Source of the DNA: Methylorubrum sp. B1-46
GTDB lineage: Bacteria > Pseudomonadota > Alphaproteobacteria > Rhizobiales > Beijerinckiaceae
Direction of reading: 5' to 3'
Assembly: GCF_021117295.1 (NCBI RefSeq)
Contig: NZ_CP088247.1
Coordinates: forward strand, 3,797,001-3,861,000
DNA length: 64,000 nt
Below, piece by piece: positions 1 through 64,000 of the stretch. Position 1 is the first letter of the stretch; every line of letters starts with the position of its first letter. A model generated the notes under the pieces. That model was not told where the DNA came from. It made no database searches and saw only the letters and a program-made list of their open reading frames with translations. Position numbers and translations under genes: made by a program.

Positions 1-2
1 TG

Positions 3-125
3 GCCGAGCCCTGGTCGAATGGCCAGACCGAGGGGCAGATCACTCGCCTCAAGCTCGTGAAGCGACAGATGTTCGGTCGGGCCAAGCTCGATCTGCTCGA
101 AGCGCGGCTGATCGGCGTTGGGTGA
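3..125 (+). pseudogene. ISL3-family transposase, C-terminal fragment
   Basis: The first 40 codons of an open frame entering from the left edge end in TGA at 123-125. The peptide carries the run WSNGQTEG, then RLKLVKRQM and GRAKLDLL, the usual ending of ISL3-type DDE transposases (insertion sequence mobility). Only the tail is in the window, so it cannot be told whether the full gene is intact to the left. It marks the left edge of the accessory island that holds the minus-strand defence operon. The family call rests on recognised sequence only. Confidence 0.75.
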
Positions 126-140
126 CGCCGGCTGCATCAG

Positions 141-152
141 GAGTGCGCCAGA
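141..152 (+). repeat. 12-bp direct repeat, left copy (IS-end-like)
   Basis: GAGTGCGCCAGA lies 15 bp after the ISL3 transposase stop codon, where a right terminal inverted repeat would be expected. The same 12 bases occur in the same orientation at 14715-14726, directly after an IS66 transposase remnant. The two copies bracket the whole minus-strand operon. They may be ends of related insertion sequences, or chance. Confidence 0.4.
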
Positions 153-315
153 CCCCCTATTGGACGCCGATTGACACACCGAAGTCTGCGATACCGGGTC
201 TCCCCGCTCCGCAACCCTGTCGGCTGCCATCCAAACCTGGTCCCTGATCGGCATCTCCCGTCTCCTGCAGAGGCGAGGATCACAGAAGCTCGTAAACAAA
301 GCGCACTCGGGAAGC

Positions 316-350
316 GGAAAGCGGGAAGCGCTGTCCGCTTCCCGCTTTCC
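316..350 (-). terminator. Strong hairpin downstream of the defence operon
   Basis: A perfect 15-bp inverted repeat (316-330 and 336-350) with a 5-nt CTGTC loop lies just beyond the stop codon of the last operon gene at 370. On the minus strand the stem is followed within a few bases by a moderately T-rich stretch (TTTGTTT). It is well placed to end transcription of the eight-gene operon, although the T-tract is not continuous. Confidence 0.6.
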
Positions 351-369
351 GTCGCCGGCTTCCAGTCAA

Positions 370-2298
370 TCAGCTCGAAGGGTAGGAGTGAACGGCAACT
401 CCGATAGTTGATGCCGGAGGAAGACCCTTGCCGCATGACCGGCCGCGGCAGGCTTCAACTGGTGGCTCGGCCTTGATTTGCGTGAGGAGGCGGCCGCACC
501 GCGAGCACGGCAGGTAGAACTCCCGCTCCTTGTTCTGTCGGTCGCTGGAGGCCGTCGTCCGGTTGTCGAAGTGGCTGACGCGCCAAGCCGCCACGAGGTC
601 GCCCGGCACCAGGCGCCATAGGTCATCGTGGCGGAGACGCCCGCCGTCGTCGATAGCCACGTTCGTCCGCTGCGTCAGGTTCGTCTTCGTGGCGGATGCC
701 GGCGACGACCCCTTCGTACCCGTGGAGCCTGCCCCCTCTCCGCCGGCGAACCCGCCGCGGCCAGGAACCGGCAGGGCCAGGCCGAAGTCGATGTCGTGGA
801 ACTCCTCCCTCCGTTCGGCGCGGCGGCCGGTCGAGCGGAGTAGGACGCTGGCGACGTAGTCGTGGTCGATGCTCAGGTGGCACTCGATGCGTTCGAGTAG
901 GGGGTCCGCCTTAGCGTCGACCGGCACGCTCATGGAGCAGAGGAGCGACCGAGGGTCGGTGGGCGAGACCAGCCCGACCTTATCGGGCTTCGCGATCTCG
1001 ACGACCGCCACGCCCTCCCGGGGGTCCACGCAGTAGAGGCGCGTGTTGGGTACGGTCTTCGTCTCGTTCTCGACCGGGAGCTCGAAGCCGGCCTCGACGA
1101 GCCGGTGGTAGGAGCCGCGTCCGGAGCTGTCCGCCACGAGGATCTCAATGGGCTTCGACAGCCTGAGCCTGAGGCCGTCATGGGCGATCCACGCCGCGCC
1201 CTCGGCGATGATGCGGTCGCCGTTGTCGATGTCCGCCACCCGCCCGACGAACCGCTCGAAAAGCCCGTCGGCGATGGCCGGCATGTTCACCATGCCGCCC
1301 GTCGCGAGGCAGAGCTCGATGTCGCGGTTGGTAAGCCGGGCGCGGGCGAGGATGTCGTCGATCCGCTTGAGCCCGCGCGCCACGAGGTCCGAGCAAACCG
1401 AGTCCAGGTCGGCGCGTGTGATGGTCTCTACGAGGTTTTGGGCGGGGCCCGTCGTCCTCAGGTAGTTCCTGATGATGACGTCCTCCTCGTCGGCGCCTTG
1501 CGCCGAAAGGCCGATCTTCACGATCTCGCACTGATTGAGGAGCTTGGCGCCCATCCCGGGCTGTTCCATGCCGCGGATGTCATGAAGCCGGTGGGACGCG
1601 GCGTGACGGTCTCTCAGGAGGTTGGTCAGGCGGACGTCGAACTCGTCGCCCCCGATCTCGTTGTCGCCGTCGTTCTCGATCTGCATGATCGCACCGCCCT
1701 GAATGCGGCACAGCGTGAGGTCGAGGGTTCCGCCGCCCCAGTCGAAGACCAGGACCGAACGGCCCTCCAATTGGGCTATCTGGCGCTGGTAGTCGGGCCT
1801 CGACCGCAGGTACCCGTACAGCGCCGCCACGGGCTCGTGAACGAACTGCACGACCGAGATGCCGGCCGCCCGGGCGGCCTCCCGCAACGCCCGGCGCTGG
1901 GGGCCGCCGAAGTCCACCGGGATGGTCATCACGGCGCGCGTCAGGGCCACGCCCTCGGCGACCGAGCGCGCCTTCAGGGCGTCGGTCTTCACGTGCCGCA
2001 GCACCTCGGCGACGGCATCGACCGGATCGACCTCGCGCCCCTCGATGAAGATCGGCCCCTCGCGGCGAAGCTTCATCTTCGGCGACCGCAGGAAGCCGGG
2101 CGGCGCGCCGCCACCCGTGAGGTCGAGGTGCTGCTTGGCCTCCCGCCCCACCTTCACGGTGTCGCCCGTGTACCAGACGACCGACGGGTGGGGCCGTCCG
2201 CTCCCGAGGTCCACGAGGGGCAGGGAGCGGTCGCGCACGATGCGCGCCGCGAGGCTGTTGGTCGTGCCGAAGTCGATGCCGAACGTGACGATGCTCAA
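370..2298 (-). CDS. Hsp70/DnaK-like protein with C-terminal zinc ribbon
   Basis: This 642-residue protein has an Hsp70-type actin-fold ATPase domain. Phosphate-1 motif GIDFGTTNS is at residues 7-15, the EPVAALYGY helix near 155-163, phosphate-2 motif FDWGGGTLD at 185-193, and an adenosine-type GGMVNMPAI motif follows near 345. The C-terminal third does not look like a standard DnaK substrate-binding domain and has no EEVD tail. It instead ends in four cysteines (598, 601, 617, 622) spaced like a zinc ribbon. It is the last gene of the defence operon and overlaps the upstream coiled-coil gene by 4 bp, so the two are probably co-translated. Hsp70s fold or remodel proteins using ATP; here a role in assembling or disarming the defence complex, or sensing phage proteins, is inference. 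The call as Hsp70-like is firm; the job is unknown. Confidence 0.85.
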   Translation of the reverse strand: MSIVTFGIDFGTTNSLAARIVRDRSLPLVDLGSGRPHPSVVWYTGDTVKVGREAKQHLDLTGGGAPPGFLRSPKMKLRREGPIFIEGREVDPVDAVAEVLRHVKTDALKARSVAEGVALTRAVMTIPVDFGGPQRRALREAARAAGISVVQFVHEPVAALYGYLRSRPDYQRQIAQLEGRSVLVFDWGGGTLDLTLCRIQGGAIMQIENDGDNEIGGDEFDVRLTNLLRDRHAASHRLHDIRGMEQPGMGAKLLNQCEIVKIGLSAQGADEEDVIIRNYLRTTGPAQNLVETITRADLDSVCSDLVARGLKRIDDILARARLTNRDIELCLATGGMVNMPAIADGLFERFVGRVADIDNGDRIIAEGAAWIAHDGLRLRLSKPIEILVADSSGRGSYHRLVEAGFELPVENETKTVPNTRLYCVDPREGVAVVEIAKPDKVGLVSPTDPRSLLCSMSVPVDAKADPLLERIECHLSIDHDYVASVLLRSTGRRAERREEFHDIDFGLALPVPGRGGFAGGEGAGSTGTKGSSPASATKTNLTQRTNVAIDDGGRLRHDDLWRLVPGDLVAAWRVSHFDNRTTASSDRQNKEREFYLPCSRCGRLLTQIKAEPPVEACRGRSCGKGLPPASTIGVAVHSYPSS

Positions 2299-3314
2299 CC
2301 TTCGGTCTCCTTGATGGACGCCAGGACCGTTCGAATCCGTCGTACGGCGATCTTCGGCTGCGGCGGATCAATCTCCAGCGCGTCGATCGCGTCTCCGAGC
2401 AACGGAACCACCTTCTCCTGCAGCAGAGCCGCCTGGCGGGTCTTCACCTCCACCATGTCGTGTCCCCAGTGCTGCCTGCTGTCGTCCAATTCGGAGCGGG
2501 ACGCGGACACCTGCCCCTTGAGTTCGGCCACCTCGGCCTCAAGCTCCGCGATCCGCCGCTTCAGGTCTCCGGAATAGACCCTGGCCTGATCGAGCAATTC
2601 CTCGGCCTCCCCGCGCTGGAGCTTCTCCTGGTCCCGTTGGGAGATGGCTTCCCGCGTCGAGCGGCCCATGAGTTTGGAGATGGCGACGGCCCGCTCAATG
2701 TCCGCCACTCTGCCAGAGGAGAGCGCATGCCGGACGTGCCTTGTCACCGACGCCTCGCCTTCGGCGTAAGTGTCGCCGAGGATCTGCAGCGCTGTTCCGA
2801 GGTCGAGGTTCCTCTGCCGGACCATCCACGCCAAGCCGAGTTGCAGGATGACCGTCGCCGGTTGGCGAACCGCCGTATCCCCGGACCCGAGTTCGTTCGC
2901 GAGTTCACGGTGCAGTCGGCGTAGGGCCGTGTCGGCCTCGACGTTGTAGGGCTCCAGGACATTCGGTGCGCGAGCGCGGATCGCGGCCTGGACCGCCGGC
3001 CACAGCCAGTTGCTCACCTGCGCGGGAAGCTTGGGCTGCGTCGCGAGCCCGAGCATGCGTTTGTGGTCGCTGTCTCCCGCTCGCCGGAGGCGCTCGGCCT
3101 CGGCGATGTCGTCTTCCGAAAACCTCGACGCCTTAACCTCCGACACGGCCTTGATGAAGTCGCTCGGCCTGACTTCGGTGCCCCCGAAGTAGGTGCGGAG
3201 GAAGGGTTCGACCTTGACCTCTTTCGGCTTGCGCGCCTTCTTCGCCTCCGGCCGTGCCGGCTCCGCGGCCGGGGCCGCGGGTTCGGTCGCTTCTATCGGA
3301 ACGTCGTCTGTCAC
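2295..3314 (-). CDS. Coiled-coil protein of the defence operon
   Basis: This 339-residue soluble protein is not recognised by family. Residues 1-35 are Ala/Pro/Lys/Glu-rich and probably disordered. A central helical part follows, then a heptad-like coiled coil around 228-290 rich in Glu, Leu and Arg, and a short C-terminal helical segment. Its start codon overlaps the zinc-finger gene stop, and its stop overlaps the Hsp70 start (4 bp each), so it is sandwiched in a translationally coupled trio. A long coiled coil beside an Hsp70 recalls the GrpE nucleotide-exchange factor layout, but no GrpE signature is visible; that idea is speculation. A scaffold or Hsp70 partner is the most that can be said. 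Confidence 0.7.
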   Translation of the reverse strand: MTDDVPIEATEPAAPAAEPARPEAKKARKPKEVKVEPFLRTYFGGTEVRPSDFIKAVSEVKASRFSEDDIAEAERLRRAGDSDHKRMLGLATQPKLPAQVSNWLWPAVQAAIRARAPNVLEPYNVEADTALRRLHRELANELGSGDTAVRQPATVILQLGLAWMVRQRNLDLGTALQILGDTYAEGEASVTRHVRHALSSGRVADIERAVAISKLMGRSTREAISQRDQEKLQRGEAEELLDQARVYSGDLKRRIAELEAEVAELKGQVSASRSELDDSRQHWGHDMVEVKTRQAALLQEKVVPLLGDAIDALEIDPPQPKIAVRRIRTVLASIKETEG

Positions 3315-4459
3315 TTGGTCACCGTTTCAAGAGCGGGTTGCGCCCAGGCGTCGAAGGGGTGCACCGCGGCGATCTGCGAGAGGGGCTCCACGGCTTGGTC
3401 CGGGGCCTTGAGGCGCAGTGCGGTCAGGGCCCAAACCGCAAGTGCCTTCTGGCGGTCCGGGAGAACCAATGCACCGTCCCCGGCGACTTGGAGGCACTCG
3501 CTTCTCAACACGGGGCTCCAATGGTCCTTTCGCGACATCGCCTTTACCAGCCCCAGGAGCCGGTCGGTCCCGTGATCGAGCGGGCATGCCTTGAGCCGCG
3601 AGGCTGGCGCGTCTGGAACGACGATATGGGCAACCGCGGGACCACGAAGTAGCTCGGTCGCCGCGTCGAGCTCATCGTAGCCGGAAGCTACGGTACCGCT
3701 ACCGAACTCGTTCAAGGCGAACCGCATGACCGAGCACAGCAGGTGCGGGAGGGGGCGACGATGCACCCGCAGCTTCTGGAGCGCCGCCGTGAACGCCTCA
3801 GTGAAGCTATCGAGGGAGGACGAGACCCTCTGGCCATGGGGCTGCTCCTTGATCAGCACGCCTAGGACGTACTCCGCCATGCCCTCCGCGTAGTCCGATC
3901 CGGTCCCTTGGCATCGGGCATCCTGCCGGAAGCGGCGCGCCGTCTCGCGGGTCGGCACGCCCTTTGTCATGTGGTCCATGAAGGCGCGGTCGACTGCATC
4001 CAGGTCCCCAGGGGCGGCGACCCGGAAACGGACGTCGTAGGTCGTCGTGACGGGCTCCGCGCCGCGCAGCTTGCCGTTGCTCAGGCGTATGCGGGCGACC
4101 GACCTATCGAGCCTCGCCATGAGCGATCCGAAGGTCGACTGATCGACCGGCTCCGGAGGCATGCCGTCGACCGAGACGGCGGCGGCGGTGGCATTCGCAA
4201 GGATATAGTCGGAGGGCGCACGCCGTTCGCGAACGGTGAAGGTCAGTCCAGGCTCAATCCCCGAGACGAGCAGCGTCGGCCGGTCGACCGGGTGTGCCAC
4301 CGAAAGATGGTCCTGGAGATCGCGCGGCGAGATGGCGACATGGGTGCAGAAGGGGCAGCCATAGCTGCGGGGTAGCGGACCACGCGGGTCCGGGACCTTC
4401 TGCGTCGCGGACAGGAATGCCTCGCTCGCGTCCTCATGTACCCAGCCGAAAGTAGGCAT
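3311..4459 (-). CDS. C2H2 zinc-finger protein of the defence operon
   Basis: This 382-residue protein has one canonical C2H2 finger near the N terminus: Cys35 and Cys38, then His51 and His56 (C-x2-C-x12-H-x4-H). C2H2 fingers are uncommon in bacteria and usually bind nucleic acid or protein. The remainder (about 60-382) is mixed alpha/beta and not recognised. The gene lies 46 bp after the PLD-helicase gene and overlaps the coiled-coil gene by 4 bp. A DNA- or RNA-binding adaptor for the system is plausible but inferred. The start ATG at 4459 is the first in frame before the finger. Confidence 0.7.
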   Translation of the reverse strand: MPTFGWVHEDASEAFLSATQKVPDPRGPLPRSYGCPFCTHVAISPRDLQDHLSVAHPVDRPTLLVSGIEPGLTFTVRERRAPSDYILANATAAAVSVDGMPPEPVDQSTFGSLMARLDRSVARIRLSNGKLRGAEPVTTTYDVRFRVAAPGDLDAVDRAFMDHMTKGVPTRETARRFRQDARCQGTGSDYAEGMAEYVLGVLIKEQPHGQRVSSSLDSFTEAFTAALQKLRVHRRPLPHLLCSVMRFALNEFGSGTVASGYDELDAATELLRGPAVAHIVVPDAPASRLKACPLDHGTDRLLGLVKAMSRKDHWSPVLRSECLQVAGDGALVLPDRQKALAVWALTALRLKAPDQAVEPLSQIAAVHPFDAWAQPALETVTK

Positions 4460-4505
4460 CCCGAATCCAGCGCCCCTGTCGTTTGAAGCCTAGCAGCAGT
4501 TTCGG

Positions 4506-7253
4506 TCACCAACCCTTCCGCATGAACTCCTCTATATCGCGCGAGGAGAGGATGCGCTCCGTGCCCTCCCAATCGAGACCGACGTCATCCGCCACGTCGC
4601 GGAAGTAGCGCCGTTCGACCGGGGAACGGATGCGGTCCACCCGCTTCGGAAACAGCTTGACGGCCTCGCGGTCCTTCAGCACGGCGTCGACCCAGTCGTC
4701 CTCGAAGGAGTCGGGCAACTGGCCCAACACCTTGAATATGTCCTCGAACCGCTCCGATAGGGCGCCGTAGACCTCGTCCTCGTAGGTGCCGGCGTAGCGC
4801 AGGTTCGCGACGTGTATCCGGGGGCGCGGCTGCCCAATGCGCTGGATGCGGCCCTTTCGCTGCTCCAGGCGCGACGGGTTCCAGGGCAGGTCAACGTTCA
4901 CCTGCGAGCCCAGGCGCTGCAGGTTCAGCCCCTCGCAAGCCGCGTCGGTGGCTGCCACCAGCTTGATCGTCCCCTTCCGCACCTCCTCCTTGATGTCGTT
5001 ACGGTCGGTGCGGCGCCTCTCGCCGTTGTGCAGGACGAACGACCGACCGCCGCCTGCGTAGATGGCGACGGGCTGCTCCCGGAAGCGCGCTGCCAGGCCT
5101 TCGGCTACGAACTCGGCCGTATCGAAGAACTGGCTGAACGCGATCATGCCGTGGTCGGCGAGCCATCGGTTGTCGGCGAGGTAGCGGATGATGACTTCGA
5201 CTTTGGGGTCCATCCGGCCGCGGCCGAGGACCGCCTGGAGGTGCGCCTCCACCTCGCGGAGGGCCTCCGCTTCATCCGGCGTGAGCGGCATGCGCTCGCG
5301 CTCCTGGGCGTAGAGATCCTCGTCCCCGTCGTCGATGGCGGACCCGGTCGTCGCGCCCGCGAGCAGGGCCTGCGTCGTGTTCAGGCCGGCCGCGACCGAC
5401 GAGCCGATACGGCGCAGCAGGATGGTCTTCATGAACCCCGCGGCCGGCCGCGTGCGCGCATATAGCCCGCAGAAGCGCGTGGCGGCGTCGTACGCCTGGC
5501 GGAACGAGAGGCCCATCTCCAGGCCATCGCCGGAGAAGAGCTCTTCCGGCAGTCCGTCGCCTTCGCGTGGGTGTACGACGACGTCGATGCGGGGCAGGAG
5601 GCCGGCGTTCTCCAGCATTGAGCGAGAGCGGCGGATGACGCGACGGATGATCGGGTTGGTCTGCTCCACCAGCGTCGGGAACTCGCTCCGCAGCCTGCTC
5701 CTCTGGCCTTGCGAAAGGTCGTCGTAGCGGGGGCCGTCGATGCGGCTGTCAGCTAGGCGGTGAGCGGTGCGAACCACCTTGTAGAAGCCGGCCTCGTTCG
5801 TTGGCGGCAACGGGTTGCGCAGCAGCGCCCACTGGTCGGTCGGATCCTCCGGCCAGGGCTTCTCCCCGGTCAGGTAGTGTATGCTGCTATCCGACGACCA
5901 CGCGCGGCTGCCCTCCCTCCCGAGCACGTGGCTCGTGCCCTTGGCAAGCATCGCGATGAGGTCGTGCAGCTCCACCGCCTTGAGCTGGATCGGCGTTGCG
6001 GTGCCGATGATGACGTTGTCGGAGTTGGCGGCGAGCCGCTCCATGAAGTCGAGGAGGCGTTTGGCGCCGACCCGGGCGTCGTCCTTCCCGCTGCGGTCGG
6101 CCCTGGCCTTGTGCGCCTCGTCGAGGATCACGACACCGAAGCGGCTCTCCCGCAGGTGCCTGATCTCGCCGTCCTCGTCCCCGCTCACGATGAGCCCGGT
6201 CGAGACGATGCCGATGCGCATGGGGCAGCGCGCGACCGCGCCGGCGTCACCCTTCGGCGAAATGGCGAACTCCTTGCCGTCGAGCCACTGCTTCTTGGCC
6301 GAGGACCAGATGGCCGACGGCAGGCCGAGCATGTCCTCTAACTCGGTCTGCCACTGCCGCGTCAGGGTCGCCGGAGCCAGGATCAGGACGCCGCCGCCGG
6401 AGAGGAGCGATAGCACGAGCGCGGCGGCAGCCATCGAGAGGGTCTTGCCGAGGCCCACGTCGTCCGCGATCAGGAACCGCGCCTTGCCGTAAAGGGCATG
6501 GTCGTCGACGCAGGCCTGTACGAACCGCTTCTGCCAGGGGCGCAGGATCTGCCCGGTCTTGTAGATTGGTCGCTCGATGAGGGCCGCGGCGGGGTTGGAA
6601 AGGCCGCCCTCCTTCCGGGCCAGGTCGATGGAGGCGTATTCTAGGCGCTGCGACACCGCGCCGATGTGGCTGACGACCGCCTGCGGCAGGTCCACGCCTA
6701 AGTCCCAAAAGTACTCGAACTCCTCACGCACCCACTTGGTCGCCTCGGGGTCGTCGTCCTCCCAGAGGATCTCATAGGAGTGCAGGAGGCCGGTGGCGCT
6801 CTCGTTCATCGAGCCGACGAAAGCCGTCGAGCCCCCGTCGCGGAACTCCATGATTCCGGCCTTGCCGTGCACGAAGACGTTCGTCCCGTCCTTGGGCACT
6901 ACCTTCACCCGCATGCGCCCCGACGCGAGAAGGTCGTGCAGGATGCGGTAGCGGCCCTTCGCCAGGAGTTCCTCGATGCTGGACTGGCCGGCCATCCAGC
7001 CGGCGACCAGCGCGCGCGACAGTGCGTCCGAGCCCTCGCTCGCGGCCTTCGCGACCCGGACGTCGTTCGGGTCGAGCTCGGCGTTGCACACGACCCGGAT
7101 CTCGTCGACGCCCGAGAGTTCCTCGGACACGAGTTCGAGGAGCGACGACCGGAAGTAGCCGGCGATGCGCAGGTAGCGGCGCGAGCGCGAGAGGCGCTCG
7201 CCCAGGACATCGCGCAGGGACCCGCGACGGGAGGAGTGACGCTGCAGGGCCAC
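4506..7253 (-). CDS. PLD-like nuclease domain fused to SNF2 helicase
   Basis: A 915-residue two-part protein. Residues 1-165 form a phospholipase-D-like domain with a single HKD-type motif (His129, Lys131, then GSMN at 147-150); bacterial PLD domains of this kind are often nucleases. Residues about 235-830 are an SF2/SNF2 helicase: Walker A GLGKT at 267-271, a DEAH box, the TATP motif, and late motifs ending in QRKGRIQRIGQ. It would translocate on DNA using ATP and may cut it. The pairing of PLD and SNF2 helicase parallels the separate DrmC and DrmD components of DISARM and is typical of defence islands. It begins 20 bp after the methylase gene stop. The domain call is firm; nuclease activity is inferred because only one HKD motif is seen, so a dimer would be needed. 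Confidence 0.85.
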   Translation of the reverse strand: MALQRHSSRRGSLRDVLGERLSRSRRYLRIAGYFRSSLLELVSEELSGVDEIRVVCNAELDPNDVRVAKAASEGSDALSRALVAGWMAGQSSIEELLAKGRYRILHDLLASGRMRVKVVPKDGTNVFVHGKAGIMEFRDGGSTAFVGSMNESATGLLHSYEILWEDDDPEATKWVREEFEYFWDLGVDLPQAVVSHIGAVSQRLEYASIDLARKEGGLSNPAAALIERPIYKTGQILRPWQKRFVQACVDDHALYGKARFLIADDVGLGKTLSMAAAALVLSLLSGGGVLILAPATLTRQWQTELEDMLGLPSAIWSSAKKQWLDGKEFAISPKGDAGAVARCPMRIGIVSTGLIVSGDEDGEIRHLRESRFGVVILDEAHKARADRSGKDDARVGAKRLLDFMERLAANSDNVIIGTATPIQLKAVELHDLIAMLAKGTSHVLGREGSRAWSSDSSIHYLTGEKPWPEDPTDQWALLRNPLPPTNEAGFYKVVRTAHRLADSRIDGPRYDDLSQGQRSRLRSEFPTLVEQTNPIIRRVIRRSRSMLENAGLLPRIDVVVHPREGDGLPEELFSGDGLEMGLSFRQAYDAATRFCGLYARTRPAAGFMKTILLRRIGSSVAAGLNTTQALLAGATTGSAIDDGDEDLYAQERERMPLTPDEAEALREVEAHLQAVLGRGRMDPKVEVIIRYLADNRWLADHGMIAFSQFFDTAEFVAEGLAARFREQPVAIYAGGGRSFVLHNGERRRTDRNDIKEEVRKGTIKLVAATDAACEGLNLQRLGSQVNVDLPWNPSRLEQRKGRIQRIGQPRPRIHVANLRYAGTYEDEVYGALSERFEDIFKVLGQLPDSFEDDWVDAVLKDREAVKLFPKRVDRIRSPVERRYFRDVADDVGLDWEGTERILSSRDIEEFMRKGW

Positions 7254-7273
7254 CGGTTCGCTCCTGTGCGCGC

Positions 7274-10216
7274 TTAGACCTTATCGACTTCAAGGCGCTG
7301 GGCCAGGAGGTCCGCCGCCGAGCTCTCGACCGGCCGGGTCTTGGATGTCTTGGCCGACACGTACTTGGCCAGGGCGACCAGCTTCGCCCGGCTGGGCCAG
7401 TAGTCCTGACCGAGCTCCGTCCTAATGAACGCGAGCCCCTCGCGGGGGTCGTCCTTCTGCATCGTCTTGTGCGTAGCGAATAGGACGCGGCGCAGGTGCG
7501 AGGACCCGAAGCCGTTGCCGCCCAGCATTCGACCCTTTAGGGCCCCCGCGCCAGCCAGGGAGGCGGCGTTCGCCTTCGTCGAATCCATCAGGTCGGTATG
7601 ATCGGTGACGGAGAAAGTGCGCGCGAAGTCCTGGTAGTCCGCGTATTTCGTCGTGCCTTTGCTCTCCATATCGAGCATCCGGACGTAGAACCGGGACGTC
7701 GTGTCAAGGTCCCGCCACATTGCGGGTGGAAAGCCTTCGGGCACGAGCTTGTTGTTCGCGACTGAGGCGGCGTACTCGATCAGCTCGCGGATGACCGTTT
7801 TCTCACCGCGGGCGAGCTTCCTGTAGATGTCCGCGCCGACCTCCTTCCGGTCGATGGTCGCGTAACTGGTGATGACCCGCAGCGCGGCAGCGTAGGCAGC
7901 GAGCTGCAAGTCGCCGTCTGTGTAGAGACGCTCCGAGGTCCAGTCGTCGTCCAGGGCATTCAACGAGGCGAGTTGGGCATCAACCTCGGTCTCGATCTTC
8001 TCCTCGATCTCCATCCGCCTCGCATTGCCGCCGCCGATGCGCTTGCGAAGCACAAGGAGGACGGTTCCCTGGACGTAGTTGCCTCCACCCGTGGGCTTGG
8101 CGATCTCGGTGACAACGTTCCATGCAGCGGTGACCCTCAGGTCGGCGGCCCACATGATGGCAGCCAAGTCCGCCCAGACCCCGGCGTCTTGATGAGTAAA
8201 CATGACCACCTGCATGCCATTGTCCGGCATCTGGCGCGAAAGAGCCTTGTAGGCCGCGACCATGTCGGACCTGAACTTCTCGTCGGAGCCCTTGACGGCC
8301 AGGCTCCGCTGGCTGTCCCAAGTCCAGCCATCGAAGGGTGCCGGCGGACGCTTCCTGAGCCAGCCGATGAAGAACTCGGTTATCTCGTGATAGTTGATGG
8401 CGTCCGCGTACGGCGGGTCAGAAACGCCGATGTCGATTTCTTCGGAAAAATCGAGCGCGGACATGTTATGCACCGCGCCGGACCCAGCCAACACCTGTCG
8501 TTCCCCGAGCTCAAGCACGATATGCTCGTTCAACCCGCGGGTAGCGCGGACGCCGTAGTTGAAGAGCGTGTTGAAAGCCTGGTTCGAAAAGAGATGGCTG
8601 ATGGACTCGCGCGCCGCTCCGGTCCCGTAATAGCAAAGCTTGTTGCCCCAATCGAGTGCTTTCGCGAGGTTGAGGTATAACGAAGGTTGCATGCGCAAGT
8701 CGCATGCGTGGATGTGTTTCGAAACCAGGGCGAAGTACAGGAGGTGCCTGGCGCCGAACAACTGATGCCAGTAGCGCCAACCGCGCTCGCGCATTGGCTG
8801 GGACGTGTTATCGCCTGGCAGGATCGGCTGGTCAGGGATAAGACCAAGCCCCTGCCACTCGTCGATGTTCGAAGCGACGCAAGCCGTAACCTTTGCCTCC
8901 CGTTCGAGATCGGCATCACTCACGGCTGCGAAGAACGTATTCTGGCGCGACTTGCCGATGGTATCTCTCTCAATCCACTGAATGCAGTATAGGCGCTCCT
9001 GAAAAATATCAGATTCTGCCGGCCTGAATTCATTCTTCGTCCAGGGACGGAGCTTGTTAGCGTTGCGCCCATCATCGCCACGGTAGTCGCCCCTGATTAC
9101 GCTAATTGCCACGCCATCCGCTTCCGGGTTGGCTGGGTGGACGAGCCGCCCGTCTCGCAAGGTTCCCTTCTCGGACAAGGCCAGCTCTGCTTTCGTGACA
9201 CCCGTGACGATGTCGATGTCGTATCGCTTGTTGCCGCTGTCCGGACGCAGCCGAGCGACGACGTTGCGCGATTTCGAGATGATGAACGTCGGGAGCAGCG
9301 GCACCATCCAACCCGTACGGGGGCAGCGCGTCTCGATGCAGTACAAGTAAGCCTTCGCCCGGTTACCCTCCGCGTCATGCTCGATGCCCAATCCGGTGAC
9401 ATCTGCATCGACAGCCTCCGCGACCGCGCGTTGGGCGGCCTCGATCTCCGCCCTCGTCCGAGCGTCGGCGCCGATGACGTTGAAGCCCCCCCAAGTGAGC
9501 ATGCAAGCGATGGGGTTGAGATCGGATGCATGGACGGAGCAACCGATGCGCGCAGCCTCGAAGGGGATCGAGCCGCCGCCGCAAAAGGTGTCGGCCAGCC
9601 TAGGCCGTCGCCCATAGCGCATGACCCCGAGTTGCTCGATCAGCCCCGCGACGGATGTGGCCGAGGTTCCCAGATGGGCGTTGACCTCCTCCCAGATGTC
9701 GCTGAGCAGTTCCTCCTCGCGGCACTCGTCCGGCCGCAGGCAGAAGTCCAAGCGCTTGTCGTACGGGAGCGTCAGGACCCACTCGGCCAAGAGCTCCTGA
9801 CGCTGCTCGCGCGACAGGGTTTTGCGGTAGGCGGGCTTGGGGTCCGGCTCGACGAGCTTGAGGTACTCGGGCCATTCCGGGTCGACCTTCGCGGCCGGGA
9901 TCGCCTTGAGGCGCTTCAGGAAGGCCGCGTCGTCCATACCCATCAGCAGAAGGAATATGCGGAGGTCCTTGATGGGGTCCTTGGTCGAAGGCAGCAGGCA
10001 GCCCAGGACCGTCGCCCGAACGAGGATCAGAGGCTTGCGCCCCTTCCAGTAGGTGCCGAGAACGGTCAGCAACTGGCCCTGGACGGCCGAGCGCTCCTTG
10101 AAGGACTCGGCTGACGCCCGTCCCACTGGGAACTGGGTTTCCAGGAAGGAGGGGGCATCCCTCAAAGCGAACGGGACGACGGCGCCGGCCGCCACAACGG
10201 GGCTATGGACGTTCAC
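7274..10216 (-). CDS. DUF1156-type adenine-specific DNA methyltransferase
   Basis: A 980-residue N6-adenine methylase of the DUF1156/COG1743 type. AdoMet motif I (DTFCGGGSIPFEA) starts at residue 209, a Cys pair (about 293 and 298) sits in the inserted zinc-ribbon region, and the catalytic DPPY is at 600-603. The start chosen is GTG at 10216 because it overlaps the upstream DUF3780 stop as GTGA; the frame stays open about 100 codons further upstream but that part is out-of-frame shadow of the DUF3780 gene. Methylases of this family travel with DUF499 ATPases in defence islands and probably mark host DNA as self. The target site cannot be read from sequence. Confidence 0.85.
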   Translation of the reverse strand: MNVHSPVVAAGAVVPFALRDAPSFLETQFPVGRASAESFKERSAVQGQLLTVLGTYWKGRKPLILVRATVLGCLLPSTKDPIKDLRIFLLLMGMDDAAFLKRLKAIPAAKVDPEWPEYLKLVEPDPKPAYRKTLSREQRQELLAEWVLTLPYDKRLDFCLRPDECREEELLSDIWEEVNAHLGTSATSVAGLIEQLGVMRYGRRPRLADTFCGGGSIPFEAARIGCSVHASDLNPIACMLTWGGFNVIGADARTRAEIEAAQRAVAEAVDADVTGLGIEHDAEGNRAKAYLYCIETRCPRTGWMVPLLPTFIISKSRNVVARLRPDSGNKRYDIDIVTGVTKAELALSEKGTLRDGRLVHPANPEADGVAISVIRGDYRGDDGRNANKLRPWTKNEFRPAESDIFQERLYCIQWIERDTIGKSRQNTFFAAVSDADLEREAKVTACVASNIDEWQGLGLIPDQPILPGDNTSQPMRERGWRYWHQLFGARHLLYFALVSKHIHACDLRMQPSLYLNLAKALDWGNKLCYYGTGAARESISHLFSNQAFNTLFNYGVRATRGLNEHIVLELGERQVLAGSGAVHNMSALDFSEEIDIGVSDPPYADAINYHEITEFFIGWLRKRPPAPFDGWTWDSQRSLAVKGSDEKFRSDMVAAYKALSRQMPDNGMQVVMFTHQDAGVWADLAAIMWAADLRVTAAWNVVTEIAKPTGGGNYVQGTVLLVLRKRIGGGNARRMEIEEKIETEVDAQLASLNALDDDWTSERLYTDGDLQLAAYAAALRVITSYATIDRKEVGADIYRKLARGEKTVIRELIEYAASVANNKLVPEGFPPAMWRDLDTTSRFYVRMLDMESKGTTKYADYQDFARTFSVTDHTDLMDSTKANAASLAGAGALKGRMLGGNGFGSSHLRRVLFATHKTMQKDDPREGLAFIRTELGQDYWPSRAKLVALAKYVSAKTSKTRPVESSAADLLAQRLEVDKV

Positions 10217-10860
10217 GCGAAAGCCTCCAGTCGGCCAGAGATCGCCTTGAGGGCAGCAAATTCGACGCGCTTCTGAGCGATGTCGGGTTGCTGAGCCGCG
10301 CCCGTGTTCTTCCTGGGCGGAAGGTGGCCGCGGCCGGTCATGACGCCGAGTGAGAACACGTCGCGCTTCGTTCCGAAGCACAGCGCCCGTCTGAGGGCGT
10401 CGCGCCACCCCATCCCCGTCTGGTGGGCGTAGCCCGTCGAGGCGGCGGTCATGGTGTACAGCCACCAGCGCTCTTCCGGCTTGAGCCCGAGCCAGTTCCG
10501 GATGGCGACGTCGCACTGCTCCACGGACACGTCGTCCTGCTCGATGGCCCAGACGAGGACAAGGAGCTCTTTGCCGAGGAGGCGCTGAACGCCGTTGTTG
10601 CCCTGGGTCCAGGAGCCGGACCGCTTGCGCTCCGCCTTCAGCCGTCGGTTAAACTCGGAGCGCACCTCGCCCGAGACAGCATCCCACTTGGCCTTGGGCA
10701 GTTGTGCCCTGAGGACGACCTCCGGGGATAGGACTGCCTCGGTCGCGACCGGCGGTCGCCCGAAGACCTCGAAGACATCGACGGTGTCCTTCGTAGCTCG
10801 GGGCACCTGCACGAGGTAGCAATGCTCGACGTAGTAGTCGGCACAATCGAAGTCCGGCAT
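10213..10860 (-). CDS. DUF3780-type defence-associated protein
   Basis: A 215-residue protein resembling the DUF3780 family, which is known almost only from its position between DUF499 and DUF1156 genes in defence islands. It has a Trp-rich central stretch (residues about 100-165, including RWWLYTMTAA), no membrane segment and no visible catalytic motif. It is coupled to the methylase by a 4-bp GTGA overlap and follows the ATPase gene by 12 bp. A structural or specificity role in the methylase complex is inference. The family call rests on recalled sequence style plus the diagnostic neighbourhood. Confidence 0.7.
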   Translation of the reverse strand: MPDFDCADYYVEHCYLVQVPRATKDTVDVFEVFGRPPVATEAVLSPEVVLRAQLPKAKWDAVSGEVRSEFNRRLKAERKRSGSWTQGNNGVQRLLGKELLVLVWAIEQDDVSVEQCDVAIRNWLGLKPEERWWLYTMTAASTGYAHQTGMGWRDALRRALCFGTKRDVFSLGVMTGRGHLPPRKNTGAAQQPDIAQKRVEFAALKAISGRLEAFA

Positions 10861-10872
10861 GACGCTAAACCC

Positions 10873-13800
10873 TCAGACGCCGTCGTCCTGCGCCCACTTC
10901 ATGGTCTCAAAATCGAGATCCACGGCGTCGGCGAACACCTTGTAGTCCTTACCGGTAGCGAACCGGGTCTCGTTGAAGCTCGCGCTCGCACGGGTCGCCG
11001 TGAAGCTGCCCGACTGGGCCACCGACGAAATCACCGTCGTCACGGCATCCGCGGACATGGAGACCCCGTCCCCGAATGTGATGTCGGCGAACACGCCGAC
11101 ATCCTCCGAACCGATCTCGATCTGTCCGCCTCGCACCGTTGCGCCGGTCGCGGCCTGCAGGGCCGTCATTGCGTCAGTCAGGCGGGTGATGGAATCGAAA
11201 CGGAGCGCCTGGCGAAGCAGTAGGGGGCGGTCGTCGCGGATCTCCTTCGGTCGCGGATGCGGCTCAGGACCGTCGCCTTGGGTAAGGCGCACTTCCTCGC
11301 CCGTCCGCCCATCGACCGCCGGCACGAGCCTGACTTCCTTGGCAGCGCCTGGCACCGATAGGGGGCTTGAGACCACTGAGCCTTGCATCGGGTCCGAGCC
11401 GTCGAACGAAGCGCGGACCTGCGCGGAGCGCGGTACGACCGTCCACTCGATCGTCGTGCCCGTCGAGGTAGAGGCGGCGTGGGCAGCGAGCCTGACTGGG
11501 GCGAGCCACTCGACCGGGGGACCCGACTTCGCCTCGCCCCGGCTGTCCACGGGCAGGAACCAAACCCTGGAAGCGCTTGTCTCGTAGCTGCGGCCCGCGA
11601 CTTTCCCGGAGACGGTCGGGTCGGGGTGCCCAGTCTCCGAGGCGTAGACCGTGTCCGCCTCTTCGGGTGTGACAATCAGTTTGTAGACGCCTTTTTCAAG
11701 GGCAGCGTCGAGCGAGCCTTCGAGCCTGACGGCGACAGATGTTACCCGCTCGTACTTCTTTTCAATGAGACCGTTGCGTTCGCGCCAGTGCTTCGTCCGC
11801 ACTATCTCCGTGATGAGATGGTCAAGTCCTCCGGTCGAGAGCCAGTACCATCCGGCCTTCGCCGCAGCCTTGCGCCTCAGTTCCCCACGTTGGACTGCAT
11901 CTGCGTCGAAGAGCTCATGCTCTGCTTCCTCGCGTAAGGTCGCGATTTCAGTCTCGATCTTGGCCGCGGGGTAGAATTTCCCCCGGGCCTCAAGCGTCTT
12001 GAGGATTTGCTCCTCGCCCCGATAGTCGTTGTTATCGAACTCCATACGGAATTGGCCGTAGTCCCGCAGGCCTGACCCAGTCGGGAAGACGAGTGTGGTG
12101 AACGTCTCCCTTACAGCCGAGGTGAAGCTGTTCGCGACGCGCGCCTTGATGCCCTCCACCTCGCGCATCTGGGTCGATTCTTTGCCATGCCGCTGCGCGA
12201 TGGCCTTCTCGACGATGGAGATAGCCCGCATCTGGCGAGCGATCCCGCGCAACGAACCGAGCGAGTTGAGGTCGGCCGTTAAGATGAGGACCCGGTTCTG
12301 GCGGTCGAGCTTCCTCCACCACTCGATGAGGTCCGGCGGAAGGCTTTGGGCCGGCCGCTCCACGACGACTAGCGTAACGTCCTCCTCGCCGACCTTGATC
12401 TCGTCAAGAGAGGGTAGGATGGCCAAATTCTTGTTGTAGAGCGCCTTGGTCTTGGGTTCGAAGACCTCCGCCAGCTTGTCCCTAAGTTCCTGGTCAACAA
12501 CCTCCTCGGCCAAGCTGGCGCCTGTGTTGTTGATCTCCGACACGACGTTGGCGACCTGGCCGAAGTAGATGCGCTCATCAGGTCCCTTGAACAGGTACTC
12601 CGCATTTCCGGCGAGCTTGTCTAAGGCTGTCGAGATTGCCGGCGTCCTGGTGAGCGGGTCAATGAGGAATTCGATGACCTCCGACCGACGGAGTCCACGA
12701 ATGGGCTGCTCAGCCATCGACAGCGACGACATCAGGATCAGCTTAGAGATAGACGTCGCCGTGGAAGAGCCTTCGCCGGCGTCGATCTGCTCGGCCAGGG
12801 CATTGCCCCGGTCTGCGATGTCTTTGGAGATGGCGTTCGTATAGTGGTTGTTGATCTTGCGGATCTCCTCCACGGTACCGGGATGGTTCAGGTCGAGGTG
12901 CTGGAGCCCAATGAGGAAGATCGAGTCGTTCGACGCCCAGGCATTCCGAACGGCGAGCCGCAGGATGCGGATGAGCGCCCGGGTCTGCTGGTAACCCGGG
13001 TTCTCCTTGAACCGGGCGACAATGTCTCGGATGGACGGGTGGAAGGGATACGTCTCCCGTATCCGGGCGATGAAGCTCTCCGGTATGGACGGGACGTCGT
13101 CGACCTTCTTGGCGCGGTTGAGCTCGTCTACGTAAGCCTGTGCAATCTCGTCGATGGCGTCTCCGTCGGGAAGCTTGTCGAAGAGCTTCTTGCGGATGAT
13201 CTGGAAGACCTCGCCTGAGTTTTGCTGGACCGGCGTGATGGCCTGGGCGTATTTGCCGTACTGCTTGTTTAGCGTGTTGATGAGAGTCTTCAGCTTGCCC
13301 GAGCCCTCGGCGAAGACATCGTCGATCAAGTTCGTGACGACCACGCAAGCCCGCGGCAATTGCGACAGGGCGTTGAACAGGCGCTCCAAGGCGCCGATTG
13401 TGATGTCGGCCAGCGTCGAGTTGCCGACCGCCTGGCCCTCGGCCATCTGCAGGTAGCTCGGGAGCTCGTCCAGGAGGATCAGCACGGGCCCGTCGCCGAG
13501 CGTCGCGACCCAGTCGTCAACGCCGGGCGTCTTGGCCCCGTCCTTCCAAAAGCGCGCCATCGCCTCGGGGCGTTCCAGGCGGTCTGCGATCTCGCCCCAG
13601 AGGAAGTTTGACGGGTTCTGGTGGCCATTGAAGATGACGACCTTCGCGGAGCCGAAGGTCGCCGTCGGGGCGATGTTCGGGATGATGCGGTGGCGCAGGC
13701 CATCGTCCTGCGCGAGGAGAGCGAAGGCGATCAACGAGTGCGTCTTGCCGCCGCCCATCGACTGCGAAAGGTAGAAGGCGCCGTCGCCGGTCCTGCCGGA

Positions 13801-13986
13801 GAGGCGGTCGAAGCCGTTACGGACCAGGGCGTTCAGGCCATCGGTGAAGTGGTTGCGCCTGAAGAACGCGTCCGGGTCGATCTTACCCTTGTGAAGGTCG
13901 TCCAGGTTGGCGATCTGGTCGACGAGGCCATCCTTCGAGACGATGTCACTGACGTCGCAAAGTTGCCTTACGCTCTGAATGGCCAC
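10873..13986 (-). CDS. DUF499-type AAA ATPase of the defence operon
   Basis: This 1037-residue ATPase belongs to the DUF499/COG1483 type. Walker A SMGGGKT is at residues 76-82 and Walker B LILLDEL at 169-175; a long helical region and a beta-rich C-terminal part follow. Proteins of this family are large P-loop ATPases found with DUF1156 methylases, broadly analogous to the BrxC/PglY ATPases of BREX. It probably powers DNA recognition or remodelling in the complex. Its start overlaps the stop of the upstream RHH gene by one base. No nuclease motif is visible in it. Confidence 0.85.
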   Translation of the reverse strand: MAIQSVRQLCDVSDIVSKDGLVDQIANLDDLHKGKIDPDAFFRRNHFTDGLNALVRNGFDRLSGRTGDGAFYLSQSMGGGKTHSLIAFALLAQDDGLRHRIIPNIAPTATFGSAKVVIFNGHQNPSNFLWGEIADRLERPEAMARFWKDGAKTPGVDDWVATLGDGPVLILLDELPSYLQMAEGQAVGNSTLADITIGALERLFNALSQLPRACVVVTNLIDDVFAEGSGKLKTLINTLNKQYGKYAQAITPVQQNSGEVFQIIRKKLFDKLPDGDAIDEIAQAYVDELNRAKKVDDVPSIPESFIARIRETYPFHPSIRDIVARFKENPGYQQTRALIRILRLAVRNAWASNDSIFLIGLQHLDLNHPGTVEEIRKINNHYTNAISKDIADRGNALAEQIDAGEGSSTATSISKLILMSSLSMAEQPIRGLRRSEVIEFLIDPLTRTPAISTALDKLAGNAEYLFKGPDERIYFGQVANVVSEINNTGASLAEEVVDQELRDKLAEVFEPKTKALYNKNLAILPSLDEIKVGEEDVTLVVVERPAQSLPPDLIEWWRKLDRQNRVLILTADLNSLGSLRGIARQMRAISIVEKAIAQRHGKESTQMREVEGIKARVANSFTSAVRETFTTLVFPTGSGLRDYGQFRMEFDNNDYRGEEQILKTLEARGKFYPAAKIETEIATLREEAEHELFDADAVQRGELRRKAAAKAGWYWLSTGGLDHLITEIVRTKHWRERNGLIEKKYERVTSVAVRLEGSLDAALEKGVYKLIVTPEEADTVYASETGHPDPTVSGKVAGRSYETSASRVWFLPVDSRGEAKSGPPVEWLAPVRLAAHAASTSTGTTIEWTVVPRSAQVRASFDGSDPMQGSVVSSPLSVPGAAKEVRLVPAVDGRTGEEVRLTQGDGPEPHPRPKEIRDDRPLLLRQALRFDSITRLTDAMTALQAATGATVRGGQIEIGSEDVGVFADITFGDGVSMSADAVTTVISSVAQSGSFTATRASASFNETRFATGKDYKVFADAVDLDFETMKWAQDDGV

Positions 13987-14249
13987 TACTTCTTCCCTCC
14001 CATGGCCGCACCTTCCCGGCGTGCGTCCAGCAGATGCGTGACGGCTTCCTCGACCAGTTCGTAGACCGGCCTGTTGTCGTCGAGGGCCGCCTTCTTGAGG
14101 TTGAGGATCAGGTCGGGATGCAGGTAGACATACAGCGGCCGCCGCCCGTCTGAACGGGGAGCCGTCCTGCCCTCTTCGGCGCCAAGAACCATCGGTGCAA
14201 TCCAGCCATCCAGATATCTGACGCTCTCACGGGCGGGTCGATTCGACAA
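13986..14249 (-). CDS. Small ribbon-helix-helix-like protein, first operon gene
   Basis: An 87-residue protein whose central part (about 38-75) has the pattern of a ribbon-helix-helix fold: a short strand (YVYLHP) followed by two helices ending in VEEAVTHLL. RHH proteins are usually dimeric DNA-binding repressors or antitoxin-like regulators. As the first gene of the operon it could be its autoregulator. No partner toxin is visible next to it. Upstream DNA is IS66 remnant, so the operon promoter may lie within 14250-14500; no clear -35/-10 pair was picked out. Confidence 0.65.
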   Translation of the reverse strand: MSNRPARESVRYLDGWIAPMVLGAEEGRTAPRSDGRRPLYVYLHPDLILNLKKAALDDNRPVYELVEEAVTHLLDARREGAAMGGKK

Positions 14250-14507
14250 TCGAGCTTGGCCGTTCGATGGCCGGCGTCATCGCTTTTGCGAGGGCATTGT
14301 GTGTCGGCGACCACAACCTGACCGACGCGTTCTGGTAGGCGGCGAAGGAACGGGAGAGCGAACCGGTCGAGGCCGGCGTCGTCCTCGCATCCGGCCGTAA
14401 CGCGGTGGCTTGTTGGTAACCTGCGGGGACGGGATCGGCAGGTACCCGAACGCCTGATGAAAACCCTGACCTTCAACATGGATCCACCGCGTCTCGGCCC
14501 GCAAATT

Positions 14508-14714
14508 GCTGAGATCCGTCTACGCGCTTGAGCGGCAGGCCCGCGCGAAGCCGCTGGCGGCGGCGCTGAAGCTGTGGGCGGAACGGAGCCTGACCCAGAG
14601 CTGCCGGGTCGGTCCGAACTGGCCAAGGCGTTGCGTTACATACTGGCGCGCTGGCCGGCACTGACCCGCACCTTCGACGACGGACGCATCGCGCTCGACA
14701 ACACCCTTGAATGA
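14508..14714 (+). pseudogene. IS66-family transposase (TnpC) remnant, frameshifted
   Basis: Two frames together spell the end of an IS66 TnpC transposase: ERQARAKPLAAALKLW in one frame, then GRSELAKALRYILARWPAL and DDGRIALDN in another, ending at a stop at 14712-14714. The intact family continues past LDNN, so this copy is frameshifted and truncated. It lies upstream of the defence operon on the opposite strand and marks past insertion-sequence activity at the right edge of the defence block. Confidence 0.7.
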
Positions 14715-14726
14715 GAGTGCGCCAGA
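14715..14726 (+). repeat. 12-bp direct repeat, right copy (IS-end-like)
   Basis: GAGTGCGCCAGA directly follows the IS66 remnant stop codon and is identical to 141-152 in the same orientation. Together the copies flank the defence operon. Confidence 0.4.
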
Positions 14727-14908
14727 TCCAAAGCTGCACGCCGAAACGCAACTTTTGTTATATCTGTCGAGTTTGTTGGTTGTGCCTGCGGGCGCCAATT
14801 GGCATGCCAAGGTGACGCAGGTGACGAATATCGCCTACCCTGATTTTCAGGTTTGTTTTTGTGCTTATCTGCGCTCGCCCGAATTGCCGAACTTAGGAGC
14901 GGACGGCA

Positions 14909-15199
14909 GTGCCGAATATTAGAAAGCCTGACACAGAACGCCTGAAGCAAATCCGCTACAACGATCTTGCTGCCCAGCGCGCTCTAATCAACGAGATCAG
15001 GGCCGAGCCGTTTATTGGTTCCCGTTGCATTCTTCCGCGGATCAAGGGCCCTCGCCGGATTCCGACGCAGCCACTGCCGCAGTTATTCGAATTCCTACCC
15101 GAAATGCGCCGACCACTCAGGCCATGGGAGCTGCCCCCCCCGCAAAGAAGTGCGCGGCTCGGAGAGTTTCCGTCCAGCCGAAGCTTCTCCAGCAGGTGA
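14909..15199 (+). CDS. Hypothetical, possibly truncated gene
   Basis: A GTG-started frame of 96 codons with AGGAG about 9 bases upstream. The first 50 residues look protein-like (charged, helical); the rest is Pro/Arg/Ser-rich and looks like read-through of non-coding sequence. The family is not recognised. It sits between IS66 and IS3 remnants, so it may be the start of a gene destroyed by insertion. The surrounding stretch 14727-15338 otherwise holds nothing I can call. Confidence 0.25.
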   Translation: MPNIRKPDTERLKQIRYNDLAAQRALINEIRAEPFIGSRCILPRIKGPRRIPTQPLPQLFEFLPEMRRPLRPWELPPPQRSARLGEFPSSRSFSSR

Positions 15200-15338
15200 T
15201 AGATGCCCAGCAGGTGCAGTCTCCTCAACAAGCCAACTCCCTCGACAAACACGGGAGCAACGAAAGAAGAGAAGGTGGCCTTAACCCCCTGGCCTTCCCT
15301 TATTCTGAAGCTAGTGTCCGTCGATGAGGATACGGACA

Positions 15339-15467
15339 ATGAAGAAGAGCCGGTTCAGCAAAGAGCAGATCATCGGTATTCCGAAGAACCAGCAGGCGAG
15401 GCTACCGGTGGCTGAGATTGTCCGCCGTTACGCTATCAGCGACGCGACGTTCTACGCCTTGACCTGA
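15339..15467 (+). pseudogene. IS3-family OrfA fragment
   Basis: A short frame begins MKKSRFSKEQIIG and continues to RRYAISDATFYA, the hallmark helix-turn-helix start of IS3-group OrfA proteins. It stops after 42 codons and the middle is divergent, so it is a broken remnant. It abuts an oppositely oriented OrfB tail. Confidence 0.7.
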
Positions 15468-15544
15468 GCAAAGTAGCGCGCTTCGGCCTCGGCGATATGC
15501 ACGTTGCCGATTGGTTCAAGCAAGCGGCGGGTATTGAACCAATC
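15461..15544 (-). pseudogene. IS3-family OrfB transposase C-terminal fragment
   Basis: Read on the minus strand, 28 codons spell DWFNTRRLLEPIG followed by AEAEARYFA, the conserved end of IS3-type OrfB DDE transposases. It is inverted relative to the adjacent OrfA remnant and overlaps it by a few bases, so at least two IS3 relics or one rearranged relic are present. Confidence 0.65.
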
Positions 15545-15678
15545 GCCCTACCATGAGAGCCAATTCGCACTCTAGAAATAAACGGTTTACCCTCGGATCC
15601 AGACAGCAAAATGCCATTAATTCTGGAGTAAGTTCCCCCGGCAAAATTAGGATCGATTGGTCTAGTCAGGAGCTTCAA

Positions 15679-16113
15679 ATGTCAGAACAAAAATTTAATG
15701 AAATCGGGGCGGCTGTTTTTGTTGCGCTCACCGCCGAAGATAAGGCAAAGTTAGCCGAGCACATAAGGGATGCACGGGCCTCCTTGAGCAACGAATATGT
15801 CCAAGTTCACGACTGGCTATGTATAATCATGCAGCACTACTTTGAGCCGGCAGGATTTGGTAAGCGCATCAAGCGCGTAACAAATGGGGATATTCTGGAG
15901 ACTTGTATCAATCTTGCGATCGTCAGGCCTGTCGCTGGCTGCGATTGGTATCGCCTCCTCAGTCCATTTTATCCAAACACCGAGAGAGTGTCGGGCTTGT
16001 TTGATGCGGCAGCAGACGGCAAAATCTCAGCCACGCCCTCAATCTTGCGACAAGCGCTTGAATGGCGGGTGGGTGTGCGTTCTGTGAATGCCCATCTGCC
16101 GCCGGACATTTAG
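15679..16113 (+). CDS. Hypothetical protein, 144 residues
   Basis: The start ATG at 15679 is preceded by AGGAG six bases upstream, which is better than the longer frame that opens at 15553. The product is soluble and mostly helical, with three Cys and several Trp residues. I do not recognise a family. Base composition is less GC-rich than the flanking operons, consistent with recent acquisition. It lies between the IS relics and the phage-like element and is transcribed alone; a cargo gene of the island is likely but unproven. Confidence 0.55.
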   Translation: MSEQKFNEIGAAVFVALTAEDKAKLAEHIRDARASLSNEYVQVHDWLCIIMQHYFEPAGFGKRIKRVTNGDILETCINLAIVRPVAGCDWYRLLSPFYPNTERVSGLFDAAADGKISATPSILRQALEWRVGVRSVNAHLPPDI

Positions 16114-16598
16114 ATCGCTATATGCTCAGTAAAACTGCGAGAGTCCGACGATTTAGGCAGCGGGCACCTGTAATCCCGCTTTCCGATACTCGTCGGCCGG
16201 TATCCTGATTTTGCCATCCGCATTGGTTGTTATCGTGAATGACTTCGGCGAGCGCGGGCGATGCGGGCCTGATGGCAGCGGCATGGGCAGCCGACACGGG
16301 CGGGGCTGTCCAATGGTGGTGAGGAGAGCCTTAGGCGGGTGCGCCGATTTGTGGAGAGCACCAGTGAGAGTTCGTTACCATCGCCGTCGCGCAGGAGTGC
16401 TGAAATGACACGAACACCGATTCGCGGCAATAAGAGCCGCTTAACCGGTGATTGGGCGGCCCGCTGACTGCGACAAACAGCGCAGCCTAGGGGCGAAGGC
16501 TCCCCTAAGCGGGGCGGTTTGCCGAATTCGAGCGACGCGCGTACCTTTAATGCGTCGGCGGGTGTGCTGCCCCGGCGACGACCAAGCCCTACGAGACC
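16114..16598. other. Intergenic region before the phage element
   Basis: No gene could be supported in these 485 bases. The right part holds a short imperfect hairpin (AGGGG/CCCCT around 16490-16508) and leads into the replication gene. This is the likely left junction of the phage-derived element, but no attachment-site repeat of the tRNA at 34456 was recognised here. Confidence 0.4.
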
Positions 16599-18632
16599 AT
16601 GGCGACCACCCACCCCCAGCCCACCCTGTGCGACGCGACCCGCGCCATGCTGCGCGCGGCCCATGTCGCGTGGCTGCACCCCAAGGGCGGCGTCGGACGC
16701 GTCTGGATCGGACGCAAGGGCGTCGACGCCGAGGGTGACGAGATTTTCGAAGGCGAGACGGTCGACCCGGCCGCGGTCACGCTGTCCCCTGCATTCGCGA
16801 ACGCCGACTACAGCAGCCTGAACACGTTCTGGGGACGCCGACGCTCGGGCGAGTGCCTGAAATCCGTCGGGTCGACCATCCTGGATTTCGACTACAACAA
16901 GGCGGGCCTGCGCTTCGACGGCTGGGCGCCCGAGGCGGTGCGGGACGTCCTCGTCGAGGCGATGGCCGAGGCCGGCGTCCCTCTGCCCTCGATCTGGGTC
17001 GCCACGGGACGGAACTTGCAGGCGACGTACGGCTGCGATGGCGTGAAGGCTGCCGCCTGGGCCCGCGTCGAGGCTATCTACGACGCGCTGCATGGGCCGG
17101 ACCTCGCGACCAATGGGTTGCCCAAGGCCAAGCGCAAGCGTGACGACGCCGTGCTCGATGCATTCGAGGCCCGGATGCTTCCGGTGTGGCGCCTGTTCCG
17201 CGACGCCGGGCTCGACCGCGTCTGCCGCGACGGTGCCCGCGTCGTGCGCCTCGTCGGCTCGGTGAACGCCAAGTCCGGCGTGATGGCGCGGCTCCTGGGA
17301 TTGTCCTCGTTTGGGGACGCGGTTCGCTACGACTTCCACGCCCTTGCTGACGCGATCCTGCCGCTCTCGCGCGCGGAGATCCTGGAGCGGCGCCGGGTCC
17401 GCGCCGAGGCCAAGGCCGCGGTGCCCGCCAACGACAACCCGGCGCCGGCCAAGCCCCGCCGCCATGCCGGCCCGACCGGCCGGTGGACCGGGATCCTTCG
17501 CGACCTCCACGCGTGGCGTGACGGCATGGGCGCCCCTCCGGTCGGCATGCGCGAGCTCTGGATCTTCCTGACTGCCAACGCGACGGCTCACGTCCGTGGC
17601 GGCTGCCGCGAGGATTGGGCCGCCGAGCTCGCCCCTCTGGCCGGCCTGTCCGAGCGCGAGGCCTTCCGCGCCCTCGGAACGCTCGACCGTCGCCAGCGTC
17701 GCCACGAGGCCGGCGAGACCGACGAGCACAAGGGCGTCGAGCAGAGCCCACTCTACAACTACTCGGCCGCGACCATCGTCGACCTGCTCGACGTCCAAGT
17801 CGAGCAGGCAGAGGCGTTCGGGCTGCGCGCCCTGTTCCCCGGCGGTGGCAAGGCGCTGACACCGGCCGAGCGCCAGCGAGCGAGCCGTGACGCGCGCAAC
17901 CCCGACCGGGTCACTCGTTCGGGGCAGGTCGAGGACAGGATTACCGACGGCGGGATCGCACGGCTCTGGAAGCTTGCCGGGCTCTCGCTGGACCGATGCG
18001 CCCAGATCGTGGGGCGCAGCCGCTCCGGCGTCGCCAAGGCGATCGCAGAGGCCGAGGCGGCGCCGCGAGAGCCCGGCGTCATCCCCCTCGACGAGATGTT
18101 CTCGACAGGACCCGTCTTTGCGGGATCGCCCGAGGCCGAGGCTCTCGTCTCGACGGGCTTCGAGACGACCACGCCGTCCACGACGATCGTCGATGCCTCC
18201 GACGGCTTCTCGGCCGTCCACGATACGTCACGCTATATTGTGGTCTCCGCCTCGCGTGAGCTGCCCGTCACCTTGCCCGAACCCGAGCCGGTCCGGGTGA
18301 CGAGGGTCACGCCCTTCCACGCCGTCGTCGAGACGGCCTCGGCGGTCTGGACGTGGACGCAGACCGAGGACGTCTGGGGGCGCGGCCGGTTCGACACGTG
18401 GTTCCTGGAAGCGGGCACCCCGACCCCGGCCGACGCCGCCATGGCCGAGGCTGCCCGCCGTGAGCTCGCCGGGAGCGTCGTTGCCGCCCCGAGACGGGCC
18501 CGTCGGGCGCCCATCGCCTCGAAGGCCCGCCACGGCGTGAGGGGCCGTCTCGGGGCTTCCCGGCCCCTGCCGGTCACGGCCGCCGACCGCCAGCGCGAGG
18601 TGGATCTCTACCGCGAGGCATCGGGCGGATAG
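16599..18632 (+). CDS. Primase-like replication protein of phage/plasmid type
   Basis: A 677-residue protein. The N-terminal half has motifs in the order seen in archaeo-eukaryotic primase (AEP)-like plasmid and phage Rep proteins: a TILDFD acidic strand near residue 92, an ATGRNLQATYG motif near 132, and RVVRLVGSVNAKSG near 215-228. A helix-turn-helix-like segment lies around 455-485 (SLDRCAQIVGRSRSGVAKAI). It probably primes or initiates replication of the element. It stands alone ahead of the small-gene cluster and is followed by a terminator-like hairpin. No helicase motif is visible. A phage-type DNA-binding protein of another class cannot be excluded. Confidence 0.55.
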   Translation: MATTHPQPTLCDATRAMLRAAHVAWLHPKGGVGRVWIGRKGVDAEGDEIFEGETVDPAAVTLSPAFANADYSSLNTFWGRRRSGECLKSVGSTILDFDYNKAGLRFDGWAPEAVRDVLVEAMAEAGVPLPSIWVATGRNLQATYGCDGVKAAAWARVEAIYDALHGPDLATNGLPKAKRKRDDAVLDAFEARMLPVWRLFRDAGLDRVCRDGARVVRLVGSVNAKSGVMARLLGLSSFGDAVRYDFHALADAILPLSRAEILERRRVRAEAKAAVPANDNPAPAKPRRHAGPTGRWTGILRDLHAWRDGMGAPPVGMRELWIFLTANATAHVRGGCREDWAAELAPLAGLSEREAFRALGTLDRRQRRHEAGETDEHKGVEQSPLYNYSAATIVDLLDVQVEQAEAFGLRALFPGGGKALTPAERQRASRDARNPDRVTRSGQVEDRITDGGIARLWKLAGLSLDRCAQIVGRSRSGVAKAIAEAEAAPREPGVIPLDEMFSTGPVFAGSPEAEALVSTGFETTTPSTTIVDASDGFSAVHDTSRYIVVSASRELPVTLPEPEPVRVTRVTPFHAVVETASAVWTWTQTEDVWGRGRFDTWFLEAGTPTPADAAMAEAARRELAGSVVAAPRRARRAPIASKARHGVRGRLGASRPLPVTAADRQREVDLYREASGG

Positions 18633-18702
18633 TCGATAGATCCGCCGTCTCGCCCTTGTAGCTGCCTAGGGGGCGCGGTACATAATACCTGCCTTCGTAG
18701 GG

Positions 18703-18721
18703 CGAGATGCAGCACATCTCG
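18703..18721. other. 7-bp hairpin between replication gene and small-gene cluster
   Basis: CGAGATG and CATCTCG form a perfect 7-bp stem with a 5-nt loop, just before the stronger hairpin at 18725-18751. Two adjacent hairpins in a 300-bp gap suggest a terminator or RNA-level control. Confidence 0.35.
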
Positions 18722-18724
18722 AAG

Positions 18725-18751
18725 AGCCCGTCCCGCAGCCCGGGGCGGGCT
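18725..18751 (+). terminator. GC-rich hairpin after the replication gene
   Basis: An 11-bp stem (one G-T pair) with a 5-nt loop, followed by TCTTC then TTT, lies 93 bp after the stop of the 677-codon gene. It resembles a rho-independent terminator with a weak T-tract. Confidence 0.5.
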
Positions 18752-18874
18752 TCTTCATGTTTGGCGCCCCGGTTCCCTTGATGACGGGACCGCCGGACCC
18801 ATGACCTCGCCTCCGACGTCTATCCGAATTCCATAGGCCGCGTGACGCTCCCGGAACGAACCGGAGAGCCCCAC

Positions 18875-18937
18875 GTGAAGAAGTCCCTCGCCGTCCCCAG
18901 CCTGACCGCTCCCGCCGCCCTCGCCGAGGCGGCCTGA
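18875..18937 (+). CDS. Possible 20-residue leader peptide
   Basis: A GTG-started 20-codon frame (Val-Lys-Lys-Ser, then Ala/Pro-rich) with GGAGAG upstream ends one base before the GTG start of the next gene. The spacing suggests translational coupling or a leader role. It may equally be chance. Confidence 0.25.
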   Translation: MKKSLAVPSLTAPAALAEAA

Positions 18938-18938
18938 C

Positions 18939-19310
18939 GTGTCCCACGTCAGCTCCACCACGCCCCGCGCCCGGGCCACCGACCACGCGGTCGTGAGGTA
19001 CTGCCAGCGCTGCCTTGGCGCGGTCGTCGATGAGGGGCTCGACGACCAGCAGGCTCTCAAGGCCTTGCGCACGAAGGGCGTCGACCTCGCATGGGTCCGG
19101 GCTCGGATCGCCGCCGTGGGTGGGGTCATCCTCGCCGCCGGGTCGAGGACCGGTGACGTCGTCGCCTTCCCCGAGGCAATGAAGTTCAGGGTCGTCGACG
19201 GCGTCGTCGTCACCGTCCTCGCCCGCGTCGCCAAGTTCGCTCCCGCCGGACCGGCATCGGCCGTCCCGCCCCGCCCCCGCAGCGTCCTCGAACTGGGAGG
19301 CGCGTCGTGA
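18939..19310 (+). CDS. Phage-element hypothetical protein, 123 residues
   Basis: First longer gene of a plus-strand run in which almost every junction overlaps by 4 bp (GTGA or ATGA). It has an Arg/Ala-rich N terminus, a helical middle with two Cys (YCQRCLG), and a hydrophobic strand region around 60-95. No family is recognised. The GTG start is one base after the preceding small frame and the stop overlaps the next gene. Confidence 0.55.
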   Translation: MSHVSSTTPRARATDHAVVRYCQRCLGAVVDEGLDDQQALKALRTKGVDLAWVRARIAAVGGVILAAGSRTGDVVAFPEAMKFRVVDGVVVTVLARVAKFAPAGPASAVPPRPRSVLELGGAS

Positions 19311-19567
19311 GCGAGCCCAAGCCCCTGACCTTCACCGAATGCGCCGATCCGCAGTCCTGCCGGGACGCGATCCGGCCCCTTCTCGCCCCGGGCATGACAT
19401 GGTCCGAGGTCCACTGCGGCCGCTGCGGTCGCCAGGGGATCGTCCTCCACGCCGACCTCGGGATCGAGCCTCCGGTCCCCGTCGAGGCCGACGTGCCTGC
19501 GCCCGAGCCCGAGCCCGATCCCGCACCGGCCGACGAGCCCGCGCCCGTCACGGGAGGCAAGCGGTGA
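19307..19567 (+). CDS. Phage-element small protein with a CxxC motif
   Basis: An 86-residue acidic protein with CGRCG near residue 37-41, preceded by two further cysteines, so a small metal site is possible. The tail is a Pro/Glu/Asp repeat. It overlaps both neighbours by 4 bp. Function unknown. Confidence 0.55.
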   Translation: MSEPKPLTFTECADPQSCRDAIRPLLAPGMTWSEVHCGRCGRQGIVLHADLGIEPPVPVEADVPAPEPEPDPAPADEPAPVTGGKR

Positions 19568-20016
19568 CCCGGTACGGCCTTCCCTTCCAGGGCTATCACC
19601 AGCGGCGCGAAGCCGAGTGGGTCGGGGCCCTCGTCCTGATGGGCGTGGAGATCGCGCTGCTGCTGCCGGGCGCCACGTTCTCCCGCCCGACGATCGGAGC
19701 CTTCTCGGACATCGCCCCCGAGGGGACGTGGGGCGCCGCGCTCCTCGGCGTGGCCGTGGTTCGCATGATCGGTCTTTGGGTCAACGGATCCAAGCGCCAC
19801 TCCCCCTCGCTCCGGCTCGTCACCGCCGCCGTCGGCGCAGCCGTCCGGACCGCGTTGGCCTGGCTCCTCGCCAAGGACGGCTACCCCGGCTGGAACACGG
19901 GCGTGGGGGCCTACGGCGTGCTCGCCGTGGTCGACGCCTACTGCGCCTTCCGGGCCATCTGGGACCAGGGCGCGAACGACGCCCGGGCGGCCATCCTCCG
20001 GAGGGCCGCCCGGTGA
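19564..20016 (+). CDS. Membrane protein of the phage lysis module
   Basis: A 150-residue protein from the GTG at 19564 (the frame stays open upstream but that overlaps the previous gene). Three hydrophobic segments are visible at about 20-38, 55-72 and 115-132, with a basic loop between. Its place just before holin-like and endolysin genes suggests a phage inner-membrane protein. It may be holin-related; no family signature is seen. Confidence 0.55.
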   Translation: MTRYGLPFQGYHQRREAEWVGALVLMGVEIALLLPGATFSRPTIGAFSDIAPEGTWGAALLGVAVVRMIGLWVNGSKRHSPSLRLVTAAVGAAVRTALAWLLAKDGYPGWNTGVGAYGVLAVVDAYCAFRAIWDQGANDARAAILRRAAR

Positions 20017-20345
20017 TCGACTGGCTCTCCACGCTGACCACCCTGCCCGGTGACGCCCTCAAGGCGATCGGCACCGTCGCCGTCGGCGGCCTGCTCGCGG
20101 TGGGCACCTACGTCCTCGCCCGGATCAAGGAAGCGCGCCGTCCGCCCGAGCAGGCCCTCGGACTGCCGCGGATCGCCCTCGACCCGGCCGACCGCGACCT
20201 CGGCTTCACGCTCGTCCGGACGGGCACGGACCTGACCCGCGCCCTCCACGAGCATGGCGAGATCCTGCGCGCGTCCATGCCGCCCGGCGGCGGTACGCCC
20301 CCGGCCGCTACCCCCACCCATCGCAGCCGCCGGAGGCAGCCGTGA
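20013..20345 (+). CDS. Single-pass membrane protein, phage element
   Basis: 110 residues from a GTG overlapping the preceding stop. One membrane segment (about residues 17-37) is followed by a charged helical stretch and a Pro/Arg-rich tail. It is arranged like small phage proteins anchored in the inner membrane near holins. Function unknown. Confidence 0.5.
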   Translation: MIDWLSTLTTLPGDALKAIGTVAVGGLLAVGTYVLARIKEARRPPEQALGLPRIALDPADRDLGFTLVRTGTDLTRALHEHGEILRASMPPGGGTPPAATPTHRSRRRQP

Positions 20346-20581
20346 AGCTCCGCAAGCCGAGGATCGTCTCGAACCCCAAGGCCGTCGCCCGGCACAGCCG
20401 CGTCGTCTGGCTGTCGGGCGCCGGCTTCGTCTTCTCCGCGCTTCAGGCCGGACTGGCCTGCCTTGCGAGCGATCCGCCGTTCGGCCCGATCCCCTTCGCG
20501 GTCGCCACCACGGTCGTGTCGCTCGGCGCGCTCGTCCTGCCCTTCCTCGCCAACCGCCACCTATCCGGGGACCAAGCCTGA
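20342..20581 (+). CDS. Holin-like small membrane protein
   Basis: 79 residues with a basic N terminus and two hydrophobic segments (about 22-42 and 51-70), size and topology typical of class II holins, which make the inner-membrane hole during phage lysis. It directly precedes and overlaps the endolysin gene by one base. The call rests on topology and position, not sequence family. Confidence 0.5.
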   Translation: MKLRKPRIVSNPKAVARHSRVVWLSGAGFVFSALQAGLACLASDPPFGPIPFAVATTVVSLGALVLPFLANRHLSGDQA

Positions 20582-21180
20582 TGCTCGCCTTCCTTCGCAA
20601 GCTCGGCGTCGCGTTTGCCGTCGGCACCGCCAACGCCGCTCCCCGAGCCGCAGCCCCGGTGCCGGTCGCAGTGACGGGAAAGGCCTCAGGTCGGCGGCCG
20701 TCCCGGATCCTGCTCGTGCCGGCGGCCGCCGCGGCGTGCACCGGCCTCGTCGGCGGGTTCGAGGCGCTTCGCACCACCGCCTACCGGGACATCGTGGGCG
20801 TTCCGACGATCTGCTGGGGCGAGACCCAGGGAGTGCGCATGGGCATGACCAAGACGGTCGCCGAGCGCAACTCGATCTTCGCCCGGCGTCTCGACGAATT
20901 CGCCTCCCACGTCGAGCGCTGCGTCCCGTCGGCGGTCTCGATGCCGGTCGAGCGATACGCCGCCCACGTCTCGCTCGCTTACAACATCGGGTGGGCCGGC
21001 TACTGCGCTTCCTCGGTCGCCCGGCTGCAGAACTCAGGCGACGTGCGCGGGGCCTGCGACGCCTTCCGGAGCTTCAACAAGGTCGGGAAGGGCAAGCCGC
21101 CGAACCGCGTCCTCGTTGTCTCGAACGGCCTCACCCGCCGGCGTGCCGAGGAGCGCGCCCTCTGCCTGAAGGGGGCCTGA
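20581..21180 (+). CDS. GH24 lysozyme-type phage endolysin
   Basis: 199 residues from the ATG at 20581, which overlaps the holin-like stop; the frame open upstream is a shadow. The N terminus has a weakly hydrophobic stretch and residues 43-56 are Ala-rich hydrophobic, so membrane-tethered (SAR-like) export is possible. The catalytic triad of T4-type lysozymes is present with canonical spacing: Glu61, Asp70, Thr76 (E-x8-D-x5-T), followed by CWGETQG. It would cleave peptidoglycan at lysis. A conserved YNIGWAGYC segment follows near 138. Confidence 0.9.
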   Translation: MLAFLRKLGVAFAVGTANAAPRAAAPVPVAVTGKASGRRPSRILLVPAAAAACTGLVGGFEALRTTAYRDIVGVPTICWGETQGVRMGMTKTVAERNSIFARRLDEFASHVERCVPSAVSMPVERYAAHVSLAYNIGWAGYCASSVARLQNSGDVRGACDAFRSFNKVGKGKPPNRVLVVSNGLTRRRAEERALCLKGA

Positions 21181-21181
21181 C

Positions 21182-21433
21182 ATGTCGGGCCAGCCGATCC
21201 CCGAGGGGGCGATCCAGGTCGTCCAGCGCGAGCAAGAGCCCCACCCCGTGCCAGGCATGGGCTGGCGCGAGACCGGGCGCGCCTTCCTGACGACGTACGC
21301 GCCGTACCCGTACGTCCACTCGATCGAAGTCCAGCTCCACCCCGACGGACCCTGGCTGCCCTGGCCGATGCCGGGCCCGCCCGAGGCTGACCAGATCGTC
21401 GACCTCACAGAAGCTTCCGAGGCCACCCCATGA
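21182..21433 (+). CDS. Phage-element hypothetical protein, 83 residues
   Basis: A soluble, Pro- and Trp-containing small protein starting one base after the endolysin stop and overlapping the next gene by 4 bp. No motif is recognised. It probably belongs to the lysis transcript. Confidence 0.5.
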   Translation: MSGQPIPEGAIQVVQREQEPHPVPGMGWRETGRAFLTTYAPYPYVHSIEVQLHPDGPWLPWPMPGPPEADQIVDLTEASEATP

Positions 21434-21807
21434 GCACCTGGGCAATCTTTTGGGTCGGGCTGTTCGCCCTTCTCGCATTCGGCCGTCTCGTATCGGAGGC
21501 CGGTTTGGTCCTGCGGGCACATGCCGGCCGCGACCAGAGCTCGACCACCGATCCGGACGTCACGCTCGTGCCTGGCAACATCGTCGAGCTGCCTCCTGGC
21601 GCGGAGGTGCGGACCTTCTTCTCGGCCGAGGGTATCGGAGAGGTGTCGTCCGCGTTCGAGGATGCGCCCGACGCCTACGACATCGGGCGCGCCAAGGGGA
21701 TGCTCGCCTCCGGAAGCCTGGTCACGCGCCTGAAGGGTGAGCGCCTCATGCTGAGGGTGAACCTGCGTCGGGCTCAGCGTGGCCTTCCCGCTCTCGGCTG
21801 CGAGTGA
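21430..21807 (+). CDS. Membrane-anchored phage-element protein
   Basis: 125 residues with an N-terminal membrane segment (residues 4-22) and a soluble alpha/beta C-terminal part. It lies between the endolysin and the spanin-like pair and overlaps both neighbours by 4 bp. Function unknown. Confidence 0.5.
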   Translation: MSTWAIFWVGLFALLAFGRLVSEAGLVLRAHAGRDQSSTTDPDVTLVPGNIVELPPGAEVRTFFSAEGIGEVSSAFEDAPDAYDIGRAKGMLASGSLVTRLKGERLMLRVNLRRAQRGLPALGCE

Positions 21808-22190
21808 GCATGCTCGACTTGGCGCTCGCCCTCGTCTGGACGCCTCTCGGGCTCGGCGCCCTGGTTGCCGCGGCGGCCGCCGTCGCCGCGGTCGTCTACC
21901 TGCCTCGGTTCGCCCTGCCGGCCGCGGCCGTGGCGCTGGCGCTCGCCGGGGCGGCCTACGTCGCGCACGTCCGGACGGAGCTCGATGCTGCCCGGCGCGA
22001 GCGGGACGAGGCCAAGGCCGAGGCCGCCGGCAAGGCCGCGGCGATCGAGGCCTTGGAGGGATTGTCCCGTACGAGGGACGCGCGGGCCGCCCGGTCCCGC
22101 GAGACGCACCGCCGGATCCAGGCCGCGCCGGGCACCGACGACGGTCCTGTCGCCCCCGTCCTTCGCGACGTGCTGGAGGGCGGCCGATGA
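21804..22190 (+). CDS. Rz-like inner-membrane spanin candidate
   Basis: 128 residues from GTG 21804 (an ATG two codons later is an alternative). Hydrophobic segments occupy about 10-55, then a charged helix with heptad-like Arg/Glu/Ala repeats runs to about 100. That is the layout of an i-spanin: membrane anchor plus periplasmic coiled coil. It overlaps the lipoprotein gene downstream, as Rz/Rz1 pairs do. The hydrophobic part is longer than in classical Rz, so the call is by architecture only. Confidence 0.5.
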   Translation: MSMLDLALALVWTPLGLGALVAAAAAVAAVVYLPRFALPAAAVALALAGAAYVAHVRTELDAARRERDEAKAEAAGKAAAIEALEGLSRTRDARAARSRETHRRIQAAPGTDDGPVAPVLRDVLEGGR

Positions 22191-22417
22191 ACCGGATCCT
22201 TGCCAGCGCGGCGATCGCCGCCTGCCTCGCCGGGTGCCAGACCACGGCCCGGCCGACCGTACAGGCCTCGATGCTGGCCTGCCAGGAGGCGCCGACGTGG
22301 CGCCGCGGCGGGACGCAGCGCGACGTCGCCGGCTACGTCACCGACCTGCGGGACGCGCACGCGGACTGCCGAGGCAAGCTCGGGGCCGTCCATGGCCTCG
22401 TCGGGGGGCGCCCGTGA
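22187..22417 (+). CDS. Rz1-like outer-membrane lipoprotein spanin candidate
   Basis: 76 residues with a lipoprotein signal peptide: a short hydrophobic stretch ending in LAGC, cysteine at residue 17. The mature part has two more cysteines. It overlaps the preceding Rz-like gene by 4 bp. Rz1 proteins are small outer-membrane lipoproteins that pair with Rz to fuse membranes at lysis. Confidence 0.55.
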   Translation: MNRILASAAIAACLAGCQTTARPTVQASMLACQEAPTWRRGGTQRDVAGYVTDLRDAHADCRGKLGAVHGLVGGRP

Positions 22418-22614
22418 CGCCCGAAGTCCTCGCCCTTCTCGCCGTCGCCTGCCTCGTGCCGGAACCGGAGGTGCCGCGTCCGGATCCGGCGCTCATGGCC
22501 GCGGTCGTCGCCCTTCGCCCGGGCCCGGTCGCGAGCCCGCCGGCCCCGCCGGAGGTAGCCGCTGCGATCGCCGCGGCCGCGGCCCACGGGCCCGGACGGA
22601 GGAAGCGCAGGTGA
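22414..22614 (+). CDS. Small Ala/Pro-rich protein, phage element
   Basis: 66 residues from a GTG overlapping the lipoprotein stop. Hydrophobic N terminus, Pro- and Ala-rich middle, basic tail. No family recognised; may be membrane-associated. Confidence 0.4.
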   Translation: MTPEVLALLAVACLVPEPEVPRPDPALMAAVVALRPGPVASPPAPPEVAAAIAAAAAHGPGRRKRR

Positions 22615-22847
22615 GGCGTCGATCCGGTCCCGAGGCGACGGTGATGCGCGAGTGCGCCCTGTTCATGTGGGCAGGCGGCCGATCGGCGGCGGGGATCGCC
22701 GAGGCCTGCGGCATCAACACGAACCACGTCTACGTCCTCGCCTGCCTCGCGCGCCGGGCCGGCGATCCCCGCGCGCATCGCCGTCCTCCGGGGAAGCGCG
22801 CTCCTGAATCGCGCGATCTCGATTTTGAAATTCGGGGTGACCGGTGA
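22611..22847 (+). CDS. Small basic HTH-like protein, phage element
   Basis: 78 residues from a GTG overlapping the previous stop. Residues about 20-48 (AGGRSAAGIAEACGINTNHV) have a helix-turn-helix-like pattern, followed by a very basic tail. A small DNA-binding protein, perhaps terminase-small-subunit-like or regulatory, is possible. No terminase large subunit is present to support the first idea. Confidence 0.4.
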   Translation: MRRRSGPEATVMRECALFMWAGGRSAAGIAEACGINTNHVYVLACLARRAGDPRAHRRPPGKRAPESRDLDFEIRGDR

Positions 22848-23035
22848 CGCTGCTCCCGCCCGCCCCGGACAACCTCGCCAGGCAGGTCGCCCTCATGCGT
22901 GCGATGGGCGGCCCGATCCCCGTGCCGGGCTACACCGCCGAGGAGATGTCCCTTGCGAGGGACAAGATCTCCGCGGCGCTCGGGCGGGCCGCGGATCGGT
23001 CGACCACCCGTCCCTTTCAGAGGCCCCGGCCATGA
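22844..23035 (+). CDS. Phage-element hypothetical protein, 63 residues
   Basis: A small GTG-started frame overlapping its neighbours by 4 bp on both sides. Mostly helical with an Arg-rich end. No family recognised. Confidence 0.4.
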   Translation: MTLLPPAPDNLARQVALMRAMGGPIPVPGYTAEEMSLARDKISAALGRAADRSTTRPFQRPRP

Positions 23036-23232
23036 AGGGGGCGCGGGAGGACTGGGGATCCCGCCTCAGATTTCGGCCATCACAGGAGCGGGTGCGCGCC
23101 CTCGTCGCGTGGTGCACCATGACGGGCGAGGATCCCGACGTCGCGTGCTTGGAGAGATGGGGCGCTCCGGCGAGCCAGCTGATCCGAGGCGCGCCGCGCA
23201 GGCCGAAGGGGCCCCGACGGGCGCAGGCCTAG
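23032..23232 (+). CDS. Phage-element basic hypothetical protein, 66 residues
   Basis: Starts at the ATG overlapping the previous stop. Basic, with two Trp-containing helices and two Cys. It is last in the plus-strand run and its end overlaps the convergent Xre gene by 4 bp. Confidence 0.4.
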   Translation: MKGAREDWGSRLRFRPSQERVRALVAWCTMTGEDPDVACLERWGAPASQLIRGAPRRPKGPRRAQA

Positions 23233-23471
23233 CGCGTGCGTAGGTAGACGCCGGGGCCGCGGCCGGCTTCCGGATCGCCAGGATCGAACTCAACGCCGGC
23301 GCCTAACAGAGCACCGAGCACAGCATTCTGTGTCGCCCGTATCGGCTTGCGCGTCTCGCTCTCAAGGTTGTCGATCGTCCGCGCGGACACGCCCGCTAGA
23401 TCGGCGAGCTGGTCGCGCGACAAGTTCAGGAGCGCGCGCGCGGCACGGATTTGGGGACCGGACGGGTACAT
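23229..23471 (-). CDS. Xre-family HTH transcriptional regulator
   Basis: An 80-residue protein with a classic lambda-repressor-type helix-turn-helix: RDQLADLAGVSARTIDNLE at about 19-37. It is the only minus-strand gene between two plus-strand runs, with an inverted repeat just upstream of its start, so it probably represses itself and the divergent antirepressor transcript. No dimerisation or cleavage domain is present, so it would be controlled by a partner, not by RecA. Confidence 0.75.
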   Translation of the reverse strand: MYPSGPQIRAARALLNLSRDQLADLAGVSARTIDNLESETRKPIRATQNAVLGALLGAGVEFDPGDPEAGRGPGVYLRTR

Positions 23472-23498
23472 GCAGACAGGGTAGCGAAATTTCTTTCA

Positions 23499-23514
23499 CG
23501 CGCAAGGTTGCGCG
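23499..23514. promoter_or_regulatory. Candidate Xre operator
   Basis: CGCGCAA-GG-TTGCGCG is a perfect 7-bp inverted repeat with a 2-nt centre, 28 bp upstream of the Xre start codon and about 110 bp upstream of the divergent gene at 23622. Its position suits a repressor site controlling both directions. Confidence 0.5.
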
Positions 23515-23542
23515 AATCCAGAAATGTGCTCAAATTTGGTTA

Positions 23543-23559
23543 ACCCCTCGCCGAGGGGT
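23543..23559. promoter_or_regulatory. Second palindrome in the Xre/antirepressor gap
   Basis: ACCCCTCG-C-CGAGGGGT is a perfect 8-bp inverted repeat with a single central base. It could be a second operator or a small hairpin in the 5' leader of the 23622 transcript. Confidence 0.35.
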
Positions 23560-23621
23560 GGCCCGAGGAAGCGGAGGCAACCGCCGCCCCGGGCCTGGTC
23601 GCACACGGGACGGAGACCCCA

Positions 23622-24305
23622 ATGCGCGAGCCGAGCCAGAACGATACCACGCCGCCGATCCTCACGCGCCTGTCCGAGAACCCGGCGGCCAGGGAATTCC
23701 ACGACTTCATCGAAGAGGTCCGAGCCTACGACGACGCCCTCCGCGCGTCGGACCCCCACGCAGCTCACGCGGCGCTCACCCAGCGCTCGCTGGAGATCGA
23801 GCCGCTCTTCGACGAGATCCGCGGCGCGGTGATGCTGAAGCTGCTCACGAAGATGCACCGCGTCACCGAGGCCGAGAAGGGCAAGGCCGCCGGCGACCTC
23901 ACCGCGCCCGGCGCGCCCGATCAGCGGGGGCTGTGGGACGGCGATCCCCTGTACGGTCCGGACGACGCGGCGCGCGAGGCGGCCTTCAAGCGTGATCCTG
24001 GCCGGTGGCTGCCGGGCGCGACGCCGTCCGCCACGACCCTGTTCCGCGGCGAGGGCTGCTGGCTCGTCGAGCGCGGCGACCGGATCCTGCTCGCCACGTA
24101 CGCCGTCCTCAGCTGTGCGCAGTCCGACGCGGACGAGTGCCACGAGAAAGCGGTCGACGACGGATGGGGCGGGATCGTCGTCGTCGGGCCGCCCGGCCTG
24201 GCGAAGGTCGCCCGAGTCCCCCATGGGGCGGCCGAGACGGGCATCACCGTGGAATTCGTCGAGGTCGACCTCGGCACGGCGCCGACCAGCGGGAGGGCTG
24301 CATGA
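23622..24305 (+). CDS. Phage-element hypothetical protein, 227 residues
   Basis: A soluble acidic protein, helical in its first 90 residues, with a mixed alpha/beta C-terminal part (about 145-215). It has two Cys-containing segments and no recognised motif. It overlaps the antirepressor gene by 4 bp and is controlled from the same gap as the Xre gene, so a role in the regulatory switch is possible. The frame of the next gene also runs open through it but is a shadow. Confidence 0.55.
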   Translation: MREPSQNDTTPPILTRLSENPAAREFHDFIEEVRAYDDALRASDPHAAHAALTQRSLEIEPLFDEIRGAVMLKLLTKMHRVTEAEKGKAAGDLTAPGAPDQRGLWDGDPLYGPDDAAREAAFKRDPGRWLPGATPSATTLFRGEGCWLVERGDRILLATYAVLSCAQSDADECHEKAVDDGWGGIVVVGPPGLAKVARVPHGAAETGITVEFVEVDLGTAPTSGRAA

Positions 24306-25249
24306 ACGCCATGGTCCCGGCGCCCCAGGCGGGCACCTCGCAGTTCGAATTCTCGTTCGACGGCCATCCCGTCCGTGGGCTCATGATCGGCGAGAAGGCG
24401 GTCTTCGTGGCCGCCGACCTCGCCCGGGCGCTCCGCTACCGTGATGCCGCGAACTTGGTGCGGGTCGTCCGCCCCCGTGAAAAGGGTACTCACACAGTGA
24501 GTACCCTTGGCGGGGCGCAGCGCCTGACGACGGTCACCGAGAGCGGCCTCTACCGCGCCATCATGGCCCGCAAGGTCGCCGACGAGAAGGACGTCACCCT
24601 TCGTCTCGACATCGAGCGCTTCCAGGACTGGGTCGTCGAAGAGGTCCTTCCGACCATCCGGCGGACCGGAAGCTATGCCCCCGTCCCGGCGCCGGAGCCG
24701 GTCGATCCCATGGCGTTCTTGTCGAACCCGCACAACGTGATGGCTCTAATCGGCCAGTACGCTCAGCGGACGATCGAGCTTGAGGTACAGGTCGCCCGGC
24801 AGGGACGGGACCTCCAGATCGCTGAGCATACGATCGAGCGGCAGGCCGTGACCGTGGCCGCGCACGATCTCCTCGCGAATGCCGACGGGTCCCTGTGCGT
24901 GACGGACGTTGCGAAGGTTCTCGGTCTCAAGCCGGGCGCCCTCTTCACCTACATGCGCCACAGCGAGGCAAAAGTTCGCTGGTTCTACAAGCGCTCGGAG
25001 AAGGGGCCCGACGTCGGCATCCAGGATCGCCTCGACGCCGAGGAGCTCATCGAGATCCCTGAGACCGTACCGGTCAAACAGGCGGACGGGACGGTGCGGG
25101 ACAAGATGGTGGTGAAGCTGCGGGTCACCCCGCTCGGCGTCACCCGGCTCGCCCGGCTCATCATCGAAGGTAAAGACCCCAAGCTGCCGTTGCCGGCGGA
25201 CATGCTGAAGGTGCTGACCATTGCCCGAGATCGCCACCTCTTCGACTGA
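24302..25249 (+). CDS. Phage antirepressor with BRO-N and KilAC domains
   Basis: 315 residues from the ATG at 24302 overlapping the previous stop. Residues about 10-120 match the BRO-N/Ant fold (FVAADLARALRYRDAANLV, then TVTESGLYRAI). A helical linker follows, and residues about 180-300 match KilAC (VTDVAKVLGLKPGALFTYM, then VTPLGVTRLARLI). Such proteins antagonise phage repressors and may bind DNA. A perfect 12-bp inverted repeat lies inside the BRO-N coding part at 24483-24509. A terminator follows the gene. Confidence 0.85.
   Translation: MNAMVPAPQAGTSQFEFSFDGHPVRGLMIGEKAVFVAADLARALRYRDAANLVRVVRPREKGTHTVSTLGGAQRLTTVTESGLYRAIMARKVADEKDVTLRLDIERFQDWVVEEVLPTIRRTGSYAPVPAPEPVDPMAFLSNPHNVMALIGQYAQRTIELEVQVARQGRDLQIAEHTIERQAVTVAAHDLLANADGSLCVTDVAKVLGLKPGALFTYMRHSEAKVRWFYKRSEKGPDVGIQDRLDAEELIEIPETVPVKQADGTVRDKMVVKLRVTPLGVTRLARLIIEGKDPKLPLPADMLKVLTIARDRHLFD
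24483..24509. repeat. Perfect 12-bp inverted repeat inside the antirepressor gene
   Basis: AAGGGTACTCAC-ACA-GTGAGTACCCTT is a 12-bp perfect stem with a 3-nt loop within coding sequence for the BRO-N linker. It could be an intragenic operator, a processing hairpin, or a constraint-free coincidence of codons. Confidence 0.6.
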
Positions 25250-25271
25250 CCTGCCGTCATCGAGTCGCTCA

Positions 25272-25301
25272 GGGGGCCCGGCACGCCGCGGCCCCCTTTT
25301 T
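25272..25301 (+). terminator. Rho-independent terminator after the antirepressor
   Basis: GGGGGCC (25272-25278) pairs with GGCCCCC (25290-25296) and is followed by five T residues, 23 bp after the antirepressor stop. Confidence 0.8.
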
Positions 25302-25338
25302 CATGACCCAAGGAAGCCAATCCCCGTTCGCTTCCATT

Positions 25339-25659
25339 TCATTGCACGGGGCATGGAGGCGCGGGATGCCACCGGAACCGGGCGCCGTCGTGCTCGATGC
25401 TGCCGTCGGCGAGCATCCGGATCGGGACGTCGTACGGGACAGTGTGCCCGCCGTTCGTCCAGCACGCCTTGGCCTTCAGGCGCGCGCCCTCGAACCGGGC
25501 GCCCTCGCAGTCGAGGCCGTCGATCGCCACGCCGCGGCCGTCGACAAGGATCGGGTTCAGGTCGACGCCGACCGGGCAGTAGATGCCCTCGCGCAGGCCT
25601 CCCCCGGCGAGGGCCGGCCCGGCGGCGAGGAGGGCGAGGGCGGTAAGGACGGCGCGCAC
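25339..25659 (-). CDS. Small secreted protein, phage-element cargo
   Basis: 106 residues from a GTG three bases after the phosphoesterase stop; the frame is open further upstream but only as a shadow of that gene. An N-terminal signal peptide ends around ALAGG (residue 18-20). The mature protein contains three Cys and Gly/Asp-rich turns. No family is recognised. It ends the minus-strand operon that begins at 28996. Confidence 0.55.
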   Translation of the reverse strand: MRAVLTALALLAAGPALAGGGLREGIYCPVGVDLNPILVDGRGVAIDGLDCEGARFEGARLKAKACWTNGGHTVPYDVPIRMLADGSIEHDGARFRWHPAPPCPVQ

Positions 25660-25661
25660 GG

Positions 25662-26492
25662 TCAGATCTCCAGAATGAAGGCGGGGTCGAAATTCGGATT
25701 TTCGCGTTCGTCGACCCAGGTCCCGTCCCGGCGCCGGTGTGAGGCGTCGTGGCCTCTCGGGTTGGCCACGGTCCTTGTCCGGCCGACCTGGTAATCGCGG
25801 CTCGCGTGGACGTGGCCGTGGATCCACAGATCTGGCGCGTGCGGGCCTTCGAGGATCGCCGACAGGTCGGAGGCGTACGCTGCGTCGCCGGGCCCCGTGA
25901 CCTCGCCCGCGGGCAGGCTCAGGGGGTGCGGCGCGTGGTGCGTCACGACAACCGTCGGGCCCGGGTGCGGCTCGGCGAGCACGCGCTCGATCCGGGACCG
26001 GTGCTCGACGTGCAGAGCGAGCGCGGCCGGTGGCCGGAACGGGGCCGGGCTGCCGAGCCGATCCCTCGTCTGGATCCGGCGGTGATCGCGCATCCCGACA
26101 TGCCGGTCGCCGGCGTCGCGCATCCCCCACACGCGCGACCAGCGCGGCTCTCCAACGGAATAGTCCGTCCAGAGCGTCGCCCCCACGACACGCACTCCCT
26201 CAACGATCCGGGACTGCCCGGCATCGAGCAGCGTCACGTCCGCTGCAATTGCGGCGTCCCTCGCCCTGGTGAGCTCGTCAGGGATCCGGCAGCCGTACAG
26301 GTCGTGGTTTCCGGGCACGTAGACGACGTGCCGCGCCCGCGGCCGGACGTGCTGCGCGAGCCACGGGATCGCCCTCTTCGTCAGGCCGTCGGCGACGTCG
26401 CCGGCGACGATCGCGAGGTCGACACGCTCGCCGGGCGGCGGCTCCCAGGGGCATGCGTCGACGTGCAGGTCGGAGACGATCCAGACACGCAT
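25662..26492 (-). CDS. Calcineurin-like metallophosphoesterase
   Basis: 276 residues starting at the internal ATG at 26492 (one-base overlap with the upstream stop). It shows the full metal-binding set of calcineurin-like phosphoesterases: SDLHVD at residues 7-12, GDVADG near 48, GNHDLYG near 82, THHAPH near 185 and HGHVHAS near 225. It would hydrolyse phosphomono- or diesters; in phages such enzymes act on nucleic acid or nucleotides. The substrate is unknown. Followed by the small secreted protein gene. Confidence 0.85.
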   Translation of the reverse strand: MRVWIVSDLHVDACPWEPPPGERVDLAIVAGDVADGLTKRAIPWLAQHVRPRARHVVYVPGNHDLYGCRIPDELTRARDAAIAADVTLLDAGQSRIVEGVRVVGATLWTDYSVGEPRWSRVWGMRDAGDRHVGMRDHRRIQTRDRLGSPAPFRPPAALALHVEHRSRIERVLAEPHPGPTVVVTHHAPHPLSLPAGEVTGPGDAAYASDLSAILEGPHAPDLWIHGHVHASRDYQVGRTRTVANPRGHDASHRRRDGTWVDERENPNFDPAFILEI

Positions 26493-27115
26493 CAGGCCTC
26501 CCCCTCGCGAAACGGCTTCTTCCCCTGGGCGTGGGCGTCGCACGCGCACTTCACCCAGCTTCCCTTCCGCAGAAGTCCAGGCGCGCCACAGTATTCGCAG
26601 ACAAAGCTTGACAGGTGGTCAATACAACTGATGACGTTGTCTGCATGGCGATCATCGCCATTAGCTTCCGTGTGCCAGCGTAGACTGCCAAACTTCTCCT
26701 TGGTGTCGACTGTCTTGAACCCCTTGGGGATCCCGTACTCCTCGATCATCTCGGCCCCGGCTTGCCACAGCCACGACCAGCCGGCGTGGGAGGAAGGCGG
26801 GAACGGGAAGATCGCCGGATGCCGGAAGGCGAGGTCCTCGGCCCACGTCGACGGCGCGTGCGGGGGGCCCTGACGCCACCGGCACGCCGTGTACCGGACG
26901 AGCACGCCGAGGATGTCGGGGCCAGCCGGCGCGCCGAGCACGTGCCCACCGCCGGGGAGCGGGCGTCGCTGCCGGTCGGGCGACAGCAGCGGGGCCTTCC
27001 ACTCGACGATCGGGCCGACCGGCGACGGGCGTACGGCGCCCACGTCCAGGCTTTCGACGCCCTGGTGGAGCCGGAGGGCGCGCCCGGCGATGACGGTGAA
27101 CTCATCTCTAATCAC
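26492..27115 (-). CDS. Hypothetical protein with CxxC cluster
   Basis: 207 residues from the GTG at 27115 that overlaps the previous stop as GTGA. The middle is Trp- and Pro-rich; the C-terminal 45 residues carry CIDHLSSFVCEYCG and later two more cysteines (KCAC), suggesting a zinc-binding end. No family recognised. It sits between a 75-residue protein and the phosphoesterase in one operon. Confidence 0.55.
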   Translation of the reverse strand: MIRDEFTVIAGRALRLHQGVESLDVGAVRPSPVGPIVEWKAPLLSPDRQRRPLPGGGHVLGAPAGPDILGVLVRYTACRWRQGPPHAPSTWAEDLAFRHPAIFPFPPSSHAGWSWLWQAGAEMIEEYGIPKGFKTVDTKEKFGSLRWHTEANGDDRHADNVISCIDHLSSFVCEYCGAPGLLRKGSWVKCACDAHAQGKKPFREGEA

Positions 27116-27339
27116 GGGACGTCTCCATGCGGGAGGGGGGCGAGGCAGAGGGCGACCGCTTCCGTCTCGCGGGCGGCCTTGAGGGCGTCGTCGTGGGAGA
27201 GCCTGCCCTGGTCGACGAGGCGGGCGATCCGGAGGACACGGGCATGGCAGCCGCGTCCGATCAGGGCGCAGATCCGCCCGCTCTCCCACGAGCGCTGCAG
27301 CTGAGCCGCGATGCTGGCGAGGTCGTCGAACTGCGTCAC
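27112..27339 (-). CDS. Small hypothetical protein, 75 residues
   Basis: GTG-started helical protein with many Ala, Leu and Arg residues. It begins 10 bp after the AAA ATPase stop and overlaps the next gene by 4 bp. No motif recognised. Confidence 0.5.
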   Translation of the reverse strand: MTQFDDLASIAAQLQRSWESGRICALIGRGCHARVLRIARLVDQGRLSHDDALKAARETEAVALCLAPLPHGDVP

Positions 27340-27349
27340 GTCGGCCTCC

Positions 27350-28996
27350 TCAGTGACGCGGCGCGAGCCGGTCGCGGCCGGCCAGCACGGTCTCGACCAG
27401 GCGGCGCAGGGGACGGAGCGAGCCCCCTCGCCAGTGCCGCCCGACGAGCTCGATCTCCTCGCCGTCGAGGTCGGGCAGCCATGCCGCGTCGAGGCCGCGA
27501 TCGGCGCGGATCTCCGCGATCAGGTTGGCCGCGACTACGGGCAGGTGCTCCGGCCCCGGCGACGGGACTTCCAGGATCCGCATGCGATCCAGCAGGGCCC
27601 CCGGGATCCCGGAGAGGCTGTTGGCCGTCGCAAGGTACGTGACCGCGCTCAGGTTGACGCCCGTCTCGATGTAGAGGTCGAACCGGGATCTAGCGTTCTC
27701 GCGCTCAAGGAAGGGCAGCAGGACGTCGCCGAGCGAGCCGTTGCGGCGATCGGCGGACGACTTCTCGATCTCGTCGATCCCGATGCAGACGCTGCCGACT
27801 TCCTCTTGAAGGATCGCCTGAAGGGGGACCGACGCGCGCCCGGTTCCCCATTGCCGGCTCGTCCCGCCGAACGAGCCATCCGACGCGCCGGCCGCCGAAT
27901 ACAGGCGCAGCGGTAGCCCGAGCAGGCGGGACACCGCCCGGACAGTCGCCGTCTTGCCGGTGCCGGGCGGGCTGACGAGGACGGTCGGCCGGAGCCACGC
28001 ATAAGGCGCGCCCACCAGGTCTTGAGCGAGCGTCTCGAACACCGGTCGCAGCCACGGCGCGGCGGCCGAGCCTTCCTCGACGAACCGCTGCGGGTCCGGC
28101 GCCGGGAGCAGCGGCAGCGCCTTGCCGGCGATCTTCTCGAACTCGGCGCGGGGCGAGTCCCTCCGTTCCTGGGCGTACGTCGTCGGCTTCGCGAGGTGCC
28201 CGAGCGACGAGACGACGACGAGCGTCCTTGGGGCCGGTACCTTCGGGGCTGCCTCCGCAGGCGCGGGGGTCCCGGGCTCGTCGCCGAAATCGAGCGCGAG
28301 GTCGCCGTCCTGAACCGGCGGAGCCATCATGCCGGCGCCGCCGCGGAGGACGTCGTCGGCGGCCTGGAGCTGCGCCTCGGCGTCCCGCAGCGCGTAGCTG
28401 AATGCGCGCCAGCGCTCAGCGTTGAGCTCGCACCTGCTCATCCGCGCGTAATTCGGTTCCGGATTGTACGGCTCGTTCGTCTTGTCTTGGCAGGCGTCGC
28501 TCGACCAGACAATTGCCGATCGCATGCAGAGATACGCCTCTCCGTAGTATTCAAGATTTATTAGAAAGCTTGCATGCTGAATGGCAGCCGCCGAGATCTC
28601 TGCCGACGCCTGAGGACAACCAAGCGCGGCGAGGTTAAAGGCCAGCGCTTCGTGGCATCGTGCCGAGGCCTGGGCGATCCCGAATTCGGCAGCTTCGGAC
28701 GTGCTGAGCTCGAACAGTACCGTGCGGACGCGGCGAAGCGTCCGCGCGTTCGGGTCACTGGTCGCGGCCTGGACTGCGCGCCGGCAGCGGGAGGGGAGCT
28801 CAGCAGCGGGGAGCCAGCCGAGGCGAATTGCAGCATCGACGCGCGCATCCCAGCCGACGAACTCGCCGCCCGCGAGCATTTCGTTGCGTGGAAGGGGGGC
28901 GCTCGGCGCCCGGGGACCGGTTACGTGAGTGCTATCGCGTCGCGCGCGCGCGACCGCGTTTGCCGCCTTCTGGCGGTCGGACTTCTTCGTGGACAT
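27350..28996 (-). CDS. Lon-like AAA+ ATPase without protease domain
   Basis: A 548-residue protein. Residues 1-220 are a helical, Cys-containing domain I do not recognise; 220-300 is a Pro/Ala linker; 310-540 is an AAA+ module like that of Lon: Walker A SPPGTGKT (342-349), Walker B with DEIEKS from 408, then TANSLSGIPGALLDRM, a sensor and arginine-finger-like segment. The Ser-Lys protease domain of Lon is absent, so it is probably a remodelling ATPase. It is the first gene of a minus-strand operon of five. A role in phage DNA packaging, replication or exclusion of other phages is open. Confidence 0.75.
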   Translation of the reverse strand: MSTKKSDRQKAANAVARARRDSTHVTGPRAPSAPLPRNEMLAGGEFVGWDARVDAAIRLGWLPAAELPSRCRRAVQAATSDPNARTLRRVRTVLFELSTSEAAEFGIAQASARCHEALAFNLAALGCPQASAEISAAAIQHASFLINLEYYGEAYLCMRSAIVWSSDACQDKTNEPYNPEPNYARMSRCELNAERWRAFSYALRDAEAQLQAADDVLRGGAGMMAPPVQDGDLALDFGDEPGTPAPAEAAPKVPAPRTLVVVSSLGHLAKPTTYAQERRDSPRAEFEKIAGKALPLLPAPDPQRFVEEGSAAAPWLRPVFETLAQDLVGAPYAWLRPTVLVSPPGTGKTATVRAVSRLLGLPLRLYSAAGASDGSFGGTSRQWGTGRASVPLQAILQEEVGSVCIGIDEIEKSSADRRNGSLGDVLLPFLERENARSRFDLYIETGVNLSAVTYLATANSLSGIPGALLDRMRILEVPSPGPEHLPVVAANLIAEIRADRGLDAAWLPDLDGEEIELVGRHWRGGSLRPLRRLVETVLAGRDRLAPRH

Positions 28997-29365
28997 CTGG
29001 GGAGGCTCGCAGAACGGAGGACGCGCGGGCGGGCCCTGAGCGGTGGGCTCAGGCGGCGGTCAGTTTCCGTTTCGATATGCGAGCGGTCACGGGTATCTCC
29101 CGGCGTGGAGTCCCGACTAAGCCACGGGCTGGCCGCGGGCACAACGCCGGCCTGTGGACATCCCTTTCAAATCCCTACCGCGACCGCTCGAATCCCGACA
29201 TCCCGCACCGCGACAAGTTGGCGCACCTACGGGGTCGGGAGGCCCTCTCTCCTAAGGGAGCCCCTCTGACGAATCAGTCGGCTGCCGTTTTTGGTTGTCA
29301 GCGTCCAGTGCGAATCGGCGGGCCATGGCAGGCTGCGATCCTGGGATCACGGGACGGGGATCGAC
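28997..29365. other. Divergent promoter region of the phage element
   Basis: A gap of 369 bases between the minus-strand ATPase operon and the plus-strand gene at 29366. No gene is supported. It contains short imperfect repeats (TCAAATCCC and TCGAATCCC each followed by CCGCGAC within 50 bases, 29166-29216) and a small CTCC/GGAG hairpin near 29250. It is the likely divergent promoter and possibly an origin-like site, though nothing decisive is seen. Confidence 0.35.
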
Positions 29366-29947
29366 ATGGCCAAGAAACCGGATTTCGTTGTGACGGGGGT
29401 GCACATCCCCAAGGTCCATTTCTGGGCGCGGGTGCTCGTAACGCCCGAGCGCCTGCAGCAGGTGACGGACCTCGCCCTCCGCCAGGGGCAGGTCTTCCTG
29501 AACCCGGGCGAGGTACTCCAGATCGATACCAGGATCGGCGACGACAGCGCTCCTGCCGAGACCATCCGGACCTTCACGATCAGGGACTACGAAGCCGATA
29601 CGCCTTGCGCGACCTGCCTCGTCGCCTGGAACGGGACGGCCGGCGACATCACGATGTACGGCGATGACGCCGATATCCTCGCCTGCCTTGCCAGCTCGGC
29701 CAACGGGTTGTTCTCCGGCGCAACGAGGATGGTCGAGGACGACGGCTTTGCCCTCAATTCCGATCTTCTAAGCTCGATCAAGGTCGGAGATGTGCAGGTC
29801 TTCTTCCCCCGCAAGGCTCGGGAGGAGCCCGAGGACGAGCCGGCCGAGAACGATCCCGACCTCTATCCGTCGCGTCTCTCGGCGGGTGGTAACTTGCGGG
29901 CGCCCCGCGGCGTGAAGGTCGCCGACTACGGGCGGGGTGCCGTATGA
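29366..29947 (+). CDS. Phage-element hypothetical protein, 193 residues
   Basis: Start chosen at the ATG at 29366 with a GGGGAT ribosome-binding site nearby; an upstream in-frame ATG at 29291 lacks one. The product is soluble, beta-rich in the first 130 residues, with a CATC motif near 92 and an acidic tail (EEPEDEPAEND). Not recognised. It leads a second plus-strand run of overlapping small genes. Confidence 0.55.
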   Translation: MAKKPDFVVTGVHIPKVHFWARVLVTPERLQQVTDLALRQGQVFLNPGEVLQIDTRIGDDSAPAETIRTFTIRDYEADTPCATCLVAWNGTAGDITMYGDDADILACLASSANGLFSGATRMVEDDGFALNSDLLSSIKVGDVQVFFPRKAREEPEDEPAENDPDLYPSRLSAGGNLRAPRGVKVADYGRGAV

Positions 29948-30168
29948 CCCGCGCCCCGATCCCCGAGGCGCTCCGGGCCCGCCTCCACGCCAGGTTCCCC
30001 CGCTCCCCGATGTGGGCCCCGCCCGCGCCGGCGGGCCCAAGCCCATGGGAGCTCATTCGCCAGGTCCTCGCGAAGGGGCGCGCCGACGGCCTCGACGACG
30101 TCCAGCTCGCCGGGGCGGTCTACACCGTCCTGACGTCCCATGGGCTGATCGACGGGGGGCGCGCGTGA
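29944..30168 (+). CDS. Phage-element small protein, 74 residues
   Basis: Starts in ATGA overlap with the previous stop and ends in GTGA overlap with the next gene. Pro-rich first half, helical second half. No family recognised. Confidence 0.45.
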   Translation: MTRAPIPEALRARLHARFPRSPMWAPPAPAGPSPWELIRQVLAKGRADGLDDVQLAGAVYTVLTSHGLIDGGRA

Positions 30169-30476
30169 GCCGGGCCTTCTACACCATGCCGGTCCCCCAG
30201 CAGTCGGCCTTCCGCGCCGCGGTGGCGGCGGTCCGCGACAGCTACCCGGGGACCACCCAGCAGGAGGCGGCCTTCCTCGTTCTCGACGTGGATCGCCTGA
30301 CGGTCGAGCGGACGCACACGCTGGAACTCCACGCCCGCGTCGCGGAGAGGCTCGCCCTCACGCCGGAGGCCGACCGCGCCGGCATCGAGGCCGCCCTGTT
30401 CGGAGGGGGCGCCCCGGTCGTCGAGAGGAAGCCGAAGCCGGCGGGCAGCCCCGCCGGCATGAGCGCTTGGGGCTGA
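30165..30476 (+). CDS. Phage-element hypothetical protein, 103 residues
   Basis: GTG start overlapping the previous stop. Helical, followed by a Pro/Lys-rich linker and a Gly-rich tail. No motif recognised. Confidence 0.45.
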   Translation: MSRAFYTMPVPQQSAFRAAVAAVRDSYPGTTQQEAAFLVLDVDRLTVERTHTLELHARVAERLALTPEADRAGIEAALFGGGAPVVERKPKPAGSPAGMSAWG

Positions 30477-30483
30477 GGAGGGG

Positions 30484-30756
30484 ATGATGGACATAAGCTT
30501 CGAGCAGCGCGAGGCGATCCGCTGCCTGTACGCGTACGGGTGCGAGGGAGCTATCGGCCCGGGTGGTTGGATAGTCTCCAGCGGGGGATGCGGCTCTGCA
30601 GTCGGCAAGCCCATCCTTGGCAACGCCGAGACATGGCTGCGTCTCGTCTCGCTCGGGCTGGCCACGGGGCACGGCCCACACCGGATCCGCCTGACCGCCG
30701 CGGGCGAGGAGGAGGCGATGAAGCCTACCCCGACTACGAGGCCGGCTAGCCCATGA
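30484..30756 (+). CDS. Phage-element hypothetical protein, 90 residues
   Basis: A strong GAGGAGGGG ribosome-binding site lies just before paired ATG codons (30484 and 30487), so either may start it. Gly-rich centre with a winged-helix-like end (RIRLTAAGEEEA). Function unknown. Confidence 0.5.
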   Translation: MMDISFEQREAIRCLYAYGCEGAIGPGGWIVSSGGCGSAVGKPILGNAETWLRLVSLGLATGHGPHRIRLTAAGEEEAMKPTPTTRPASP

Positions 30757-30848
30757 GCAAGCGCACGCCCGCGACGAGGCATCCCTTCATCGGGGCCAAC
30801 CGGCAGCAGCGTCGGGCGGCCGAGGCCGGGGCGAGGAGGCGGGCGTGA
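30753..30848 (+). CDS. 31-residue basic peptide, phage element
   Basis: A very short frame with ATGA overlap at its start and GTGA overlap at its end, so it is built into the same coupled chain as its neighbours. Arg- and Ala-rich. The overlaps are the main support for its being real. Confidence 0.4.
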   Translation: MSKRTPATRHPFIGANRQQRRAAEAGARRRA

Positions 30849-31327
30849 GCCGCATCCTGTTCCTCGATGTCGACGGCGTGCTCAACGCTGATCGCACGCC
30901 GGCTTGGCGCGGTAGGGACATCGTCTGGCGCGTCGAGGCCGCGTGCGTCGGATACCTGAACGAGGTCCTCGACAGGACCGGCGCGACCGTGGTGGTGTCG
31001 TCAGCCTGGCGGATCGGCCCCCATCGTGGACCAGAAGGTTGCCGGGCGATGCTGCGCGAGCGCGGCGTAAGGGCCCGCTTCCACCGGGACTGGCGCACCA
31101 AGAGGATGTGGGGTGGCCCGCGCGGCGACGAGATCGCCGAGTGGCTGTCGCGCCACCCCGAGGTTACGAGCTGGGCGATCGTTGATGACGATAGCGACCT
31201 GCTCCCCGGTCAGCGTGCTCGGTTCGTGCAGACGAGTGGCTTCGATGGCCTGACCCGCTCGAAGGCCGAGCTGCTCGTCGCGATCCTCAACGACGACGCC
31301 GAGACCGTTGCGAGGTTGGCGGCATGA
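30845..31327 (+). CDS. HAD-like phosphatase domain protein
   Basis: 160 residues from a GTG overlapping the previous stop. HAD motif I is clear: FLDVDGVLN with Asp8 and Asp10. Motif II Ser lies in VVVSSAW near 51 and motif III/IV acidic residues in VDDDSDL near 117. It resembles the HAD domain found in RNA-repair proteins and in many phages, where it removes phosphates, probably from nucleic acid or nucleotide ends. Substrate unknown. Confidence 0.75.
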   Translation: MSRILFLDVDGVLNADRTPAWRGRDIVWRVEAACVGYLNEVLDRTGATVVVSSAWRIGPHRGPEGCRAMLRERGVRARFHRDWRTKRMWGGPRGDEIAEWLSRHPEVTSWAIVDDDSDLLPGQRARFVQTSGFDGLTRSKAELLVAILNDDAETVARLAA

Positions 31328-31530
31328 CCCGGCACTGGACCGAAACGATGGTGGCCGTCGCCACGCACGCGGCCGTCACCGCCGCGCAGGCCCGCGTCGC
31401 CGCTGGGGAGACCACCGCCCTGGAGGAGTGCCTCGGCGCCGGGCGGACGTGTGCGGAGGTGCGGGCCCACGCCGAACGCGAGCTCCGCGCGTGGCAGGCC
31501 GACGGCGAGGAGGAGGAGGCATCGAAATGA
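31324..31530 (+). CDS. Phage-element small protein, 68 residues
   Basis: ATGA overlap with the HAD gene and a 4-bp overlap with the next. Helical, Ala/Glu-rich. No family recognised. Confidence 0.45.
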   Translation: MTRHWTETMVAVATHAAVTAAQARVAAGETTALEECLGAGRTCAEVRAHAERELRAWQADGEEEEASK

Positions 31531-31826
31531 GGAAGGCACACGCCCACCGCCACCGCCGGCAGGCCACCCGGACCCGAGAGGTCGAGCGCGCCCGGCGCAT
31601 CCAGGTCTCCATCGAGGCCGAGGAGCGCCGGCGCGCGGAGGAGGACGCCCGCTGGGCGAGGGAGCGGCATCGGCTCTGGGGCATGCCCCTTACTCCGTGC
31701 GTCGGCTGGGAAGGCATGATGCTGGCCAACGCGGCGGCCTCTCGGACCTTCCTCGGCGAAGGCGTCACCGATGCCCCCCCGATCGAAGGCAGCGAGCGCG
31801 GCTGGGTCACGAACCTGGGGTCCTGA
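31527..31826 (+). CDS. Phage-element basic protein, 99 residues
   Basis: Starts at the ATG overlapping the previous stop. The first 50 residues form an Arg/Glu/His-rich helix, probably nucleic-acid binding or coiled; the rest is neutral. It is the last gene of this plus-strand run. Confidence 0.45.
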   Translation: MRKAHAHRHRRQATRTREVERARRIQVSIEAEERRRAEEDARWARERHRLWGMPLTPCVGWEGMMLANAAASRTFLGEGVTDAPPIEGSERGWVTNLGS

Positions 31827-31850
31827 CCGCCAAATTTTTTCGCGCGCGAT

Positions 31851-32204
31851 TCAGGATTCCTGAACGTCGGAGGCGGCCGCCATCTCCAGCGCGGCGGCCC
31901 GCTCCTCCGGCGGGAGGGCGAGCCATTCCGGATCCGGGGCGTCCTCGACGTGACCTGCCGGCCGCCGCCGCGGCGGGGGAATGCCTTCGAGTACGCGGGC
32001 AGCCTCGGGCGGGTAGGTCGTCCCGTCCGGAGCCGCCTTCGCCGGCATGAGCTCCTCGAAGACCTCGTCCGTCCCGCCCTGCCGCAGCCATGTCCGGCGG
32101 AGGATCTCCCGGTATTCGGGGCCGTCCGCGCCGATCGGCGTCCAGGGATCCGCGGCGAGCGCGCCCCAGCCGTGCGTCGGATAGCTGTCGTCGTCCTTGG
32201 GCAT
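31851..32204 (-). CDS. Phage-element hypothetical protein, 117 residues
   Basis: An acidic, Pro-rich soluble protein; stop lies 24 bp from the convergent gene end. No family recognised. Probably read with the two upstream minus-strand genes. Confidence 0.45.
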   Translation of the reverse strand: MPKDDDSYPTHGWGALAADPWTPIGADGPEYREILRRTWLRQGGTDEVFEELMPAKAAPDGTTYPPEAARVLEGIPPPRRRPAGHVEDAPDPEWLALPPEERAAALEMAAASDVQES

Positions 32205-32253
32205 GCCCGCATCCTCGCGCCGGCCGACCGCGGGGGCAAGCCTGGACGGGTGC

Positions 32254-32772
32254 TTATGCGCCCCGGTCGATCAAGGTCATCAGGCGCCGGGCCATGCCCT
32301 CCTGCGCCGCGCCGCGGCCGTCGCACCAGCCGTCTAGGGTCTTGCGAGACACGCGCAGCGCCTCGGCAGCAGCATCCCGGCCACCGCGCCTGCGGGCCCA
32401 CGCCTTTAGGACGTCGGAGAACGGGCGGTCGTCGGCCTCCCAGTCGATGGGGTGGCTCTGCTGAGGGGGCAGGCTCGTGGCGACGTGCCTCGCCGTGCCG
32501 CTATCGGCGAACGGGTCGAGGCGCGGGTCGTCATGGGCGATCCGCCCCTCGCCGACCTCGCAATCGAACCGCGAGAAGAAGGACGAGACATTCGTGCCGC
32601 CCCCCGCTACGCCGGCGGGCGGCTTGAACACGGCTGCCAGCGGCTCGCCGAGCAGGTCCTCCCTCGCGAGCAGCAGGCGGTACGCATCCATGGCGGCGGC
32701 GGACGAGCCGAAGCTCGCCCGCTCCAAGATTTCGCCCCCGTCGTGGGCGCGCAGTCGGACCATCCAGGGCAT
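32254..32772 (-). CDS. HTH-containing phage-element protein, 172 residues
   Basis: Start chosen at the ATG at 32772; the frame is open upstream without a good start. The C-terminal 50 residues (ARRRGGRDAAAEALRVSRKT and on) look like a helix-turn-helix. The N-terminal part is a small alpha/beta domain. It may be a transcription regulator of the right-end module. Confidence 0.5.
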   Translation of the reverse strand: MPWMVRLRAHDGGEILERASFGSSAAAMDAYRLLLAREDLLGEPLAAVFKPPAGVAGGGTNVSSFFSRFDCEVGEGRIAHDDPRLDPFADSGTARHVATSLPPQQSHPIDWEADDRPFSDVLKAWARRRGGRDAAAEALRVSRKTLDGWCDGRGAAQEGMARRLMTLIDRGA

Positions 32773-32839
32773 CGTGGGTCTCCGTGGGATGCGAAAGCCG
32801 GGTTGCCCGGGGAGCGGTCCCCCCGGGCGTTGGCTTGGA

Positions 32840-33178
32840 TCAGTCCTCGTTGACCTGGGAGTCCTCCCAGATCTCAAACTGAACTTGGGCGCTCAGGATG
32901 CCGACGGTCTCTTCAGCGGAGAGGTAGACCACGATCGCGCGGTAGGTGCGGCTGAGGATCTGGGTCTCTTCGCCCCAGCAGAGCACGGTGCCGTCGCCGA
33001 GCACCGCGATCGCGTCCGTGCCGAAGTCGGCCACAGCGGTCTCGGCGGGGTAGCTGAGGGAGGCGATCTGCGCGATCGCGGTGTCGAGCTCGTCCTGAGT
33101 CAGGACGTCGTTGAGGGCGCGCTCGATCGTGCCGTTGTTGGCGAGGGTGGCGGCGGTGATGTTGAGGTTGTGGGACAT
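32840..33178 (-). CDS. Phage-element protein behind the first duplicated promoter
   Basis: 112 residues starting at ATG 33178 (upstream ATG 33190 is an alternative). Acidic, with a Thr/Asn-rich start and a beta-rich centre (DAIAVLGDGTVLCWG). Not recognised. Its upstream region is a near-duplicate of the one in front of the 33947 gene, so both genes share regulation. Confidence 0.5.
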   Translation of the reverse strand: MSHNLNITAATLANNGTIERALNDVLTQDELDTAIAQIASLSYPAETAVADFGTDAIAVLGDGTVLCWGEETQILSRTYRAIVVYLSAEETVGILSAQVQFEIWEDSQVNED

Positions 33179-33185
33179 CGTGTGC

Positions 33186-33348
33186 TCCATCGTCGGCCCG
33201 GATCGCCCCGGGAGGCCTCGGCTCGCTGCCGATGAAGTGAGTATACCGCATTCTGCGGTATAAACAAGGGCCTCGTGCACGAAATCTTAGGAAATGTGGA
33301 GGCCGGCATGGGGTGGAGGGCGCAGGACGCGCGGGACCGCGAGGATCG
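33186..33348. repeat. Duplicated regulatory cassette, copy 1
   Basis: About 163 bases here align almost base for base with 33956-34119. The shared block includes the leader of the minus-strand gene, the promoter/palindrome and the start of a small plus-strand gene. Confidence 0.8.
33240..33267 (-). promoter_or_regulatory. Promoter with operator palindrome in its spacer, copy 1
   Basis: On the minus strand TTGTTT (-35) and TATACT (-10) are 16 bp apart. The spacer is nearly filled by the palindrome TATACCGCA-TTC-TGCGGTATA (33242-33262). A protein bound there would block the promoter. It drives the 33178 gene with a leader of about 60 bases. Confidence 0.65.
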
Positions 33349-33355
33349 GGAGCGC
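33308..33355 (+). pseudogene. Truncated copy of the small membrane-protein gene
   Basis: The first 12 codons match those of the intact gene at 34079 (MGWRAQDARDRE), with the same upstream block, then the sequence diverges and runs antisense to the 33372-33947 gene. It looks like the 5' stub left by the duplication. Confidence 0.45.
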
Positions 33356-33371
33356 TACTCGTGGGGGATAG

Positions 33372-33947
33372 TCACGGCGCCGGCATCGTCTCGCCGGCTG
33401 GGTGGAGGCGCAGGAACCGTGCTGCGAACCGGTGCTCGGCGAAGCCGCAATCCCTCTCCGTGGCGTCATATCGATCCCCGGACGGGTCCTCGATGCGGTG
33501 CACGACCGTCCCGTTGGGATGTATTATCGTCCCCGGCTTGAAGCGCTTGCCGAGCGCCACTTCGAGGTCGGCAAACGCGGCGTCGGGCATCGTTTGCCTG
33601 CGACGGTGGATCTCGGCGCGGAGGGCCTGCATCTCGTCGTACGGCCTGGGGCGACGCAGCAAACGGTCGCCCTTAAGCGCCGTCCGGAGGGCGCCCGTCG
33701 GAGTACGATAGGTGAGCTCTGACCGATACGGTGCAGTCAGGCGCCACCGGCCGCCCGGCGCCGGCTCGACGATGTAGGCCATCGAGCCGAGGTTAAGGAG
33801 CCCAAGCCCGCCGCCGGCGCCCGGCTCGGCGTAGATTTCCAGGCCCACGCGCTCGCCCAGAGCAATAATGCGGTCCGCGGTCGCTTCGCTGATCCCGAAG
33901 TTCTTGATCGCGTGGGAGCGGTAAATCGGTTCTTTGGCCTTGGTCAT
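33372..33947 (-). CDS. Phage-element hypothetical protein, 191 residues
   Basis: Soluble, Arg-rich protein. An N-terminal helix-turn-helix-like stretch (SHAIKNFGISEATADRIIAL, residues 11-30) is followed by an alpha/beta domain. It may be a DNA-binding regulator. It is expressed from the second copy of the duplicated promoter cassette. Confidence 0.5.
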   Translation of the reverse strand: MTKAKEPIYRSHAIKNFGISEATADRIIALGERVGLEIYAEPGAGGGLGLLNLGSMAYIVEPAPGGRWRLTAPYRSELTYRTPTGALRTALKGDRLLRRPRPYDEMQALRAEIHRRRQTMPDAAFADLEVALGKRFKPGTIIHPNGTVVHRIEDPSGDRYDATERDCGFAEHRFAARFLRLHPAGETMPAP

Positions 33948-33955
33948 CGTCGTTC

Positions 33956-34119
33956 TCCATCATCGGCCCGGATCTCCCCGGGAGGCCTCGGCTCGCTGCC
34001 GATGAAGGGCATATACCGCATTCTGCGGTATTTGCAAGGGCCTCGTGCACGAAATCTTTGGGAATGTGGGAGGCGGACATGGGCTGGAGGGCACAGGACG
34101 CGCGCGACCGCGAAGAGCG
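33956..34119. repeat. Duplicated regulatory cassette, copy 2
   Basis: Near-identical to 33186-33348. This copy keeps an intact small plus-strand gene at 34079. Confidence 0.8.
34010..34037 (-). promoter_or_regulatory. Promoter with operator palindrome in its spacer, copy 2
   Basis: On the minus strand TTGCAA and TATATG are 16 bp apart with ATACCGCA-TTC-TGCGGTAT (34013-34031) between and across them. The layout is the same as in copy 1, and it drives the 33947 gene. Confidence 0.6.
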
Positions 34120-34228
34120 GGCACGGAGCCGGGCCGTCCCGGTGCTTGAGCGCTGGGCGTGGGGCAGGCTCGCCGCGATCGGGGCGAGCGTCGCGGCGGT
34201 GGCGGCCGCGCTGTGGTGGACGGCCTGA
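34079..34228 (+). CDS. 49-residue single-pass membrane protein
   Basis: Starts at ATG 34079 with GGGAGG five bases upstream. A charged N terminus (MGWRAQDARDREERARSR) is followed by one hydrophobic Ala/Val-rich segment (about 31-48). Its promoter region is the duplicated cassette, transcribed away from the minus-strand gene. Rightmost gene of the phage-derived element; role unknown. Confidence 0.5.
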   Translation: MGWRAQDARDREERARSRAVPVLERWAWGRLAAIGASVAAVAAALWWTA

Positions 34229-34455
34229 GGCTCGCCCGGGTCAGCCGATGCTTGGAGATGTCAACGGCGGGTGAGACCGTCGGATCGTGACCGTCACGGA
34301 CGGGGCCGCGAGCCCCGGATCCCGCGTCGCCGACCACCCCGCCGGAGGCCTCCGAGCGGGGTAAAAACGCGTTTGCGGTTCCGGTATCGGTTCCGGTAGC
34401 CCCGGAACGGGCGTCCCGACCAGCCGGATTTTCGAGGTCTACAGAGGGGAAACGG
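34229..34455. other. Junction between phage element and tRNA-Ile
   Basis: No gene is supported. A GC-rich hairpin (CCCCGC...GCGGGG, 34337-34361) and short GGTTCCGGTA repeats lie here. This is where a right attachment site would be expected if the element used the tRNA, but no left copy of the tRNA end was found in the window. Confidence 0.35.
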
Positions 34456-34531
34456 TGGTGGGCCCGGCAGGACTCGAACCTGCAACCAGACCGTTATGAG
34501 CGGTCGGCTCTAACCATTGAGCTACAGGCCC
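34456..34531 (-). tRNA. ileX: tRNA-Ile (CAT anticodon)
   Basis: The minus strand folds as a 76-nt tRNA including an encoded CCA. Acceptor stem GGGCCTG/CGGGCCC, anticodon stem GACCG/CGGTC with loop CTCATAA (anticodon CAT), and T arm GCAGG-TTCGAGT-CCTGC. The body matches the tRNA-Ile2 type, whose C34 is modified to lysidine to read AUA, better than initiator or elongator Met. It borders the phage-derived element. Confidence 0.9.
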
Positions 34532-34888
34532 TAACCGTTTCCGGTCAGATACTTAGACTCGCTTTCTGGCGCCTGCAACAGATTGCCCTACAGCAATCCC
34601 CACAGAAACCCTCGATCTGTGAAGATGAGTGGGGCGTCAGAAACGGCGAGGCAAACGCCGCTTTTGAGTAGCCGGGGTGGTGCCATGCGGCAAGCCCCGT
34701 TGATGCCGGATCGGCCATGGGATCGGCCATGGGATCGGCCATGGGCATGGGCCGCTGCGGTCAGCCGCGGGGACCGGCAAGGATCCGTGCAAGCCGTCGA
34801 GCGTGCCTCGGACAATGGGCAGCCTGCGGCGAGCCGCCGGATCGTCGCGGCGGCCAGAGTGAAGTCGATGGAGACGGGGGCCGGGCGA
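34532..34888. other. Intergenic region with short tandem repeat
   Basis: No gene could be supported. Three exact tandem copies of GGATCGGCCATG (34708-34743) are the only structure seen; a frame through them on the minus strand encodes a trivial repeat and is not credible. Confidence 0.4.
34708..34743. repeat. Tandem repeat, 3 x 12 bp
   Basis: GGATCGGCCATG occurs three times head to tail with no mismatches. Length-variable repeats of this sort can differ between strains. Confidence 0.85.
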
Positions 34889-35080
34889 TCAGCGTTTCGG
34901 CTTCCGGTCCTCTGGCCTTTCCGGCTTGGGATCCCTTGAAGGATCGGGATTGTCCTCGGACTTGACCGTCGCCCCTGGCGTCCCCTTACCGGGATGCCCG
35001 GTCTGCTCGTCGATATTGCCGAGCGCGCCACCCTCGTGCGTCTTGCCGGCCTCCGTACCAGCCTTCTCCGGCTTCCTCAT
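34889..35080 (-). CDS. Small, highly hydrophilic protein
   Basis: 63 residues, almost devoid of hydrophobic residues and rich in Lys, Glu, Pro, Gly and Asp (for example PGKGTPGATVKSEDN). Such proteins are typically disordered and often stress-related. Start chosen at the ATG at 35080 near the GGAGGCC-like signal. No family recognised. Confidence 0.45.
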   Translation of the reverse strand: MRKPEKAGTEAGKTHEGGALGNIDEQTGHPGKGTPGATVKSEDNPDPSRDPKPERPEDRKPKR

Positions 35081-35326
35081 GTCGGCCTCCCATTCGCCGA
35101 GCAAAAATGCTCCAAGCCGGTAGAACGCTGGTCGAAGCTTGAAGGCGCCGCATGTTCGGCATTATGATGCAGATGTGATCGCTCCGAAGCCGGGCGCAAG
35201 TCCCATCGACGGAAGGGGCATCACGCGCAAGGAAGGTTGCTGAGCGGCCTTCCGGCATCGGCTCCGCCGCGTCGATCCATGCGTCCGGCCGCCCTGACGC
35301 TCGGACATCCCGAACAGGAAGACACC

Positions 35327-35539
35327 ATGCGCTATACCGTTCATTGGACCGCGCCTTCCGGCCCCTCGACGGAGCCGCACGCACTCGGAGCGAGGGCGGC
35401 CGAGCGAGCCATGACCTTCGCGAGCATGGGCGCATCGGACGTCTACGTGGAGACCAATGACGGACGGGTGTTCCGCGCACCGGCGCAGATGGCCGCCCTG
35501 GTTCAATACGCCCAGACCGCCGACGCCGAACAGATCTGA
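35327..35539 (+). CDS. Hypothetical protein, 70 residues
   Basis: Start ATG 35327 has AGGAAG seven bases upstream; the longer open frame does not. A small alpha/beta protein beginning MRYTVHWTAPSG. No family recognised. Confidence 0.55.
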   Translation: MRYTVHWTAPSGPSTEPHALGARAAERAMTFASMGASDVYVETNDGRVFRAPAQMAALVQYAQTADAEQI

Positions 35540-35584
35540 TCCGGCGGCACAGGGCAGTCCGGCTTAGCCTCGGATCAGAGGGCT

Positions 35585-35794
35585 TCAGGAACCGACGAGC
35601 TGCCACTCGAAGACGAGCTGGCGCAGCCGCGCCTGAGCGGCGCGGCGAGCCTCGTCGAAGGTCGCGTAGTTCTGCGAGCCGTAGCGCCGCGGCGCGCCCT
35701 TCTCGAGGATGGAGCAGACGAAGCGGCCCGGACGCCGCCAGCACGGTCGCACATCGATGGAGTAGGGATGGTCGGTCCGCTCAGCCACCCGCAC
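35585..35794 (-). CDS. Hypothetical protein, 69 residues
   Basis: Small soluble protein with a beta-hairpin-like start (HPYSIDVRPCWRRPGRFVC) and a C-terminal helix. Convergent with the 35327 gene. Not recognised. Confidence 0.5.
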   Translation of the reverse strand: MRVAERTDHPYSIDVRPCWRRPGRFVCSILEKGAPRRYGSQNYATFDEARRAAQARLRQLVFEWQLVGS

Positions 35795-35883
35795 ATCGTG
35801 CCACGCCCGCCAGCCCCGACCAAGGGGCGGCTTTCACGGCGCGGCTCACATTTGCTTGCAGCCGCGCCGAGGTCGGGCGGCCC

Positions 35884-36192
35884 TCAGGCCTCGCTTTCAT
35901 CCTGCGAGGGACGTAAGGAACGCTCGATCGTCTCTAGAACGGTCTTGGCGAGCACCGCGTCCGGATCGTCGCGGAACAGCACGTCGCGCAGCATGGCGAG
36001 GTAGCCTTCGAGGCGTTCGTCGTAATGGTCGGAATCGATCGAGCGCAGGACACTCGCCAGGAAGCCCACCGCCATCTGGTGGGCCACCTGCTTGGCGCCG
36101 AGCTCGGCGAGCCCCTCGGCGAGGTTCGTCACCGCCACATCGTGCCGCGCGCTGACCGCGGCGAGGGCGGCGAGTTGCTGGGTCTGATCCAT
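35884..36192 (-). CDS. Hypothetical helical protein, 102 residues
   Basis: Almost entirely helical and acidic at the C terminus. It lies 43 bp downstream of mntR on the same strand and may be co-transcribed with it. No family recognised. Confidence 0.55.
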   Translation of the reverse strand: MDQTQQLAALAAVSARHDVAVTNLAEGLAELGAKQVAHQMAVGFLASVLRSIDSDHYDERLEGYLAMLRDVLFRDDPDAVLAKTVLETIERSLRPSQDESEA

Positions 36193-36235
36193 CGGTGTCG
36201 GGTCCTCGGAACGCGCCTACGGTCAGGATTGGAGA

Positions 36236-36733
36236 TCACGAATTCGCGTCGGCGAAGCGGCGGAACGCCTCCAGCGTCTCGGCGCTGACATGGTGTTCGA
36301 TGCCTTCCGCGTCGCGCCGCGCCGTCTCGGCGCTGACGCCCACGGCGCGCAGGAAGCGCTCGACGATGCGATGGCGTTCCCGCGACTGCTCGGCCAGAGC
36401 CTGCCCCGCCGCGGTGAGAAACACGCCGCGATAAGGCCGCTGCTGCACGAGACCGTCCTCGGCGAGGCGTTTGAGCATCTTGGCGACCGTCGGCTGGGCC
36501 ACACCGAGGCGGGCGGCGATATCGACCTGCCGGGCCTCGCCGCCATCGCCGATCAGGTCGGCGATCAGCTCGACGTAATCCTCCACCAGTTCGAGACGGC
36601 GCGCCTCACGGGCCTGACGGAAGCTCTCGACATGGACCTCCGCATCGACCAGCGGCGCTTCCGCCGCACGGTGCGATTCCGGTGCCGGCTTCTGCCCCAT
36701 CTCTCGCCCCATCTCTCGCGCTGCGTCCTGCAT
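36236..36733 (-). CDS. mntR: Manganese-responsive repressor MntR
   Basis: 165 residues from the ATG at 36733 (a longer frame opens at 36763). The sequence follows the enterobacterial-type MntR closely: [20 protein letters not shown], then the winged helix [25 protein letters not shown], and the metal-site helix [12 protein letters not shown]. MntR binds Mn(II) and represses manganese importers. It is divergent from mntH, whose upstream region carries a MntR-box-like palindrome. Confidence 0.9.
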
Positions 36734-36951
36734 GAGGCGGCGGGCCCCTCCGTTCCCGGGCACGGCCCGATCGGCCCGCGCCTCGCATGATCAACGTCGC
36801 TCACGAAACACGTGGGCCCACGGGTCTGCTCCGGCACGGTCAGCCGATCCGCCGGGTGTCATCGGTCGTTCGCGCCGACCTGTTTAACCGATGCACACCG
36901 GGGCCGGGAACCCGGTCTCGGCGGCTCTTGATCACAGCATCGGCACAGCTT

Positions 36952-36967
36952 TATAGCTGAAGCTATA
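36952..36967. promoter_or_regulatory. MntR-box-like operator upstream of mntH
   Basis: TATAGCT-GA-AGCTATA is a perfect 7-bp palindrome. Its core ATAGC-n4-GCTAT is the core of known MntR boxes. It lies 112 bp before the mntH start and 219 bp before the mntR start, so manganese-dependent repression of mntH is expected. Confidence 0.75.
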
Positions 36968-37078
36968 TGGCCATCTCATCAGCGTGGATGGGGTGGCCGC
37001 CTCTCCCGTACCGGTGTCCGCCCTCCCATCGGAGCAGGGCAGGGCAACCGAGCACCTCGATTTCGAATGGAAGCGGTG

Positions 37079-38413
37079 ATGGATCAGGTTCGGCCGGCAC
37101 CGCCCGGACAGGCCTCAGCGGAGCCGAGCCTCGGCGCGCTCAACGGCAGCGTGCCGGTGCGGGTGGGCGGTTCCTGGCTGTGGCGGCTCTTCGCCTTCCT
37201 CGGGCCGGGCTACATGGTCTCGGTCGGCTACATGGATCCCGGCAACTGGGCCACCGACATCGCCGGCGGCGCCCAGTTCGGCTACACGCTGCTCTCCGTC
37301 ATCCTGCTCTCGAACCTGATGGCGATCGTGCTGCAGGCGCTGGCCGCGCGGCTCGGCATCGCCACCGGCCTCGACCTCGCCCAGGCCTGCCGCGAGCGGA
37401 CCTCGCGGCCCGTCTCCATCGCATTATGGCTGATCTGCGAGGCGGCGATCATCGCCTGCGACCTCGCCGAAGTGATCGGCACGGCGATCGCCCTCAAGCT
37501 GCTGCTCGGCATCCCGCTGACGCTGGGCGCGATCATCACCGCGCTCGACGTGTTCGTGGTGCTGCTGCTCCTGCGCCGGGGTTTCCGGGCGCTGGAGGCT
37601 TTCGTCATCGGCCTTCTGACGATCATCTTCGTCTGCTTCGGCATCCAGATCGTCATGGCCGCGCCGCCGGTCCAGGCCGTGCTCGGCGGCTTCGTGCCGT
37701 CGAAAGAGATCGTGACCAACCCGGCCGCGCTCTACATCGCCATCGGCATCATCGGCGCCACCGTGATGCCGCACAACCTCTACCTCCACTCCTCGATCGT
37801 GCAGACGCGGGCCTATCCCCGGACGGAGGAGGGCCGGCGCGAGGCCCTGCGCTTCGCCGTCACCGACTCGACCGTGGCGCTGATGCTCGCTCTCTTCGTC
37901 AACGCCGCGATCCTGATCATGGCCGCGTCCGTGTTCCATGCGAGCGGACGCACCGAGGTCGAGGAGATCGAGCAGGCCTACGAGTTGCTCTCGCCGCTGC
38001 TCGGCGTCGGCATCGCCTCCACCCTGTTCGCCGTGGCGCTGCTGGCCTCGGGCCTCAACTCGACGGTGACGGCGACGCTCGCCGGCCAGATCGTCATGGA
38101 AGGCTTCCTACGGCTGCGCCTGCCGAATTGGGCACGGCGGCTGGTAACGCGGGGCATCGCCATCGTCCCCGTGGTGGTCGTCACCGCGCTCTACGGCGAG
38201 CAGGGCACCGCCCGGCTGCTCGTGCTGAGCCAGGTCGTGCTCTCGATGCAGTTGCCCTTCGCGGTAATCCCGCTGGTGCATTTCGTCTCCGACCGGCGGC
38301 TGATGGGCTCGTTCGTGATTCCGGGCTGGCTGAAGGGTCTGTCCTGGGTGATCGCCGGCATCATCGTGGTGCTGAACGTGAAGCTGTTGATCGATACCTT
38401 CGCCGGCACCTGA
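37079..38413 (+). CDS. mntH: NRAMP-family manganese transporter MntH
   Basis: 444 residues from the ATG at 37079, which has GGAAG five bases upstream; an ATG at 37067 lacks such a site. Eleven or so membrane segments are visible. The metal-binding DPGN of TM1 ([13 protein letters not shown], near residue 48-60) and the MPHNLYLHS motif of TM6 (near residue 230) are intact. It is a proton-coupled Mn(II) importer of the inner membrane, controlled by the adjacent MntR. Confidence 0.95.
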
Positions 38414-38418
38414 CGGCG

Positions 38419-39312
38419 TCACGCCTCGGCGGCGCGCAGATGCGCCACGAAGTCCTGCGCGAAGGGCGGCAGGGCCGCGAGGTCGCGCAGGCAGAGCTTG
38501 AGGTCGCGCGCCGCCCAGGAGTCTTCGAGCGGAACGAGGGCGATCCCCATCGTGCGCCACGCCCGCCGCGCCGTGGTCTCCGGCACGATGCCGAGGCCGA
38601 CGCCGCATTCGACGAGGCGGCAGACCGCGTCGAAGCTGCGCAACTGCACCCGCAGCCGCATCGGCCGGCCGATGCGGGAGGCCTTGCCGGCGAGGAAGCG
38701 CGTCAGGGCGCTCGGCCGGTCGAGGCCGACGAAGTCGTGTTCCAGCACCTCCGCGAAGCCGAGGCTGGTGCGGCGGGCCAGCGCGTGGCCGGCCGCGACC
38801 ACCACGACGAAGCGGTCGTGGCGAAAGGGGAAGGTCTGGAGCGTGCCGGTATCGACGGTGCCGGCGACGATGCCGAGATCAGCCGCCCCATCGGCCACCA
38901 TCCCGACGATCTCGTCGGAGGTGCGCTCCTCGATATCGACGCTGACCCCCGTATGGAGCGCGAGATAGGCGGAGAGCGCCTCGGGCAGGAATTCGGTGAG
39001 TGCGTTGGTGTTCGACAGGACCCGGACCTGGCCGACGGCGCCGCCGGCGAACACCGAGAGATCGCTCTGCAACCGCTCGATCTGACCCAAAATCTCGCGG
39101 GCATGGGCCAACAGGGCGCGGCCGGCGGGCGTCGGCGTCACCCCCTGGCGCCCGCGCAGCAGCAGCGCGGCGCCGAGCGAGTCCTCCATCGCCTTGACCC
39201 GCGCGGAGGCCGCAGCCAGCGCGAGGTTCGCCCGCTCCGCGCCGTGGGTGATCGAGCCCGCCTCCACCACGTGCCGGAACAGGTTCAGATCGACGAGATC
39301 GAAGCGCATCAT
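38419..39312 (-). CDS. LysR-family transcriptional regulator
   Basis: 297 residues. The N-terminal winged helix (LNLFRHVVEAGSITHGAERA at about 9-28, then a long linker helix) and the effector-binding domain from about 92 are typical of LysR regulators. Its stop lies 5 bp from the convergent mntH stop. It is divergent from the anion transporter gene at 39486, so it probably regulates that transporter in response to its substrate. Confidence 0.85.
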   Translation of the reverse strand: MMRFDLVDLNLFRHVVEAGSITHGAERANLALAAASARVKAMEDSLGAALLLRGRQGVTPTPAGRALLAHAREILGQIERLQSDLSVFAGGAVGQVRVLSNTNALTEFLPEALSAYLALHTGVSVDIEERTSDEIVGMVADGAADLGIVAGTVDTGTLQTFPFRHDRFVVVVAAGHALARRTSLGFAEVLEHDFVGLDRPSALTRFLAGKASRIGRPMRLRVQLRSFDAVCRLVECGVGLGIVPETTARRAWRTMGIALVPLEDSWAARDLKLCLRDLAALPPFAQDFVAHLRAAEA

Positions 39313-39485
39313 AGATTGATTTTCGGCCGCATCACCGATCCCGGCTTTCGCGTCGGCTGGAGGCAGTGATTGCCGGACCTCCTATCACAACAGCGTGAGG
39401 CTGGCAGTAGCCTTCGCCGATGACGAAGGCACCCACCACGAAAGCCGAATTGCGAACGGTTCCAATTCGCAGTTGAACCGCGCCC

Positions 39486-40811
39486 ATGAGCGCCGCAGCG
39501 GCCAGCATTCTCGGAGCACACGGCACGGTCGTCGCGGCCGGCGGCCTGCTCGTGCTGTGCATGGGGTTGTGGGCGACCGGCCTGGTGGCCGAGATCGTCA
39601 CGGCGCTGATGTTCTTCGCGCTGGCGATGCTGCTCAAGCTCGCCCCGGCGCAGACGGTGTTTTCGGGCTTTGCCTCTTCCGCCTTCTGGCTGGTGACGGG
39701 CGGCATGGTGGTCGGGCTCGCCATGAACCGCACGGGGCTGGGCAACCGGCTCGCGCGAGGGCTGGCGGCGCGGCTGCCCGCCTCCTATCCCGGCTTCGTC
39801 ACCGGGATCGTCGCCTTCTCCTTCGCGCTCGCCTTCGTGATGCCGTCCAATCTCGGGCGCATTGCGGTGATGGTGCCGGTGGTGATCGCGCTATGCGATG
39901 CCTTCGGGCTGGAGGCCGGGCGTCCGGGCCGGACGGGGGCGCTGCTCGCCTTCGGCGTGGCGACGCCGATGCTCTCAGCGGCGATCCTGCCCGCCAACGT
40001 GCCGAACCTCGTCATGGCCGGCACCGCCGAGACCCTGTTCAACATCCATCTCAACTATCTGCCCTATCTGTTTCTGCACGCGCCGGTTCTCGGCTTCGTG
40101 AAGGGTGTGCTGCTGGTCGCCTGCACGATCCTGATCTTCCCCGATCGCCTCGACGGAAGGCGGCCCGAACTGCCGCCGCTGCCTCCGCTGTCGGGTGCGG
40201 AGCGGCGCCTCTCGGTGATCCTGGCAGTGATGCTGGCGCTCTGGCTCAGCGACGGCTGGCACGGCATCCCGCCGGCCTGGATCGGGCTCGCCGCGGCGGT
40301 GATCTGCCTGCTTCCGGGCATCGGCGTCCTGACGTCGGCGAGCTTCGGTGAGATTCCGCTGCGGACCTGCTTCTACGTCGCGGCCCTCTTCGGGCTGACG
40401 GCGGTGGTCAACGAGACCGGGCTCGGCGCGCGTCTGGGCCACGTGCTCCTCTCGGTCGCCCCGCTGGAACCGGGGGCGCCCGCCAAGAACTTCGCGACGC
40501 TCACGGGTCTGTCGATCGGCTTCCTGTTCACCGCCACCGCCAACGGCGCGCCGGCCCTCTACACGGCACTGGCGGAGGAGTTTTCGCGCACCAGCGGCTT
40601 CGACCTGATGAGCGTGCTGATGGTGCAGGTGGTCGGCTACTCGACGCTGTTCCTGCCCTATCAGGCGCCGCCCATCATCATGACCATGGATCTCGGCCGC
40701 TTGTCTCTGGCCGACGCGACCAAACTCACCCTCGCCACGGGCATTGCCTCGCTGCTGATCGCGACCCCACTCGCCTATTTCTGGTTCAGGCTGACGGGGA
40801 GACTGGCGTGA
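39486..40811 (+). CDS. DASS-type (SLC13) anion/dicarboxylate transporter
   Basis: 441 residues with about eleven to twelve membrane segments. Two half-repeats carry the family's substrate-loop signatures: MPSNLGRIA near 118 and, in the second half, TATANGAPALY near 355. Members are sodium- or proton-coupled importers of dicarboxylates, citrate or sulfate. The gene is divergent from a LysR regulator with 173 bp between. The short sequence, without TrkA-C domains, favours an organic-anion rather than a sulfate carrier, but the substrate is not fixed. Confidence 0.75.
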   Translation: MSAAAASILGAHGTVVAAGGLLVLCMGLWATGLVAEIVTALMFFALAMLLKLAPAQTVFSGFASSAFWLVTGGMVVGLAMNRTGLGNRLARGLAARLPASYPGFVTGIVAFSFALAFVMPSNLGRIAVMVPVVIALCDAFGLEAGRPGRTGALLAFGVATPMLSAAILPANVPNLVMAGTAETLFNIHLNYLPYLFLHAPVLGFVKGVLLVACTILIFPDRLDGRRPELPPLPPLSGAERRLSVILAVMLALWLSDGWHGIPPAWIGLAAAVICLLPGIGVLTSASFGEIPLRTCFYVAALFGLTAVVNETGLGARLGHVLLSVAPLEPGAPAKNFATLTGLSIGFLFTATANGAPALYTALAEEFSRTSGFDLMSVLMVQVVGYSTLFLPYQAPPIIMTMDLGRLSLADATKLTLATGIASLLIATPLAYFWFRLTGRLA

Positions 40812-40938
40812 GACAGATCCGCGCGATCGTCAGCTTGACGAATGCTGCACCGCAGCAGCGGCATTGCCGGCCGGAGCCGGTCGCCCTAACCCTTCCCTGG
40901 AATTTATCCAGTCTTCGACGCGAGGATCGTGAGCCGCG

Positions 40939-41340
40939 ATGAACCCTACCGTCAGACCTACGGTCGCCCAGCCGCTCTCGCCCCATCTCCAGATCTACCG
41001 CTGGACCTGGACCATGGCGATGTCGGTGTTCCACCGCGTCACCGGCACGGCGCTCTACGGCGGCACCCTCCTCGTCGCGGTGTGGCTGGTGGCGCTCGCC
41101 TCCGGTCCGCGCGCCTACGACACGGTAGCCTGGTTCTTTGGCTCGTGGGTCGGGCGCGCCATCCTGTTCGCCTACACCTGGGTGCTGCTGCACCACATGC
41201 TCGGCGGCCTCCGCCACTTCATCTGGGATGCCGGCTACGGCTTCGATCGTGACCGCCGCCTAGGGCTCGCCCGCGCCACCCTGATCGGCTCCGTCATCCT
41301 GACCGTCGTGATCTGGGCGATCGCCCTGCTCGTTCGCTGA
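40939..41340 (+). CDS. sdhC: Succinate dehydrogenase cytochrome b556 subunit
   Basis: 133 residues with three membrane helices. Shows the SdhC signatures SPHLQIYRW and SVFHRVTG in the first helix region (quinone-site Ser/Arg) and the heme-ligand segment [13 protein letters not shown] near 78-90. It anchors complex II in the inner membrane. First gene of the sdhC-sdhD-sdhA-x-sdhB operon, 8 bp ahead of sdhD. Confidence 0.95.
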
Positions 41341-41348
41341 GGCTCCCC

Positions 41349-41768
41349 ATGTCCCAGGTCGACAACCGCCAGAACACCGCGCTCTCGATGCGCACGCCCC
41401 GCGCCCGAGTGAAGGGGCTGGGCGCCTCGGGCCACGGCGCCGGCCATTTCTGGCTGCAGCGCCTGACCGGCGCCTCGAACGCGCTCCTGATGCTCGCCTT
41501 CGTCGTCATCATCGCGCTAATGGCCGGGCGGACCTATCCGCAGGCGGTCGCGCTGGTGTCGCACCCGCTCGTTTCGATCATCCTGATCCTCGCCGTGGTG
41601 TCGGTGACGATCCACATGCGTCTGGGCATGCAGACGGTGATCGAGGACTACGTGCACAGCCACGGCCTCAAGTTCGCGGCGCTCATCGCCAACACCTTCT
41701 ACGCGGTCGCGGTGGCCGCCGCCTGCCTCTACGCGATCATCCGCGTGAGCCTGGGCGGCCTCGCCTGA
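41349..41768 (+). CDS. sdhD: Succinate dehydrogenase membrane anchor subunit
   Basis: 139 residues: a charged N terminus, then three membrane segments, with the heme-ligand-type [15 protein letters not shown] segment near 83-97 (His and the conserved Asp-Tyr). Pairs with SdhC to bind heme b and ubiquinone. 32 bp ahead of sdhA. Confidence 0.93.
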
Positions 41769-41800
41769 TCGCCGGCACGGAAACCGAGGATTCATCGCTC

Positions 41801-43633
41801 ATGGCTTCCAACGGCATGGCTTCTAACGGAACGAATGGCGGCGCCCCCGCCTACGCCATCATCGATCACACCTTCGACGTGGTGATCGTCGGCGCCGGCG
41901 GCGCCGGTCTGCGCGCCACGGTCGGCTGTAGCCAAGCCGGCCTGCGCACCGCCTGCATCACCAAGGTGTTCCCGACCCGCTCGCACACCGTGGCGGCGCA
42001 GGGCGGCATCTCGGCCTCTCTCGGCAATATGGGCCCGGACGATTGGCGCTGGCACATGTACGACACCGTGAAGGGGTCGGACTGGCTCGGTGACCAGGAC
42101 GCGATCGAGTACCTCGTGCGCAATGCGCCGGCCGCGGTGTACGAGCTGGAGCACTGGGGCGTGCCCTTCTCCCGGACGGACGAGGGCAAGATCTACCAGC
42201 GGCCGTTCGGCGGCATGACCACCGATTACGGCAAGGGCACCGCCCAGCGCACCTGCGCCGCGGCCGACCGCACCGGCCACGCCATGCTCCACACGCTCTA
42301 CGGGCAGGCGGTGAAGAACAAGACCCAGTTCTTCATCGAGTACTTCGCTCTCGACCTGATCATGGACGAGGACGGCCGCTGCCGCGGCGTGATGGCGATC
42401 GATCAGGCGACCGGTGAGATCCACCGCTTCCGCGCCCAGCAGACGATTCTGGCCACCGGCGGCTACGGCCGCGCCTACTTCTCGGCGACCTCGGCCCATA
42501 CCTGCACCGGTGACGGCAACGCCATGGTGCTGCGCGCCGGCCTTCCGCTGCAGGACATGGAGTTCGTGCAGTTCCACCCCACCGGTATCTACGGCGCCGG
42601 CTGCCTCATCACCGAAGGGGCGCGGGGCGAAGGCGGCTACCTGACGAACTCGGAAGGCGAGCGCTTCATGGAGCGCTACGCGCCGTCGGCCAAGGACCTC
42701 GCCTCGCGCGACGTGGTCTCGCGCTCGATGACCATGGAGATCCGCGACGGCCGCGGCGTCGGCAAGGACAAGGACCACATCTTCCTGCACCTCGACCATC
42801 TCGACCCGAAGATCCTGCACGAGCGCCTGCCGGGCATCTCGGAGAGCGCGAAGATCTTCGCGGGCGTGGACGTGACCAAGGAGCCGATCCCGGTCCTGCC
42901 GACCGTCCACTACAACATGGGCGGCATCCCGACGAACTTCCACGGCGAGGTGCTGACGCTGAAGAACGGCGATCCCGACACCGTCGTGCCGGGCCTGATG
43001 GCGCTCGGCGAGGCCGCTTGCGTCTCGGTGCATGGCGCCAACCGTCTCGGCTCGAACTCGCTGATCGACCTCGTGGTGTTCGGCCGCGCTGCGGGCCTGC
43101 GCTGCGCCGACATCGTCGAGCCGAACGCCCGCCAGCCGGAATTGCCGAAGGACTCGGCCGACAAGGCGCTCTCGCGCCTCGACCGTTTCCGCTACGCCGA
43201 CGGCGGCACCCCGACCGCGCAATTGCGCGACCGGATGCAGCGGACGATGCAGAACAACTGCGCCGTCTTCCGCACCGGCGAGGTGTTGGAGGAGGGCAAG
43301 GGCCTGATCCACGAGGTCTGGCGCGGCGTCTCCGATATCGGGGTCACCGACCGCTCGTTGGTCTGGAACACCGACCTGCTGGAGACCCTGGAGTTCGACA
43401 ACCTGATCGGTCAGGCGGTCGTGACCATGGAATCGGCGGTCAACCGCAAGGAAAGCCGCGGCGCGCATGCTCGCGAGGACTTCCCCGACCGCGACGACAA
43501 AGAGTGGATGAAGCACACGCTCGCGTGGCTCGACCAGTCCAAGCACGGCGTCGAGATTGATTACCGCCCGGTCCACACCTACACGATGTCGAACGACATC
43601 CAGTACATCGAGCCGAAGGCGCGGGTGTACTGA
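41801..43633 (+). CDS. sdhA: Succinate dehydrogenase flavoprotein subunit
   Basis: 610 residues. Dinucleotide-binding motif [13 protein letters not shown] near 27, the covalent-FAD histidine in [11 protein letters not shown] near 62, and the catalytic segment [10 protein letters not shown] near 273. Normal family length. It oxidises succinate to fumarate in complex II of the TCA cycle and respiratory chain. Two in-frame Met near the start (residues 1 and 6) make the exact start slightly uncertain. Confidence 0.97.
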
Positions 43634-43679
43634 TGCGGCGTCCGGTGGCCACACAGTGGAACGGAGGGCTCGGCGGGCG

Positions 43680-44240
43680 ATGATCCCGGATCTTCGCCCG
43701 ATCGCCCGCGCCGCCCTGTGCGCCACGGCAGCGCTCCTGGCGGTCCAGCCGGCGGCGGCGCGAGGTCCGGGTTTCGACTTCCCCGCGGAGGTCGCTGGCT
43801 TCACCCGCGGGCCACGCACGGATTACGAGGCTCGCGCGCCGGGGCTTGGCTATTCCGTCGTCTACACCAATGGCCGCTGGAAGGCGGACATCTACGTCTA
43901 CGACGCCGGTGTGGCGAACATTCCCGACGGAGCACCCTCGCCCGCGGTCGCCGGGCAGCTCGCGCAGGCGGCCGACGACGTCAAGGCGGCGGTGGCGCAG
44001 GGCATCTATCGCGACAGCAAGGATCGCGGCCCGGTGCGCCTGCCAGGGGAGGCGAGTGCCCGGCTCACCTGCCGTACCTTCACCATCGACCATCCGGCCC
44101 TCGGCCCCACCGAGAGCCTGCTCTGCCTCACCGGCCTGCGCGGCCAATTCGTGAAGTTCCGCCTGTCCGGCCCGGCCGCGAAGCGGCCGCCGAAGGAAGA
44201 GGCCGAGCGGTTCATCACCGGCTGGCTCGACCGGCAATAG
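43680..44240 (+). CDS. Secreted protein encoded between sdhA and sdhB
   Basis: 186 residues from the ATG at 43680 with GGAGGG upstream. A cleavable signal peptide ends near AAARG (residue 24-25); the mature protein is a compact alpha/beta domain with two Cys (about 128 and 144). It lies within the sdh operon, 46 bp after sdhA and 58 bp before sdhB. No catalytic motif or family is recognised. A periplasmic role linked to respiration or flavinylation is possible only by position. Confidence 0.7.
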
Positions 44241-44298
44241 GATTTTCTCTCAAGCTCGGAGCGCGCCTCGCGGCCGCCGCACCTCGAAGGCACAAGAC

Positions 44299-45123
44299 AT
44301 GGCTCAGTTCAATCTGCCCAAGAATTCCCAGGTCACGGAAGGCAAGTCCTGGCCGGCGCCGAGCGGCGCCAAGTCCATCCAGGTCTTCCGGATCTATCGC
44401 TGGAACCCCGACGACGGGAAGAACCCGCGCATCGACACCTACCATGTCGACCGTGACGATTGCGGACCGATGGTCCTCGACGCACTGCTCTGGATCAAGA
44501 ACAAGGTCGATCCGACGCTGGTCTTCCGCCGCTCCTGCCGCGAGGGCATCTGCGGCTCCTGCGCCATGAACATCGAGGGCCAGAACGCGCTCGCCTGCAC
44601 CATGGGCATCGACGAGTGCAAGACCCCCGACAACGCGCTGCCGTTCCTCACCCGCAAGGACAAGGACGGAGCGGTGCGGATCTACCCGCTGCCGCACATG
44701 CCGGTGCTCAAGGACCTCGTGCCGGATCTGACCAACTTCTACGCGCAGCATGCGGCGATCGAGCCCTGGCTCCAGACCGAGACGCCCGCGCCGGAAAAGG
44801 AGTGGAAGCAGACTCCGGAGGACCGCGCCCGGCTCGACGGCCTCTACGAGTGCATTCTCTGCGCCTGCTGCACCACGAGCTGCCCGAGCTACTGGTGGAA
44901 CGGCGACAAGTTCCTGGGTCCGGCGGCCCTGCTGCAGGCCTATCGCTGGCTGATCGACTCGCGCGACGAGAACACCGGCGAGCGCCTCGACGGGCTGCAC
45001 GACCCGTTCCGGCTCTACCGCTGCCACACCATCATGAACTGCGCCAATACCTGCCCGAAGAACCTCAACCCGGCCAAGGCCATCGCCGAGATCAAGAAGA
45101 TGATGGTCGAGCGCGAGGTCTAA
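44299..45123 (+). CDS. sdhB: Succinate dehydrogenase iron-sulfur subunit
   Basis: 274 residues with the three cluster motifs in order: [12 protein letters not shown] for [2Fe-2S], [17 protein letters not shown] and [17 protein letters not shown] for [4Fe-4S] and [3Fe-4S]. Passes electrons from SdhA to ubiquinone. Last gene of the operon, followed by a hairpin terminator. Confidence 0.97.
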
Positions 45124-45147
45124 TTTTTCGCAAGCATGCCGTCGGCA

Positions 45148-45177
45148 AGAGCCGCGCCTCGATCCGGGCGCGGCTCT
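45148..45177 (+). terminator. Terminator-like hairpin after sdhB
   Basis: AGAGCCGCGCC and GGCGCGGCTCT form an 11-bp perfect stem with an 8-nt loop, followed by TCTCGT, 24 bp after the sdhB stop. Confidence 0.65.
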
Positions 45178-45355
45178 TCTCGTGTCAGCCCCATCGAAGT
45201 GCCCGGCCCTGCGGGTGAGGCAGGGCCGCCACACCGCCGCGAAAACCGGCCCGAGCGCGGCTTTTCCCAGGCTCACGATGCAGCTTGCCTTGCCGCAAGC
45301 GCATTTGCCCGCGAGCCAAGCGCGACCGTAGCGTGTTTGGGGTGAGGGGTCTTTG

Positions 45356-45913
45356 ATGACGCGTGGGTTCCTGTCGAAAGCTGCCTGTCTCGCGCTGGCC
45401 GCGAGTGTGGGCGCCTGCGCCTCGAACCGCTTCGAGGGCCCCCGCGAGCGGCCGCGGCCGCAGGCGGCGCTGGAACCCGCCACGCCCGCTCTGCCCGCCG
45501 GCACGGTGACGAGCGAGCCGCTGGCGCCCCCGCCGGGCGCCGCCGCCGCGCCGGGCGAGCCGCCGCCCCCGAGTGTCGCTGCCGCCCCGTCCCCGGTGAT
45601 CGAGCCGCCGCCCGCCCCGCGGCCGGTGGTGGCGACCGGCCGTTCCTCGGTGGTCGGCTCGTGGAACGCCACCGACGCGGCGGGAAGCTGCAAGGTCTCG
45701 CTGTCGAGCACCCCCTCGCTCGACCTCTACAAGGCCACCACTGCGGGCTGCGGCAACAAGGATCTCGCCAAGGTCTCGGCCTGGGATTTTCGCGACGGCG
45801 AGGTCTATCTCTACCAGCCGGGCGGCACCGTCGCCGCGCGGCTGCGGCAGGCTGGCGGCAGCCTCGACGGCGCCCTCTCGAAATCCGGTGCGCCGCTCTC
45901 GCTGGCCCGCTGA
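45356..45913 (+). CDS. Omp19/Inh-like outer-membrane lipoprotein
   Basis: 185 residues from ATG 45356. A lipoprotein signal ends in VGAC with Cys near residue 21. A long Pro/Ala linker follows, then a C-terminal domain (about 97-185) starting VVGSWNATD with two Cys, which resembles the protease-inhibitor Inh/Omp19 beta-barrel domain. In Brucella Omp19 is a surface lipoprotein with protease-inhibitor activity. Convergent with the outer-membrane beta-barrel gene, ending 6 bp from it. Confidence 0.7.
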   Translation: MTRGFLSKAACLALAASVGACASNRFEGPRERPRPQAALEPATPALPAGTVTSEPLAPPPGAAAAPGEPPPPSVAAAPSPVIEPPPAPRPVVATGRSSVVGSWNATDAAGSCKVSLSSTPSLDLYKATTAGCGNKDLAKVSAWDFRDGEVYLYQPGGTVAARLRQAGGSLDGALSKSGAPLSLAR

Positions 45914-45919
45914 GGCGGC

Positions 45920-47680
45920 CTAGGGGTTCACCCGCACCCCGAGCAGCACCGTATGCGCGTCGTAGGTCGAGAGCGGGATGGTGCTGTTCAGCGTCGAGTA
46001 GATGTAGCTGCCGCGTAACGCGAGCCAGCGGTTGAAGCGGTAATCGAAGCGGGCGGTGGCGGAATAGCCGCGCTCGCGGATGCGCACGCCGTCGTAATTG
46101 GTGGACAGGTAGGCGCCGCCCAGCGTGATCGAGAGGTTGCGCAGGAGGTCGTGCTGCACTTCGAGCGTGGCGGCGTCGGTGAAGGCGCCGCTGGAGCCCG
46201 GCACCGCGGTCTCGATCACGCCGGTCTGCTGGTTGAACCGCACCGTGGTGAGCGGCGAGATCGACCAGACCAGCGCCGCGTTGATGACCGGGGCGTTGAT
46301 GTCCTGAAGCGTGCGGTCGACGTAGGAGCGGTGCTGCAGGCCGCCCGAGATCTCCGCCGTCAGCGTGCTGTTGAGCGCCACCGCCGCGCCGGCGGTGAAG
46401 GCGATGCCGTCGGAATCGCGGCGCAGGCCGAACTGGTCCACCGGCGTGTCGTAGACCCGGGTGTCGAGGAAGGTCTCGACGAAGGGCGTGATCGCCGGCG
46501 AGATCTCGTATCCGGCGCGCAGGCGCAAGCCGTACTGGTTGGCGTCGCGGTCGCTCTGGATGATCGTGGTGCCGTTGCCGAGCTGCGCATCCTCGAAGAC
46601 CGAGCGGTCGATCGAGCCGCGCAGCGAGAGTTGCAGTCGGTTGAAGCTCTCCTGCACGCCCGCGGTCGCGCCGTAGGTGGCAAACAGCGGCCGGGTCGTC
46701 GCCCTGCCGGCGCCGAGATCGGGGCTGCCGAGGCGCTGGCTGTCGAGCAGGAAGCGGGTCTCGAGGTCGATGCGGGTGTCGCGGTCGACGTCGATGCGCA
46801 TCCGCGCAACGCCGACGGCGTTGGGGCGGCTCGCCTCGGGATTCTGCGGATATTCGAGGTAGCTGCCGCGCATCTCGGCGGTGAGCTCGGAGGCCGACCA
46901 CTCGCTGCGCAGCGCCAGTTCCGCCTCGCTGCGCAGCGCCAGGGAGGAGCGCGGGCGGGTCGAGCCGATCTGGTCCGGGTTCGTATCGTAGCCGATGCTC
47001 TGGGTGAAGGCCGGCAGCAGGGTGAAGGTGCCGAAGCGGATGCCCAGCGGCGCGTAGGCGGTGTCGGGCGGAATCGGCCGGCGGAGCGCCGTGCCGAGCA
47101 GCAGCCCGGTGGCGTTGGGCAGGCCGAGCCCGAGGATCGGCGTCGGCAGCGGCACGCCGGAGACGGGCGTCTGGATGACGGGGGTGAGGCGCAGGTCGGT
47201 GATCGTCTGCTGCGTGCGGACTTGCGTGATCCGGCGGGTCGCCGAGCCGATCCGGCGCGGGGGGGCCGCGCGCAGGCGCAGCAGCGAGGGCCGGGCCGGT
47301 GTGCCCTGCGCCGTGGCGGAGCCGGGCAGGCTCGGCGCGGCGCGGAAGCGCGGCAGGCGCGCCACCGTCGGCGCCTCCTCAGCGGATGCGGCGGGGGCCG
47401 GACTCGTGGCCGGGCTGCTGCCGAGCGGGGCGGGGGCGGAGAAGGCGTTGGCGCCGCGCAGCGCCGTCGGCGCGTCGAAGACGGAGCGGCGCGGGCGGCC
47501 GGCGGTGGCCGGCTCGGAGGCGGTGCGCGTGCCCGGAGCGGCGCTCTCGGACGGCGACGGGTCGGGCGTCTCCTGCGCAAGGGCGGGCGCTGAGAGCAGG
47601 GCCGGGAGCAGCGCGAGGGCGAGCTGGCCCGCGCGGCGGCGGCGCTGTCGCTTTCCCTCGATCGGCCGCTCGCGTGACAC
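45920..47680 (-). CDS. Outer-membrane beta-barrel protein (BBP2-like)
   Basis: 586 residues. A basic N terminus and signal peptide end near APALAQE (residue 36). A Pro/Ala/Ser-rich stretch to about 140 follows, and the rest alternates polar and hydrophobic residues like a beta-barrel (around 16 strands), with a C-terminal strand ending in VRVNP. It resembles the outer-membrane beta-barrel proteins of alphaproteobacteria that are often next to exopolysaccharide genes. Pore or export function is not known. Confidence 0.75.
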   Translation of the reverse strand: MSRERPIEGKRQRRRRAGQLALALLPALLSAPALAQETPDPSPSESAAPGTRTASEPATAGRPRRSVFDAPTALRGANAFSAPAPLGSSPATSPAPAASAEEAPTVARLPRFRAAPSLPGSATAQGTPARPSLLRLRAAPPRRIGSATRRITQVRTQQTITDLRLTPVIQTPVSGVPLPTPILGLGLPNATGLLLGTALRRPIPPDTAYAPLGIRFGTFTLLPAFTQSIGYDTNPDQIGSTRPRSSLALRSEAELALRSEWSASELTAEMRGSYLEYPQNPEASRPNAVGVARMRIDVDRDTRIDLETRFLLDSQRLGSPDLGAGRATTRPLFATYGATAGVQESFNRLQLSLRGSIDRSVFEDAQLGNGTTIIQSDRDANQYGLRLRAGYEISPAITPFVETFLDTRVYDTPVDQFGLRRDSDGIAFTAGAAVALNSTLTAEISGGLQHRSYVDRTLQDINAPVINAALVWSISPLTTVRFNQQTGVIETAVPGSSGAFTDAATLEVQHDLLRNLSITLGGAYLSTNYDGVRIRERGYSATARFDYRFNRWLALRGSYIYSTLNSTIPLSTYDAHTVLLGVRVNP

Positions 47681-47925
47681 CGGCGCTGTCTTCCCTCGAG
47701 GCGGCCGGCGGCCGGTGGAACGGCGCCGCGGGCACGGATCCGGCAGCGGCGGAAGCGCGGCGAGCGCCCTTTCGGCTTGCTAAAGGAACATGGTTAGCGC
47801 CGCCTTAATGGCCCCGGCCGGGCGCAGCCGCCTTGCGGCCACAGTCGCGGGCGAAGAGGGCGCGGCACACGATCGAGACCGAGGGCGCCCGCGCGCGGCC
47901 CCGGACGGCACGGACACGCGAATTC

Positions 47926-48945
47926 ATGGCCCTGGCACAGCGGATCGAGGATCAGGACGCGGCGCAGACGGCACGCCCGCCCGCCATCGCCTCGGCGCTG
48001 CGCACCATCGAGACCGAGCGCGAGGGCCTGGCCTGCCTGATGGCCGCGATCGACAACGGCCTCGGCCAGCCCTTCGCCGGGGCCGTCGAGCGGATCGGCG
48101 CGGCCCGCGGCCGGGTGATCTGCACCGGCATGGGCAAGTCCGGACACGTCGCCCGCAAGATCGCCGCGACCTTCGCCTCCACCGGCACGCCGGCCCTCTA
48201 CGTCCACCCGGCCGAGGCGAGCCACGGCGATCTCGGCATGATCCAGCCCGACGACGTGGTGCTGGCGCTCTCGTGGTCGGGCGAGACCACGGAACTCGCC
48301 GACATCATCGGCTACACGCGGCGCTACCGCGTCGGCCTCGTGGCGATCACGGCGAACGCCGCCTCGACCCTGGGCCGCGAGGCCGACACCTGCCTCGCTT
48401 TGCCGAAGGCGAAGGAGGCCTGCCCGAACGGGCTCGCGCCGACCACCTCGACGGCGATGCAGCTCGCGCTGGGCGACGCGCTCGCCGTGGCGCTGCTGGA
48501 GGCCCGCGGCTTCTCCGCCCGCGACTTCTCCGTGTTCCATCCCGGCGGCCGGCTCGGCGCCTCGCTGCGGCAGGTGCGCGAGGTCATGCATGGCGGCGCC
48601 GACCTGCCGATGGTGGCGCTCGGCACCGCGATGCGGGCGGCGGTGGCCGAGATCGACGCCAAGGGGTTCGGCTCCGTCCTCGTGGTCGATGCGCAGGGGG
48701 CGCTCGCCGGCATCCTCACCGACGGCGACGTGCGCCGCGCCATCTTCTCCCGCGAGGGGCTGGACCAGTTGCCGGTCGAGGCGGTGATGACCCAAAACCC
48801 CCGCACGATCACGCCCGAGACCCTGCTCGCCAAGGCGCTGCAGATCCAGGAGGCGATGAAGATCACCGCCCTCGTGGTGGTGGAGAACGGCCGCCCCGTC
48901 GGCCTCGTGCACTACCACGACCTGCTGCGCACCGGCGTGGCCTGA
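47926..48945 (+). CDS. kdsD: Arabinose-5-phosphate isomerase (SIS plus CBS domains)
   Basis: 339 residues. SIS sugar-isomerase domain at about 35-195 (TGMGKSGHVARKIAATF, then LSWSGET near 120) and paired CBS domains at about 212-335. This layout is the KdsD/KpsF type, which converts ribulose-5-phosphate to arabinose-5-phosphate for Kdo and lipopolysaccharide synthesis. Start taken at ATG 47926; a longer frame from 47833 is Arg-rich and unlikely. Followed by a hairpin without T-tract (48971-48992). Confidence 0.9.
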   Translation: MALAQRIEDQDAAQTARPPAIASALRTIETEREGLACLMAAIDNGLGQPFAGAVERIGAARGRVICTGMGKSGHVARKIAATFASTGTPALYVHPAEASHGDLGMIQPDDVVLALSWSGETTELADIIGYTRRYRVGLVAITANAASTLGREADTCLALPKAKEACPNGLAPTTSTAMQLALGDALAVALLEARGFSARDFSVFHPGGRLGASLRQVREVMHGGADLPMVALGTAMRAAVAEIDAKGFGSVLVVDAQGALAGILTDGDVRRAIFSREGLDQLPVEAVMTQNPRTITPETLLAKALQIQEAMKITALVVVENGRPVGLVHYHDLLRTGVA

Positions 48946-49620
48946 GGCGCGAAGGCTCTCGACGGCTTTCGGGGGGCTGACGCTCGCCCCCCACCGTCAT
49001 CGCGAAGACGAGGGGAGGGGCCGAAGCGATCGCCGCGCGCGTCTCCCCGACCGATCAAAGAGCGCTGCGCCAAACACAATTCCCCCCGCGGCGCTGAAGG
49101 CCCGGAGGACGGCTGGCCGATCGGCCGGCTGGGAACGCAACCCGCACGCTGCACAAGAACCCCGAGGGGGACGCGGGACGCCGCGAGACCTCCGGATGCT
49201 GGTTTTGAGACTTTGCCGGTCTCCCGGCGTCCCGCGGAGGGGCCGCTTCCCCATCACGGGAAGCCGTCCCTCCGTTTTGGCGTCACGGTCTCTCCACCGG
49301 CCTCGACCCCGGACACAGGCGCCTGTGGGACCCTCGGCCCGCCTCCCCGCGAGGGGAGAGGGAACCTCGGCAGACGGCGATGAGCGGACTCGTCCGCACC
49401 GGACCTCGTATTGGGCCCGGCTCCGGTTGTTCCTGGGCGCCGACCCGAGACCGGCCTATGGCCCCATCCCGAGACAGCGTTGTGTCGCGCACAGCGCCCG
49501 AGGCGATGGCGACCGGGCCACCGACGCGGGAACCGCCCCACCTCCCAACGAGCCTCGCCGGCCGGTCACCGGAAAAGCTCCCCCGGCTGGTCCGGGAGGT
49601 GAGTGGCGGGGGTTGTAGGA
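48946..49620. other. GC-rich gene-free stretch
   Basis: No gene could be supported in 675 bases; open frames here are shadows without start signals. It contains a GGGGGGC/GCCCCCC hairpin (48971-48992) and several short inverted repeats. It ends abruptly at about 49620, where AT-rich DNA starts. Confidence 0.5.
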
Positions 49621-49823
49621 TTTTAAGCCTGAAAAGTCAAGGAAACTTTTGCCAGAACAGCTAAGCTACAGCTTACATCCCATTATTTTACGAGATGACG
49701 GCAACCTATGTGATGAAATAAAAATGCGACAAAGCGCCCAACGATAAGCATCAAACTTGTTGAAGACACTATGGCTAATTTAGCTTATGAAATAAGACAA
49801 GAAACGTTTGAAAGGGGGGAAAT

Positions 49824-51521
49824 TTGTCTGTCGCCAAACTTTCATCAGAAGTCATTCGGTTTATATCATCGGAGAATCCAGAAATTGTCTGCATAAAAGG
49901 AAAATGGGGAGTAGGAAAAACCTATGCCTGGCGCAAGCTCTTGAAGGAATCGCAGCAAAAGAAAAGTATTGCACTTAAGCAGTATTCTTACGTTTCGCTC
50001 TTTGGAAGAAATTCTTTGACGGATTTGCGCAATGCTGTTGTTGAGAATTCAATTAGTACTGATGATCTTGATGCAAAACCTAGCTTGACGAGCTTGGAGC
50101 AAGCCGCACACGTATTTCGACAAGGACTGAATAGAGCTGGATTTTTGTCCCAATACCTACCCAAATCCGACAAGTATGCCGATGGCATTCAGCGCATAAT
50201 GTTTCTACTAGCTCGAAACAAAATAGTGTGCCTCGATGATTTGGAGAGAGCTGGAACTGGATTAAATATCAAGGATGTTCTTGGTCTTGCCTCGCAATTG
50301 AAGGAAGAAAAGGGCTGCAAAGTTATCATTCTCTTGAACGATGAAAAGCTGGAAGAAAGTCAGAAGATAGACTTTGAGGATCAGCTTGAAAAAGTTGCCG
50401 ATATAATTTTCAATTTTGACCCATCGCCCGAGGAGGCAATAACGATAGCACTTACAACAGAAGGCACCTTCAAAGAAATGCTTGCTCAGAATATCAAAAA
50501 GTTCAAAGTAAACAACATCAGAGTCATAAAGAAAACAGAGTTCTTTTGCAATCGGCTGATTGAAGTATTAGACGGATTGAATCCGCGCGTATTACACCAA
50601 GCCATCCACACGGCCACTCTAGCGAGTTTTTCGAAATTTCAACCAGGCGATGCGCCGACTATCGAATATATAATGAAATTCGATCCATACGCTGGCCTAT
50701 GGGACTCAAAAGAAACCAGCAAGCCGCAGGAAACAGATCCTCATGCTGACTTACTTTTGGAGTATGGATTTGGCAGTGCCGATGAATTTGATAAGTCTAT
50801 AATATCTGGCATCGAAAAGGGGTTCTTCGATGATCAATCCGTTAGGAATTTTGGAGAAGCAGCGAATCATAACTTGACACTAAATGATCAAGGCGCCGCT
50901 TACAGGGAAGCATGGAAGATATACCACGACTCATATGAAGACAACGCAGACGAAATTATCGAGTCTCTCATTCAATCAGTTCGCTCAAACATAAGCGTTG
51001 TTGATATATCTAATCTTGATGCCGTAATCCAGACCCTGCGCGAACTTGAGGCGAACGAGGAAGCAACGGAACTTATAAAGTACTACGTTAACAATAAGAA
51101 TGGCGACGCCACAACGTGGGACACAGAAGGTTACTCATACAGGGGTGGCATCAAAGATGCGGAAGTCTTATCGGCATGCAATGAAAAGTTTAGACTGCAT
51201 GAGCCGGAAATAACCCCGAAAGAAGTGCTTTTAAAAGTAGGCATTTCTCAGGGATGGAACACGAAGGATGATGCCTTGCTCGCAAAGGCATCGATTGATG
51301 ATATAAAGCAAATTCTGAAATCAGTCCGCGGAGAACCGAGGTCTAATGTGATTTCAGCTGCCAAGCTGTACCTCAGCATAAGCAATCCATCTGCTGTCGT
51401 AAAAGAAATACAACGCAAACTTGATGCGGCACTCCGAGAGATCGCCAGTGAAAACGATCTTAATCGCAGGCGAATCAAAGGCGTATTTGGGATAGATATC
51501 GACGGCAATGCATCAACTTGA
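49824..51521 (+). CDS. KAP-type P-loop NTPase, foreign gene
   Basis: 565 residues, starting at TTG 49824 with a GGGGGGA ribosome-binding site four bases upstream. Walker A GKWGVGKT is at residues 26-33 and Walker B CLDDLER at 136-142; the DDLER form is typical of KAP-family NTPases. The remainder (about 200-565) is helical and unrecognised; no membrane segment is visible, unlike many KAP proteins. The gene and about 200 bp before it are strikingly AT-rich against the flanking chromosome, and codon use differs, so it was acquired recently. KAP NTPases recur in phage-defence islands; a single-gene defence function is inferred. Confidence 0.75.
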   Translation: MSVAKLSSEVIRFISSENPEIVCIKGKWGVGKTYAWRKLLKESQQKKSIALKQYSYVSLFGRNSLTDLRNAVVENSISTDDLDAKPSLTSLEQAAHVFRQGLNRAGFLSQYLPKSDKYADGIQRIMFLLARNKIVCLDDLERAGTGLNIKDVLGLASQLKEEKGCKVIILLNDEKLEESQKIDFEDQLEKVADIIFNFDPSPEEAITIALTTEGTFKEMLAQNIKKFKVNNIRVIKKTEFFCNRLIEVLDGLNPRVLHQAIHTATLASFSKFQPGDAPTIEYIMKFDPYAGLWDSKETSKPQETDPHADLLLEYGFGSADEFDKSIISGIEKGFFDDQSVRNFGEAANHNLTLNDQGAAYREAWKIYHDSYEDNADEIIESLIQSVRSNISVVDISNLDAVIQTLRELEANEEATELIKYYVNNKNGDATTWDTEGYSYRGGIKDAEVLSACNEKFRLHEPEITPKEVLLKVGISQGWNTKDDALLAKASIDDIKQILKSVRGEPRSNVISAAKLYLSISNPSAVVKEIQRKLDAALREIASENDLNRRRIKGVFGIDIDGNAST

Positions 51522-51593
51522 TATTGCCCACTACATCTCATAGAGTAAATTTCCAGAACTTCCTTATCTAATGCATTACTATCTCACGGAACA

Positions 51594-52037
51594 TCAAAAC
51601 ACCGCCACTAACCCCACCCCAATCACCATCAACACAGCCCCGGCGACCCGCCAAAGGCTCGCCGGGTGCACTGGGAACCCGACCCACCCAAAATGGTCGA
51701 GCACCAGCGAGGCGAGCACACCCACCGTCACGATGATCCCCAAAAAGGTCGCGGCGCCGATGGCGGGGGAGGCGTAGAGCTGGGCCAGGATCAGCAGGAT
51801 GCTCAGAAAACCGCCGAGCCACGCCCACCAGGGCACCTGCCCGAGCTGCTGGCCGGTGGGCATTTCGAGTTTGCCGAGCGCGAGGCCGCCCGCGAGCAGG
51901 GCGGCGGTGCTGACGAGCAGCGTCAGGAGGGCCGCCGTCACCGGTAGGCCGAGCGACTTCGAGAGCGTCGCGTTCTGTCCCGGCTGGATCGCGTTGGCGA
52001 GACCGGCGAGGATCGTCAGAGCGTAGAGGGACCACAT
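51594..52037 (-). CDS. YdcZ-type small DMT-superfamily membrane protein
   Basis: 147 residues with five hydrophobic segments and little else. The start MWSLYALTILAGLANAIQPG matches DUF606/YdcZ proteins, small members of the drug/metabolite transporter superfamily. The substrate is unknown. It lies just right of the AT-rich island and convergent to the KAP gene. Confidence 0.75.
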   Translation of the reverse strand: MWSLYALTILAGLANAIQPGQNATLSKSLGLPVTAALLTLLVSTAALLAGGLALGKLEMPTGQQLGQVPWWAWLGGFLSILLILAQLYASPAIGAATFLGIIVTVGVLASLVLDHFGWVGFPVHPASLWRVAGAVLMVIGVGLVAVF

Positions 52038-52163
52038 AGCCCGTCATCCGGCGGGGCCGCGCTCAAGTTTCGCCGGTGCGACATCGGGGCCGGCCCAGTC
52101 GCGCGCGGCGGGGGAGGGGGCTTTCGTGCCGGGGGATCGGACTCGGTCCATTTCCTCCACCGT

Positions 52164-52264
52164 CATTCCGGGGCGCCGCAGGCGAACCCGGAATCGACCC
52201 AACACGCCACCCCAAGCCGCGCCTCACGGGTGGATTCCGGGTTCCGCTACGCGGCCCCGGAATG
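52164..52264. repeat. Intergenic palindromic repeat, copy A
   Basis: About 101 bases bounded by CATTCCGGGGC and its exact inverse complement GCCCCGGAATG. The interior also contains AACCCGGAATC and GATTCCGGGTT arms. Related copies are at 60524-60630 and, as a half, at 58216-58263. Confidence 0.8.
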
Positions 52265-52422
52265 ATGGCGGAGGGGGACAGCGGCGGAGGTGAGCCGAAG
52301 GCCGTAATCCCGCCCGCAACCGGGGCGGCGGCGATGGCCCCTCGACAAAGCCGCGCGGCGGTAAGAAGGGTGGGGGCGAGGGGTCGGGGCCGTTTTTGGC
52401 CGAACGGCGCGGGCGAGGGCGG

Positions 52423-53187
52423 ATGAGCGAAGCCATCACCATCGAGGACGGGGCCGACGGCGTCCGGCTGATCCGCTGGAACCGGCCCGAGAAGAAGAAC
52501 GCGCTGACGGGCGCGATGTACGACGCCGCCACCGCGGCGCTCGTCGGCGCCGACGACGAGTCCCAAAACATCGGGGCGGTGGTGTTCGCCGGGGGGCCCG
52601 GCGCCTTCACCGCCGGCAACGATCTGGCCGACTTCTTCGCCGCCGGGACGGCCCCGCGCGACGCGTTTTCCGAGATGCCGGCGCTGCGCTTCATCCGGCA
52701 GCTCGCCCGCACCCGCACGCCGATGGTCGCGGCGGTGGACGGGCTCGCCATCGGCGTCGGCACGACGCTGACGCTGCATTGCGACCTCGTCTATGTCGGG
52801 TCGCAGGCGCGCTTCCGCATGCCGTTCGTGGAACTCGGCGTGGTGCCGGAGGCCGCCGCGAGTTACCTGCTGCCGCGCCGGATCGGGCTCGCCCGCGCCT
52901 CGGCGCTGCTGCTGCTGAGCGAGCCGTTCGACGGCGCGGCGGCCGTGTCGCTCGGGCTCGCCAACGCCGAACTGCCCTCCGAAGCGCTGGAGGCGCACGC
53001 GCTGGCCCAGGCCACCCGCCTCGCCGCCCTGCCGCGCCGGGCGGTGCAGGCGACCCGCGCGCTGATGCGCGGCGAGCAGGGCGCGGTCGAGGCGGCGATC
53101 GAGGCCGAGGCGGAAGCCTTCGAGGCGGGCCTGCGCGATCCCGAGACGCAAGCGCGGCTCGCCCGCTTCCTCGCCGGCAAGGCGTGA
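52423..53187 (+). CDS. Enoyl-CoA hydratase/isomerase family protein
   Basis: 254 residues from ATG 52423 with GAGGGCGG upstream. Crotonase fold: RWNRPEKKNALTG near 20, the oxyanion-hole AGNDLADFF near 64-72 (AGxDL), and a second loop around GVGTTL. The second catalytic Glu expected in hydratases is at LGVVPEAAAS near 145 (Glu present). It acts on acyl-CoA thioesters. It heads a three-gene operon with two SDR genes, overlapping the next by 4 bp. Confidence 0.88.
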   Translation: MSEAITIEDGADGVRLIRWNRPEKKNALTGAMYDAATAALVGADDESQNIGAVVFAGGPGAFTAGNDLADFFAAGTAPRDAFSEMPALRFIRQLARTRTPMVAAVDGLAIGVGTTLTLHCDLVYVGSQARFRMPFVELGVVPEAAASYLLPRRIGLARASALLLLSEPFDGAAAVSLGLANAELPSEALEAHALAQATRLAALPRRAVQATRALMRGEQGAVEAAIEAEAEAFEAGLRDPETQARLARFLAGKA

Positions 53188-54047
53188 GCGCGCTTGTGAC
53201 GACGCCGGATCTGCGGGGAAAGGTCTGCCTCGTGGCCGGGGCCTCGCGCGGGGTCGGGCGCGGGCTCGCGCGGGGCCTGGGCGAGGCCGGCGCCACGGTG
53301 ATCGTCACCGCGCGCTCCTCCGAGACCGGGCGGCGCACCGAGACGCGGCCCGAGGCGATCGAGGACACCGCCCGCGCCGTCGATGCGGCGGGGGGCGAGG
53401 GGCACCATTACCTGTGCGACCACACCAGCGAGCGAGCGGTGGACGAACTCGTGCACTGGGCGCTTCGCCGGTTCGGGCGGATCGACGTGGCGGCTGCTAG
53501 CGTCTGGGGCGGCAACGAGGGCTATGACGGCGAGCGCTACCCCGACGGCGCCGCCTGGGGCACGCCGTTCTGGCGCCGCTCGGCCGAGCCGTTCTCGCAG
53601 TTTCTCGGGACGGGGCCGTATCCGGGGCTGCTGCTGGCGCGTGCCGTGGCGCCGGCCATGGTGGCAGCGAGGCAGGGCCTGATCGCCTTCGTCTCCTTCG
53701 GCACCGAGACCTATCTCGGCGACATCTACTACGATCTGGCCAAGGCGACGACGAACCGGCTCGCCTTCGCCTGCGCCGCCGAACTCGCCCCCCACGGCGT
53801 CTGCGCCCTGTCGCTCTCGCCGGGCTTCGTCGCCACCGAGCGGGTGCGCGACTTGGGCCAGGAGGCGCGCGCCACCGAGAGCCCGCTCTATGCCGGCCGG
53901 GCGCTGGCAGCGCTGTCCGCCGACCCGGCCGTGCTGGACCGGGCCGGGCGGACGCTGCATGTCGGGGATCTCGCCCGCGCCTACGGTTTCACCGACGCCG
54001 ACGGCCGCCAGCCGGAGCGCTTCCGGATCGGAGAGGAGATGCCATGA
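53184..54047 (+). CDS. Short-chain dehydrogenase/reductase
   Basis: 287 residues from a GTG overlapping the previous stop. Rossmann motif GASRGVGRGLARG near 20; the catalytic Tyr-x3-Lys is YDLAKA near 182-187, preceded by SFGTET. Classical SDR length with NAD(P)(H) use. Coupled to the upstream crotonase and to the following SDR gene by 4-bp overlaps, so a shared acyl-CoA or alcohol pathway is likely. Confidence 0.85.
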   Translation: MSALVTTPDLRGKVCLVAGASRGVGRGLARGLGEAGATVIVTARSSETGRRTETRPEAIEDTARAVDAAGGEGHHYLCDHTSERAVDELVHWALRRFGRIDVAAASVWGGNEGYDGERYPDGAAWGTPFWRRSAEPFSQFLGTGPYPGLLLARAVAPAMVAARQGLIAFVSFGTETYLGDIYYDLAKATTNRLAFACAAELAPHGVCALSLSPGFVATERVRDLGQEARATESPLYAGRALAALSADPAVLDRAGRTLHVGDLARAYGFTDADGRQPERFRIGEEMP

Positions 54048-54898
54048 GCCTGCAGGGTAAGACGCTGTTCATCACCGGCGCCTCGCGCGGCATCGGGCTC
54101 GCCATCGGCCTGCGCGCCGCCCGCGACGGCGCCAACGTCGCCATCGCCGCCAAGACCGCTGAACCGCACCCCAAGCTCGAGGGCACGATCTTCACCGCCG
54201 CCGAGGCGATCGAGCGGGCGGGGGGCCGGGCGCTGCCGCTGACGGTGGACGTGCGCGACGAAGAAGCCGTGAAAGATGCGCTCGACCGGACCGCAAAAAA
54301 ATTCGGCGGGATCGACATCGTGGTCAACAACGCGAGCGCGATCTCGCTGTCGAACACGCCCAAGACCGAGATGAAGCGCTTCGACCTGATGCATGGGATC
54401 AACGCGCGCGGCACCTACATGGTGAGCAAGTACGCGATTCCCTATCTGGAGAAGGCCGAGAACCCGCACATCCTGATGCTGTCGCCCCCGCTCGACATGG
54501 CGGAGAAGTGGTTCTCGCCGCATCTGGCCTACACCATGGCCAAGTTCGGCATGTCGCTGTGCGTGCTGGGGCTCGCCGGGGAGTTGCGAGGCCGGGGCAT
54601 CGCCGTCAACGCCCTGTGGCCGCGCACCACCATCGCCACGGCCGCCGTGCAGAACCTGCTGGGCGGCGACGCCCTGATGCAGGCGAGCCGCACCCCTGAG
54701 ATCATGGCGGATGCGGCCCATGCCGTGTTCCTCAAGGACGCCAAGGGATTTTCCGGGCGCTTCCTGATCGACGACAGCTTCCTGGCCGAGGAGGGCGTCA
54801 CGGACTTTTCAAAATACCGCGTCACAGCAGGCGTCCCGCTTGCGCCGGACTTCTTCGTGCCGGAGACAAGCGTCGCCCCGCCCGGGGCGCTGGACTGA
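54044..54898 (+). CDS. Short-chain dehydrogenase, HSDL2-like
   Basis: 284 residues. Cofactor motif GASRGIGLAIGLRAARDGANV near 10, VVNNASAISL near 89, and the catalytic YTMAKFG near 163-169. The pattern and length resemble the HSDL2-like SDR group, which has an atypical catalytic serine region (SPPLDM). Overlaps the previous SDR by 4 bp. Substrate unknown. Confidence 0.85.
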   Translation: MSLQGKTLFITGASRGIGLAIGLRAARDGANVAIAAKTAEPHPKLEGTIFTAAEAIERAGGRALPLTVDVRDEEAVKDALDRTAKKFGGIDIVVNNASAISLSNTPKTEMKRFDLMHGINARGTYMVSKYAIPYLEKAENPHILMLSPPLDMAEKWFSPHLAYTMAKFGMSLCVLGLAGELRGRGIAVNALWPRTTIATAAVQNLLGGDALMQASRTPEIMADAAHAVFLKDAKGFSGRFLIDDSFLAEEGVTDFSKYRVTAGVPLAPDFFVPETSVAPPGALD

Positions 54899-54916
54899 GA
54901 CTTCACGGGCCGCACC

Positions 54917-55921
54917 TTGATCTTCACGCACAAGCCCGTCGCGGGCGACACCCAGACGGTGCTGGAGCGCCGCTACCTCGAATTGCAGGAGCCGATCCCC
55001 GAGGACACGGTCTGGCTCGACCTCGTGCGCCCGACGCGGGAAGAGGAGGTGAAGGTCGAATCCTTCCTCGGCATCACCGTGCCGACGCGCGAGGAAATGA
55101 AGGACATCGAGCCCTCCGAACTGCTCTACGTCGAGGCCGGCGCCCGCTACATGACGGGCCGCGTGCTCTCCCGCGTCAGCGATTCCGAGGAGCCGGGCTT
55201 GGCCGGCATCACCTTCATCCTGCGCGACAACCGGCTCATCACCGTGCGCTATGAGGAGCCGCAGGCGTTCCGGATGTACACCCAGCGCGCCGGCCGGGCG
55301 ACGGGCAACGGGCCGTCGCGCTCGGTCTCGGGCGAATCGATCCTGGCCGGGCTGATCGAGGCGGTGATCGACCGCGCCGCCGACGTGCTCCAGCTGCAAG
55401 GCGAGCGCATCGACCGCCTCTCGCGAAAGATCTTCGAGGACAAGGGCGACCCGTCCTCGCGCAACAACGCGCTGCAGGACACGCTGCGGGCGCTCGGGCG
55501 GCACGGCGACCTGATCTCGAAGCAGCGCGAGAGCCTGGTCTCGATGGAGCGCATCCTGCTCTCGCTCTCGGCGACCTACCGCACGGCCAAGGCCCCGCGC
55601 GAGCTGCGCGAGGACGTGCGCTCGACGCTGCGCGACCTGCAATCGCTCGAAGAGCACGCGACCTTCATCTCGGCCAAGATCCAGTTCCTGCTCGACGCCA
55701 CGCTCGGCCTGGTGAACCTGGAGCAGAACAACATCATCAAGCTGTTCTCGGTCATGGCGGTGGTGTTCATGCCCCCCACCCTGATCGCCTCGATCTACGG
55801 CATGAACTTCAAGACCATGCCGGAACTCGACTGGCATTTCGGCTATCCCGCCGCGGTCGGCATGATGGTGGTGGCCGCGGTGCTGCCCTACGTGTTCTTT
55901 CGCTGGAAGAAGTGGCTGTAG
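54917..55921 (+). CDS. corA: CorA-family magnesium/cobalt transporter
   Basis: 334 residues, beginning at TTG 54917. The large N-terminal cytoplasmic domain is mostly charged and helical; two C-terminal membrane helices end the protein, the first followed by the signature YGMNF (about 294-298). CorA forms pentameric channels for Mg(II) and sometimes Co(II) or Ni(II). Expected length and motif. Start codon TTG is taken because the sequence upstream lacks an ATG in frame. Confidence 0.9.
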   Translation: MIFTHKPVAGDTQTVLERRYLELQEPIPEDTVWLDLVRPTREEEVKVESFLGITVPTREEMKDIEPSELLYVEAGARYMTGRVLSRVSDSEEPGLAGITFILRDNRLITVRYEEPQAFRMYTQRAGRATGNGPSRSVSGESILAGLIEAVIDRAADVLQLQGERIDRLSRKIFEDKGDPSSRNNALQDTLRALGRHGDLISKQRESLVSMERILLSLSATYRTAKAPRELREDVRSTLRDLQSLEEHATFISAKIQFLLDATLGLVNLEQNNIIKLFSVMAVVFMPPTLIASIYGMNFKTMPELDWHFGYPAAVGMMVVAAVLPYVFFRWKKWL

Positions 55922-56052
55922 GGGCGCGCGGTCGTCCCTGGCCGTTCGCAGTCGATCGCTTCGGTTCGGCCCCCGCCGCCGTCATCGCGAGGCGAGGCCG
56001 AAACCATCGAGCGGAGACCGAATACGGAATCCGCCCGCCGGACGCACACCGG

Positions 56053-58137
56053 TCACTTCTGCAGCGGCACGCCCTTGGTGGTGAAGCGCTGTCCGCCGCC
56101 TGGGCGATACTCGGGCCGCGGCTGGCCCCGCCCCTTGTTAGGCCCCTTGCCGGACCCCTTGTTAGGCCCCTTGCCCAGGCCCGTGCCCGGCGGCTGCGAG
56201 AACGGCACGAGTTGGTCCGGCCGCGGGCCGATGAGGTCGGCCCGGCCCATTTCCCGCAACGCCTCGCGCAGCAGCGGCCAGTTCTCGGGGTCGTGGTAGC
56301 GCAGGAAGGCCTTGTGGAGGCGCCGCTGCCGCAGTCCCTTGATCGCCTCCACCGGCTCGCTGCCGCCGCGCCGCACGCCTTTCAGCGTGTTGACCTCGGT
56401 GTGGTACATCGCCGTGGCGGTGGCCATCGGCGAGGGCAGGAAGGTCTGCACCTGATCGGCGCGGTAGTCGTTCTTCTTGAGCCAGAGCGCGAGGTGCAGC
56501 ATGTCCTCGTCGGTCGTGCCGGGATGGGCCGCGATGAAGTACGGGATCAGGTAGTACTTCTTGCCCGCCTGCTTGGCGGCCTCGTCGAACATTTCCTTGA
56601 AGCGGTCGTAGGTGCCTATCCCCGGCTTCATCATCAGGTCGAGGGGCCCGCGCTCGGTGTGCTCGGGCGCGATCTTCAGGCGGCCGCCGACATGGTGCGT
56701 CACCAGTTCCTTGACGTATTCGGGGCTGCGCACCGCGAGGTCGTAGCGCACGCCCGAGGCCACCATCACCTTCTTGACGCCCTTGACCTCGCGCACCTTG
56801 CGGTAGAGCCGGATCAGGTCGTCGTGCGAGGTGTTCAGGTTCGGGCAGATGTCCGGGAAGACGCAGGACGGCAGCCGGCAGGCCGCCTCGATCTTCGGAT
56901 CCTTGCAGGCCATCCGGTACATGTTGGCGGTCGGCCCGCCGACATCGGAGATCACGCCGGTGAAGCCCGGCGTCTTGTCGCGGATGCGCTCGATCTCGCG
57001 CAGGATCGAGCCCTCCGAGCGGTTCTGGATGACGCGGCCCTCGTGCTCGGTGATGGAGCAGAAGGTGCAGCCGCCGAAGCAGCCGCGCATGATCGTCACC
57101 GAGAACTTGATCATGTCCCAGGCGGGAATCTTGGCGTCGCCGTAGAATGGATGCGGGGCGCGGGCGTAGGGCAGGTCGTAGACCGCATCCATCTCCTCGC
57201 TGGAGAGCGGGATCGGCGGCGGATTCAGCCACAGGTCGCGGTCGCCGTGGCGTTGGACGAGCGGGCGCGCATTGCCGGGATTGGCCTCCCGGTGCAGCAC
57301 TCGGCTTGCGCGGGCATAGGCCTCCTTGTCGTCCTTCACCACCTCGTAGGCGGGAAGGCGGATCACCGTGTCGCCGGGCTTGCGGGCGGCGGCCTCGTCG
57401 GTGGAATCGAGGTCGTCGGCGGGCAGCTCGGTGTAGTGCTCGGGCACGCGGCGGAACAGGGCGACGCCGCGGACGGAGTCGAGCTGGTGCGGCGCCTCGC
57501 CGGCCGCCAGGCGGTTGGCCACCTCGACCACCGCGCGCTCGGCATTGCCGTAGAGGAGCAGATCCGCCTTCGCGTCGGCCAGGATCGAGCGGCGCACCTT
57601 GTCCGACCAGTAATCGTAATGCGCGATGCGGCGCAGCGAGGCCTCGATGCCGCCGAGCACGACCGGCACGTCCTTGTAGGCCTCGCGGCAGCGCTGCGTG
57701 TAGACGATGGTGCAGCGGTCCGGGCGCTTCCCGCCTTCCCCGCCCGCCGTGTAGGCGTCGTCGTGGCGCAAGCGGCGGTCCGCCGTGTAGCGGTTCACCA
57801 TCGAATCGAGGTTGCCGCCGGTGACGCCGAAGAAGAGCCGCGGCCGGCCCAGCGCCTTGAACGGCTCGGCCGAATGCCAGTCGGGCTGCGCGATGATGCC
57901 GACCCGGAATCCCTGCGCTTCGAGCAGCCGGCCGATGATGGCCATGCCGAAGCTCGGATGATCGACGTAGGCGTCGCCCGTCACCAGCACGATGTCGCAG
58001 GCGTCCCAGCCGAGCGCCAGCATCTCGGCGCGGCTCATCGGCAGGAACGGCGCTGCCTTGCCGGCAGGCGGCGGTTTGCAGGCGAGGGGGGCCAGGGCGC
58101 CCTCAAAAGACCGCTCGGTCGAAGCTCGGAGTTCCAT
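56053..58137 (-). CDS. YgiQ-family radical SAM protein
   Basis: 694 residues. The N-terminal UPF0313 domain ([20 protein letters not shown] near 42-61) is followed by a radical SAM core with the cluster motif [11 protein letters not shown] near 350. The last 60 residues are a Gly/Lys/Asn/Pro-rich tail made of repeats of GKGPNKG, probably disordered. YgiQ proteins are conserved radical SAM enzymes of unsettled function. It stands alone, convergent to corA. Confidence 0.9.
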
Positions 58138-58215
58138 GGGGCCTACGCATAGGCCGCCCGGACCGAGACCTCAACAAAGGACGGGACGCGCGAGGGCTGC
58201 GAATTCGGGTGAACG

Positions 58216-58263
58216 CCGCGCATCACGGATCGATTCCGGGTTCCACTGCACGGCCCCGGACTG
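58216..58263. repeat. Intergenic palindromic repeat, partial copy C
   Basis: A half-length relative of the repeats at 52164 and 60524: GGATTCCGGGTTCCACTGC-like arm ending in GGCCCCGGA. It sits between the YgiQ and SDR genes. Confidence 0.6.
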
Positions 58264-58382
58264 ACGGGAAGCGGCACCCGCCTCATCCGGCTTCCGGCTG
58301 ATCCGTTCGGCTCTGCCCATTCTCTTCCGGCATCGCGAGGCGATGACGGAAGAGAGATCGAGCCAAACGATCTCAGGCCGTA

Positions 58383-59303
58383 TCACAGGGGAAACCGCAC
58401 TCCGGTGAGCGTCTCCGACAGCGCCCAGAGCCGCGCGGCGGCGGCGCGGTCGAGGGCTTGGGCGGCGATCGAGGCGGGCCTGGGGTAGCCGCGCACTTCC
58501 CCGAACCCGTCCGGCCCGTAATAGCCGCCGCGCTCCGCCTCCGGCGCGGTGGCGGCATAGAGGATCGGCAGGGCGCCCTGCGCCGCCGGCTGGCCGATCA
58601 GCGAGAAGATGATCCGCCCCGCCCCCTGCTGGAACGCGCCCGCCCGGTCGCCCCGGCGGAACACCTCGGTGACGGCGAATCCGGGATGCGCCGCGAGGGC
58701 GGCGATGCCCGAGCCCGACACCTTCAGCCGCCGGTCGAGTTCGAGGGAAAACATCAGCAGCGCCAGTTTGCTCTGCCGGTAGGCAGGCTGCGATCCGTAG
58801 GTCTCGCGCCAATGCGGGTCGTCGAACCGGATCGCGCCGCTGCGATGGGCGAGGCTCGCCACCGACACTACCCGCGCCGAGGGGCTCAGAGCCGGCAGGA
58901 GCAGCCCGGTGAGCGCGAAATGGCCGAGATAGTTCGTGGCGAGCTGCCGCTCGAACCCGTCCACGCTCTCCTCGCGCTGGGGCACTGCGGCAATGCCGGC
59001 ATTGAGCACGAGCCGGTCGATCGGCGCCTCCGCCGGCCAGTCTCGGGCGAAGGCGCGCACGGAGGCGAGCGAGGCGGTGTCGATCGGGCGCACGGACAGC
59101 TCGGCCCCGGGATGCTCCCGCCGGATCGCCGCGGCGGCGCGCTCCCCCTTCTCGGGATCGCGCACCGCCAGCACCACCGCCGCCCCGGCCCCGGCCAGCG
59201 CCCGTGCCGTCTCGAACCCGAGCCCGGCGCTGCCGCCCGTCACCACGGCGCGGCGGGCGGCCTGGGAGGGGATGTCGGCGACGGTCCAGCGTTGTCTCGC
59301 CAT
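58383..59303 (-). CDS. Short-chain dehydrogenase, retinol-dehydrogenase-like
   Basis: 306 residues. Cofactor motif TGGSAGLGFETARAL near 22-36, LVLNAGIAAVP near 97, and catalytic YRQSKLA near 173-179. The type is the RDH/WW-domain oxidoreductase-like SDR group common in bacteria. It is divergent from the alpha/beta hydrolase gene at 59609, with an operator-like palindrome between. Confidence 0.85.
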   Translation of the reverse strand: MARQRWTVADIPSQAARRAVVTGGSAGLGFETARALAGAGAAVVLAVRDPEKGERAAAAIRREHPGAELSVRPIDTASLASVRAFARDWPAEAPIDRLVLNAGIAAVPQREESVDGFERQLATNYLGHFALTGLLLPALSPSARVVSVASLAHRSGAIRFDDPHWRETYGSQPAYRQSKLALLMFSLELDRRLKVSGSGIAALAAHPGFAVTEVFRRGDRAGAFQQGAGRIIFSLIGQPAAQGALPILYAATAPEAERGGYYGPDGFGEVRGYPRPASIAAQALDRAAAARLWALSETLTGVRFPL

Positions 59304-59476
59304 CGGGGTTCACGATCCTCATGGGCTACGAGTCGGAGGCGGCCGAGGGGAAACCGCCCCCGGTCCCGGCAGTTCGGCCTCGCTGTCGATCGCGGACGGA
59401 TCGGCTCTCACACACGCCGGCTCAGCCCTTGTGAGGCCGGTCACACCCCGGAAGCGGCCGCTTCATACCACTTTTG

Positions 59477-59500
59477 GAAACGATACGTTTCAATCGTTTC
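59477..59500. promoter_or_regulatory. Operator-like inverted repeats in a divergent gap
   Basis: GAAACG-ATA-CGTTTC (59477-59491) is palindromic, and GAAACGAT (59477-59484) also pairs with ATCGTTTC (59493-59500). It lies between the SDR (start 59303) and hydrolase (start 59609) genes in a locally AT-rich patch, and resembles sites of TetR- or MarR-type regulators. Confidence 0.5.
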
Positions 59501-59608
59501 TAATTTTCAAACGGGCCGCGGAGGTCCATTGTCTCACCGTCGAGCAACGGTCGCGGCGGTCCGAACCGGACGACGCTTCGGCCCCTCCATGGTCGAGGAG
59601 AGAGAATC

Positions 59609-60445
59609 ATGGCCACGGTCACCACCCAGGACGGCACCGAGATCTACTACAAGGATTGGGGCCCGAGGGACGCGCAGCCGATCATGTTCCATCACGGCTG
59701 GCCCCTCTCGTCGGACGACTGGGACGCGCAGATGCTGTTCTTCGTCAGCCACGGTTTCCGCGTGGTGGCTCATGACCGGCGCGGCCACGGCCGTTCGGCC
59801 CAGGTCTCCGAGGGCCACGACATGGACCATTACGCCGCCGACGCCGCGGCGGTCGCCGAGGCGCTCGACCTGAGAAACGCCGTCCATATCGGCCACTCCA
59901 CCGGCGGCGGCGAGGTCGCGCGCTACGTCGCCCACCACGGCGAGCCGCAGGGGCGCGTGGCCAAGGCGGTGCTGGTGAGCGCCGTGCCGCCGCTGATGCT
60001 GAAGACCGAGACCAACCCGGAGGGCCTGCCGCTCGCCGTGTTCGACGGCTTCCGCAAGGCCTTGGCCGACAACCGCGCCCAGTTCTTCCTCGATGTTCCG
60101 GCCGGCCCGTTCTACGGCTTCAACCGCGACGGCGCGACGGTCCTTGAGGGCGTGATCCGCAACTGGTGGCGGCAGGGCATGATGGGTTCGGCCAAGGCGC
60201 ATTACGAGGGCATCAAGGCCTTCTCGGAAACCGACCAGACCGAGGATCTGCGGGCGATCTCGGTGCCGACGCTCGTGCTCCACGGCGAGGACGACCAGAT
60301 CGTGCCGATCGTCGCCGCCGCGCACAAGACGATCAAGCTTTTGCGCAACGGCACTCTGAAGACCTATCCGGGCCTGTCGCACGGCATGCTCACCCTCAAC
60401 GCGGACCGGCTCAACGCCGACCTCCTCGCCTTCATCCGCGGCTGA
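59609..60445 (+). CDS. Alpha/beta hydrolase, non-heme chloroperoxidase type
   Basis: 278 residues with GGAGAG upstream. The sequence follows cofactor-free haloperoxidases/esterases: YKDWG near 14, FHHGWPLSSDDWD near 27, and the nucleophile elbow GHSTGG with Ser near 99; Asp in HGEDDQIVP near 230 and His in LSHGM near 259 complete the triad. Length is typical. These enzymes hydrolyse esters or lactones and show perhydrolase activity. Possibly regulated together with the divergent SDR. Confidence 0.9.
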   Translation: MATVTTQDGTEIYYKDWGPRDAQPIMFHHGWPLSSDDWDAQMLFFVSHGFRVVAHDRRGHGRSAQVSEGHDMDHYAADAAAVAEALDLRNAVHIGHSTGGGEVARYVAHHGEPQGRVAKAVLVSAVPPLMLKTETNPEGLPLAVFDGFRKALADNRAQFFLDVPAGPFYGFNRDGATVLEGVIRNWWRQGMMGSAKAHYEGIKAFSETDQTEDLRAISVPTLVLHGEDDQIVPIVAAAHKTIKLLRNGTLKTYPGLSHGMLTLNADRLNADLLAFIRG

Positions 60446-60523
60446 GCGGGCGGCCGGCCGCCGGACCTCCGCACTCGGGTCGACGAACGATACGCGAACG
60501 CTGTGACAACGTTCAACGCTGGT

Positions 60524-60630
60524 CATTCCGGGGCGCCGGAGGCGAACCCGGAATCCATGACGGGCCGCGACACCCTGTCCACCCGCGCATCACAGGTGGA
60601 TTCCGGGGTCCGCTGCGCGGCCCCGGAATG
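60524..60630. repeat. Intergenic palindromic repeat, copy B
   Basis: About 107 bases bounded by CATTCCGGGGC and GCCCCGGAATG, closely matching copy A at 52164-52264 in its arms, between the hydrolase gene and pdxA. Confidence 0.8.
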
Positions 60631-60815
60631 ACGGTGAACGCTGCGGGTGGTGCGGCGCATCGGCCGTTGAGAGTGCCTCATAAAATCCCGGGCACTGACC
60701 GTTCTCCTTCTGCCGAGGAAAGCGCAGTGGGAGGTTTGTGACAGACACGTCACCCGGTTCGGAGCCCTGCCCAAAACCACCTCGGCGATCAACCAAACCG
60801 CGCTATAAGCCCGCC

Positions 60816-61865
60816 ATGGCCTCCGACCACAGACCGCTTGCCCTCACCCTCGGCGATCCCTCCGGCATCGGCCCGGAAATCGCGCTCGCCGCGTGGCGGC
60901 TGCGGGGCGAGCGCGGGGTGCCGCCGTTCCAGATCGTCGGCGACCCCGAATTCCTGGAAGCCACCGCCTACCGGCTCGGCCTGTCGGTGCCGGTGGCCGA
61001 GGTCGAGCCCGACGACGCCTGCGAGGTGTTTGCGCGGGCCCTGCCGGTCCTGCCGCTGCCGAGCGGCGCCAAGGTGATCGCCACGCCCGGCGCGCCGAAT
61101 TCGGCCCATGCCGGCGCCATCGTCGAGTCGATCACCGCCGCCGTGGATCTGGTGCGCTCCGGCGCGGCCTCGGCCGTGGTGACGAACCCCATCGCCAAGT
61201 TCGTGCTGACGCGGGTCGGCTTCGCTCATCCGGGGCATACCGAGTTCCTGGCCGCGCTCGCCGCCAAGGAGGGGCGCGAGCCGCCGCTGCCGGTGATGAT
61301 GCTGTGGAGCGACACGCTGGCCGTGGTGCCGGTGACGATCCACGTTGCGCTGCGCCGCGTGCCGGACCTGCTGACCCAGGATCTGGTCGAGCGCACCACC
61401 CGCATCGTCCATGCCGACCTGCGCGCCCGCTTCGGCCTCGAACAGCCGCGCCTCGTCCTGTCGGGCCTCAACCCGCATGCGGGCGAATCCGGCACCATGG
61501 GCACCGAGGATCGCGACGTGCTGGCGCCCGCCGTCGCGGTCTTGCGCAGCGAGGGCATCGACATCCGCGGCCCCCTGCCGGCCGACACCCTGTTCCACGA
61601 GCGGGCGCGGGCGACCTACGATGTGGCCCTCACCCCGACCCACGATCAGGCGCTGATCCCGATCAAGACGCTCGCCTTCGACGAGGGCGTGAACGTTACA
61701 CTGGGATTGCCCTTCGTGCGCACCTCGCCCGACCACGGCACCGCCTTCGACATCGCCGGCAAAGGCGTGGCCAAGCCCGACAGCCTGATCGCGGCCCTGC
61801 GGCTGGCGCAGCGCCTCGCGCAGCGGCCGGCCAACACCGTCCTGCCCTTTCCCGCCCGCGCCTGA
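60816..61865 (+). CDS. pdxA: 4-hydroxythreonine-4-phosphate dehydrogenase
   Basis: 349 residues from ATG 60816; a longer frame from 60738 has a non-conserved start. Conserved features: [15 protein letters not shown] at 8-22, TNPIAKFVL near 129, GHTEFLA near 145 and [10 protein letters not shown] near 223. It oxidises 4-phosphohydroxy-threonine in the DXP-dependent pathway of pyridoxal phosphate synthesis. 11 bp ahead of rsmA, a common pairing. Confidence 0.95.
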
Positions 61866-61876
61866 ACCCGCCGCCG

Positions 61877-62764
61877 ATGACCCTTGACGCGTTGAGCGCC
61901 GACGGCCTGCCTCCGCTCCGCGAGGTGGTGCGGCGGCACGGGCTGGAGCCGAAGAAGGCGCTCGGCCAGAACTTCCTGTTCGATCTCAATCTCACCGGCC
62001 GCATCGCCCGCTCGGCGGGCGCGCTCGAGGGCGTCACGGTGGTGGAGGTCGGCCCCGGCCCCGGCGGCTTGACCCGTGCGCTGCTGGCGGCCGGCGCGAA
62101 GCGCGTTGTGGCGATCGAGCGCGACCCCCGCGCGCTGCCCGCGCTGGCCGAGATCGCCGCGCATTATCCGGGAAAGCTCGACGTGATCGACGCCGACGCG
62201 GTCGGCTTCGACCCGCGCCCGCTCGTCGGCGACGGGCCGGTGCGGATCGTGGCCAATCTCCCCTACAACGTCGCCACCGTGCTGCTCACCGGCTGGCTCG
62301 GGGCCGACACGCGGGATGAGGCACGGGACGAGACTTGGCCGCCGTGGTGGGAATCGGCGACGCTGATGTTCCAGCGCGAGGTGGCCGAGCGCATCGTCGC
62401 CGACGAGTCGGACCGGGCCAATTACGGACGGCTCGGGGTTCTGTGCGGCTGGCGCACGCAGGCGACCATCCTGTTCGACGTGGCGCCGTCCGCCTTCGTG
62501 CCGCCGCCGAAGGTCACCTCCAGCATCGTCCACCTGCGCCCGCGGCCCGAGCCGCTGCCCTGCCGGATCGCCGATCTCGAGAGGGTGACCCGCGCCGCCT
62601 TCGGCCAGCGCCGCAAAATGCTGCGCCAGAGCCTGAAGGCCGCCACCCCCGACCCCGCCCGCCTGCTCGCCGCGGCGGGCCTCCCGGAGACGGCGCGGGC
62701 GGAGGAGATTCCGGTTGCAGGGTTCGTGGCGCTGGCCCGCGCGCTGGAGGCAGAGGGATCGTGA
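61877..62764 (+). CDS. rsmA: 16S rRNA dimethyladenosine transferase
   Basis: 295 residues. ALGQNFLFD near 29-37, AdoMet motif [15 protein letters not shown] near 58-72 and catalytic NLPYNV near 126-131 are all intact. It dimethylates two adjacent adenosines in helix 45 of 16S rRNA during ribosome assembly. An Asp/Glu/Trp-rich insertion near 140-155 ([13 protein letters not shown]) is slightly longer than in E. coli. Follows pdxA in one operon. Confidence 0.97.
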
Positions 62765-62863
62765 AAGCGCTCCGTGACGGAGCCTCCCGTGTCGAGCGAC
62801 GTCATTTTACAGCGTTGGCGGCCATCCGGAGAGTGGGGGCGGGTTCCGCGTCCGACAGAGCCG

Positions 62864-63484
62864 TCACCGGATCGGCCCGGACTTCGTCTGCGGCGGCAGG
62901 GAGGAGGCCGTCATGATGAGAGAGACGCCCCCGGTCCGGGGCAGAGCCACGGACAGCGCGAAGAGCCGGCTTTCCCCCTTGCCGTCCGGCAGGTGGACGC
63001 GGAAGAACACCTGCCGCCCCGGCTGCCCGCCCAGCTCGGCGGGTTCGTCCCGTTCCGTCTCGACTTTCACCCCCGGCCGACGCAACCCCGTCATGGTCTG
63101 GCGGAACCGCTCAGTGGACTCCTCCACATCCACGAAAGGGGCCATGAGTTGGCACCGCACGCCCGCATCGCGGATCACCACGAGCATGGGCTGTGTCGCG
63201 TCGGTCCAACGCCACACCTGCCCTGGCTCCCCGATCGGCAGGCGGGCTGCAGCCTGGGCTGCGGCCTTCGGCGGGGCCGGGTCGAAGCCGTGTTCCTCCA
63301 AAGCCCGTCCCATACCGGCGCGATCTCCGAACCGCTCGACGCAGACCTGACTGAACAGCTCGTTGGCCGTACGAGAGATGCCGGGGCGGTCCAGGCGCCC
63401 CGCAGACTGCATCTGCGCCTGCGCGGATACCGCCGTCATCGACAGGAGCATGAGGCTCACCGCGATTTTTGTCATACGCGTCAT
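62864..63484 (-). CDS. Secreted hypothetical protein, 206 residues
   Basis: A signal peptide ends at SAQAQ (about residue 23). The mature protein has two cysteines (about 48 and 110) and a beta-rich middle (WRWTDATQPMLVVIRDAGVRC). It resembles small periplasmic proteins of alphaproteobacteria without assigned function. Convergent with rsmA. Confidence 0.7.
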   Translation of the reverse strand: MTRMTKIAVSLMLLSMTAVSAQAQMQSAGRLDRPGISRTANELFSQVCVERFGDRAGMGRALEEHGFDPAPPKAAAQAAARLPIGEPGQVWRWTDATQPMLVVIRDAGVRCQLMAPFVDVEESTERFRQTMTGLRRPGVKVETERDEPAELGGQPGRQVFFRVHLPDGKGESRLFALSVALPRTGGVSLIMTASSLPPQTKSGPIR

Positions 63485-63805
63485 CCCGATGTCTCACGCC
63501 GCAGCGTCGGAGAACAAGAGCTCGTAACCTGGGCTGCGGTGCGCCAGCAACGATTCGCGGCAGGTCGCTCCCGAAGTAAACGCCCCGTTCCGCAAGGCCA
63601 TGGAACGGCGGTCGGCTTTGTCACGGCAGGACCGCTCCCCACCCCAGGCGGACCCTTCAACAAGGCGGCGACCGATCACCCCATGATGGCGGAAGCCCGA
63701 TGACAGAAGGCTCTGTTCAGCCCCCGTGCGACCCTCGACGAGGGTAGGTCTCGGCGCCCGGTGATCCGCGGGGTGACAGGGCCAGATCTCGCGCCTGGGG
63801 CGCAT
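63485..63805. other. Intergenic region
   Basis: No gene could be supported in these 321 bases; open frames on either strand have unlikely compositions. No terminator or RNA was recognised. Confidence 0.4.
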
Positions 63806-64000
63806 CTATCGGAGCTTCATCAGATCGTCGATCGCGCGCTCGACCTTCAGCCGCGCCCCGTAATGGATCATGTGGCCGAGGCCGGGCAGGAGGCGCAGGG
63901 TGCTGCCGGGGATCGTCGTGTGCAGCCGCACCGATTGCTCGCTTGTCTTGACGATCGCGTCCGCATCCCCAGCGAGGATCGAGACCGGCAGCGTCAGACC
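63806..64000 (-). CDS. Alpha/beta hydrolase, C-terminal part (cut by window edge)
   Basis: The last 64 codons of a minus-strand gene entering from the right edge, stop TAG at 63806-63808. The peptide contains LPVSILAGDADAIV (catalytic-acid strand) and LPGLGHMIHYG, the histidine loop of alpha/beta hydrolases, and ends in a short helix. The nucleophile lies outside the window, so the subfamily is not known. Confidence 0.75.
   Translation of the reverse strand, partial: GLTLPVSILAGDADAIVKTSEQSVRLHTTIPGSTLRLLPGLGHMIHYGARLKVERAIDDLMKLR

Follow-up and report, generated by a model that had tools for sequence, protein, structure and literature searches.

Two modules in one Methylorubrum operon: a DUF499/DUF1156 restriction-like core and a C2H2, coiled-coil and Hsp70 gene triad that recurs across restriction operons

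The window, a stretch of 64,000 nucleotides from Methylorubrum sp. B1-46, carries eight open reading frames between positions 370 and 14249, all on the minus strand (Table 1). In transcription order, the spacings are -1 bp (RHH/DUF499), 12 bp (DUF499/DUF3780), -4 bp (DUF3780/DUF1156), 20 bp (DUF1156/PLD-SNF2), 46 bp (PLD-SNF2/C2H2), -4 bp (C2H2/coiled-coil) and -4 bp (coiled-coil/Hsp70), the 46 bp being the largest intergenic gap. An earlier note on this DNA had described eight packed, co-directional genes, the last three joined by overlaps, and the reading frames with their two 4-bp overlaps confirm this. Its defence-type core was borne out by family matches for DUF499, DUF3780, DUF1156 and PLD-SNF2, and the zinc ribbon that it saw in the Hsp70 is real, with cysteines conserved across full-length triads. 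The RHH assignment stood in part, as a PF20605 match exists, yet it is weak and scores below the cut-off.

Table 1. Genes and residue features of the eight-gene operon, in transcription order (window positions).
Feature	Coordinates	Strand	Evidence
RHH-like protein, 87 aa, first gene	13986..14249	-	PF20605 22.1 bits, cut-off 27.2; overlaps DUF499 by 1 bp
DUF499 AAA+ ATPase, 1037 aa	10873..13986	-	PADLOC DUF499 E 8.9e-200, 664 bits; PF04465 77.4 bits, cut-off 23
DUF3780 protein, 215 aa, stand-alone	10213..10860	-	PF12635 175.8 bits, cut-off 27
DUF1156 adenine-methylase-like protein, 980 aa	7274..10216	-	PADLOC DUF1156_MTase 1130 bits; NF042963 1254 bits, cut-off 1000
PLD-SNF2 helicase-nuclease, 915 aa	4506..7253	-	PADLOC PLD_Helicase 881 bits; PF13091 + PF00271
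Triad gene 1, C2H2 zinc finger / beta-sandwich / TPR-like protein, 382 aa	3311..4459	-	AF2 model pLDDT 88.9
C2H2 finger ligands C35, C38, H51, H56 of triad gene 1	4292..4357	-	invariant in 66 aligned sequences
Triad gene 2, coiled-coil protein, 339 aa	2295..3314	-	AF2 model pLDDT 85.8: helical bundle + continuous helix of ~110 residues (203-314)
Triad gene 3, Hsp70-like ATPase (NBD + SBD-beta-like region), 642 aa	370..2298	-	PF00012 153.9 bits
Hsp70 C-terminal zinc-ribbon cysteines C598, C601, C617, C622	433..507	-	conservation in full-length triads

Judged from their family matches, DUF499, DUF3780, DUF1156 and PLD-SNF2 are the published restriction-like core, known as Type-2 BR (DUF499-centred and BREX-related) and covered by PADLOC and by the NCBIfam "anti-phage" set. 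All four genes have the published domain make-up and follow the order found in two annotated plasmid loci. The set is presumably the restriction-like RL system of Gao et al. 2020. The window differs from Type-2 BR in that three of the four NCBIfam scores fall under their curated cut-offs (DUF499 against NF042962, 776 bits, cut-off 1200; DUF3780 against NF042961, 173 bits, cut-off 200; PLD-SNF2 against NF042964, 1044 bits, cut-off 1100), and in carrying the RHH-like gene before the core and three further genes after it. The PLD-SNF2 protein combines an N-terminal HKD/PLD nuclease (PF13091, residues 19-183) with helicase domains between residues 237 and 807. DUF1156, which also matches PF06634 at 57.8 bits, most likely starts at 10216 rather than at the maximal reading-frame position 10516, because the family matches in the 980-aa version begin at residues 12-25. 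The 87-aa RHH-like protein, a probable autoregulator, was compared by BLAST with three small ORFs that precede DUF499 in two plasmid loci and matched none of them. No PADLOC row for PglZ or BrxC appeared among the window's eight proteins (for the helicase, among the best 25 of 45 rows), whereas both are present in other loci that carry the three downstream genes.

These three genes, hereafter the triad, encode a C2H2 protein, a coiled-coil protein and an Hsp70-like ATPase. The model of the C2H2 protein contains a beta-sandwich (residues 58-147) and TPR-like helices (155-382, by VIA-align); its top PDB profile matches are C2H2 fingers, its zf-Di19 score is 19.6 bits, under the 27.5 cut-off, and no PADLOC or NCBIfam family matched it at E<=0.01. 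A search with this protein scored 7994 candidates, of which 24, itself included, reached E<=0.001; the corresponding search with the Hsp70 scored 7998 candidates and returned 1912 proteins at E<=1e-60. The coiled-coil protein falls into three subfamilies that are mutually homologous by hhalign. Its identity as GrpE was considered and rejected, the three subfamilies reaching an hhalign probability of 1-3% against 25 GrpE sequences.

Within the Hsp70, the ATP-site residues D9, T12, T13, E155, D186, T191 and D193 are kept in 65/65 full-length triads and K74 in 64/65, and an intact ATP site is predicted from them. In the zinc ribbon, C598, C601 and C617 are present in 60 of the 65 (the other five being gaps) and C622 in 52. 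Conservation in distant relatives puts the observed features of the operon far beyond chance. Mean pairwise identity is 45% for the Hsp70, 27% for the C2H2 protein and 20% for the coiled-coil protein. As in the DnaK-GrpE-DnaJ machine, the triad Hsp70 has an NBD with a conserved ATP site and a region that aligns to the substrate domain of mitochondrial Hsp70; it differs in its partner, a coiled-coil protein unrelated to GrpE, and in the zinc ribbon on its C-terminal part. At the sequence level, no J-domain family matched any of the window's eight proteins in Pfam at E<=0.1. None of the triad members has a PADLOC hit, and no nuclease family was recognised in them by PADLOC, Pfam or NCBIfam. Full-text literature searches found no description of the triad, and the words Hsp70, C2H2, chaperone and DnaK are all absent from the main text of the Type-2 BR paper. 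The three-gene chaperone package is apparently undescribed, and the earlier note's remark that a chaperone joined to a restriction-like core is an unusual combination is supported.

Two peptide patterns served to trace the triad in other genomes. Of 183 confirmed relatives the best 80 were kept, representing 78 distinct loci, so that distant or rare contexts may be missed. All three genes occur in one order and on one strand in 74 of 79 loci (the 78 and the window), the exceptions being L012, L015, L019 and the cyanobacterial L078 and L080. The triad was found in bacteria of ten phyla, and the pairwise identities of its three proteins correlate at 0.74-0.78, a level reached by none of 500 permutations. 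Conservation and identity figures refer to the 65 of 79 rows (64 loci and the window) with three full-length proteins; in L063 the Hsp70 was missed by the ORF caller, which leaves the locus out of the operon table and the tree, and its triad genes were recovered by profile search.

R-M-like or related defence genes lie in or beside the triad operon in 36/78 loci, while none was recognised for the other 42. BREX type 1 accounts for 12 loci, ten of them with the triad in the pglX-pglZ interval, which is also occupied by GmrSD, another accessory gene. The remaining hosts include type I R-M, type III R-M (L021, L043, L054, L066), type IIG R-M (L026, L074), DISARM (L042), Wadjet (L061) and McrBC/EVE (L008, L009, L011, L019), and GmrSD genes were seen as well. 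This host table was compiled by hand from locus annotations and shared clusters (L054 with L021 and L066 with L043, for example); it enters L045 as GmrSD-bearing despite its relic BREX, and leaves out L034, with its helicase fragment, and L065, whose BREX genes lie upstream past an opposite-strand ORF. Of 118 flanking ORFs, a neighbour survey covered 37 chosen unannotated ones, roughly those lying no more than 350 bp from the triad; it gave tallies only, and the assignments of JetD to L061 and of a specificity subunit to L052/L055 were inferred from position and length.

The earlier note had read all eight genes as a single defence system, with the chaperone integral to the DUF499/DUF1156 machine. 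The nearly gapless operon favours this, as does the recurrence of the seven-gene order, without the RHH gene, in L006 from Parvularcula, where DUF499 is partial at the edge of the available sequence. Rarity of the triad beside the core had been set beforehand as evidence against it, and the two adjoin in only 6/78 other loci. By tblastn, DUF3780 occurs in just one of the 78, L006, which is not the window's sister on the Hsp70 tree; the seven-gene arrangement therefore probably arose more than once. Among plasmid records, 20 carry DUF3780 at E<=1e-8, and only two, both from Paenarthrobacter, carry a triad-type Hsp70 at E<=1e-80; Paenarthrobacter is absent among the DUF3780 plasmid matches listed. 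Three of the 20 DUF3780 plasmid loci were examined and have the core without the triad, one of them with a different kind of Hsp70 nearby. The triad, moreover, has moved between numerous restriction-like operons and occurs outside them as well, which speaks against a chaperone built for the DUF499/DUF1156 core alone. The reading of one eight-gene system is already largely refuted and is scarcely credible now. The window locus is instead two modules in one operon, a Type-2 BR restriction-like core and an independent C2H2, coiled-coil and Hsp70 triad.

Changes of host can be read from the Hsp70 tree, which comprises the 74 of 79 rows whose Hsp70 ORF reaches 480 aa or more, 47 of them in no host group. 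Across the 27 host-labelled rows, at least five label changes are needed for BREX and at least four for DUF499; the tree label 'SNF2_DISARMlike' was assigned before L021, L074 and, by shared cluster, L066 were seen to carry type III or IIG methylases. The triad has thus switched repeatedly among unrelated DNA-restriction operons. Two loci, both metagenome-assembled, keep it beside remnants of other genes: L045 has the triad and GmrSD at full length with only pieces of PglX and BrxL, so that here the triad outlived its BREX host, and L034 has the triad beside a helicase fragment. For the pair L031/L040, which lacks recognised R-M genes, dN/dS is about 0.08 (C2H2), 0.15 (coiled coil) and 0.08 (Hsp70) at a dS of 1.8-3.0, near saturation. 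These ratios indicate purifying selection on the triad even in loci without recognised restriction genes alongside.

These observations bear on what the triad does. It could be a house chaperone that folds, assembles or disassembles the large restriction or methylation complexes encoded around it. In 15/78 loci the triad is embedded between core genes of one such ATP-driven system (ten in pglX-pglZ, three as DUF499/SNF2, triad, DUF1156, and two as HsdM-S, triad, HsdR), the Hsp70 keeps genuine active-site residues, and the TPR-like fold is frequent in co-chaperones, its VIA-align rows including SPAG1, RPAP3, FKBP38 and Cpr7. The recognised hosts showed no subunit that all of them share, however, and the purifying selection on triads without recognised R-M genes, the one that outlived BREX and the three plasmid cores that manage without a triad leave this role unlikely. 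The opposite extreme, an autonomous defence system functionally unlinked to its hosts, for which restriction operons are mere landing places, would suit the triads without recognised R-M genes, the relic loci, the integrase or recombinase found in several loci, and the sharing of the BREX interval by GmrSD and other accessory genes. The triad's co-directional, closely spaced placement within unrelated host operons, and its recurrence at one BREX interval in ten loci, not all of them independent, make it distinctly unlikely.

Control of restriction is another conceivable task, in which the Hsp70 would restrain a toxic restriction effector or alleviate restriction. One paper describes control of the type I subunit HsdR by ClpXP (PMC12707154), and the triad's hosts are nuclease systems; nevertheless, DUF499 cores were found living without the triad and triads persist without a recognised host, and an immune brake of this kind is considered highly unlikely. 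Equally slim are the chances of an RNA sensor resembling CnuD of the CoCoNuT systems, whose Hsp70-like domain would bind viral or aberrant RNA. CnuD is described as a separate Hsp70-like protein of type III-B/C CoCoNuTs, usually accompanied by coiled coils, with degenerate Walker A-like motifs (PMC11090510). Type III CoCoNuTs (CnuD/CnuCD) and the triad both place an Hsp70-like NBD/SBD protein and coiled coils in a restriction context, and nucleic acid is a conceivable ligand of the triad's zinc ribbon and of its zinc finger. The triad differs in its intact rather than degenerate ATP-site residues and its separate C2H2/TPR-like partner; the window's eight proteins have no Pfam match to the McrB GTPase or McrC DUF2357 at E<=0.1, and the recognised hosts are instead mostly DNA-restriction operons. 

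PrrC, PARIS and BrxU/GmrSD likewise occur as accessory genes within or next to operons of type I R-M or BREX. By analogy, the triad appears to resemble PrrC, PARIS and BrxU in position and to depart from them in chemistry: PrrC, PARIS and BrxU/GmrSD carry nucleases, while in the triad none is recognised by sequence and the ATPase is an Hsp70.

The reading preferred here, with a probability of roughly 0.45, is that the triad forms a second, autonomous layer of immunity acting on proteins and not on nucleic acids. The faster-evolving C2H2 protein, with its zinc finger, beta-sandwich and TPR-like helices, would recognise a protein that signals infection; the most plausible candidates are an anti-restriction protein from a phage and a restriction complex that is blocked or has stalled, a restriction-linked cue being favoured because most recognised triad hosts are restriction systems. 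The coiled-coil protein would oligomerise or bridge, and the slowly evolving Hsp70, with its predicted intact ATP site, would clamp and remodel the target. A fuller version, offered tentatively and rather doubtful as it stands, makes this portable machine of zinc-finger/TPR-like adaptor, coiled coil and Hsp70 a nuclease-free immune device; it would detect anti-restriction proteins or restriction complexes that have jammed, and would act by ATP-driven remodelling of proteins, serving as a general back-up across BREX, type I, type III, DUF499, DISARM, McrBC and Wadjet operons.

Known bacterial immune effectors are mostly nucleases, NADases and pores. Should the triad prove to be an immune layer at the level of proteins, chaperone chemistry would join the means of bacterial immunity, and the presence of the same three genes in the pglX-pglZ interval, in the hsdS-hsdR interval and in DUF499 operons would be explained. 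The idea at stake is that guards against the inhibition of restriction are encoded in the restriction operons themselves, and even as an assembly chaperone, the triad would reveal a need common to mechanistically unrelated restriction machines.

The C2H2, coiled-coil and Hsp70 genes, hereafter the triad, constitute an independent module with a probability of about 0.9. A scan with two peptide patterns based on an Hsp70 alignment, in which each of 84,980 species was represented by a single genome, confirmed 183 relatives, of which the best 80 were kept, giving 78 triad loci in other genomes (L-numbered here). Six-frame profile searches placed the three genes in the same order and strand in 74 of 79 loci, window included; five do not fit, namely L012, L015 (on a contig of 3.2 kb), L019 and the cyanobacterial L078 and L080, the last two of which possess the Hsp70 and a C2H2-type gene but another middle gene (375-391 aa) without a match to the coiled-coil profiles. 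The coiled-coil proteins fall into three mutually homologous subfamilies (hhalign 98.4-99.6%). Across 65 full-length triads, the correlations between one protein's pairwise identities and another's lie at 0.74-0.78, a level reached in 0 of 500 permutations.

The triad family is rare, its Hsp70 occurring in 2 of 111 genomes of the genus and C2H2 profile A2 in 2 of 398 genomes of the phylum, own genome counted in both. Labels on the Hsp70 tree, many of whose members are metagenome-assembled, comprise Pseudomonadota, Myxococcota, Thermodesulfobacteriota, Chloroflexota, Cyanobacteriota, Acidobacteriota, Gemmatimonadota, Nitrospirota, Binatota and Campylobacterota.

Within the window, the operon is filled by eight ORFs separated, in operon order, by -1, 12, -4, 20, 46, -4 and -4 bp. 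Domain searches bore out the DUF499, DUF3780, DUF1156, PLD-SNF2 and Hsp70 identities proposed in the earlier note, while the first protein, called RHH there, is no more than RHH-like, scoring 22.1 bits where the cut-off is 27.2. The sixth protein carries one C2H2 finger, and all four ligands of this finger are conserved without exception across 66 aligned sequences; a tRNA-Pyl predicted by ARAGORN within the gene for this protein is regarded as a false positive. A 548-aa AAA-ATPase (PF00004) is encoded elsewhere in the window. Beyond the window, to the left of the Hsp70 gene, come an ORF for an ISL3-type transposase and one rich in HTH motifs; genes for an HTH-IrrE and a Prok-E2_A/ThiF protein follow further left. 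The operon is therefore flanked on this side by mobile DNA that may be rich in defence genes.

Genes two to five correspond to an anti-phage set of PADLOC and NCBIfam. They form a diverged member of it, since only one of their four NCBIfam scores reaches its strict cut-off. This set is presumably the RL system of Gao et al. 2020. It is described as Type-2 BR, in 1120 taxa, in PMC12839542, passages of which infer self methylation and restriction by the PLD-helicase; words starting Hsp70, C2H2, chaperone or DnaK are absent from the main text of that paper. Three DUF3780 loci examined individually carry the core without the triad, and one of them, L123, has an Hsp70 of another kind with DUF2760 a few genes off, scoring only 61 bits against the triad Hsp70 family profile. 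In a plasmid search, DUF3780 occurred on 20 records and the triad Hsp70 family (E<=1e-80) on only two plasmids, both from Paenarthrobacter.

Flanking genes were annotated with PADLOC and Pfam on representatives, extended through clusters and profiles, and then ordered. Hand tabulation gave restriction-modification-like or related defence genes in or beside the operon at 36 of the 78 loci; at the other 42, whose neighbours are partly annotated and some of whose contigs are short, the operon contained none that could be recognised. The earlier note had read all eight genes as one defence operon, an association that seldom recurs elsewhere: the triad adjoins a DUF499/DUF1156 core at only 6 of the 78 loci, and tblastn found DUF3780 in just one of the 78, L006.

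Hosts of the triad and positions of further features
Feature	Arrangement	Locus or position	Strand
BREX type 1	pglX-pglZ interval	L028, L032, L037, L047, L048, L056, L057, L062, L063, L075	
DUF499 systems	between DUF499/DUF1156	L016, L018	
DUF499 systems	between SNF2 helicase/DUF1156	L041	
Type I R-M	between hsdM-S and hsdR	L052, L055	
BREX	at end/beside	L039, L046	
DUF499/DUF1156 core	at end/beside	L006, L013, L038	
Type I	at end/beside	L049	
Type III	at end/beside	L021, L043, L054, L066	
DISARM (drmA + MZB protein)	at end/beside	L042	
IIG	at end/beside	L026, L074	
Wadjet (JetC identified, JetD inferred)	at end/beside	L061	
EVE-McrB (McrC identified in L011)	at end/beside	L008, L009, L011, L019	
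GmrSD	at end/beside	L045, L050, L076	
Operon, eight ORFs		window 370-14249	-
tRNA-Pyl prediction	within C2H2 gene	window 3806-3900	-
AAA-ATPase		window 27350-28996	-
Features left of Hsp70	own genome, outside window	L089:4009-9033 and L089:9729-12388	

Some of the ten pglX-pglZ intervals also contain GmrSD or other genes, and the triad repeatedly has GmrSD type IV enzymes nearby, in and outside BREX (L020, L028, L045, L047, L048, L050, L062, L076). Six loci, most of them beta-proteobacterial (L035, L036, L038, L039, L043, L051), have immediately upstream of the triad a dynamin-like GTPase fused to an MIT_C phospholipase-D-like domain, possibly making a four-gene variant; the same family stands upstream of PglX in L062 and L063. 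In L016 and L018, DUF499 and the triad are separated by a 163-aa protein, identified as DUF7680 in the former and placed in its cluster in the latter. The metagenomic P0030 (261 aa), joining a coiled-coil start in frame to an Hsp70 start, is either a fusion or an assembly artefact.

Movement between hosts was followed on an Hsp70 tree of 74 rows, built by a quick maximum-likelihood method with SH-aLRT as its sole support measure; 27 host-labelled rows were counted. Starred branches force at least five changes of the BREX label and at least four of the DUF499 label, while EVE-McrB forms one group and type I could have a single origin. Sister pairs with unlike hosts include L048 (BREX) with L066 (type III) and L041 (DUF499) with L074 (IIG/SNF2); L038 (DUF499) and L039 (BREX) share one starred set of three. 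Host labels are still clustered (9 changes against a shuffled mean of 14.4; 0 of 200 as low), and transfer has thus been repeated but not free. L006 has the same seven-gene order as the window, yet the window Hsp70 groups (98, starred) with L003, L004 and L005, around which tblastn found no DUF499 core in the stretch examined; the arrangement of core plus triad therefore probably arose more than once.

Two loci bear on the autonomy of the triad. L045 retains full-length triad and GmrSD genes with only pieces of PglX (C-terminal part) and BrxL found around them, and L034 has a 143-aa fragment of an SNF2 helicase, with 80% identity to L041, ahead of its full-length triad; both loci are metagenome-assembled, and the relic search used one representative per BREX gene. 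Across 14 close pairs, dN was below dS in all three genes wherever dS was estimable, with the highest dN/dS, about 0.43, in the coiled coil of L035/L051. For L031/L040, without recognised restriction-modification genes, the ratios are about 0.08, 0.15 and 0.08, with dS near saturation.

Passages of PMC12839542 and further sources describe PrrC, PARIS and BrxU as second-line modules in restriction-modification or BREX operons, which either detect inhibition or are directed at other targets. The triad resembles them in genomic address and differs in that its parts are those of a chaperone. Among the Hsp70 precedents found, CnuD of CoCoNuTs comes closest; passages of PMC11090510 describe its Walker A-like motifs as degenerate and propose that it binds RNA; unlike CnuD, the triad Hsp70 has an intact ATP site. 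Its main rival being a role as an assembly chaperone, ATP-driven remodelling is tentatively favoured, at somewhat less than even odds, because of the second-line address, the chaperone parts and the intact ATP site: the triad would remodel a protein target tied to infection or to blocked restriction.
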